Shown here: positions 1-29,281 of the stretch, piece after piece
How positions within the stretch are numbered: the stretch's first letter is position 1
How the letters are laid out: every line of letters starts with the position of its first letter
IMG/VR virus record: IMGVR_UViG_3300046167_000629
Span: 1 to 29,281 of that record
From: a virus
Length of the DNA stretch: 29,281 nt
Reading direction: 5' to 3' (one strand)
The notes under the pieces: model-generated
Seen by the model: the letters and a program-made list of their open reading frames with translations, nothing else
Database searches by the model: none
What the model was told of the DNA's origin: nothing
Program-made: the position numbers and the translations under genes

Positions 1-1
1 A

Positions 2-1456
2 GGGCTTACAGGGTATGAATCCCTTGCTGCACAAGCCACCGCTCAGGGTGATAACGATGGGGCTGCCGCTATTATGCAGGAAGCTGCAGACAACGCACAA
101 GCCGCTGAAGGTGCAGCCTCTACAGGACCATTGTCTGCCGATGGCATAGCTAAGATGGTTGTGGATTCTGGTATTGCTTCGTCCAACGAAGAAATCCAAG
201 CGATGCTTGCAGACCCTAAAGCATTTTTAGATGCAAAGGGTATTAACCTTTCTGACATTATCCCTAACCTAGACCCTGCTACTGCAGGAACACTACTAGA
301 TCCTAGTAATCCTAATTATGCCCTCAAAGGTCTTGAGAAGTATCTGCCTCAGACAGTTACAGGTGTTGCACCGGTTCGCAGCCCTACTGCAGTAGACCCT
401 GCATCGTTCACCACAGCGACTGCATCTGATCGCATGAACAACCCACAGTTTATTATGGACGCTGCCACAGGCGAAGTTCGTGATGCTAACCTAGTGGACG
501 CAGAAGGCTACACGCTGGACATGAAGGGTTCTGCCACAGGCATTAACGCTGATGGTACAGTGAACCAAACTGGCGAAGCTCTTAACGATTACGCCACACA
601 AAAGTTCAGTTCAATAATCGATACACGAACCGTTGCCGGTAAGCTCATGGCCCAAAACCTTGGCGAAGGTAACTATGTAGATATGAAGTCTACCGTAACC
701 GGACAGCTTGAAATGCTGGCCGATTCTTTTGTTGGCTCAGACGGTGAACCTAAGATCCCTGCATTTGCACAAGCACAGGCCCGTGCAGTAGGACGTACAA
801 TCACATTTAAGGGTATGACCGGTACTGCAGCCACAGCGGCTATGGCTACCGCCCTGATGGAAGCAAGCCTTCCAATTGCACAGCAAGAGGCGCAGTTCTT
901 TCAAACACTCACTGTTAAAAACCTAGACAACAAGCAACAGGCTATCATTAACAAAGCTACGGTTCTGTCTAACTTTGATTTGGCTAACCTAGACGCCCGT
1001 GAGACTGCAGCGGTACAGAATGCCCAAGCCTTCTTAGAGATGGACCTGAATAATCTTACCAACGAACAACAGGCCTTTATGGTTAACACTCAGGCCCGTG
1101 TGCAGGTTCTGCTTGAGGATACACAGCAAGAGAATGCCACCCGCCGGTTTTCTGCAGAAAGTAAGAATGACTTCACTAAGTTCTACACAGAGCTTGGTAC
1201 GCAGGTCGAACAGTTTAACGCTAACCTTTTGTCTGAGCTAAAGCGGTTCAATGCTGGCGAGATTAACGATGCCACAGAGTTCCGTATGGCTTTGGAAAAT
1301 GAGCGCCAACAGTTCTACTCAAAGATGCAATATGCTGTGGATGAATCTAACGCCCGGTGGCGGCAGACCGTTGCAACCACCAATACGCAGATGGCTTATG
1401 ATGCCGCCGCAATCGATACAAAGAACATTCTGGATATTTCGCAAGAAGGGTCTTAA
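2..1456 (+). CDS. Virion (tail-type) structural protein, 5' partial
   Basis: The frame is open from the left edge of the window, so the true start lies outside; the first internal Met is at position 74. The visible part is rich in Ala, Asn, Gln and Thr, lacks Cys, and its second half (from about 900) is helical with many Gln/Asn, as in long fibrous or internal virion proteins. The frame closes at 1456, but the next frame continues with an uninterrupted helical sequence (1457-1555) and then a third frame carries an S74 chaperone domain. Removing one base near 1451 and one near 1557 would give a single polypeptide running to 1869. I therefore read this as the main body of one tail or spike-type protein that is now broken. 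It heads the visible plus-strand virion operon. Structural role is inferred from context and from the S74 tail; no specific family is recognised. Confidence 0.7.
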   Translation, partial: GLTGYESLAAQATAQGDNDGAAAIMQEAADNAQAAEGAASTGPLSADGIAKMVVDSGIASSNEEIQAMLADPKAFLDAKGINLSDIIPNLDPATAGTLLDPSNPNYALKGLEKYLPQTVTGVAPVRSPTAVDPASFTTATASDRMNNPQFIMDAATGEVRDANLVDAEGYTLDMKGSATGINADGTVNQTGEALNDYATQKFSSIIDTRTVAGKLMAQNLGEGNYVDMKSTVTGQLEMLADSFVGSDGEPKIPAFAQAQARAVGRTITFKGMTGTAATAAMATALMEASLPIAQQEAQFFQTLTVKNLDNKQQAIINKATVLSNFDLANLDARETAAVQNAQAFLEMDLNNLTNEQQAFMVNTQARVQVLLEDTQQENATRRFSAESKNDFTKFYTELGTQVEQFNANLLSELKRFNAGEINDATEFRMALENERQQFYSKMQYAVDESNARWRQTVATTNTQMAYDAAAIDTKNILDISQEGS

Positions 1457-1545
1457 CCGCATCTGGGATCGTACAGACAGCACCTTGGATTACTTATTCA
1501 AGGGTGCGGTTAGCGAAGAAGAGTTTGAGATGCGTCTTCTCTTAG

Positions 1546-1869
1546 GTGAGATGCAAGGCACAGGCTGCTACACCACAGAAGGCAAGCCTCTTTGATACAC
1601 TTCTGGGCGGTGCCATCAAAATTGGTGCAGCGGCTGCAGGTGCCTCTGATGTACGACTTAAAGAAAACATTCAGCCCTACGACACACTCAACGGTGTCCA
1701 GTTCTACACATGGGATTGGAACGATACGGCCAAGGAGATCGGCTACGACAAGTATCCAACCATGGGCGTGATCGCACAGGAAGTTCAGAAGACACATCCT
1801 GACACGGTAATTGAGGGGCCAGAGGGCTACCTAATGGTTAATTACGGGAAGCTTAAAAATGAAATTTGA
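1546..1869 (+). CDS. Peptidase S74 intramolecular chaperone domain (C-terminal piece of the tail protein)
   Basis: The frame encodes the S74 hallmark: a D-V-R-L-K-E-N-I start, an F-Y-T-W-D-W-N stretch and a G-V-I-A-Q-E-V-Q segment. S74 domains sit at the C-terminus of phage tail spikes and fibres, help the trimer fold and usually cleave themselves off at the Ser before the D-x-R-L-K motif; here the residue before D-V-R is Ser, as expected. A GTG at 1546 could start it, but there is no clear ribosome-binding site and an S74 domain alone would have nothing to fold. The upstream frame ending in E-M-Q (about 1556) joins smoothly to A-Q-A-A in this frame if one G is removed, so this is probably the C-terminus of the preceding protein. 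Its end overlaps the start of the next gene (1859). Confidence 0.75.
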   Translation: MRCKAQAATPQKASLFDTLLGGAIKIGAAAAGASDVRLKENIQPYDTLNGVQFYTWDWNDTAKEIGYDKYPTMGVIAQEVQKTHPDTVIEGPEGYLMVNYGKLKNEI

Positions 1870-2035
1870 AGACGCAATTGAGAAGTCCATTAAGAGCTTT
1901 CTGAAAGGTAGCATGCCCGAAGAGCTTATGAAGGTTCAGGGCAACCCTGTGATCTACACACCTGATTACATGGATGAGCTAGAGGAAGATCTAGCAGACA
2001 TGGAACCCCTAGAAGATGAGGTGGAAGATGTTTGA
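1859..2035 (+). CDS. Small acidic protein in virion operon, 58 aa
   Basis: ATG at 1859 overlaps the last 11 bases of the S74 frame, and the stop at 2033-2035 overlaps the start of the next gene, so translation is probably coupled. The product begins M-K-F-E-D-A-I-E-K and turns strongly acidic in its second half (a run rich in E, D and L). I do not recognise a family. Its position between a tail-type protein and two internal-virion-type proteins suggests a virion or assembly role, but that is inference only. Confidence 0.6.
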   Translation: MKFEDAIEKSIKSFLKGSMPEELMKVQGNPVIYTPDYMDELEEDLADMEPLEDEVEDV

Positions 2036-2585
2036 TCCAAAGACAATAGGCCCAATACCGGGTGAGAACTACACCGCTGATACTCGTAACTATCCATGGC
2101 ACCGGCCACCAGAGATTGAGACCTATGACGGTACAGTAGAGTACGTCATGGAGCGGATGAATGATGAAACCACCGCAGAGATAGTCTACAGTCTTATGGA
2201 GCTAAAGCGCCCTCTGACTAACATCGTTGCAGGCTTAATGATGCAGGGTATTGGTCGTGGTAAATTCCAGATCGACATGGCTATCTTAGCGGCTGGCCCG
2301 GTCTACCGTTATCTGCAGATCTTAGCCGACAGTGAGAACATTAAATACGAAGATGGTCTAAATGCTAAACGCACACCGATCACCTCCACCACGCTTAAAA
2401 TGATGATGGGTGTTGTGGACGATGTAGATCCCGAAGAGACAGACCCTGAGAGCGCCGTAGAAGCCGTCTCAGAGGGCGAAGGCGGTCTTATGGCACCGGC
2501 ACAGCCTACAGAAGAAATGACCGCCACAGCGGAAGAACAGGCGCTCATGTTGGGCGGCTCTGATACTGAAGAAGAGGTGGTGTAA
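2028..2585 (+). CDS. Virion-region protein with N-Y-P-W-H-R-P-P motif, 185 aa
   Basis: I place the start at ATG 2028 because a GAGGTG sits five bases upstream; an in-frame ATG at 2016 lacks such a site. Near the N-terminus is N-Y-P-W-H-R-P-P-E, a motif I associate with a conserved small protein of marine phages whose function is not established. The middle is helical (about residues 40-110) and the C-terminal 60 residues are acidic and low in complexity, ending in a Glu/Val-rich tail. The stop codon overlaps the next ATG (TAATG at 2583-2587), consistent with one virion operon. It could be an internal head, adaptor or assembly protein; the sequence does not decide. Confidence 0.65.
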   Translation: MFDPKTIGPIPGENYTADTRNYPWHRPPEIETYDGTVEYVMERMNDETTAEIVYSLMELKRPLTNIVAGLMMQGIGRGKFQIDMAILAAGPVYRYLQILADSENIKYEDGLNAKRTPITSTTLKMMMGVVDDVDPEETDPESAVEAVSEGEGGLMAPAQPTEEMTATAEEQALMLGGSDTEEEVV

Positions 2586-4630
2586 TGTCCCTACGGTCAA
2601 CGAAGAGCCGCATCCAAGGTAAGATTGCTTCTGGTGCATTTAATCAGCCTAACAATACACTGGCAGACGCTATCGATACCGGCGCTGGTATTATGGCTAA
2701 AGGGATCATGCGTCAGGCGGAAGAGAAGCGTCTTGAGGAGCGTGAGGCTAAAAAAGAAAAGGCTGCAGAAGCCAGACGCCTCGCCGCAGCGCAAGCTAAA
2801 AAAGAGGCAGAGGCACGGAAGAACCAGCGCATTGCTAATTCTATTGCCCTCCGCTTTGGTATCGACCCCAAAAATGCACAAGGCATGGCATATGTTACTA
2901 ATGAGGTAGAGATCCATGGCACTGATGCCATCGGCGTAATTCAGAAAGACTTTGATGACCGAAAAGTCAATCTATCAGAAGTAGAGGTTACTGAAGACTT
3001 CGTGACAGGTGCTAGCCCCAATCAAGCACCCCCTATGCGTCTGCCTCCAAATCCTGATGGCAGCATGCGTACTACCTTAGATATTGGTGAGGCGATTGAT
3101 GATCTAGAAGCAACTGGTAGCCCCGCCGCTTCTGCCGCACGGTCTGCAGCCGAAAGCCGTTTCAGCCCACAACAGCTAAACAAGGGCGAAGTACAGACAG
3201 AGACCACAACTTCACAAGGGTTTGAATTTAATCCTTTGGCTAAAGACGAAAGCGTGAATATAGATGACTTGAAAAGTCTTGCCACTATGGATTCTACAGA
3301 AAGAGATAACCTAGCATTATCGTTGGCCGAGGCAACCGATCCAGAACTTGTAGCTATTAGAGAAGCCATAGAGCTTATGACTGCCAAAGAAGGTGCAGAT
3401 CTTTCATCTTATTTTACAAACATCACAACGCCTGCTGCAGTAGAAGCAAAGAAACTGTTAGTTCAAAATTCTCCGCTTAGTGCCGAAGATAAGAAGATCG
3501 TATTAGACCAGCTTGAAACTCATTTAACAAAGATTGCTGGTCTCACAGAAGAACTGAAGCTAACGGATCAGACGTTCTATGCAGACATTAAAGGTGAAGA
3601 CGGTACTGTAAGTACTATAGAACTTGTTGCTAAAGAAGGCGGCGGGTTTTACTCATACGCCCTTGATAAGTCTTTTGGATCTACAGACTTTGAAACGGGA
3701 ACTGTTATAAGTGCCGACAATGTAAAAGAAATTAGGAGTGCTGGTTCTCAGGTACAAGAAAAAGTAGTTGCTCCTATGAATGCTCGACGTAGTGATGTAA
3801 CAGATTTACTCCGCAGGGCTGCAGCAATCGATGAACTTGTACTGCAAAGCGATGGTAAGGTTCTTACATTTATTGGTGGGAAACTCCCTGCTATTATAAA
3901 AAGGATCTCCACAGAGTATACAAATCTGAGTGGATTTGTCTCCGGTGTAGAAAATCTTAGTCAAGAAGCATATAAAATTTCCAGTACTCTGGAACCAGAA
4001 AACATGCCTACTGCGGCAGAATTAACTGAGCTAGGTATCAGTGCGGATCAGTACTCAAGGTTTCAGGCACAGGCGATTGAGTTTGCCTATGTGTACGCAC
4101 GAACTGCAATGGGCCAAGAGCGCACCACAGACAAAGATTTTGAGGCAGCATTTAATGTTGTTGTGGCCGGTAGCGATTACGCAACATTTACAAAAAGTTT
4201 GCGTGATTTGGTCAATGAAGGGTACGCTAAAGCCGAGCAACAACACAATCTTCTGCTGACACATCCAAGCATCAAAGCTGCAGGTATGATTCCAAATTCA
4301 GAGAAAGCCTTTGGGGATCAGATCGTGCCTCTGGCTGATTACCTTGAAGGTCAAGACATCCAAGCGCAGCTACAATGGATGAATACGGAGTATCAAGCAC
4401 CGGCTTCAGTAAATGAGCCACCCGCCTCTGGGGAAGTAACACCTCTTAGTGTGGGACAACAGGTTTCTAAAATTAAAAACTTATCTGGCTTTCCGGACTT
4501 TCAGTCAATGTACAATAACCCCAGACGCTCACCAGAAGAAAAAGCTATTTTAGCTAAAAAAATAGCAGAACAGTATGGGGTAGACTCTGCCTCTGTTGCC
4601 CGTGCCCTTGAACAAAAGGTGGAACAATAA
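2585..4630 (+). CDS. Putative internal virion protein, 681 aa
   Basis: A long protein with a charged, coiled-coil-like N-terminal segment (about residues 40-80, Lys/Glu/Ala/Arg rich), a mixed middle and a helical C-terminal half. No enzyme motif is visible. In podovirus-type phages, two or three long Ala/Gln-rich proteins coded in a row late in the virion operon are ejection proteins that leave the capsid with the DNA; position, size and composition here fit that role. It starts by TAATG overlap with the previous gene and ends by TAATG overlap with the next. The function is inferred from context, not from a recognised domain. Confidence 0.7.
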   Translation: MSLRSTKSRIQGKIASGAFNQPNNTLADAIDTGAGIMAKGIMRQAEEKRLEEREAKKEKAAEARRLAAAQAKKEAEARKNQRIANSIALRFGIDPKNAQGMAYVTNEVEIHGTDAIGVIQKDFDDRKVNLSEVEVTEDFVTGASPNQAPPMRLPPNPDGSMRTTLDIGEAIDDLEATGSPAASAARSAAESRFSPQQLNKGEVQTETTTSQGFEFNPLAKDESVNIDDLKSLATMDSTERDNLALSLAEATDPELVAIREAIELMTAKEGADLSSYFTNITTPAAVEAKKLLVQNSPLSAEDKKIVLDQLETHLTKIAGLTEELKLTDQTFYADIKGEDGTVSTIELVAKEGGGFYSYALDKSFGSTDFETGTVISADNVKEIRSAGSQVQEKVVAPMNARRSDVTDLLRRAAAIDELVLQSDGKVLTFIGGKLPAIIKRISTEYTNLSGFVSGVENLSQEAYKISSTLEPENMPTAAELTELGISADQYSRFQAQAIEFAYVYARTAMGQERTTDKDFEAAFNVVVAGSDYATFTKSLRDLVNEGYAKAEQQHNLLLTHPSIKAAGMIPNSEKAFGDQIVPLADYLEGQDIQAQLQWMNTEYQAPASVNEPPASGEVTPLSVGQQVSKIKNLSGFPDFQSMYNNPRRSPEEKAILAKKIAEQYGVDSASVARALEQKVEQ

Positions 4631-7600
4631 TGGCAAGCTTTACGGCAGAAGAACTACAGATCCTAAACCAAAATGGTATCAGTATGGAGGACGGGGTCGA
4701 TGAAACTCCCGGTACTAATTCTGTGGAACCAGAGCCTATTGTAACTCCCGATGAGGGTGCTGGTTTTACTGAATTTCAAGGGGGGACTGAAGCGGAATGG
4801 TCTGAATATGTAGACAACATTATTGCAAAAAATACACCAAAAGACACAGGCCCGGCGCCCATAGTGGATACACGGGATTCCTTTACATATGATAATTTAT
4901 ATGGATCGTATCCCGACCCTACTACAGGTGAAGTAAAAACCAAACCAGATCTGAGCCTGTATGACAGAGTAGGTGCGGCATGGTACAATATGGTGCAGCC
5001 AGAGGGTTCTGACCCCCAGCCTAGTCAGATAGCCAAAGACCAGTATGATACCGATATAGCGCAATGGTCTCAGGCAACCCGTGATCTTTTTGAAGGTGGG
5101 TCGTTTTACACAGAAAACGGTAAACGTGTGTATGACCGTATGATCCCGGTAAATGCCGAAGGACTTCCTGTAACAGGGGATGAAACAATAGCAGACTACC
5201 GGATGGAAAAGGTTCTTATTCCCGACCCGGTCCTAGACGCTTCTGCATTCAACCGTGTTGTTGAACAATCGGCACGAAATATATATCAAGAGTTCGGTGG
5301 TTTAGTAACGGAAGGCGCTATCCTAGAAGAGAGCGAGTTTGCTGCTTCACGGCCAGATCTGGATCAGGCTGGTGGGGAGGATCTTGCAACTTCTATACTC
5401 ACCCTAGCCGCACCTGTTGGGGCTGCTACAAAGGCAGTTAAGTACACCGGCAGGTTTGCAAAGTATTTAGGTAGTGGCCTTAAATCGTCTGAAATCAGTA
5501 AAGCATCTACAGTTACCGCAAATAGTATCGGTACTGCTATTGCGGAAGCAATCGTATCCTCTGAAGGTGACGAAGGTCTTGTAGTAAAAGGTAGTAAGGT
5601 TAGTGACATTCTACCCAATATAAGTGACGCTGCCGCAGAAGATGTTGCCATGGTGGTAGATAGCATGATCATCAATGGTGCTATGGATGGTGTGTTATCT
5701 ATACTGGTAGGGTCCGGTAGATTTTTACTTAACAAGACAAGTGCTGGTTTAAAATTAGCAAATAAAGAAGCCCTTAAAACAGCGGTTCGGGACGGGACCG
5801 TTCTTGAGGTTGTTAAATATCTAGACCCAGAATTTGTTAACCTAAATCCTGTTGAAATGAAGCTGCGTCTTAGGGCGCTTGCAGGTGTTTTGAATGACAA
5901 TAGGGTTATCAATCTAAGTCTTGGTGATGCAACCAAAGCAATAGACACAGATACTACAAACGCCATTATGATGGGTTCGGAGGCCTACATAAGAGAAACC
6001 CGTGCTGGCATGAAGGACAAGCTTAGTGAGGCAGAGTTTGAACAGTTTGTGATGGATGAGGCCGCAAAGATGTCTACATCTATGATTGGCCTTTTCCGCA
6101 GCCAGCAAAGCAACCCAATGGTACAAGCGGGTGCTGATCGCATCCCTAACGAAATTGCTGGGTTTATGTCTGAGACAGCAGGTAACCTTGCGGGTGAAGG
6201 GCGTACAATTGATCAAGCGGCACAAGGTTTAGCCGAAGATGTAGTAAGACAATCTGACGTAAGGGTAGCAGAAATAACGGCTAAAGCAGACGATGTAGCC
6301 AGACAAACAGAGGAGATACTGGCGACACAGGCAACGGTAGTACAGGACAACCCTATTGTTCAGGATCTCATAGCAGAGAACACAGGAAACTACGGCCTGT
6401 TTAACACTAACAGTGCAGAGGTTCGTCAGGAGCTTACAGATATTGTTGCTAGTGAAGGCTACGCTGTATTTAAGAGTACTATGGATCAGGTTGATGCTGC
6501 TTATAAAGCCTTACCGGAAGCCTCAATCGATGCAGAACTTTTACGCAATCAGCTTCTTGAGGTTACCCGTGCTGCAGACGCATTAGACGGTTCCGGTGGC
6601 CGGGCCGCTGCGGTCCTTCGTGATGTATTCGAGGGGTTTTCCCCGCAACGTGTGGGTACTCGCACAGACCCAATTCCTGTGGCAGGTGAAGCTTCTAGTA
6701 GCGCCATACTGGAAACACCGGATCAAGTAATTGAACGAATAACGCAAGAGGTGTCGTTTAAGGATCTGTACAATCTTAAAGCAAGGCTGGCGTCTGTAAT
6801 AGATAGCTACAGAAATGATCCAACCATCCAACGCAGATTGATTGAATTTAGAAATCACATCACTGACGCAGATACCGGACAACTGGCACACGTTATTGCT
6901 ACTTCTGAAGAAGGTGTTTCTGCAGCGTATAAAGCTGCGGATGATAAATATAAGCTGGCAATGTCCACATTTACTAACTCAGAACCTATAAAACGTCTTA
7001 CAGATAAAATGCAGGATGTACGCCGCTTTGATACGGAGCGTGGGCAGATACCGGGAGATTTTGGGCGAAACGAACCTAACATGATTCTTGGCTCCAACCA
7101 GTTCGTCGATGAAGTTGTTGGAGACCAAACCGGCACACTAATGGGCCAACTCCGCACCATGCTTAGTTCCGTGCGCCCAGATACAGAATTAAATGGTGCC
7201 TTTAGGGATCTGTTTAGGGCGCAGGCTGCTAATGCTCTTCGTGATGCTGTGCAATCTGGTGTCGCAAAAGGAACCGATACACCAGAGAACCTTTTGTTTG
7301 AGGCCTTCCGCCCGGTACGGGAGCAACTGCAAGCTTTAGGAGACACCGATCTTCTAAATGATATGACTGAGGCTTATCAGCAAATTCAGAAGACCTATGG
7401 AAACTTGGGCGATATTGCACTGGCTAATGATGAGCTTATAAAAAGCTACGGGGAAGATATACTAAGGGCACAAGAGGGTATTGTGGGCATGCTTATAGAC
7501 ACGCCCGGTAAACCAAACCCTACTGGTGTTTTCGGTCCCGTAGCAAGTACACCTACCTCAAGTGCTAGAAATAAACTGGCTGGTATTATGGGGTCAGAAA

Positions 7601-8346
7601 ATTCTGAAAACCGCATCAAAGAGCTAATGGATAAGATTGCTACATTGCCAGACCAGTTTCAAAGGGATCAAGCAATAGACGCCCTAAAAGCGATTTCTCT
7701 AGAAAATATAGGGACACGTTTAATAGGTGCATCACCTACCGCCTTGAAGTCGGGTACAAAAGCCCGTGGCAATGTATCACTAGGTGCTGTTAAGAAGTTA
7801 AGCGAAGACGAAGCTAGTAATCTGCTTAAATCCATAAATGTTGTTTATGGGCAAGACAGTCAAATGTCTGATGCAATTATTGCTCTCGTTAATACAATGT
7901 ACGACACATCCATCCCAAGTCGGTTAAGAGTTTCACAGGCGGGGTCTGATACAATCATCAATGCCGCACGGGACTCCAACATTAGGGACGCCGTTTCTAC
8001 AGCAATACTTTTAACTGCCGGTTACATGAACCCTACAGCGGCTATGCTTCGTAGGATGACTTCTGTGCCTGTGGCAGAAGCAGAACAGCTACAGAAAACC
8101 GTGGCTGCACACACCCTTGCTACAGTCGTAGCTAATCGAAAAGACTTTGAGACTATGTTGAAGTTACTTGCTGATGGTAACGAACCTTCCGCAATAGAAA
8201 TAGCTAAGAAGATAGCTGCGGAGACAGGTAACGCATCTATCTTAGGTTTGCGTTACGAGGTTCGAGTGCAAGAAGAGGATGTGTTCGGCGAGGAGGACGC
8301 AGGTAGCATAGACAGGGATATGATGCAGGTGTTCGGTTACCAATAA
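4630..8346 (+). CDS. Putative large internal virion (ejection) protein, 1238 aa
   Basis: The longest gene in the window and the last of the virion operon. It has an acidic N-terminus, an Ala/Gly-rich weakly hydrophobic segment near residues 250-285 (two short stretches that could be amphipathic helices), and long helical regions rich in Ala, Glu, Asp, Thr and Asn. I see no lysozyme or transglycosylase active-site motif such as some large ejection proteins carry. Size is close to that of T7 gp16 (about 1300 aa), and place and composition fit the same ejection-protein role, but no sequence family is recognised. The frame is intact over 3.7 kb, unlike several shorter genes here. It ends two bases before a hairpin terminator that faces the opposite operon. 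Confidence 0.7.
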   Translation: MASFTAEELQILNQNGISMEDGVDETPGTNSVEPEPIVTPDEGAGFTEFQGGTEAEWSEYVDNIIAKNTPKDTGPAPIVDTRDSFTYDNLYGSYPDPTTGEVKTKPDLSLYDRVGAAWYNMVQPEGSDPQPSQIAKDQYDTDIAQWSQATRDLFEGGSFYTENGKRVYDRMIPVNAEGLPVTGDETIADYRMEKVLIPDPVLDASAFNRVVEQSARNIYQEFGGLVTEGAILEESEFAASRPDLDQAGGEDLATSILTLAAPVGAATKAVKYTGRFAKYLGSGLKSSEISKASTVTANSIGTAIAEAIVSSEGDEGLVVKGSKVSDILPNISDAAAEDVAMVVDSMIINGAMDGVLSILVGSGRFLLNKTSAGLKLANKEALKTAVRDGTVLEVVKYLDPEFVNLNPVEMKLRLRALAGVLNDNRVINLSLGDATKAIDTDTTNAIMMGSEAYIRETRAGMKDKLSEAEFEQFVMDEAAKMSTSMIGLFRSQQSNPMVQAGADRIPNEIAGFMSETAGNLAGEGRTIDQAAQGLAEDVVRQSDVRVAEITAKADDVARQTEEILATQATVVQDNPIVQDLIAENTGNYGLFNTNSAEVRQELTDIVASEGYAVFKSTMDQVDAAYKALPEASIDAELLRNQLLEVTRAADALDGSGGRAAAVLRDVFEGFSPQRVGTRTDPIPVAGEASSSAILETPDQVIERITQEVSFKDLYNLKARLASVIDSYRNDPTIQRRLIEFRNHITDADTGQLAHVIATSEEGVSAAYKAADDKYKLAMSTFTNSEPIKRLTDKMQDVRRFDTERGQIPGDFGRNEPNMILGSNQFVDEVVGDQTGTLMGQLRTMLSSVRPDTELNGAFRDLFRAQAANALRDAVQSGVAKGTDTPENLLFEAFRPVREQLQALGDTDLLNDMTEAYQQIQKTYGNLGDIALANDELIKSYGEDILRAQEGIVGMLIDTPGKPNPTGVFGPVASTPTSSARNKLAGIMGSENSENRIKELMDKIATLPDQFQRDQAIDALKAISLENIGTRLIGASPTALKSGTKARGNVSLGAVKKLSEDEASNLLKSINVVYGQDSQMSDAIIALVNTMYDTSIPSRLRVSQAGSDTIINAARDSNIRDAVSTAILLTAGYMNPTAAMLRRMTSVPVAEAEQLQKTVAAHTLATVVANRKDFETMLKLLADGNEPSAIEIAKKIAAETGNASILGLRYEVRVQEEDVFGEEDAGSIDRDMMQVFGYQ

Positions 8347-8347
8347 G

Positions 8348-8375
8348 AAAACCCCCCAGACCGAAATCTGAGGGG
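8348..8375 (-). terminator. Rho-independent terminator for leftward transcription
   Basis: A hairpin with arms 8352-8360 (CCCCCCAGA) and 8367-8375 (TCTGAGGGG), one C-A mismatch, followed on the minus strand by a U run (8351-8348). It would stop leftward transcripts from entering the virion genes. A near-identical copy lies at 8868-8895. Confidence 0.8.
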
Positions 8376-8685
8376 CATGTTCACTTAACAAAGGGTTAGT
8401 AACGCCCTTCAACCTAACTAATAACAGTAGAGCTATCGGGTCAAATGATTCGGTAGCTTTTCTGCTTTTATGGGGTGCGTATACACAACTCTATGTAGTA
8501 GGTTGTTAGCTAAAATTTACAACATGAGGTGTTTTGTTTAGTATTTTCAGTGTCAATACTGAATATTTAACGAATACTTTATATAGTAGGTTCATCCCTA
8601 AACGAATCTGGCCCATAATCTTACTACGGCAGCGATTAGTAACCGCAACTACCGCCGTAATGTTCACTTAGCAAAGGGCTACGAT
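8376..8685. other. Gene-free stretch between converging operons
   Basis: No convincing gene. It holds a rightward terminator (8431-8470), a palindrome TTCAGT-gtcaat-ACTGAA at about 8547-8564, and two similar AT-rich words (TATGTAGTAGG near 8493 and TATATAGTAGG near 8581) that may be promoter -10 regions. A repeated word TGTTCACTTA-(A/G)-CAAAGGG-(T/C)-TA occurs near 8379 and again near 8661, just before the 58-aa gene. Confidence 0.5.
8431..8470 (+). terminator. Rho-independent terminator of the virion operon
   Basis: Arms AGCTATCG (8431-8438) and CGGTAGCT (8451-8458) pair over eight bases with one G-U, followed by a T-rich tail. This is the first rightward terminator after the 1238-aa gene. 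Confidence 0.7.
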
Positions 8686-8862
8686 ATGTTATTAACAGCA
8701 AGACAGGCGCATGACTTAGGTCTCGCACTATTAGATGCTTCTGGTAGGAGCATGAGGTCAGAACAACAGCAAATGGTGGTTTGTACCGTGGATACGGCTA
8801 CAGCAATTGATTACCAAGAAGGCTGTTCATACGATCCCGACACGGACACGATTGTGTTCTAA
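8686..8862 (+). CDS. Small protein, 58 aa, moron-like
   Basis: An open frame from ATG 8686 to TAA 8862. The product starts M-L-L-T-A, continues with A-H-D-L-G-L-A-L-L-D-A-S, and ends acidic. The same pattern (M-I-L-T-A, E-L-G-E-A-L-L-D-A-S) occurs in a broken minus-strand gene at 25403-25577, which supports this frame as real coding sequence. The gene lies on the plus strand between operons, behind AT-rich possible promoter sequence, and is bracketed by two almost identical hairpins (8348-8375 and 8868-8895). That is the layout of a moron: a gene added to a phage with its own signals. Function unknown. Confidence 0.6.
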   Translation: MLLTARQAHDLGLALLDASGRSMRSEQQQMVVCTVDTATAIDYQEGCSYDPDTDTIVF

Positions 8863-8867
8863 AAAGT

Positions 8868-8895
8868 AAAACCCCCCAGACCTAAATCTGAGGGG
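8868..8895 (-). terminator. Second leftward terminator, near copy of 8348-8375
   Basis: Arms CCCCCCAGA (8872-8880) and TCTGAGGGG (8887-8895) match those of the first copy exactly; only the loop differs (cctaaa against ccgaaa). The U run is on the minus strand. Confidence 0.75.
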
Positions 8896-8899
8896 TTCC

Positions 8900-8927
8900 A
8901 ATTAAAACCGAAACGGAAGCGACCAAA
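8900..8927 (+). promoter_or_regulatory. Orphan copy of the repeated leader
   Basis: AATTAAAACCGAAA, then CGGAAG, then CGACCAAA, matching the leader found just before four plus-strand genes in the right arm (25838, 26976, 27451, 28448). Here no ATG follows; a hairpin comes 30 bases later. As at the other sites, a hairpin (8872-8895) lies directly upstream. Confidence 0.5.
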
Positions 8928-8958
8928 CTTCCAGCTTCAAATATATTATACGCTTAGG

Positions 8959-8996
8959 GCGCTCCGAGGTCAATGCCACGGGGCGCTTTATTCTTT
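8959..8996 (+). terminator. Possible rightward terminator
   Basis: Arms GCGCTCCGAGG (8959-8969) and CCACGGGGCGC (8976-8986) with a six-base loop and one A-A mismatch, followed by TTTATTCTTT. It would block rightward transcription into the end of the minus-strand operon. Confidence 0.5.
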
Positions 8997-9155
8997 ATGA
9001 AACATGTCTTCTACCAACAGCCATAGCGTCATTACAGGCCATGCGAACACGAACAAAAGGTACATCACTTTAGAGGAACCTTCTTCTGGCTCAAAGTTTA
9101 GAGTCATAAACAGTGAACCTATTAAATACAGGCAACCGGACAGGTATAAATCCAT
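8988..9155 (-). CDS. Small protein with two membrane segments, 55 aa
   Basis: ATG at 9155 overlaps the PhoH stop (TAATG on the minus strand); a longer frame exists upstream but would lie inside phoH. The product has two hydrophobic stretches, about residues 2-20 and 29-47, with a short acidic linker (E-P-E-E-G) between and a charged C-terminus. It is the last gene of the long minus-strand operon. Two-segment small membrane proteins at operon ends in phages are sometimes holins, but no endolysin is seen nearby, so I leave it as a membrane protein of unknown role. Confidence 0.55.
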   Translation of the reverse strand: MDLYLSGCLYLIGSLFMTLNFEPEEGSSKVMYLLFVFAWPVMTLWLLVEDMFHKE

Positions 9156-9871
9156 TACGCAGCTTCCTCTTTTATGAAGGCTTTTATCCATGTGGCGCAC
9201 ACATCAGACCGCACAATGTCATCGACTGTCATTTCAATCACAGGGAAGGGTAGCATCTGTTGCTTGATCATTCTGATGATGCGACCAAGCCCGGACTTCT
9301 CTGCAAGATCGGTCTGAGCGACATCACCGTTGACCACTACGTTAGTGTTCTCACCTATGCGGGTGAGAAACATCTTTAGCTCAACGTAGGTGGTGTTCTG
9401 AGCTTCATCTAGGATGATAAATGCATCATCGAATGATTTACCTCGCATCACAGAAAACGGTTCAACCACGATGTTACCGTCTGACAGCATGCTCTGCACC
9501 TTGGTGACGCCTAGATGCTTCTTTAGTACATCAATTAGTGGGGCTACCCATGGGGCCATCTTCTCTTCCAGACCGCCCTTGAAGAAGCCTATGTCACGGC
9601 CCCCTGCAGCTACGTTAGGTCGTGTGATGACGATCTTTGCTACACTACCTTCGTAATACATCTTAGCGGCCTGTGTCGCCGCCATATAGGTCTTGCCAGT
9701 ACCTGCGCATCCTGTGACGAATACTAGCGGATCGTTATTAAGTGCCTTTGCGTACAATTGTTGGTTGTAAGTCTTGGGGACCAGTTCAATAGACTTAACG
9801 TGTTTAGGCGTAGGTGCTTCCCCTTCTGTTATTTTACGTTTTCTTGTGTAACGCCGTGCATTTTTGCTCAT
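9155..9871 (-). CDS. phoH: PhoH-like P-loop ATPase
   Basis: A 238-aa protein of the PhoH family. The Walker A motif G-C-A-G-T-G-K-T is at residues 54-61 and the Walker B with its following Glu, F-I-I-L-D-E-A-Q-N, at 151-159; the ITRP and GGLEEKM segments between them are also family-typical. PhoH proteins bind and hydrolyse ATP; their role in phages is not settled (RNA handling or phosphate-stress links have been proposed). I chose ATG 9871 because AGG lies five bases upstream; a GTG at 9877 is also in frame but has no such site. It follows the PD-(D/E)XK gene after six bases and overlaps the next small gene, so it is part of the same operon. Confidence 0.93.
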   Translation of the reverse strand: MSKNARRYTRKRKITEGEAPTPKHVKSIELVPKTYNQQLYAKALNNDPLVFVTGCAGTGKTYMAATQAAKMYYEGSVAKIVITRPNVAAGGRDIGFFKGGLEEKMAPWVAPLIDVLKKHLGVTKVQSMLSDGNIVVEPFSVMRGKSFDDAFIILDEAQNTTYVELKMFLTRIGENTNVVVNGDVAQTDLAEKSGLGRIIRMIKQQMLPFPVIEMTVDDIVRSDVCATWIKAFIKEEAA

Positions 9872-9877
9872 ATTCAC

Positions 9878-10297
9878 CTAAATTGTTTGTACGAAGGTTG
9901 CTTTTTCAAAAGGTACGTCAAAGAACTTCTCGCCGTGTGAGATCTTCACATTGGAGACTTCAACGCAGGGGCTATCCAACACAACCTTGCGACCAAACAG
10001 GGCTGCATGAGTGAGGCTGTTATTGAAGATCATAAACTGTGTGGGTTTGGTTAAGAACTTTGCCTTGCGTACCGGCAGATGGATGGTGGGGTACTTAAAC
10101 TGTACCCCGTGCCACACCGTCTTGACCTCTACCTCACAGAAAAACATTTTGTTCTGGCCCTTAACGACTAGGTCCACCCCATATTCGTCAGGATTGTCTT
10201 CGCAAGTATAACCAACCGAAGACCAAAACCTTTTAGCCGCTGCCCGTGCCGCTTCATCATACTTGCTGAAGTCTTTCTGTTGGAATACTTTGTACAT
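9878..10297 (-). CDS. PD-(D/E)XK nuclease-like protein, 139 aa
   Basis: I place the start at 10297, preceded by a GGA ribosome-binding site seven bases away; upstream codons in the same frame overlap the previous gene. The N-terminal half has a helix rich in Ala and Arg, then D42 in G-V-D-L-V-V and E57-V-K59 in F-C-E-V-E-V-K. This spacing of Asp, then Glu-x-Lys on adjacent strands is the PD-(D/E)XK nuclease core. The family member is not clear; such short proteins in phages are usually annotated as hypothetical or as restriction-endonuclease-like. It lies between the RMF/CrpP-like gene and phoH. Confidence 0.6.
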   Translation of the reverse strand: MYKVFQQKDFSKYDEAARAAAKRFWSSVGYTCEDNPDEYGVDLVVKGQNKMFFCEVEVKTVWHGVQFKYPTIHLPVRKAKFLTKPTQFMIFNNSLTHAALFGRKVVLDSPCVEVSNVKISHGEKFFDVPFEKATFVQTI

Positions 10298-10439
10298 GTG
10301 TTTTCCTGTTGTAGAAGTACGCATCATTGAACCCACGTTGCCATTCTTTGTAGAAACGGCTTTTAGGCTTGTAGGCGCACCGATGGTTGTTCTTGAAGAA
10401 GTCTTCATATCCGACTTCGTATGCCTCGTTTTTATTCAT
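10257..10439 (-). CDS. RMF/CrpP-like small protein, 60 aa
   Basis: The first 45 residues follow the pattern E-A-Y-x-x-G-Y-x-x-F ... C-A-Y ... W-x-x-G-F-x-D-A, which I recognise from ribosome-modulation-factor-like and CrpP-like small proteins. RMF binds ribosomes in stationary phase; the CrpP-type members found on plasmids and phages have no agreed function. A GAGG site precedes the ATG. The last 40 bases overlap the start of the next gene in another frame, which is more overlap than elsewhere in this operon, so the end or the next start may need checking. Confidence 0.55.
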   Translation of the reverse strand: MNKNEAYEVGYEDFFKNNHRCAYKPKSRFYKEWQRGFNDAYFYNRKTHVQSIPTERLQQV

Positions 10440-10452
10440 AAACCTGCCTCAA

Positions 10453-10686
10453 TTATTTGAATGAGTCCTCAAGTTCGTTGTAGCCGCCGATGTACTTTCC
10501 TTCAGGGTCAAAGATCTGGGGTACGGTTTTTAGGTCGGCCATTAGAAGCAGGGGCGTGAGCCACCTGCTACTTTTTGATTGTATGTTGTATTCTGCATAA
10601 GGTTGCCCCTGTGACCGGAGTACTGCCTTGGCCCGGTCACAGAAGTTACATTGGTCTCTTGTTAAGATTGTGTACATATCAACCAT
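10453..10686 (-). CDS. Glutaredoxin
   Basis: A 77-aa glutaredoxin with the dithiol active site C-N-F-C near the N-terminus, the T-V-P-Q-I-F cis-proline segment and a G-G-Y-N-E-L glutathione-binding motif. It starts by TAATG overlap with the end of the ribonucleotide reductase gene, so the two are translated together. Its likely job is to reduce the C-terminal cysteine pair of the reductase after each turnover. Length is normal for phage glutaredoxins. Confidence 0.92.
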   Translation of the reverse strand: MVDMYTILTRDQCNFCDRAKAVLRSQGQPYAEYNIQSKSSRWLTPLLLMADLKTVPQIFDPEGKYIGGYNELEDSFK

Positions 10687-12653
10687 TACGCCGTTAGATC
10701 TACGATTTCACAGCTATCCCCTGTGCATGCAAGTGTTTGACTTCCAGAGGTATTGTCTTCCGCTTCATACGCAGAAAGCTTTGTCCAATCGATTGCGTCT
10801 GGCATGATCGCAAGCATCTCTTGATACACGGACTTACCGACATGCTGGTATGGCGCTTGCTGATATGTGTGATCATCAAACGGCAGAAACGATACACCAG
10901 ACATTTCATCGAAATGCTCGTAAACAAATGCACCCACCTGAAACCATTCAGAATTTTTGATGTTCACAGTCACGCTAGGTTTATGTTCGCACCAGTGTCG
11001 CTGGTACATTAGCCACATGTTTAGCTGATCGATTGCAGTCATATCCGCAGTAACCGCTGCACCATCAGGTGACTTCATAGGGAAGGAGAACACTGTTGTC
11101 TGATCAGGTTTAAAAGCTTCTGGCTCGTTAGGAACGCCTGAGTCCTTCATAAACTGTGTTAGAGGGTCTTTATTGTCGCCCCGCACGGTACGGATGTAGT
11201 ATGGGCTATGCCGTGCGTGTATTCCAGAGGCGCTGTCTGTAAGTTGTGAAACTGTACCCGATGGCTTCACGCAAGTTATAGCAGCCGATACTTCAATGCC
11301 TAACTTATCAGCCCATTCCTTGTTGGTATCGACAGCCACCTGCTTCAGGTCTTCTAACAGTGTAGCCAGATCGCCTTCTTTGCCATTTGTAAGGGTGTTA
11401 TCCATGATGCCGGTTAGCGACACCCCCAACAGCCGTTCTTCTGACGTATTCTTCGCCCACACCTTTCGCAGATAAGGGAACTTGGTGTAGGTAGATTGTA
11501 TCGTTCCCAAAATGGTTGCGATACGGACCTTCCGAATAAGATCTTTCTTAGTATCTGAAGCACGGATAACTACCTCACTTAGGTTGCAAAACTGACCGCC
11601 TGTACCTGCAATAGGATTGCCGTTCTTATCGGTCTTAGGGCCACGCAAGATGATCTCGCTGCACGGGTTAGTTCCCCATTCATAGCTAGGGTCACGGCGT
11701 CCGTTCTTTTGGGCTTGCTTAACTGCAGCTTCACGATTGAAGATACCACGCTCACCAGAACCGCTTTCTGCTAGGGCAGTCCATTCACGCAGGAAGGACA
11801 TGGCGTCTGGCTTTTCGGTATATGCCACAGAGTTATTGGCTAGGCCCATATGCGGGGCTGTTTCCCACCACTTACCAGACTTAGCGTGGCGCATACGATC
11901 ATCACTGAGATTACTCAATGAAATCATCGCACTACGTCTCACTCCACCTACGACAACCACCTCACCGATCTTGCACATAATGCTATGGCATTCGTAGGAA
12001 GACAGCTTACCACCTGCAGCCTTTTTGAAGGTATCGATGGTGAAGTTGAACAGATCAACCAAAGGCGCTGGGCCAGATGCACGACCACCAAAGGTTTTAA
12101 GCCTAGCACCTGCAGGCCGTACCTTGCTTACATCCCATGTCGGGATTTCACCGGCAAAGAGCATACTAATCAGAAGACGATAAGCTTTAGCCCAGCCTTC
12201 TTTGCTGTCCTTAACTACAATCGTGGTGTCGCTGTCGTATAGCGTCTCAGGTACTTCAGGCAGGTTCTTGATGTACTGGCGCTCACAGGAGAACCCGACA
12301 CCCGTACCACATAACAGGATGAACATTGCTTCATCAAAGGCCTTGGGGTCATCGATGGCCAAGTAAGAACAGTTGTACATACAAGTGTTATCACGGGCTG
12401 CAGCAACACCTGCGGTCATCATTGAGCGCATAGAAGGCATAACCTCAAGGCCCAAGATGGCTTGCTCAATTTCATTTGCTACATTGAAACTGTTTTCGTT
12501 TTCGCCGCTATCAATTACAGGCTCAACAATGCTGTCCATGTAGCGGCCCACGGTTTCGCCCCACGTTTCACGGCGACCTTCTTCTTCTAACCAACGGGCA
12601 TAGCGACTGGTGTGGATGAAGGATTGGTAATCGGTTGGTAGATAGTTATTCAT
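10686..12653 (-). CDS. nrdJ: Adenosylcobalamin-dependent (class II, monomeric) ribonucleotide reductase
   Basis: A 655-aa enzyme that makes deoxyribonucleotides from ribonucleotides using a thiyl radical generated with coenzyme B12. The N-terminus (S-R-Y-A-R-W-L-E-E-E-G-R) resembles the monomeric Lactobacillus-type reductase. Catalytic parts visible: C95 in M-Y-N-C-S, the N-P-C-S-E-I motif with thiyl C331 and E333, the partner C356 in Q-F-C-N-L-S, and a C-terminal C643-x4-C648 relay pair. The C331-C356 spacing is wider than I recall for the Lactobacillus enzyme because of an insert (P-K-T-D-K-N-G-N-P-I-A-G). It is followed by its glutaredoxin and preceded by MazG. A phage with this enzyme depends on cobalamin from the host, as known for the cobavirus group of roseophages. 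Confidence 0.93.
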   Translation of the reverse strand: MNNYLPTDYQSFIHTSRYARWLEEEGRRETWGETVGRYMDSIVEPVIDSGENENSFNVANEIEQAILGLEVMPSMRSMMTAGVAAARDNTCMYNCSYLAIDDPKAFDEAMFILLCGTGVGFSCERQYIKNLPEVPETLYDSDTTIVVKDSKEGWAKAYRLLISMLFAGEIPTWDVSKVRPAGARLKTFGGRASGPAPLVDLFNFTIDTFKKAAGGKLSSYECHSIMCKIGEVVVVGGVRRSAMISLSNLSDDRMRHAKSGKWWETAPHMGLANNSVAYTEKPDAMSFLREWTALAESGSGERGIFNREAAVKQAQKNGRRDPSYEWGTNPCSEIILRGPKTDKNGNPIAGTGGQFCNLSEVVIRASDTKKDLIRKVRIATILGTIQSTYTKFPYLRKVWAKNTSEERLLGVSLTGIMDNTLTNGKEGDLATLLEDLKQVAVDTNKEWADKLGIEVSAAITCVKPSGTVSQLTDSASGIHARHSPYYIRTVRGDNKDPLTQFMKDSGVPNEPEAFKPDQTTVFSFPMKSPDGAAVTADMTAIDQLNMWLMYQRHWCEHKPSVTVNIKNSEWFQVGAFVYEHFDEMSGVSFLPFDDHTYQQAPYQHVGKSVYQEMLAIMPDAIDWTKLSAYEAEDNTSGSQTLACTGDSCEIVDLTA

Positions 12654-12662
12654 AATCGTCCT

Positions 12663-13088
12663 CTAAACTAGATCTGTTAAATTGGGTTCTTCATAATTTG
12701 GGCCTTTGAGAACTTTGCCGTCTTCACGGTAAATTACGTCCCCATCGACACCCAGCTTGCTCATGTTGGATGCATGAACACGGCGCACAGCTTCGTCTAA
12801 ATCCCAGCCAAAAGTGGCTGCAAATCCGTATGTGACGTAAACTAAATCCGCCAATTCCTTGAGCATTTCGGGTGCTTCTGTGGCCTCTAAAACTTCGGCG
12901 TATTCCTCTTTAATAAGGACAGTACGCAGAAGGTCTTTGAGGGTTCCCTTGGCCCACTGGTGGCCCATGGATTGCTGGTAGGTCCGGGCAAAGTGCTGAA
13001 CCATATCCAGCGGTGTTTTACCCAGATATGTATCCGGGTCACGAAGGGACGCATTGCCTTCATCGAAGTACTCGTATCCGGGGGTCAT
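12663..13088 (-). CDS. mazG: MazG-like nucleotide pyrophosphohydrolase
   Basis: A 141-aa all-alpha NTP pyrophosphohydrolase-type protein. The metal-binding pattern is visible as K-E-E-Y-A-E-V-L-E-A and, one helix later, K-E-L-A-D-L-V-Y-V, followed by G-W-D-L-D-E-A and S-N-M-S-K, all typical of the short phage MazG-like group. Such enzymes hydrolyse nucleoside triphosphates to monophosphates; proposed phage roles are nucleotide recycling or lowering the host alarm nucleotide. The ATG overlaps the stop of the DUF3310 gene (ATGA), and the gene ends nine bases before the reductase start. Confidence 0.85.
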   Translation of the reverse strand: MTPGYEYFDEGNASLRDPDTYLGKTPLDMVQHFARTYQQSMGHQWAKGTLKDLLRTVLIKEEYAEVLEATEAPEMLKELADLVYVTYGFAATFGWDLDEAVRRVHASNMSKLGVDGDVIYREDGKVLKGPNYEEPNLTDLV

Positions 13089-13333
13089 TCCGCATCCCCC
13101 TCAAGATTAGAAATCATGCGGTCCAAGTACCAACGGGCTTTCCGAAGGTCTTCTAAGCCGTTCTTGTAAGGCCAGCGCCAGAGGTACTTAAAAGTATTCT
13201 GCCAGCAATACGCCACATGAGGCTCACAGTCTGAGCCTTCGACCATGGCTTCCATTGCATCGATGCATTCTATCTCTGCGGAATTGTAATGAAGGGGTCT
13301 GTTGACCATGTCGGTGATTTGGTTGAGATCCAT
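13085..13333 (-). CDS. DUF3310 family protein, 82 aa
   Basis: The product carries the DUF3310 pattern: N-R-P-L-H-Y near the start, C-I-D-A-M-E, then a helix with F-K-Y-L-W-R and a C-terminal D-L-R-K-A-R-W-Y-L-D segment. Function unknown; the family is common in phage replication and nucleotide-metabolism operons. I chose ATG 13333 because GAGGA precedes it at good distance; a longer frame reaching 13414 overlaps the upstream gene and has no family sequence. Confidence 0.8.
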   Translation of the reverse strand: MDLNQITDMVNRPLHYNSAEIECIDAMEAMVEGSDCEPHVAYCWQNTFKYLWRWPYKNGLEDLRKARWYLDRMISNLEGDAE

Positions 13334-13343
13334 TTTGGTGTCC

Positions 13344-13640
13344 TCAATTCTTTTTGTTGAAGGGAATGACTTTGGCTTCGGCAATGGCTTGCTCAAGTTC
13401 ATCGGCAGGCTCAAATTCGATTTCCATTTCAGATTGATCTAGAATCATGTTGCCCAGATCGACAAAGAAGAATGGGTTGCTGCGGATCATGTAGCCGATG
13501 CCCTCAATCAGAGCTTCGTAGTGATCTGCTTCCTCTTCGGACACGTTGCCTTCAAGGTTGCTAAAGGCGCTGAGATTGAAGCCTGTGTGATCCACGGGGG
13601 TTACAAAGATACCGCATGCAATTGGGTCTTTATCTTTCAT
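13344..13640 (-). CDS. Conserved-looking hypothetical protein, 98 aa
   Basis: Starts by ATGA overlap with the resolvase-like gene and ends ten bases before the DUF3310 start, so it belongs to the operon. The protein is acidic with no Cys-based motif; a mixed beta-type N-terminus is followed by a helix with E-E-E-A-D-H-Y-E-A-L-I-E-G-I and a Glu/Ala-rich C-terminal helix. No family recognised. Confidence 0.65.
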   Translation of the reverse strand: MKDKDPIACGIFVTPVDHTGFNLSAFSNLEGNVSEEEADHYEALIEGIGYMIRSNPFFFVDLGNMILDQSEMEIEFEPADELEQAIAEAKVIPFNKKN

Positions 13641-13987
13641 TTGTTTTTTCCAATCAGTTTGAAAAAGTGTTCTGCATCCATCAAAGCCAGCGGCTTCTGC
13701 CTGTCTGCTTTTATGATTGCGATTGGTTCAGCTTTGGGTGGGCAGTTGGCTTCAGCTTGCTCCATGAATTTGTATGCGCTGATCTTGTTCAGAGCCTTGC
13801 ATTCAACAGAGTAGGGAAAGAGCTTCCTAGCAGCGGGAGACAGTTGAACGTCTTCCCCGCCTTGACCCATTCCAGTGGAACGGACATCATCTGGTTCCAA
13901 TTTCGGAAACAGAGCTAGTATTTTATCTCTTACCCATTGCTGGTGACGCCGCCCCTTAGCCTTTGCAGACTGAGGTTTTATCGCCAT
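13637..13987 (-). CDS. Holliday-junction-resolvase-like PD-(D/E)XK endonuclease, 116 aa
   Basis: A basic N-terminus is followed by G-G-E-D46-V-Q-L-S-P-A-A-R and F-P-Y-S-V-E62-C-K64, i.e. Asp then Glu-x-Lys in the nuclease arrangement, and a helix beginning A-Y-K-F-M-E-Q-A. This pattern matches a group of phage nucleases annotated as endodeoxyribonuclease or Holliday junction resolvase, with a role in cutting branched replication or packaging intermediates. It sits next to the Cas4-like nuclease, with ATG two bases after that gene's stop, as part of the replication block. Confidence 0.8.
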   Translation of the reverse strand: MAIKPQSAKAKGRRHQQWVRDKILALFPKLEPDDVRSTGMGQGGEDVQLSPAARKLFPYSVECKALNKISAYKFMEQAEANCPPKAEPIAIIKADRQKPLALMDAEHFFKLIGKNK

Positions 13988-13989
13988 GC

Positions 13990-14838
13990 TTAATCCTCAA
14001 CGAACCAGTATGAAGGCGGTTCCTTAGCCTTCGACATGGGGTGAGGTTTGAACTCTGCCTTCGGATAGCAAGCTTGAGTGAAGTCGCAGAATGAACAAGC
14101 CATAGGCAACCGTTTAAGGCCCGTAGGCTTACGATTAAACTTATCAGGCACGGGATCAAACTGCCGTTCCAGAGGCGCTCCGCTAGTAATCTTTTCAACA
14201 GTGTTTTTCATAGCAAACATGTTGTAGGATTTCTCAGATGCAGAAACATTTGCATCCACTGCAAGCATTGCACCGGTAGACTTGTTCACAACAATCCAGC
14301 CACCCAGATCTTTGTCTTGGGCTTGGGCATAGCCGGTTAACTGACCGATGTAGCCGAATGGATCGTCTTCCTTTAAAGCCTCATATCCATGCGACCACTT
14401 CTTATCAAAAGCAAAGGGGCTGCAGGATTTAACGTCATAGATCTTATGATCAATTTCTATGTCATCTTCACCTTTAATGGTGACTGAGCCAAAGTCCATT
14501 TCGACACGGTTTTTACCGCCGGTAATGTTAACCTCTGCGACCTTTAAGATCAGATTAGTGATGCACTCTACGGCGTCACCAATCATCATCTGCACCTTGA
14601 AGTTCTTGGACTTGCGTTTCTGTTCAGAACCCATTGCGCCATGTTGTAGCTGGCACAGAGGCTTCCCGATGTTTGACATCCGCAGACGAAAATCTCTGTC
14701 TTGCGGCGTAAGCTGCTTGCGAAGAGCCGCCTTAAACTCTTCGCCAGCCTCTTCTATCCAACTGTCCTCAATGGTCAGGCCATCAAATTCATCGTTAGAT
14801 AGTTTGTCATTTGTTGCATCCAGTTTGGATTGCAGCAT
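13990..14838 (-). CDS. Cas4/RecB-type PD-(D/E)XK exonuclease with four cysteines
   Basis: A 282-aa protein with the RecB-family nuclease core: E91 in the first helix, an acidic strand at 125-130, D135-V-K137 and the Q166-x-x-x-Y170 motif. Cysteines at 62, 248, 251 and 257 bracket the core as in Cas4 and AddB, where they hold an iron-sulfur cluster. It is likely the phage exonuclease for DNA processing or host DNA breakdown, the place held by gp6-type exonuclease in T7-like phages. There are no CRISPR repeats or other cas genes here, so a CRISPR role is not suggested. The start overlaps the stop of the SSB-like gene (TAATG). Confidence 0.82.
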   Translation of the reverse strand: MLQSKLDATNDKLSNDEFDGLTIEDSWIEEAGEEFKAALRKQLTPQDRDFRLRMSNIGKPLCQLQHGAMGSEQKRKSKNFKVQMMIGDAVECITNLILKVAEVNITGGKNRVEMDFGSVTIKGEDDIEIDHKIYDVKSCSPFAFDKKWSHGYEALKEDDPFGYIGQLTGYAQAQDKDLGGWIVVNKSTGAMLAVDANVSASEKSYNMFAMKNTVEKITSGAPLERQFDPVPDKFNRKPTGLKRLPMACSFCDFTQACYPKAEFKPHPMSKAKEPPSYWFVED

Positions 14839-15692
14839 TAGGCTACATCTACGAAGTCATTGTCGAGACTGTCTTCGATGTTCAGTGCATTCATTGCCTT
14901 GCTATCAAGCGAACCTTCTTTGATTGCCTCAAAGTATTTGGCATCAATCTCTTGATTCTCTTTCTTGATAGCCTGAGCAAACACAGACATCGTATCGAAC
15001 ACCTGTTGGGTCATATCCAGCTTCTTAGACAGATCCACTGTATAGAAAGGTGTGTACCAAACCACAGAGCCGTTTTCGTTGTAATCGGCACCCATTTCAG
15101 TCTCGTACTCGTAGATGTTGGAACCTTTAGGCAGGTTCTTCATAAACCCGTTCCAGAAGCCGCCAAACGTGCTGTTCTTGTGGAACATGATGCAAGGCTG
15201 GTTCTCAATGGAAACCTTCTCGCCATCGGCAGTGACGCCATCGTAGCTTACAAGCCCACGGGTGACACGATGCTTCATGGACTTGTACACTTTAGCGTCA
15301 GCATAATCCATTTCCTGCAGCGTTTCCCACGATGGATAACCACAGGCGATACCACCCTTCATGTCACGGGCTTCATCACGGGGGCTTGGGATGGCGATAG
15401 ACTTGTTAACCAATGTGCGCTTCCCGTCAATTTCATCCCAGTGAAAGTATTGAATGTGCGTAGCTAACGGGCGAAACGTGACGTTCTCACCGTACACCTT
15501 CTGATCCATGTTGGTCAGAAAGTAGGAGCCTTCTGGGATAGCTTTCTTAGTATCCTTGTCACGGCTGCGTGAGTTAATTTTAAGCTCTGGTACACGAACA
15601 ATCGCTCCACCAGTGCCGCCTGTTACTTGAGTGCCTAGCAGTTCATTCATTGCCTGCAGGTCTATTTGATTTACATTTGTAAGATCATTCAT
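14838..15692 (-). CDS. Putative single-stranded DNA-binding protein, 284 aa
   Basis: No motif names this protein with certainty. The first 200 residues are rich in beta-forming and aromatic residues (several Tyr, Trp, Phe) with basic patches, and the C-terminus ends in a short acidic tail (S-L-D-N-D-F-V-D-V-A), the shape typical of phage ssDNA-binding proteins that use the tail to contact polymerase and helicase. It lies between DNA polymerase and the exonuclease, where T7-like phages keep such a gene. A GAGGATCGAATCGAG stretch before ATG 15692 contains the ribosome-binding site, and a promoter-like pair lies just upstream. Confidence 0.5.
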   Translation of the reverse strand: MNDLTNVNQIDLQAMNELLGTQVTGGTGGAIVRVPELKINSRSRDKDTKKAIPEGSYFLTNMDQKVYGENVTFRPLATHIQYFHWDEIDGKRTLVNKSIAIPSPRDEARDMKGGIACGYPSWETLQEMDYADAKVYKSMKHRVTRGLVSYDGVTADGEKVSIENQPCIMFHKNSTFGGFWNGFMKNLPKGSNIYEYETEMGADYNENGSVVWYTPFYTVDLSKKLDMTQQVFDTMSVFAQAIKKENQEIDAKYFEAIKEGSLDSKAMNALNIEDSLDNDFVDVA

Positions 15693-15723
15693 CTCGATTC
15701 GATCCTCTATTGATTGGAACTAC

Positions 15724-15753
15724 AGTATGGCATTACTAAGTGGCAATAGTCAA
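15724..15753 (-). promoter_or_regulatory. Promoter-like sequence before the SSB-like gene
   Basis: On the minus strand TTGACT (15753-15748), an 18-base spacer and CATACT (15729-15724) resemble -35 and -10 boxes. The spacer contains TGCCACTTAGT, which also occurs in the region upstream of the integrase gene (25163-25173). Confidence 0.45.
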
Positions 15754-17882
15754 TCATATTCGACTTGATCCAGCCAATTTTTACCACGGGATGTTTCTAT
15801 TTTGAGGGGCAGAATAAAGTCATAGTCCCAAAGCTCTTTTGCCTCTTCTGTGACCTTTTCCATAGCCCACTGCAGCACCTCTTTGACCTGTTGCTCTTCA
15901 TCGGGGTGGGTATCTACCACAATAGAATCATGCACAGTCAGAACTAGCTTGGAGCGCAGGTTAAGTTCCTTGAACTTTCGGAATGCCCGTATGCAACTAA
16001 GTGGCACAATGTCGGCTGTCGCTGCAGACTGCACAGGGTAGTTCACCTGTTGGGTGTAGTGCTTTGTGCGACCATTCTTGCGCCGTTCTTCATTAGGCCA
16101 GAAGAACTGCCGCCCTGAGAAGATCTGTATGTGGCCGGTCTTTAGCACACCGTCTGTTAGCTTCTTGTGATACGCCCCAAGTCCCTTATAAATCTCAAAG
16201 AAACGGGTATAGTAATTCTTGATATGACCTTCATATTGACTGCCCGTTGCCCCATAAATAGGAGCGAACGAATGGGCCTTTGCGTTCTGCCTGTCATCTT
16301 TGCCCACTTCATCCATCTTGCATTGGTTGATAATGGACGCAGTCTGTTTGTGTAGGTCTTTACCTTCAAGAACGTCCTTAATGATCTGAGGGTCACGGGA
16401 TAATTCCCCTGCCATAACAAATTCTAAGCCACTGAAATCGCTCTCAATAATCAACCCGTCTTTAAACCTACTCACCATAGCCTCACGCACAGGGAAGCCT
16501 CTTTTGGGCATGTTCTGCAGGTTAGGTGCAGTGGATGACAATCTACCGGTAGCTGTGATGCACTGATTAAACTGTGCATGCAGAATACCGTCTGGCCGTG
16601 TCCATGTTTCGATACCTGCAATGAAGCTGTCTAGGTAGGTGCTGACCGCACTCGCCTCAGTCATTAGCTCAAGGAACTCTACTGCAAGGTCATTGCGCTT
16701 TCTCCGGGCCTGTTCGATCAGAAGCTTGATGGTGTGCTTATCTGTCTTAAAGCCATTAATAGATGCATCGCTAGGGCCGGTAGGGTTAAGCTTGAGGCCT
16801 GCTACCTTACCATTGGGTACATAGAAAGCTCCTACACCTTTGCACTCAGGACACTTGGACAGGTTCTTGTACGGTTCACCCTGCACCTTGTACTTCTTGC
16901 CCATCTTCTGCCGGGTCACAGACTTATACTTCTGGATCAGACCTCTGCCATCGCAAGGGTCACAACATACCACATCCGTTTTGTGCAGCACCTTGGTGTT
17001 AGACCGGTACGCATCGTTAAACTCTTTGCGGTTCATGCGGGGTGGGTACAGAGGCTTACCGGCAGCATTCGTACCGATGTTAAACATCTTAATGTGCAAG
17101 TCTTTGTTTATCAGACCACGGGAGTAAATGATCTCAGATCGATCTGCACCAGAGGCTAGGTTATATGGCTTATCACCCATGACCTGTTCTGTAATTTCAT
17201 CCAACCTGTTGTTACAATAGTTATAACGCTCTCTGAAGTGTGCCTCAATTTTGCCCAACGCAGCCTTATCAATCTTTACACCATTGCGCTCAATCTCAAC
17301 CAAGAACAGAAGCATTTGGTTCATCATAGAGACCACACTCTGCATGCTCTGGTTCTCAGGCTTTGCGTAGTCTTCTTGCTGCGCTAGGAAGATGCTTTCA
17401 CAGGCTTTTACGTCAGCTTCGGCATACTCAATTACGGTATCAAGGGGCATGGCTTCAAAGCCAACACCGGACTTGAACAGGTCATCAACTAAGTCAGATT
17501 TCTTGCGTGTTACATCCCTGCGCTCTGCTGTAGCTTTCAGCGACAATTGCTCACGCTGTCCTTTAGCCAAGACGTAATCAGCTATCATGGTGCAGTATAC
17601 ACGATCTGGTATACTGAACCCCATTTCCATCAACCACATCACATCAAATTTGGCGTTGTGTGCTACAAGCATATCAGCCTGCTTGAGAGCTTCACGCAGA
17701 GGCGCTGGGCTGTCAGGGGTAGGCTTATCATTGTGATGGAATACCAGCGTTTGGACAGGCTCACCCAGCCAGCAATAGTGTGCCGAAACACATCTGTTAT
17801 CTGGGTTGAAGGGTGAGTTGTCTATTTTGCCATCAAGTCTTTGTACCGTTGTTTCTAAATCCAGAATTAGTATCTTCTTCAT
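15750..17882 (-). CDS. Family A DNA polymerase with 3'-5' exonuclease and a zinc-finger insertion
   Basis: A 710-aa replicative polymerase. Exonuclease: D8-L-E10, H75-N-A-K-F-D80 and Y153-A-E-A-D157. Polymerase: motif A at D482-F-S-G-L-E-F, motif B with K535, F539 and Y543 in K-A-H-S-F-A-P-I-Y-G, and motif C H651-D652. The residue equal to E. coli Pol I 762 is Phe. Two C-x-x-C-x-G-x-G units (C307-G314 and C344-G351), like those of DnaJ, lie between the exonuclease and palm in the thumb region, where T7 polymerase carries its thioredoxin-binding loop. No 5'-3' exonuclease domain is present. The start overlaps the out-of-frame end of the methyltransferase (ATGA). Confidence 0.95.
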   Translation of the reverse strand: MKKILILDLETTVQRLDGKIDNSPFNPDNRCVSAHYCWLGEPVQTLVFHHNDKPTPDSPAPLREALKQADMLVAHNAKFDVMWLMEMGFSIPDRVYCTMIADYVLAKGQREQLSLKATAERRDVTRKKSDLVDDLFKSGVGFEAMPLDTVIEYAEADVKACESIFLAQQEDYAKPENQSMQSVVSMMNQMLLFLVEIERNGVKIDKAALGKIEAHFRERYNYCNNRLDEITEQVMGDKPYNLASGADRSEIIYSRGLINKDLHIKMFNIGTNAAGKPLYPPRMNRKEFNDAYRSNTKVLHKTDVVCCDPCDGRGLIQKYKSVTRQKMGKKYKVQGEPYKNLSKCPECKGVGAFYVPNGKVAGLKLNPTGPSDASINGFKTDKHTIKLLIEQARRKRNDLAVEFLELMTEASAVSTYLDSFIAGIETWTRPDGILHAQFNQCITATGRLSSTAPNLQNMPKRGFPVREAMVSRFKDGLIIESDFSGLEFVMAGELSRDPQIIKDVLEGKDLHKQTASIINQCKMDEVGKDDRQNAKAHSFAPIYGATGSQYEGHIKNYYTRFFEIYKGLGAYHKKLTDGVLKTGHIQIFSGRQFFWPNEERRKNGRTKHYTQQVNYPVQSAATADIVPLSCIRAFRKFKELNLRSKLVLTVHDSIVVDTHPDEEQQVKEVLQWAMEKVTEEAKELWDYDFILPLKIETSRGKNWLDQVEYD

Positions 17883-17942
17883 TTCATCCGCCCGTAGAAT
17901 TTTGTTGTTATTGTTGGGTCATGTCGGTCAAACAGATGCCAG

Positions 17943-18407
17943 CTACAGTTGTCTTTGCCTGTGGTATTGTCGAACCACTTGACCCGTCCCTACGCTTACA
18001 ATCCTGCGAAGCCGGGGTAGGAACTGCATTGCCTGTTTTGTGTGGACCCAATCGCTATCAAACAGGAGCCATGTAGGCCGCAGGTTTGAGAATGTTTCGA
18101 TCATCGGATGCAGGATCTTTCGATCCCAAGGTGGGTTCGTAATTATAACATCCGTGCGCCCCAGATGCGGCTCACTTAGATCCAGAGCATCAAGACATTC
18201 TATCTCAATGCTCATCGGATATATGTCGTATGCCGCAGAGCATGTTAGGCCTGCATCGATCAGCGTTTTGATTAAAGCACCATCGCCTGCACAAGGCTCA
18301 CAGAAAGACTGAACGTCTTGCAGGTGTGGTACTAGCGGTTTTACTGCTGCCGCCGGGGTCTTGTAAAAGTCCCGTGGCAGTCTCTCAAAATCAGATCTCT
18401 TCCCCAT
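17943..18407 (-). CDS. SAM-dependent DNA methyltransferase (frameshifted near the C-terminus)
   Basis: The frame gives 154 aa with the SAM-binding motif C-E-P-C-A-G-D-G-A (36-44) and the catalytic N-P-P-W (91-94) of N6-adenine or N4-cytosine methyltransferases; the short length and single domain suit a phage orphan enzyme. Near 17987 the sequence leaves the expected V-G-R-V-K-W-F path. If one base is removed there, the frame runs on through D-N-T-T-G-K-D-N, C-S-W-H-L-F-D and Y-G-R-M-K to a TGA at 17879 that overlaps the polymerase ATG. That ending fits both the family and the tight operon spacing, so the intact form would be 175 aa. Whether the extra base is real or a read error cannot be told here. 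Confidence 0.75.
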   Translation of the reverse strand: MGKRSDFERLPRDFYKTPAAAVKPLVPHLQDVQSFCEPCAGDGALIKTLIDAGLTCSAAYDIYPMSIEIECLDALDLSEPHLGRTDVIITNPPWDRKILHPMIETFSNLRPTWLLFDSDWVHTKQAMQFLPRLRRIVSVGTGQVVRQYHRQRQL

Positions 18408-18568
18408 TACAGCTTCCAGAGCTTGTTCTGGTTGAGGATCATTTCCTGCAGGAGATCTATCTGACGATTGATAAGCTTCTGCTTGGTTTCGTTATTAGCA
18501 TCCCTGCGCTTTTGGCTGTCTTTGAGAAGCTCTTCGTAAAATTCTCTCAGGTCATCTTCACTCAGCAT
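18407..18568 (-). CDS. Small helical protein, 53 aa
   Basis: ATG 18568 overlaps the end of the previous gene by 11 bases and the stop overlaps the methyltransferase start (TAATG). The product is highly charged and helical throughout (Leu, Lys, Asn, Glu, Gln), with heptad-like leucines, so a short coiled coil is likely. No family recognised. Tight overlaps at both ends are the main support for it being a gene. Confidence 0.6.
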   Translation of the reverse strand: MLSEDDLREFYEELLKDSQKRRDANNETKQKLINRQIDLLQEMILNQNKLWKL

Positions 18569-18860
18569 CAGAAGACCCCCGCAGTTTATGCAGAAGGGTC
18601 TGCGGATCTCCGTAGTGATACCATTTGTTTTTACCGAAAACCCGCCATTTCTTACCGGACAGTGTAACGTGGTACTTCTGGTCTATTGTTAGGTGGTCAT
18701 GGTACACTCTGATACCGTCACCCCCCAAACGCAGAAACTCCAGAGCAAGCTCTAGCTTCGCTAGGTTTTTACTTGCGGTGTTATTGTAGCTAGTATCTGT
18801 CGCAGCCTTTTGCCGTGCGTTTGCTATTTCGGCCAGCAATGTTTCTTCATTATTCAGCAT
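18558..18860 (-). CDS. Hypothetical protein, 100 aa
   Basis: I start it at ATG 18860, which overlaps the helicase end by 11 bases; upstream codons in this frame lie inside the helicase gene. The N-terminal half is helical and Ala/Asn rich; the C-terminal half has alternating hydrophobic and aromatic residues (H-D-H-L-T-I-D, K-K-W-R-V-F-G-K-N-K-W-Y-H-Y-G) that suggest a small beta domain, possibly nucleic-acid binding because of its basic and aromatic content. No named family recognised. Confidence 0.6.
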   Translation of the reverse strand: MLNNEETLLAEIANARQKAATDTSYNNTASKNLAKLELALEFLRLGGDGIRVYHDHLTIDQKYHVTLSGKKWRVFGKNKWYHYGDPQTLLHKLRGSSDAE

Positions 18861-20067
18861 AGCGTGATACCTCTGGTTCGATTTTGCAGTAAATGGCACC
18901 GTGAAAACCTGAGAGCTTGTTCTTGGATATGTACAAACAACGCTCAGTGTTCTGTTCATCGTCGCCGCCGCCAGCGGCTTTACCGATACCGATGATTACG
19001 TCTGCTTCCGCAGCCTTGCCCGTCTTGGAGCCTTCAAGCATTGAGAAGTCGATGCGGGTCTTGCCCTCTGCATCAGCGGATGCCTGTGACACTGCAATCA
19101 CTGCACAGTTGTGTCGTTTGGCTACCTCACGCAAACTTCGGTACAACTCACGGATACGCTCATGCGAAGAGTTATAATTACCAGCAATGTGAACCTTATC
19201 CGCTTGGTCTATGATTAGGATGTCAGGCTTAATACGCTCACAGTAGGCGTTGATCTTATCAAGATCCCAATCTTGCGTGTCTTTAAAGATCAGCTTGTCC
19301 CGTATGCTCATATATACAGAATTTGCTAGGTCTGGCTTCTCTGCGATTTGCTCACGGGTCATGTTAGAACAAGCCTGCACAGCACGAAGCTTGGTACGCA
19401 TGCTCTTTTCTTCATTGCCCAGATACAGAACCTTGGCCCCTTGGCTACAGAACCCGCCGGGTGCAGCGCAGATGCTGACCATAAACGCTGACTTACCAGT
19501 TTCGGGTCGAGCCGCTACGATAGCAAAGTCACCGCCACCAAGGCCGTACAAGTGTCGGGACAGGGTAGAGATATTGAATGCGAACTTATTATCATCAGAA
19601 ACTTCTGCCAGAAGCTCATAAATATCATCAGTGATGTCTTCACCGAAATCATCTGGCATGTAGCTGTCTGAGATGCGCTCTAGGAGCGTCTGTAAGCGGC
19701 GTAGGGCGCTGGGATCACCCTCAGACATATTGATGCCCAAGTTGGCTACCTCACGCCCTATGTCCTTACGCCAGAGGTTGTTGATTACATCAGATGCAAT
19801 GTCAGAGCTTATAGCTTCTGCATGCTTGATCTGGTCTACAACGTCACGAACTTCGTGGATCTCAGCGGATGTAGCCACAGGGTTCTGTGACAGCCATAAG
19901 CTGTACACTTCATCCGGGCTAATATCATGTTCGTATTTGCCATGTGCTTCTTTGACCAAATCATAGATCGCTGCGAAATCGTCACTGAATAAACTACGCC
20001 GTAAGTTAGCCTGATTCTCTAAGTAAGTGGCGTTGTTCAGTATTGTTTTTATAAGCTGTTGCTCCAT
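18850..20067 (-). CDS. DnaB/T7 gp4-type replicative helicase
   Basis: A 405-aa helicase. After an N-terminal helical part comes the RecA-type core: Walker A A-R-P-E-T-G-K192-S, a G-N-E-E segment, Walker B I-L-I-I-D287-Q-A-D, and a V-I-A-V-S-Q-A-S sensor strand with an S-K-T-G-K-A-A-E-A-D stretch near the C-terminus. This is the DnaB/gp4 family that unwinds DNA ahead of the polymerase. No primase domain is fused; the primase is a separate gene upstream. I use ATG 20067, preceded by GAGGA and a leader that resembles that of the right-arm genes; the frame reaches 20139 but that would start beside a terminator hairpin. Confidence 0.9.
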   Translation of the reverse strand: MEQQLIKTILNNATYLENQANLRRSLFSDDFAAIYDLVKEAHGKYEHDISPDEVYSLWLSQNPVATSAEIHEVRDVVDQIKHAEAISSDIASDVINNLWRKDIGREVANLGINMSEGDPSALRRLQTLLERISDSYMPDDFGEDITDDIYELLAEVSDDNKFAFNISTLSRHLYGLGGGDFAIVAARPETGKSAFMVSICAAPGGFCSQGAKVLYLGNEEKSMRTKLRAVQACSNMTREQIAEKPDLANSVYMSIRDKLIFKDTQDWDLDKINAYCERIKPDILIIDQADKVHIAGNYNSSHERIRELYRSLREVAKRHNCAVIAVSQASADAEGKTRIDFSMLEGSKTGKAAEADVIIGIGKAAGGGDDEQNTERCLYISKNKLSGFHGAIYCKIEPEVSRYAE

Positions 20068-20095
20068 AGGTCTGCCGTCCTCAGTGGTTTTAATT
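20065..20095 (-). promoter_or_regulatory. Helicase leader, variant of the repeated leader
   Basis: On the minus strand AATTAAAACC is followed after 13 bases by GACC and then T-ATG. The right-arm genes have AATTAAAACC or a close form, a GGAA-type site and GACCAA-ATG. A hairpin (20131-20154) lies about 35 bases upstream, as at the other copies. Confidence 0.4.
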
Positions 20096-20125
20096 GTGCC
20101 ACCTAGAATAACACCTAGTAGAAAT

Positions 20126-20161
20126 AAAAAAACCCCCAATCTTTCGACTGAGGGGTTTTTC
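20126..20161. terminator. Bidirectional terminator inside the replication operon
   Basis: A hairpin with CCCC/GGGG arms, an inner AGTC/GATT pairing and a GAAA loop read on the minus strand, with five to seven T residues after the stem on both strands. It lies between the 67-aa gene and the helicase, so leftward transcription from the primase would be cut or reduced before the helicase. Confidence 0.75.
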
Positions 20162-20183
20162 TTAATTTGTTATGTGCTGTCAG

Positions 20184-20387
20184 TTAGTTCTGACGGAACT
20201 TCATCTTGCTGATGTCAGGGCTTTGGTCGCCCCGCCGTTCCTTCATATCCACTTGATGGAAGACTACACGCTTGTTGCCTTTAACAATCCCTGCGATTGC
20301 TTCTTCCAAACGTGCCTGTTCCTCTGCGGCTTCTCTAAAACCGCCGTCGATGTCATAATCGATGACTACAATTCCTCTTGCTTTCAA
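20184..20387 (-). CDS. Small conserved-looking protein, 67 aa, TTG start
   Basis: The frame starts with TTG at 20387, preceded by GGGAG at suitable distance; no ATG or GTG start is available before the conserved-looking beginning K-A-R-G-I-V-V-I-D-Y-D. The protein has a beta strand, a charged helix (E-A-A-E-E-Q-A-R-L-E-E-A-I) and a basic C-terminus with K-E-R-R-G. I associate this pattern with a small gene often found next to primase or helicase in marine podovirus-type phages; its function is unknown. It ends 22 bases before the internal terminator. Confidence 0.6.
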   Translation of the reverse strand: MKARGIVVIDYDIDGGFREAAEEQARLEEAIAGIVKGNKRVVFHQVDMKERRGDQSPDISKMKFRQN

Positions 20388-20421
20388 AGCACTACTCCCG
20401 TTTGTTTAACGTCGGTACTAT

Positions 20422-21192
20422 TTAGTAAATTACGTCTTCTATTTGTTTAGGTGTTAAGCATTTTAAATCCATCTCCGTCAGTCTTAGGTGCGAAACCCGG
20501 TTATGCTTTCTAACTAGATACACTGCTTTACTACTCGCATCATTGTCAAGTACTAATGTTATTTTATCGTACTTAACTAATTGTGCCTTAATTCCCGTAG
20601 TTATATTTGTACCTAGAAGGGCAAATCCAACAACACCAGATATTCTACTAACAGCGCAGGCAGACGCTACATCTTCCACTAAAACAGCATGTTCGCCTGA
20701 ACCAACAGATATGCCTTGTGTGGTATCACCATACTTCCACCACTTGGGTAGACGCCCGTCTAAGGCCCGTCCAACAGCACCTGTACCATCATTTGTATAA
20801 AACAGAACCCGGTTTTCTGTTGGTAGGTATCTAACCTTTATCAGACCTGATTCGTATGCATCCCACGAATTGACTGATTTTAGGTACTCAATTGAGGGCA
20901 TGTGCTTGCGCACAGATGTGGTCATAGAAGGTAGCTGGTTAATCTTCTTAACTGACCGCTGTGTAGGTGTGCCGCTGACATAGTTCTTGAGTGCGGTTAT
21001 ATCACGCCTACCTCTTAGGCTACCCTTAGCGTTGCAAGAGGCTCGGAAGCAGTTCCACACCAGAACACCGTCGAAGCGGTCTAAGGTGAACTTGTTCCTG
21101 CCCCCACAAAAGGGACAGGTAAGTGTTTTGTGTTCACCTTCAGCCAGCCTGATCTTCTGGATAACGCTGACCTGTTCTTTGTAGCTAAACAT
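20422..21192 (-). CDS. DNA primase, zinc-binding plus TOPRIM (T7 gp4 primase half)
   Basis: A 256-aa primase. The zinc-binding domain has C26-x2-C29 and C48-x4-C53 with aromatic spacing like T7 gp4; the TOPRIM domain shows E173 (V-L-V-E-D) and D216-N-D218 (L-V-L-D-N-D). It makes the RNA primers for lagging-strand synthesis. The helicase half is a separate gene downstream, so the bifunctional T7 protein is here two proteins. I start at ATG 21192, which overlaps the end of the zinc protein by eight bases; the same frame is open farther upstream but that part only shadows the zinc-protein gene. Confidence 0.88.
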   Translation of the reverse strand: MFSYKEQVSVIQKIRLAEGEHKTLTCPFCGGRNKFTLDRFDGVLVWNCFRASCNAKGSLRGRRDITALKNYVSGTPTQRSVKKINQLPSMTTSVRKHMPSIEYLKSVNSWDAYESGLIKVRYLPTENRVLFYTNDGTGAVGRALDGRLPKWWKYGDTTQGISVGSGEHAVLVEDVASACAVSRISGVVGFALLGTNITTGIKAQLVKYDKITLVLDNDASSKAVYLVRKHNRVSHLRLTEMDLKCLTPKQIEDVIY

Positions 21193-21436
21193 TGTGCTTG
21201 ATCCTGAAGATCTCTCCGCAGTCTGCACAATGATGATGGAATAGGTAGGAACCCATCTCCTCGCTTTCATCATCTAATTCTTTTAAGCCTGTTAGAAACT
21301 TTGGGTCTGTTAGGTACACTACCAAAAGTGTTGGGTCTCCAACCTGTATTAAACTGCAGCATGTCTCACAGGCATATGGCCTAGTTGATGCATACTCTTC
21401 CACACCTTCTAGTGATCTTATTTTTACTTTGCTCAT
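21185..21436 (-). CDS. Small putative zinc-binding protein, 83 aa
   Basis: The product has C-E-T-C-C near residue 23 and H-H-H-C-A-D-C near residue 68, a paired Cys/His arrangement that could hold one zinc ion. ATG 21436 is preceded by GAGG. It is the first gene of the replication operon as read here, behind a 250-bp gap that contains inverted repeats and the attP-like sequence. No named family recognised; a regulatory or nucleic-acid-binding role is possible. Confidence 0.6.
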   Translation of the reverse strand: MSKVKIRSLEGVEEYASTRPYACETCCSLIQVGDPTLLVVYLTDPKFLTGLKELDDESEEMGSYLFHHHCADCGEIFRIKHNV

Positions 21437-21595
21437 AGGTTATCCTCATTACCTTTACATGGGACTAACCCTTGGGCGGGTTAGCCGCAGGCTACACCTA
21501 ATATGTAATAAGTCAACCACTTTGTTATGCCATATAGTTATGGGGTTAGTAACTTACAACCCCACACAACCTATTGTTTTACATAGGGTTCTAGC
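21437..21595. promoter_or_regulatory. Inverted-repeat-rich region beside the attachment site
   Basis: No gene. Three inverted repeats are visible: CTAACCC/GGGTTAG (21465-21471 with 21478-21484, perfect), GGGGTT/AACCCC (21542-21547 with 21558-21563, perfect) and AACCTAT/ATAGGGTT (21568-21574 with 21583-21590, one bulge). A word TTATGCCATATAGTTA at about 21523 resembles the TTATGCCACTTAGTTA near the integrase start. These could be integrase arm or operator sites, or the leader of the replication operon; a TTGACT lies at about 21504-21509 on the minus strand. Confidence 0.45.
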
Positions 21596-21638
21596 CATAA
21601 CCTGAAGGTCGTAGGTTCAAATCCTACTCCCGCAACCA
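21596..21638 (+). other. Probable attP core: 3' half of initiator tRNA-fMet
   Basis: From the CAT anticodon (21596-21598) the sequence continues as the 3' anticodon stem, variable region AGGTC, a full T arm (GTAGG-TTCAAAT-CCTAC), the acceptor 3' strand TCCCGCA, discriminator A and encoded CCA (21636-21638). The A at position 72 is the hallmark of bacterial initiator tRNA (unpaired with C1). No 5' half, D arm or 5' anticodon stem lies upstream, so this is not a tRNA gene. Phages that integrate into tRNA genes carry exactly such a 3' segment as attP core so that the host gene is restored on insertion. Confidence 0.8.
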
Positions 21639-21687
21639 AGTGTCTGAACTCATTAGGCGAATCCTGATGATTCTATTCTATTCCATA

Positions 21688-21939
21688 TCATTCTATTTTT
21701 TTCAATGTAGAATCGTCTTTTTCTGCATCAGAAGAGCTTTTCATCACCTGTTCGCACTTGAAAAACAGTTGCTCAAACTTCCACTGATACAGTTGCTGCA
21801 TGCCCATCAGGGTGTTCATCATTTCATCCTGCGTAGGCTCACGCTCACCATCACCGATCTGTTTGAACACAACCTCAAGGTCATTACATACACGCCAACA
21901 GTCTAGTATCATTGGCTCTAGTTCGTGTAGTTTAGTCAC
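21688..21939 (-). CDS. Hypothetical protein, 83 aa, GTG start
   Basis: Starts with GTG at 21939 behind an AAGG site. The product begins with [14 protein letters not shown] and continues as helices with [12 protein letters not shown] and [11 protein letters not shown] associate this pattern with a small conserved gene of marine phages; function unknown. It is the last gene of the integrase-thyX group before the attachment site. Confidence 0.65.
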
Positions 21940-21957
21940 AGCTTACCTTCCCTGACT

Positions 21958-22455
21958 CTAAGCTAGTCCAGTACTTCCCTGCGATGCGATCTGACCCTGA
22001 ACATTACCTTGGACATTACCGTAGACACTACCTCCGATATTATGAATAACGTCACCTAAGACACTACCTTTGACATCACCCTCGACATTGCCTTTGACAT
22101 TACCATAGACGTCACCTTCAACATCACCATGAACATCACCCAAGACATTACCTAAGACACTACCTTCAACACTACCAAAGACATTACCTCCGACATTACC
22201 TTCAACATCACCTAAGACATTACCTTTGACATCACCAGAGACATAGCCACGGATACTACCTAAAACATCACCCCCAACACTGCCTACGACACCACCTTTG
22301 ATATCACCACAGACACTACCGTAGATATTACCTACAACACTACCGTAAACACTGCCTCTGACATCCTTGATAAACAAAGTTCCGTTTTTGTACTCACCTA
22401 ATGTGATAAGTTCTGCTAGTTCATCCAGTTGTTTTTGAGTTAGATTAGTTTTCAT
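21958..22455 (-). CDS. Tetrapeptide-repeat protein (Gly-x-Val-x), 165 aa
   Basis: After a 30-residue N-terminal head (M-K-T-N-L-T-Q-K ...), the protein consists of about 30 tandem units of the form G-(S/N/D)-(V/I)-x, nearly without break, then a short Gln/Ser tail. Each unit is 12 bases, so the DNA itself is a degenerate 12-bp tandem repeat across 21990-22375. The strict four-residue period with Gly and Val points to a regular beta structure such as a beta roll or helix; I know no assigned function for it. The ATG overlaps a TGA from the upstream frame (ATGA at 22455), suggesting translational coupling to the coiled-coil gene. Confidence 0.75.
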   Translation of the reverse strand: MKTNLTQKQLDELAELITLGEYKNGTLFIKDVRGSVYGSVVGNIYGSVCGDIKGGVVGSVGGDVLGSIRGYVSGDVKGNVLGDVEGNVGGNVFGSVEGSVLGNVLGDVHGDVEGDVYGNVKGNVEGDVKGSVLGDVIHNIGGSVYGNVQGNVQGQIASQGSTGLA

Positions 22456-22554
22456 TTCGTTTCTTCTTTCATAATCTTACGGATTTGACCCAGAGCCTCT
22501 GATAGTGCGTGCATCCGATAGTGTTCTCGCCGCTTGCTATTCCCTGCACGATTA

Positions 22555-22821
22555 CTAGAATATAATACCCACCAGCCCCATAGCCTCCTTCAGCTTGGCC
22601 TCCAGCTCATCATCCCAATCAATATCATCAAGGATCATTGTCACCAGGCCCAAGGCATCGGCCTGCTCTGCCGTGAGTGGCACGCCAATCATAGCCTCCT
22701 TCAGCTTGGCCTCCAGCTCCTCTATGCGGTCGGCCATTTCTTCAATCAAAGACACACTCGCATGATGCGGTATATCTGCATTTGCATTGTGCCTTGCTCG
22801 CTCCACCAGATCATCACTCAT
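22555..22821 (-). CDS. Coiled-coil protein with duplicated segment (probably frameshifted)
   Basis: ATG 22821 has GGAGG six bases upstream; the frame as it stands gives 88 aa. It contains S-D-D-L-V-E-R-A-R-H-N, a helix with A-D-R-I-E-E-L-E-A-K-L-K-E-A-M, and a second E-L-E-A-K-L-K-E-A-M 37 residues later, coded by an identical 30-base repeat. The N-terminal part resembles small coiled-coil proteins common in alphaproteobacterial phages. The frame stops at 22555, but another frame continues from about 22550 through S-S-N-R-A-G-N-S-K-R-R-E-H-Y-R to a TGA at 22452 that overlaps the next ATG. Removing one base would give a 122-aa protein, so a frameshift is likely. Confidence 0.6.
   Translation of the reverse strand: MSDDLVERARHNANADIPHHASVSLIEEMADRIEELEAKLKEAMIGVPLTAEQADALGLVTMILDDIDWDDELEAKLKEAMGLVGIIF
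22579..22719. repeat. 30-bp direct repeat inside the coiled-coil gene
   Basis: CATAGCCTCCTTCAGCTTGG and the next ten bases occur identically at 22579-22608 and 22690-22719. The 111-base offset is 37 codons, so the duplication keeps the reading frame and repeats E-L-E-A-K-L-K-E-A-M. Confidence 0.85.
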
Positions 22822-22823
22822 CG

Positions 22824-23024
22824 TCATCCTCCGTCAGTGCAGCCTTCACCACCCCAGTAAGACGTTCGCTCGTCATCAAGTGTAGTCTTCACCACCCCAG
22901 TAAGACGTTCACCAATATTTAGCTTCACATTCTCAAGGGCATCATAAGTAGTCACACCATAACTTTTACGCCACTCTTTTACTGGACGTTCAACTTCTAC
23001 CCACATTAAAACTTCAGCACCCAT
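22824..23024 (-). CDS. Hypothetical protein, 66 aa, C-terminus altered by a repeat
   Basis: ATG 23024 overlaps the ThyX stop. The first 45 residues (M-W-V-E-V-E-R-P-V-K-E-W, Y-G-V-T-T-Y-D-A-L-E-N-V) look like a normal small mixed-fold protein. The last 20 residues (E-R-T-S-Y-W-G-G-E-G) come from a second copy of a 24-base sequence read in a different frame from the first copy (G-E-R-L-T-G-V-V-K). In the frame of the first copy, the second copy leads to a TGA at 22814 beside the next gene's start. I read this as a duplicated 3' end that shifted the frame. Function unknown. Confidence 0.55.
   Translation of the reverse strand: MGAEVLMWVEVERPVKEWRKSYGVTTYDALENVKLNIGERLTGVVKTTLDDERTSYWGGEGCTDGG
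22844..22910. repeat. 24-bp direct repeat with 43-base offset
   Basis: CTTCACCACCCCAGTAAGAC-GTTC occurs at 22844-22867 and 22887-22910. The offset of 43 is not a multiple of three, so the two copies are translated in different frames in the gene at 22824-23024. The flanks after each copy are also similar (minus-strand GTGAAGACT against GTGAAGGCT), so the duplicated unit was probably longer and has since diverged. Confidence 0.85.
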
Positions 23025-23671
23025 TACTTATCTCCTTGCATCAAAGCATCCCACGATACTGGGAACAGCTTACTCATTTCCCCATTAATGTTATCTGCAA
23101 CTAACCTTGTCTCGTATTGTGTGTCACTGGCGCAACGTAAGCGGCACATATCAGCGAAGGCATCTAGTGAACCTGACCAGTACCACTCAGTCATTGTGTT
23201 TTGCGGAAGTACCATACGAGCCTGTTCCTCACACACACCTTTGTCCAACAGACCCTCGTATAACCTCAGAGGCACCTGTTGCGATGTTTGAATATGAATG
23301 TGCTGTATCTCTCCTTCGGAACCTTGCTTCTTGTCCTGCGACTGACCACGCCAAACGGAAGGTTCATAAAACTCGATATTTTCAGTCGTGTATCGCCTCG
23401 ATATTTCGTTCCAACGCAGAAATTTATGCTTAACAAGTTGTCTTGCCACAAATATTGGAGCCTTAACGTGGAAGGATGCGAAGCAATGTCCGAAGGGGCT
23501 GATATGTTTGTGCTTGGCTAGATAACGAATAAGCTTATCATCCTTTGCCTTGAGCTTAGGTGGACCCCACGCATCATCTTCCATCTCAGAAGTCTTACCA
23601 AAGCTGACCCGTGCTGCGTTAGCTACAGTAAGGTCAGTGCCCATGTGGTCGATATATGTTGCTTCTATCAT
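23024..23671 (-). CDS. thyX: Flavin-dependent thymidylate synthase ThyX
   Basis: A 215-aa ThyX, which methylates dUMP to dTMP using FAD and methylene-tetrahydrofolate. Recognised by H-I-S-P-F-G-H-C (57-63 region), V-A-R-Q-L-V-K-H, and the signature stretch K81-H-K-F-L-R-W-N88-E-I-S91-R-R-Y. The textbook motif is R-H-R-x7-8-S; here both outer Arg are Lys and the middle is variant, as also seen in other phage ThyX proteins. The C-terminal half has L-P-x-N-T-M-T-E-W-Y-W and R-x-D/A-x-x-x-Q-Y-E-T-R. The start overlaps the zinc-ribbon gene (ATGA). It works with the reductase and MazG in nucleotide supply, though it is coded in the integrase group, not the replication operon. Confidence 0.92.
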   Translation of the reverse strand: MIEATYIDHMGTDLTVANAARVSFGKTSEMEDDAWGPPKLKAKDDKLIRYLAKHKHISPFGHCFASFHVKAPIFVARQLVKHKFLRWNEISRRYTTENIEFYEPSVWRGQSQDKKQGSEGEIQHIHIQTSQQVPLRLYEGLLDKGVCEEQARMVLPQNTMTEWYWSGSLDAFADMCRLRCASDTQYETRLVADNINGEMSKLFPVSWDALMQGDK

Positions 23672-23781
23672 TTACTCTTCATCCTTTTGAGGCCGCACAC
23701 AGCGCATAGCCATAAGTTTTTCCAGAATAAGTCTGGTTTCGATTTGCAGTCGTGGCAGGTATCAGAAGGGTGGTTCACCAT
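23668..23781 (-). CDS. Tiny zinc-ribbon protein, 37 aa
   Basis: An ATG at 23781, inside the previous gene's end, opens a frame to TGA 23668 that overlaps the thyX ATG. The product has two C-x-x-C pairs (C-H-D-C and C-A-V-C-G) about 16 residues apart with a basic C-terminus, the pattern of a minimal zinc ribbon. Four correctly spaced Cys in so short a frame, with coupled start and stop, argue for a real gene. Function unknown. Confidence 0.6.
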   Translation of the reverse strand: MVNHPSDTCHDCKSKPDLFWKNLWLCAVCGLKRMKSK

Positions 23782-23920
23782 CTTCATCCAGTTCTGGCAT
23801 GTTGTATTCAAATGTGCGTGGGATGGTCGGTTCGTCAGGAACATCATCGGGCAAAGGGGTAGGCATCACACCTACTTGCTCCATTTCCCACAGGATGTGG
23901 CGGGGTATCTCATTTTCCAT
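23762..23920 (-). CDS. Small acidic protein, 52 aa
   Basis: ATG 23920 is preceded by GAGG. The product is Pro- and acid-rich (P-T-P-L-P-D-D-V-P-D-E-P-T, D-E-D-G-E-P-P-F at the end) and is likely unstructured over much of its length. It overlaps the zinc-ribbon gene by 20 bases. No family recognised. Confidence 0.55.
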   Translation of the reverse strand: MENEIPRHILWEMEQVGVMPTPLPDDVPDEPTIPRTFEYNMPELDEDGEPPF

Positions 23921-24058
23921 TGGTTTTCCTCAATTCATCACGGACTGCTACGATCAGGTCGATCAGTCTCTCAGTTGTTTGCTGCGCAGGCTTGCCTGTT
24001 AGCCGTTGCAGTTCTCGTTTCAAAGGCCTTTCCGGGCCTCAGTTACATCTTTGTTCAT
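23910..24058 (-). pseudogene. Small gene after integrase, apparently frameshifted
   Basis: The integrase TGA overlaps an ATG (ATGA at 24058) that opens M-N-K-D-V-T-E-A-R-K-G-L and then stops. One frame over, the sequence continues as a convincing helical stretch (K-R-E-L-Q-R-L-T-G-K, then E-R-L-I-D-L-I-V-A-V-R-D-E-L) to a TGA at 23910 that overlaps the next gene. Joining them needs one added or two removed bases near 24023, giving about 49 aa. Alternatively a TTG start with an AAGG site gives only the second part. Confidence 0.45.
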
Positions 24059-25134
24059 CCAAACCTCAGATTTTGGGCCGAAGAGGCCAGTTTCTTTGTC
24101 TTTTTGACGTAAATATTAAGCATTTGACGGGATTTATGGCCTGTAACCGCTGCAATCTGGTCTTCAGTTGCACCGTTCTCAGCCAATTCAGTTGCACCTG
24201 AGTGTCTCAGAAACTTAATCTTTAAGCGGTCAGGCAGCATGCAATGTTTGCGGATCTTCTGCGCAATCTCATTATACTTCCAGCGGTCATACGGTTTGCC
24301 TGTCTTCTCGTAAGTTACGATGGTTTCGTCTGCACCCGATTGGTTATGGCGAGGAACTATTCGGGAGATGATACGAGGGCTTGCATCTACAATGATGGGG
24401 GTCTTGGTCTTCTCCTGCACGAAGGTGAAGGTCTCACCATCAAAGTTGTCCCACCGTAGCTGACGCATGTCTCCGGGGCGCTGACAGAGGTCGTAGCAGA
24501 GCAAAGCCAGTGTACCTATAGACCAGTAGCCTAGCTCGTCAGAGGCCTCTACAAAGCGTGTTACCTGCCGTTCTGTCCACACAACGTCACAGATTGGGTC
24601 AGTGTCTAGCTGGATGATCTTAAACGGGTTGCCACGCAGCTTATCGTTCTGTTCGCATACATTCCAAACACGCTTGAGGAACTTAATGGTATGCCTTGCA
24701 CGGTGTGGCGATACTTCGTCCATCAAATAGGCGTACAGCTTCTGTACATGGTCTTTGCGCACGTTTTGAGCCAACATATCGATGAATAGAGTGCTTCCAG
24801 ACCCTAATTTGATCACAGAAAGCCCTTTTATTAGTTGATTGTAGGTGCGTTTACTGTTGTCAGCTAACCGTGACCAAGCCTGTGTCTGCTTATAGTAGCC
24901 TAACATGCCTAATACAGTGTTGCTGTTCACATAAACAATGTCATCTTTATCGGCTAGGTAGCGTTGGTGCAGAGAATCTATCTCCATGCACCGATGTACC
25001 GCATCAATCCGGGCATCAAACTGTTCAAAGCCTACCTGCAGGCGTTCCTTGATATATTGTGGTGGGTTAAACGCCCACTTTTCACTGCCATCACGCAGCT
25101 TGATCTGCTTGAGATACTTAATCTTGTTTGCCAT
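24055..25134 (-). CDS. int: Tyrosine recombinase (phage integrase)
   Basis: A 359-aa site-specific integrase. Catalytic set: R219 (C-Q-R-P-G-D-M-R), a K in E-K-T-K (242-244), R310 in F-L-R-H-S-G-A-T, H333 in G-H-K-S and the nucleophile Y342 (L-N-I-Y). At the usual H-x-x-R position the His is Lys (K-F-L-R). The first 180 residues form the arm and core-binding domains. I start at ATG 25134: GGAGG lies nine bases upstream, whereas the earlier ATG at 25140 is only three bases from it. The likely target is the host initiator tRNA gene, matching the attP-like core 2.4 kb away. A small-RNA candidate on the other strand, 100 bases upstream, could regulate it. Confidence 0.93.
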   Translation of the reverse strand: MANKIKYLKQIKLRDGSEKWAFNPPQYIKERLQVGFEQFDARIDAVHRCMEIDSLHQRYLADKDDIVYVNSNTVLGMLGYYKQTQAWSRLADNSKRTYNQLIKGLSVIKLGSGSTLFIDMLAQNVRKDHVQKLYAYLMDEVSPHRARHTIKFLKRVWNVCEQNDKLRGNPFKIIQLDTDPICDVVWTERQVTRFVEASDELGYWSIGTLALLCYDLCQRPGDMRQLRWDNFDGETFTFVQEKTKTPIIVDASPRIISRIVPRHNQSGADETIVTYEKTGKPYDRWKYNEIAQKIRKHCMLPDRLKIKFLRHSGATELAENGATEDQIAAVTGHKSRQMLNIYVKKTKKLASSAQNLRFG

Positions 25135-25157
25135 AATCATGGTCCTCCTAACTCATA

Positions 25158-25186
25158 ACCTAACTAAGTGGCATAAGAGATGTCAA
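25158..25186 (-). promoter_or_regulatory. Possible integrase promoter
   Basis: A perfect -35 TTGACA on the minus strand (25186-25181) lies about 50 bases before the integrase start; the -10 at 17-18 bases is weak (TTAGGT or TAGGTT). The spacer contains TGCCACTTAGT, also found in the promoter-like site at 15724-15753, so a regulator may act here. Confidence 0.4.
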
Positions 25187-25202
25187 CTATGAATATTAGC
25201 TA

Positions 25203-25231
25203 TTGCACTTTGTTGGTATTCAGAGGATACT
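25203..25231 (+). promoter_or_regulatory. Promoter-like pair before the sRNA candidate
   Basis: TTGCAC (25203-25208), a 17-base spacer and GATACT (25226-25231). Seven bases after the -10, at 25238, the hairpin of the candidate RNA begins. Confidence 0.4.
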
Positions 25232-25237
25232 GATTCC

Positions 25238-25316
25238 AGAAGCACTCCCAACTCTGCTTCTACAATGTCCTCCCAGACTTGCCCCACGCCATTCTCCAGA
25301 CGGCGTGGGGTTTTTT
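25238..25316 (+). ncRNA. Candidate small regulatory RNA, about 79 nt
   Basis: The segment has the full architecture of a bacterial sRNA: a 5' hairpin with perfect seven-base arms AGAAGCA (25238-25244) and TGCTTCT (25255-25261) around a CTCCCAACTC loop, a single-stranded linker (25262-25281) and a strong terminator. The linker holds GTCCTCC, the exact complement of GGAGGAC in the integrase ribosome-binding region (25142-25148), which lies on the opposite strand nearby but is not the same locus. CU-rich anti-Shine-Dalgarno stretches in loops and linkers are known for several alphaproteobacterial sRNA families. No protein frame of note lies here. The call is an inference from structure; no expression evidence is available. 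Confidence 0.5.
25282..25316 (+). terminator. Strong rightward Rho-independent terminator
   Basis: Perfect nine-base arms CCCCACGCC (25282-25290) and GGCGTGGGG (25302-25310) followed by six T. No plus-strand protein gene precedes it for kilobases, so it most likely ends the short RNA at 25238. Confidence 0.85.
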
Positions 25317-25320
25317 CATT

Positions 25321-25343
25321 AAAAAAGGCTCCCAAAGGAGCCT
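25321..25343 (-). terminator. Leftward Rho-independent terminator
   Basis: Arms AGGCTCC (25326-25332) and GGAGCCT (25337-25343) with a CAAA loop; on the minus strand the stem is followed by a U run (25326-25321). It would end transcription of the small broken gene at 25403-25577 before the integrase. Confidence 0.8.
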
Positions 25344-25351
25344 CTTAGTTT

Positions 25352-25648
25352 TAAAACTACTCAGGCGTCAGATCATTATACACCTGTTATATATAGATAA
25401 TGTTACTTCACATGCGCCACAGTAGGCCAGTCATCAATACGATCACCTGTAGGAACGGAGATAGCTTTGTCGTTCAACAGTATAACTGACTGCGCTGTGT
25501 TTGTTTTAATTAAGTTATCTGAGGCATCTAGCAAAGCTTCTCCAAGCTCTTGCGCCTCTACAGGCGGTTAGAATCATTTTAGTACTCCATTTTAAGAATG
25601 TTCCCATTCTGTTCTAAAACTACTCGGGCGTCAAATCATAATACACCT
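25352..25648. repeat. 34-bp imperfect direct repeat flanking the broken small gene
   Basis: TAAAACTACTC-(A/G)-GGCGTCA-(G/A)-ATCAT-(T/A)-ATACACCT occurs at 25352-25385 and 25615-25648 with 31 of 34 bases identical. The two copies bracket the broken small gene at 25403-25577. On the minus strand the second copy contains TTGACG placed as a possible -35 box for that gene. Confidence 0.8.
25403..25577 (-). pseudogene. Frameshifted paralogue of the 58-aa gene at 8686
   Basis: ATG 25577, with GGAG eight bases upstream, starts M-I-L-T-A and soon runs out of frame. One frame over, from about 25563, the sequence reads V-E-A-Q-E-L-G-E-A-L-L-D-A-S and on to V-A-H-V-K and a TAA at 25403. Removing one T after the fifth codon gives an intact 57-aa protein whose start (M-I-L-T-A, E-L-G-E-A-L-L-D-A-S) matches that of the 58-aa gene (M-L-L-T-A, D-L-G-L-A-L-L-D-A-S). 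It has its own terminator (25321-25343) and is flanked by direct repeats. Confidence 0.6.
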
Positions 25649-25806
25649 CATTTACATGCACACATGTATATACAGATGCATGTATTAGTAAATGTATTAA
25701 TTAAGAGAAAAAAAATCTCCAAAAAAAAAAGGAATAAAGTGCTTTTAGAATCGTTTTAGTAGGCGTTTAATAAGGGCAGGCCACGACCAAAAACTAAACG
25801 GCCTGC
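25649..25806. other. AT-rich control region before the right-arm genes
   Basis: No gene seen. It has a very AT-rich block with an A run (25700-25735), a word TTAGAATCGTTTTAGTA (25745-25761) also present as TTAGAATCATTTTAGTA at about 25569-25585, a possible -10 TTTAAT near 25766, then TAAGGGCAGG and a perfect hairpin GCAGGCC/GGCCTGC (25776-25782 with 25800-25806). It likely contains the promoter for the plus-strand right arm. Confidence 0.45.
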
Positions 25807-25840
25807 AATTAAAACCGAAACAAAAGGAAACGACCAAATG
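25807..25840 (+). promoter_or_regulatory. Repeated leader, copy before the gp88-like gene
   Basis: AATTAAAACCGAAA, AAAGGAAA ribosome-binding site, then CGACCAAATG including the start codon. A perfect hairpin (25776-25806) ends exactly where this leader begins. Confidence 0.65.
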
Positions 25841-26560
25841 AAACTTTTAAGCACAAACGCAAACAACACGAAAATCCGCAAAAGCCAAAAGGAAAGCGGC
25901 TTGCGCATTGCAAGCTTATCCCTATATCCCGATGATTTAATCTGCAGTGGTGCAAAGCTTGCCCTTTGCATGAAGCCTTGTCTTAAAGATGCAGGCTTTG
26001 GAGCTTTCCCAAATGTAAAAGATGGCCGGCAATTAAAAACGGATTTTTATTTAAATGATCAAAAGGGATTTTTAAAACAGCTCATAAAAGAAATGCGCAA
26101 TTTTGTGGCTCTATGTAAAAAGACCGGCGAAAGCCCTGCTTTCCGATTAAATACCATTTCGGATATTGATTGGACTAAACACGGGATTCCGCAAATGTTC
26201 CCGGAAGCCTATTTTTACGATTATACAAAAGTTGCGGCAAGGCTTGGCCGTACCCCGGAAAATTATGATCTGATATTTTCCTACTCACAAAACCCCGCAT
26301 ATCAAAAACAAGTTAACCGGGCATTGCAAACCGATGCACCGCTTGCCGTAGTGTTTCGGGATTTTGTGCCGGTTGGCTCATACTTTTTAGGGCGGGAAAT
26401 AATCGACGGGGATAAATCAGATATTTTGAACCAAAAGCAAAAAGGAAAAGTGATTGGGCTAAGATTAAAAGGGCATGCAGCACAAAAAAGCAAAAGCCTA
26501 TTTATAGTAGAGCCAAGCCAAGCTTGCCCCGCCCCGTCATATGCAATCGCTGCAGAGTGA
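25838..26560 (+). CDS. Gp88/DUF7227-like protein, 240 aa
   Basis: The sequence follows the pattern I recall for phage gp88-like (DUF7227) proteins: M-K-L-L-S-T at the start, cysteines C36, C44 and C48 in a C-x7-C-x3-C set, then F-R-L-N-x-x-S-D-I-D-W, Y-F-Y-D-Y-T-K, V-V-F-R-D, I-D-G-D-K-S-D and V-I-G-L-R-L-K-G. The function of this family is not established; the Cys set could bind a metal. Found mainly in phages and mobile DNA. The start is fixed by the leader with a strong AAAGGAAA site. Confidence 0.7.
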   Translation: MKLLSTNANNTKIRKSQKESGLRIASLSLYPDDLICSGAKLALCMKPCLKDAGFGAFPNVKDGRQLKTDFYLNDQKGFLKQLIKEMRNFVALCKKTGESPAFRLNTISDIDWTKHGIPQMFPEAYFYDYTKVAARLGRTPENYDLIFSYSQNPAYQKQVNRALQTDAPLAVVFRDFVPVGSYFLGREIIDGDKSDILNQKQKGKVIGLRLKGHAAQKSKSLFIVEPSQACPAPSYAIAAE

Positions 26561-26574
26561 AGGGGGCCGGGATT

Positions 26575-26805
26575 ATGACCGATAAAATAAACGTGCAATT
26601 AAGCCGGGAACAAGCTTGCTATGTGTTGGAAACTTTGACGCAAGAATATCAGTTTGCAGAGCCATGCTTTGATGATCAACCATCATTAAAACATCACATA
26701 ACAAATATGCAAACAATGTTGGCGATTAGTGAGTCACTAGGAATCGAAAATTGGTTCCGATTAGATGCCGCCGAAATGCTCGAAAGAATAAGGGGGCCGG
26801 AATAG
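26575..26805 (+). CDS. Hypothetical protein, 76 aa
   Basis: I start at ATG 26575, behind the G-rich AGGGGGCCGGG stretch that also precedes the next tiny frame; codons upstream in this frame overlap the gp88-like gene. The protein is mainly helical: L-S-R-E-Q-A-C-Y-V-L-E-T-L, then a short loop and two more helices ending A-A-E-M-L-E-R-I-R. No family recognised; small helical proteins of this kind are common in the accessory regions of phages. Confidence 0.6.
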   Translation: MTDKINVQLSREQACYVLETLTQEYQFAEPCFDDQPSLKHHITNMQTMLAISESLGIENWFRLDAAEMLERIRGPE

Positions 26806-26806
26806 C

Positions 26807-26875
26807 ATGGCCCCGGTTTATCAATTAGTGGGTTTTTGTGTCCTATGGTTTTGGCTATTAGATGCGCTTTTCTAA
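26807..26875 (+). CDS. Tiny hydrophobic peptide, 22 aa
   Basis: ATG 26807, one base after the previous stop, with the same AGGGGGCCGGA context upstream. The product is one short hydrophobic stretch (V-G-F-C-V-L-W-F-W-L-L) that could span or anchor to a membrane. Very short, so it may be chance. Confidence 0.3.
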   Translation: MAPVYQLVGFCVLWFWLLDALF

Positions 26876-26921
26876 CTGGCACAATAAAATGGCTTTATTA
26901 ATGCAGCGAATCGGATATAGT

Positions 26922-26978
26922 AAGGGCAGGGCGCAAGCTTTGCCCTTTTACTTTTAAACCGAAAGGATCGACCAAATG
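26922..26978 (+). promoter_or_regulatory. Hairpin plus repeated leader before the 58-aa gene
   Basis: TATAGT-AAGGGCAGG, a perfect hairpin AAGGGCA/TGCCCTT (26922-26928 with 26941-26947), then TTTTAAACCGAAAGGAT-CGACCAAATG ending in the start codon at 26976. TAAGGGCAGG is shared with the region before the gp88-like gene. Confidence 0.6.
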
Positions 26979-27152
26979 ACCAAAGCACAAACAAAACAAA
27001 TGCAAATGGCAGCGGGTCACTTAACCGCTAACAATTCAGAAGCTTTCTTGCGTTCTGTTTCTGCAATTATCCGGGCCGCAAGAACGCAAAAGCAAATTGA
27101 TGCAATCAAAGAAGCCGCATTTGACCTGCAATTTTCCAAAGGGGGCAAATGA
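26976..27152 (+). CDS. Hypothetical protein, 58 aa
   Basis: The start is fixed by the repeated leader. The product is basic, Ala/Gln rich and helical (M-T-K-A-Q-T-K-Q-M-Q-M, then S-A-I-I-R-A-A-R-T-Q-K-Q-I-D-A-I). Its TGA overlaps the next ATG, so the two genes are coupled. No family recognised; size and charge would suit a nucleic-acid-binding or regulatory protein, without direct evidence. Confidence 0.6.
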   Translation: MTKAQTKQMQMAAGHLTANNSEAFLRSVSAIIRAARTQKQIDAIKEAAFDLQFSKGGK

Positions 27153-27367
27153 TGTTTGTTCTTAAATGTAGCCACGCATCATATATTTACAGCGCCCCCC
27201 GCAAAAACAGAAAAGAGGGCTGTTGCGTAACAGAATATAAAAGCGAAGCTCTGCAATTCAAAACAGAAGCCGCCGCCAAAGCTTGGCTTGCCGATGTTAA
27301 AAACGCTCAAAGGGCTTTTGGCTTCAAAGCTTATCAATTGGTAAGCGCATATCCTGCAAATGCTTAG
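27149..27367 (+). CDS. Hypothetical protein, 72 aa
   Basis: Starts by overlap with the previous stop (ATGA). An N-terminal beta-like stretch with C-S-H-A-S-Y-I-Y is followed by a basic loop, then a helix (T-E-A-A-A-K-A-W-L-A-D-V-K-N-A) and a final strand. This small alpha/beta layout is of unknown function, and no family is recognised. A large hairpin follows six bases after the stop. Confidence 0.55.
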   Translation: MMFVLKCSHASYIYSAPRKNRKEGCCVTEYKSEALQFKTEAAAKAWLADVKNAQRAFGFKAYQLVSAYPANA

Positions 27368-27372
27368 ATTTT

Positions 27373-27411
27373 AGCCCTTAGCCCCCCTGCAACATCGGGG
27401 GGCCTTGGGCT
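27373..27411 (+). terminator. Large GC-rich hairpin after the 72-aa gene
   Basis: AGCCC-tta-GCCCCCC pairs with GGGGGGC-ctt-GGGCT around a TGCAACATC loop. There is no T run, so it may be a weak terminator, a processing site, or the upstream hairpin of the next leader. Confidence 0.45.
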
Positions 27412-27425
27412 GCAATCCTGCAGCG

Positions 27426-27453
27426 ATTAAAACCGAAGGAAACTGACCAAATG
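27426..27453 (+). promoter_or_regulatory. Repeated leader before the DUF932 gene
   Basis: ATTAAAACCGAAGGAAAC then TGACCAAATG, ending in the start codon at 27451. The hairpin at 27373-27411 lies just upstream. Confidence 0.65.
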
Positions 27454-28338
27454 CCCTTAGACCTAATCATCACCCGTAAAGAAACCGCCGCCGCTATGGA
27501 ATTGTCAGAAATTGCTGACATCTGCCCGGCGGTGTTAACAGAAACCGCCGCCCCGGAAACATCGGGCCGCTATGGCTTTATCAATACGATGCAAGCCATG
27601 CAGATCCTTGGCGATTATGGTTTTCGCCCAACACAAGCCACGCAGCGCCCATCCCGCAATTCAGCACACCGGCCATATGCCATGCATGCAATAAGCTTTG
27701 CGCATGATAGTGACCTAAACGAGAACAACAAAGACTCCCGCCCAGAAATCATTCTGTACAATTCACATGATGCTAAGTCGGCGCTGAAATTATTCTCAGG
27801 CTGTTTTCGGTTCATTTGCAGCAATGGAATCGTGGCGGGAAATGGCTTCCAAAGCAAAATGCGGCACAGCCACACAACCGCAAACGGCTTTGAATCTATG
27901 CTCAAAGATACCGCCGCCAATCTGCCCCGCATGATGCAGCGAGTCAGCGCATTGCAAGAGACCACCGTCGATGATGAAGCGGCCATAGATTTTGCTTACA
28001 ATGCCGCCGCTTTGCGGTGGGAACAAATGCCGCAAGATATGGGCGGGAATATTCTGCCATCGGAACAAGCCAAGCCGGGCGCATACTTTGACCACCAAAC
28101 CGTGCGAGATATGTTTGCGGCCAATCGCTATGCAGACATGGGACACACAGCTTGGCTTGTATTTAACCGCATCCAAGAAAATATCATGCGGGGTGGCCCT
28201 TCCATTGTCTCACTTACTAGCAGAGCCAAGGAAACCGGGCAGGGATGGAAATTGCGCAAGTCTAAAGCAATAACTTCCCTGCCCAAAACAATCGACGTGA
28301 ACCGCAAGTTATGGGATCTGGCAGATGCGTTGGCTTGA
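27451..28338 (+). CDS. DUF932 (phage/plasmid-like) protein, 295 aa
   Basis: Recognised by I-L-Y-N-S-H-D-A-K-S-A-L-K-L-F (101-115) and F-S-G-C-F-R-F-I-C-S-N-G-I-V-A-G (115-130), the core of the DUF932 family, together with the preceding R-P-Y-A-M-H-A-I-S-F strand. DUF932 proteins are found on plasmids, phages and integrative elements; their biochemical role is unknown. The C-terminal third is helical with W-L-V-F-N-R-I-Q-E-N. The start is fixed by the leader. Its end overlaps a small membrane-protein gene. Confidence 0.8.
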   Translation: MPLDLIITRKETAAAMELSEIADICPAVLTETAAPETSGRYGFINTMQAMQILGDYGFRPTQATQRPSRNSAHRPYAMHAISFAHDSDLNENNKDSRPEIILYNSHDAKSALKLFSGCFRFICSNGIVAGNGFQSKMRHSHTTANGFESMLKDTAANLPRMMQRVSALQETTVDDEAAIDFAYNAAALRWEQMPQDMGGNILPSEQAKPGAYFDHQTVRDMFAANRYADMGHTAWLVFNRIQENIMRGGPSIVSLTSRAKETGQGWKLRKSKAITSLPKTIDVNRKLWDLADALA

Positions 28339-28426
28339 TCTGATCGGGGACTGCATCGGGGCGGTGGCGGTTTTTGCCACCCCCTTAATCGCCCTCTATG
28401 TCGCTTATGGCTTAGGCCTAACTTAA
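28325..28426 (+). CDS. Small single-span membrane protein, 33 aa
   Basis: ATG 28325 lies inside the end of the DUF932 gene. The product M-R-W-L-D-L-I-G-D-C-I-G-A-V is followed by a hydrophobic stretch ending Y-V-A-Y-G-L-G-L-T. I have seen similar L-I-G-D-x-I-G plus G-Y-G-L-G peptides in Rhodobacteraceae prophages, which supports it. Function unknown. The next leader begins at its stop. Confidence 0.5.
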   Translation: MRWLDLIGDCIGAVAVFATPLIALYVAYGLGLT

Positions 28427-28450
28427 AACCGAAAAGGAACTGACCAAATG
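28424..28450 (+). promoter_or_regulatory. Repeated leader before the Fis-type gene
   Basis: TTAAAACCGAAAAGGAAC then TGACCAAATG, ending in the start codon at 28448; its first bases are the stop of the membrane peptide. Confidence 0.65.
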
Positions 28451-28708
28451 CAAATAGTAATAAATCTAGATGATATACTGAATCAAAAAACCGTGCGGGA
28501 AACTCTTAAAATAGATCAGCCGTTGGAATTATCAGATGAGCCGCTGGCAGATGATTTTGACTTAACAAAAGCCCATCTAGAAGTGGATCGGCACTATTTA
28601 GGGATGGCCCTCAAACAATCAAACGGAAAGACTCGAGAAGCCGCCCGGCTTGTTCACTTGTCCCATCAAACATTTAAAAATCGATGGTTTCGGGTTAGAT
28701 ACATGTGA
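28448..28708 (+). CDS. Fis-type helix-turn-helix protein, 86 aa
   Basis: The C-terminal half (about residues 47-82) shows H-Y-L-G-M-A-L-K-Q-S-N-G-K-T-R-E-A-A-R-L-V-H-L-S followed by a recognition helix (H-Q-T-F-K-N-R-W), the Fis/NtrC C-terminal HTH pattern. The N-terminal half is acidic and has no recognised domain; there is no sigma-54 ATPase part. It is likely a DNA-binding regulator, perhaps of this right arm. A terminator follows 28 bases after the stop. Confidence 0.7.
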   Translation: MQIVINLDDILNQKTVRETLKIDQPLELSDEPLADDFDLTKAHLEVDRHYLGMALKQSNGKTREAARLVHLSHQTFKNRWFRVRYM

Positions 28709-28736
28709 CTTAAACGGCCCTAAACGTACCAGCTCA

Positions 28737-28767
28737 AAGCCCTGCCCTAATCGGTGGGGCTTTTCTT
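28737..28767 (+). terminator. Rho-independent terminator after the Fis-type gene
   Basis: AAGCCC (28737-28742) pairs with GGGCTT (28757-28762), with a further CC/GG pair inside, followed by TTCTTT. Confidence 0.65.
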
Positions 28768-28863
28768 TGTTCTGCTATAACGTACCGCTCACAAGCCACT
28801 ACAAGCCCGGTGCAATGCTTTGGCGGGTAACACCGCCGGGCAAAGCTTTAGGCCATAGGAACG
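28768..28863 (+). other. Gene-free stretch after the terminator
   Basis: No gene or clear signal seen on either strand. Short open frames on the minus strand across 28789-29042 are very rich in Cys, Met, Ala and Leu and only reflect the repeated GC words. Confidence 0.5.
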
Positions 28864-29004
28864 GCGCAGAGCATGGCAAGGAATAGCACAAGCGCAGAGC
28901 ATTGCAGAGCGCCGGGGATGTAGCAGAGCGCAGAGCATGCCCCGCCATATCGTGGCGCATAGTGCAGCGCATAGCATTGCGCATAGTGCAGCACAGAACA
29001 TGCA
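28864..29004. repeat. Short-word repeat block with a 12-bp tandem array
   Basis: GCGCAGAGCAT occurs at 28864, 28892 and 28928. From 28955 to 29004 four 12-base units follow without gap: GCGCATAGTGCA, GCGCATAGCATT, GCGCATAGTGCA and GCACAGAACATG. The words share GCGCA-(G/T)-AG. No coding function is apparent. Iteron-like layout is possible but unproven. Confidence 0.65.
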
Positions 29005-29281
29005 CCGCAGTGGCCCCCGCAACGCCCTACAAAAACTAGCAAGCGAATTCCCCGGCGCTGTGGCGGCGCATTCCCCGCCGGTTTCCCGTGGCGGTTAAGC
29101 TTTATAGAATAGCAAAATTGAATTGCTTTCTTTTGTGCTTTATTTCCAAGGGCTTTGGCCCCCTTAACTCATACTTTGTAGTTATACCGCTATAATTTAA
29201 CCTATAAAAACAAGGGCTTTGATGCAGAACCGGGCGAAGCAGGGCGGGGGCATGCGCCACCCCACCCCCCACCGGTACCGT
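29005..29281. other. Gene-free right end, AT-rich then C-rich
   Basis: No gene seen. After a GC-rich part, 29095-29215 is markedly AT-rich with TATAATTTAACCTATAAAAA, and the last 50 bases are C/G-rich. A weak promoter could lie in the AT-rich part. Confidence 0.4.

Follow-up and report, generated by a model that had tools for sequence, protein, structure and literature searches.

A conserved locus beside the tyrosine integrase gene of an HMO-2011-type roseophage probably represents a new family of phage-borne anti-Shine-Dalgarno (anti-SD) small RNAs (sRNAs) that represses translation of the integrase and, in some lineages, of the replicative helicase. More specifically, we give roughly even chances to the element being a phage-encoded, trans-acting sRNA of about 79 nt that pairs with the ribosome-binding region of its own integrase and, in several lineages, of the helicase, blocking ribosome entry. 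The DNA analysed is a stretch of 29,281 bases from IMG/VR (the window), which its sequence identifies as part of the genome of an HMO-2011-type roseophage; the nearest cultured relatives of its integrase and DNA polymerase are found in Roseobacter phages CRP-235, CRP-212, CRP-3 and CRP-738 (HMO-2011 type). The parts of the predicted sRNA gene and its candidate targets are:

25203..25231, + strand: promoter-like pair TTGCAC (25203-25208) and GATACT (25226-25231) with a 17-nt spacer; read in the sequence, and the pair recurs in relatives
25238..25316, + strand: predicted sRNA of about 79 nt; layout conserved in relatives, covariation
25238..25261, + strand: 5' hairpin AGAAGCA/TGCTTCT, 7 bp and perfect, with CU-rich loop CTCCCAACTC; base-pair covariation
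25262..25281, + strand: predicted single-stranded linker of 20 nt with the anti-SD word GUCCUCCC (25267-25274); sequence, motif enrichment
25282..25316, + strand: intrinsic terminator CCCCACGCC/GGCGTGGGG, 9 bp, 25282-25310, then T6 to 25316; descriptor scan, covariation
24055..25140, - strand: tyrosine integrase, predicted main target; phrog_1 (E=8e-33), own-vs-swapped pairing test
complement of 25142-25148, - strand: integrase SD sequence GGAGGAC
18850..20067, - strand (likely start 20067): replicative DNA helicase, second candidate target; leaders found by tblastn, own-vs-swapped test, GAGGAC in the leader

The 5' hairpin starts 7 nt downstream of the -10 hexamer, and the linker word GTCCTCC (25267-25273) can form a GUCCUCC:GGAGGAC pairing with the phage's own integrase start. 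An earlier note on this DNA had described the promoter-like pair, the perfect hairpin, the 20-nt linker and the terminator in a place with no plus-strand gene, and had recognized GTCCTCC as the complement of GGAGGAC in the integrase SD region; every part lies where it was described, and the complementarity is read directly in the sequence. No plus-strand open reading frame of at least 60 aa overlaps the element, and no tRNA was found. The first loop, which the same note called CU-rich, is so in containing the core CTCCC, but the full motif is absent from it. The TTGCAC/GATACT pair was not listed by the promoter scanner, the second hexamer GATACT being below the scanner threshold, and the promoter evidence is therefore comparative.

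The locus lies on the plus strand between the integrase gene (- strand) and a second terminator at 25326-25343, is divergent from the integrase, and from promoter to terminator is free of any gene. The integrase mRNA would start from the minus strand, with TTGACA upstream of an ATG at 25140/25134, and the predicted sRNA at about 25238 on the plus strand; the integrase promoter region holds a conserved TTGAC and GCCACTTAGTTA, which point away from the sRNA. Since the predicted transcripts are divergent and do not overlap, a cis-antisense RNA was rejected, and the label "antisense-type" of the earlier note does not hold in its strict sense: pairing would be in trans. Downstream are plus-strand genes of phrog_1617 and phrog_12094 (25400-25657; 25838-28708). 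A small minus-strand gene of the CRP gp01 type adjoins the sRNA in relatives; in the window it seems to be broken near 25560. Window positions 25348-25394 and 25611-25657 form a direct repeat (83%) around AAAACTACTC(A/G)GGCGTCA(A/G)ATCAT; most relatives carry a word resembling it, ACTCGCACGTCA, shortly beyond the sRNA terminators, and G023 and G026 have two copies about 215-250 nt apart. A further word, TGCCAC(C/T)TA, is present in the integrase promoter region and, inverted, upstream of the helicase in many relatives (window positions 25166-25176 and about 20105), and may possibly be an operator shared by the two genes. CRP-3, CRP-235 and CRP-738 share an unannotated gap of 750-860 nt, located at one and the same place in the three genomes (L118:48353-49212, L241:48878-49632 and L243:44900-45707).

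Integrase-anchored IMG/VR scans, together with three isolates (CRP-3, CRP-212 and CRP-235), yielded homologous regions of about 57 distinct sequences. The full layout, in which a divergent promoter-like pair is followed by a 5' hairpin, unpaired CU-rich sequence and a terminator, recurs in the same place in nearly all of them. The promoter-like pair is present in 45 of 57 distinct sequences versus 5.4 expected from shuffles (37 versus 2.3 in its strict form), TCCTCCC in 27 of 52 sRNA bodies versus 1.4 expected, and CTCCC in 44 of 52 versus 12.5 expected. The 5' hairpins score above dinucleotide shuffles (Fisher 5e-9, 17 groups). In a 15-sequence alignment, 99.2% of the paired cells hold standard pairs, and 21 cells are double-changed versus 6.4, a count reached by 0 of 500 shuffles; both positions have changed in six pairs, and in the terminator this applies to four of nine pairs. 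These counts refer to the alignable lineages, as the raw MAFFT alignment of the hairpin is not stem-aware. Layout, conservation, covariation of hairpin and terminator and the conserved promoter-like pair are thus computed features of the family, as is the own-lineage complementarity to integrase starts described below. Among close relatives, where the earlier note had named in advance the loss of hairpin or linker beside a kept terminator as evidence against its proposal, the hairpin is kept by all and GTCCTCC by 8 of 9. Distant relatives have other words in place of GTCCTCC, and in distant lineages the stems are wholly different while the loop retains CUCCC or UCCUCCC. The position of the CU-rich word also varies: it is found in loop 1 or the linker and, in one lineage, in the loop of the terminator. 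The CCUCCC motif is present twice in the CRP-212/L117 types, and most others have one motif hairpin, with variable stems and a conserved loop.

A descriptor consisting of CCTCCC plus a terminator, applied to the window and the first 50 kb of each of the three isolate genomes, matched exactly once each in the window, CRP-3, CRP-235 and CRP-212, always at the integrase-adjacent sRNA site. The same scan found no element in HMO-2011, CRP-1, CRP-207 or HTVC033P, the last of which lacks an integrase; in CRP-738 it picked up just a terminator at another place, directly after a reading frame. This pattern of presence and absence suggests that the sRNA gene is lineage-specific and largely confined to CRP-3-like integrase-bearing phages; CRP-3 belongs to subgroup III (PMC9038755). 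The unrelated 29-31 kb roseophages CRP-823, CRP-821, CRP-822 and CRP-831 have an arrangement of TTGACA..TATAAC, CTTCCTCCCCAAGACTTGCCCCACGCC and a terminator (L119:2924-3048, + strand, in CRP-823); this element shows 78% identity over about 50 nt to the 3' half of the window sRNA and is divergent from a primase/helicase gene.

The predicted sRNA has the sequence-level marks of a trans-acting anti-SD sRNA, namely a promoter-like pair, an accessible word and an intrinsic terminator. Rfam gave zero matches in the window at the gathering threshold, the weaker matches being chance-sized, and the open-licence literature searched did not describe an sRNA beside the integrase in these phages. The alphaproteobacterial anti-SD sRNA families invoked by the earlier note are comparable in kind (cuckoo RNAs, SmelC671; PMC3927594). 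The cuckoo RNAs (SmelA075/SmelA099 models; CcsR1-4 of Rhodobacter sphaeroides) occur in Alphaproteobacteria, to which the hosts of these phages belong, and like the phage sRNA they are short, with a conserved anti-SD loop and freely varying stems. Each of their three or four hairpins has a CCUCCUCCC loop, and they occur in several copies per genome (PMC3927594, PMC10253847), whereas the phage sRNA is a single copy beside the integrase with a shorter word whose place shifts among loop 1, linker and terminator loop; CCTCCTCCC occurs in 1 of 57 distinct phage sRNAs and is absent from the window. Some cuckoo-type RNAs lie in a DUF1127 (ccaF1) operon, while the phage sRNA is divergent from the integrase with its own promoter-like pair and does not share the co-transcription with a DUF1127 gene that marks CcsR/CIN1. 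SmelC671 of Rhizobiales, compared by description only, resembles the phage sRNA in having CUCCCUGU unpaired between hairpins that vary, with the terminator as the final one (PMC3927594), and differs in being chromosomal. The anti-hemB RNA (RF02837), a Burkholderia family, similarly has a 5' hairpin with loop UCUCCUCCCUG, a linker and a terminator; against its covariance model the CRP-235 sRNA scores 19.1 bits and the window 11.3 bits (E = 3.3), below the curated cut-off of 49.5, so that the resemblance is at the level of layout only. Because it fails both the CCUCCUCCC loop test and the anti-hemB cut-off, the phage element is filed in neither family: as far as its sequence tells, it is an anti-SD sRNA by kind and a member of neither the cuckoo nor the anti-hemB family. 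Phages P1/P7 encode the c4 RNA, which pairs near the ribosome-binding site of a phage gene and blocks its translation (PMC12197685), as is proposed for the present sRNA; compared by description, its target (ant), position and structure are different.

Betaproteobacteria (Rhodoferax, Nitrosospira, Methylotenera and others; genome_contigs loci L121-L200) have many instances of hairpin-type UUCCUCCCUG followed by a terminator, and these elements are probably anti-hemB-like RNAs extending well beyond Burkholderia. In Roseovarius aestuarii (L154:3701-3762, - strand), CTGG-TAAAGTTTTCCTCCCTG-CCAG plus a terminator directly follows a LysR-type gene and is possibly a 3'-UTR anti-SD sRNA; with its terminator just behind that gene, it was rejected as a clear relative of the phage sRNA.

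The GTCCTCC/GGAGGAC match is weak evidence by itself because any strong SD sequence fits an anti-SD word. In the window alone, cofolding with the integrase leader was marginally better than with shuffled leaders (p = 0.08), near what any anti-SD word gives, and p was 0.19 for the helicase. Each sRNA was therefore compared with its own and with other lineages' targets, in a permutation test over lineages that corrects for row and column effects. With a perfect-helix score, which was chosen after the data were looked at, the integrase gave z = -4.3, p < 5e-5 (17 groups) and z = -4.0, p = 1e-4 (18 groups). With one representative per group, p was at most 7e-4 in 20 of 20 draws, and leave-one-out z ranged from -3.6 to -4.8; at a coarser grouping (60% identity, 10 groups) of these related lineages, p was 0.01. 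Controls with the other strand and the reversed sRNA were null for the integrase. Of the 32 gene families tested, two alone stand out, the integrase with p = 0.0014 and the replicative helicase with p = 0.0026, and cofolding against shuffled leaders across lineages gave Fisher values of 0.0012 and 0.0003, respectively. Examples are UAGCCCUAC:GUAGGGCUA in L047, UCUCCCUA:UAGGGAGA in L101, AACUCCCU:AGGGAGUU in L109 and ACCUCAC:GUGAGGU in L108. Integrase matches are poor in some groups (L048, L058, CRP-235 and CRP-3), and the only two wholly new groups of the validation scan, L338 and L361, had no good match; the L361 RNA may not be the same sRNA. Exclusion of the integrase on the ground that its SD sequences differ between phages proved wrong, as the sRNA words match these differences in several lineages. 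Tail-fibre leaders, in which CAGGGAG fits the conserved CUCCCUG, were rejected for want of an own-lineage excess (perfect-helix p = 0.66). The integrase is thus a moderately supported, predicted target, and the earlier proposal that the sRNA blocks its translation survives on the comparison across lineages, in which the integrase is the best-supported target, rather than on the single-phage match.

A different reading, which we consider somewhat unlikely, is that the sRNA acts mainly on host mRNAs as a mimic of host anti-SD sRNAs of the cuckoo/CcsR type, lowering many genes with strong SD sequences, and that the integrase match is a by-product of a generic word. The conserved core UCCUCCC(UG) does overlap the alphaproteobacterial motifs (CCUCCUCCC loops and SmelC671 CUCCCUGU; PMC3927594), and the betaproteobacterial RNAs have the same layout. 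Such a mimic would, however, predict neither the own-lineage-specific integrase pairing nor the sRNAs of L084 and L096, which lack UCCUCCC yet have other phage-matching words.

Less probable still is that the replicative helicase is the main target, in which case the sRNA would act as a brake on phage replication and the integrase would be a secondary or incidental target. The longest single sRNA matches are indeed to helicase leaders: UGCCUCAUCC:GGAUGAGGCA in CRP-235 (10 nt), CUCUUCCUUGCU:AGCAAGGGAGAG in L070 (12 pairs including G-U) and UUGCUAGUG:CACUAGCAA in L084/L096 (9 nt). The helicase leader also ranks high among genome-wide windows (Fisher 6e-9, uncorrected for relatedness or SD content), and the similar element of the unrelated CRP-823 is just upstream of, and divergent from, primase/helicase. 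In the 47-kb L090 genome, the helicase leader and the strand opposite the sRNA are the only places with CACTAGCAA. At the coarser grouping (60% identity, 10 groups), however, the helicase result is not significant (p = 0.32), in the enlarged set its other-strand control itself reaches 0.03, and the helicase match in the window is modest. The case for the helicase as main target is weakened by these controls, and as a target the helicase is therefore a lead.

We assign a low probability to the element being only a terminator pair and promoter/operator DNA without a functional RNA, its CU-rich words serving as DNA sites such as integrase arm sites. Inverted repeats are common near integrases, and the second terminator at 25326-25343 would suit this explanation. 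Against it are the RNA-type covariation in hairpin and terminator, the persistence of the motif in loops as stems turn over, and the own-lineage integrase pairing on the sRNA strand only, the other-strand control being null. The attachment site is also elsewhere: CRP-3 integrates at a host tRNA-Met gene, and its experimentally mapped site lies between 2829 and 3662, where the attL-R/attR-F primers map, over 2 kb from the sRNA, for which reason attP was rejected (PMC6918029). Very improbable is an sRNA that, instead of pairing to phage mRNA, soaks up host RNA-binding proteins or other sRNAs as a decoy or sponge: loops that present the same word repeatedly would suit this role, but it does not predict own-lineage integrase pairing.

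On the preferred reading of a trans-acting sRNA, we infer transcription of the locus and binding in cells, along with any role of Hfq. The sRNA would be transcribed divergently from the integrase gene, linked to its target but acting in trans. Its 5' hairpin and 3' terminator would keep the CU-rich anti-SD word single-stranded, and this word would cover the SD sequence of the integrase mRNA, and of the helicase mRNA in some lineages, keeping ribosomes off; repression rather than activation is suggested by the position of the pairing. Integration/excision and phage replication would then be held low while the sRNA promoter is on, which may provide a dial in the temperate life cycle and so a role in the lysis-lysogeny choice. 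Beyond the earlier note, the sequences point to the breadth of the family, to the helicase as a second candidate target and to the resemblance to alpha- and betaproteobacterial anti-SD sRNAs.

HMO-2011-type phages have been described as dominant and widespread in the ocean (PMC9038755); among them, CRP-3 is the one whose integration has been demonstrated experimentally (PMC6918029). No description of how HMO-2011-type phages choose between lysis and lysogeny was found in the literature searched, and a conserved sRNA with a pairing word that changes in parallel with the integrase start is a concrete, testable candidate regulator. It is a tentative further idea, to which we attach rather little confidence, that one anti-SD RNA co-evolves with the starts of both the integrase and the replicative helicase, coupling integration and replication in an RNA-based lysis-lysogeny control within a phage group that ranks among the most abundant in the sea. 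If the proposed function is true, the anti-SD sRNA design of hosts would also be used by phages, and these phages would offer naturally occurring sRNA-target pairs in which both partners change in concert.
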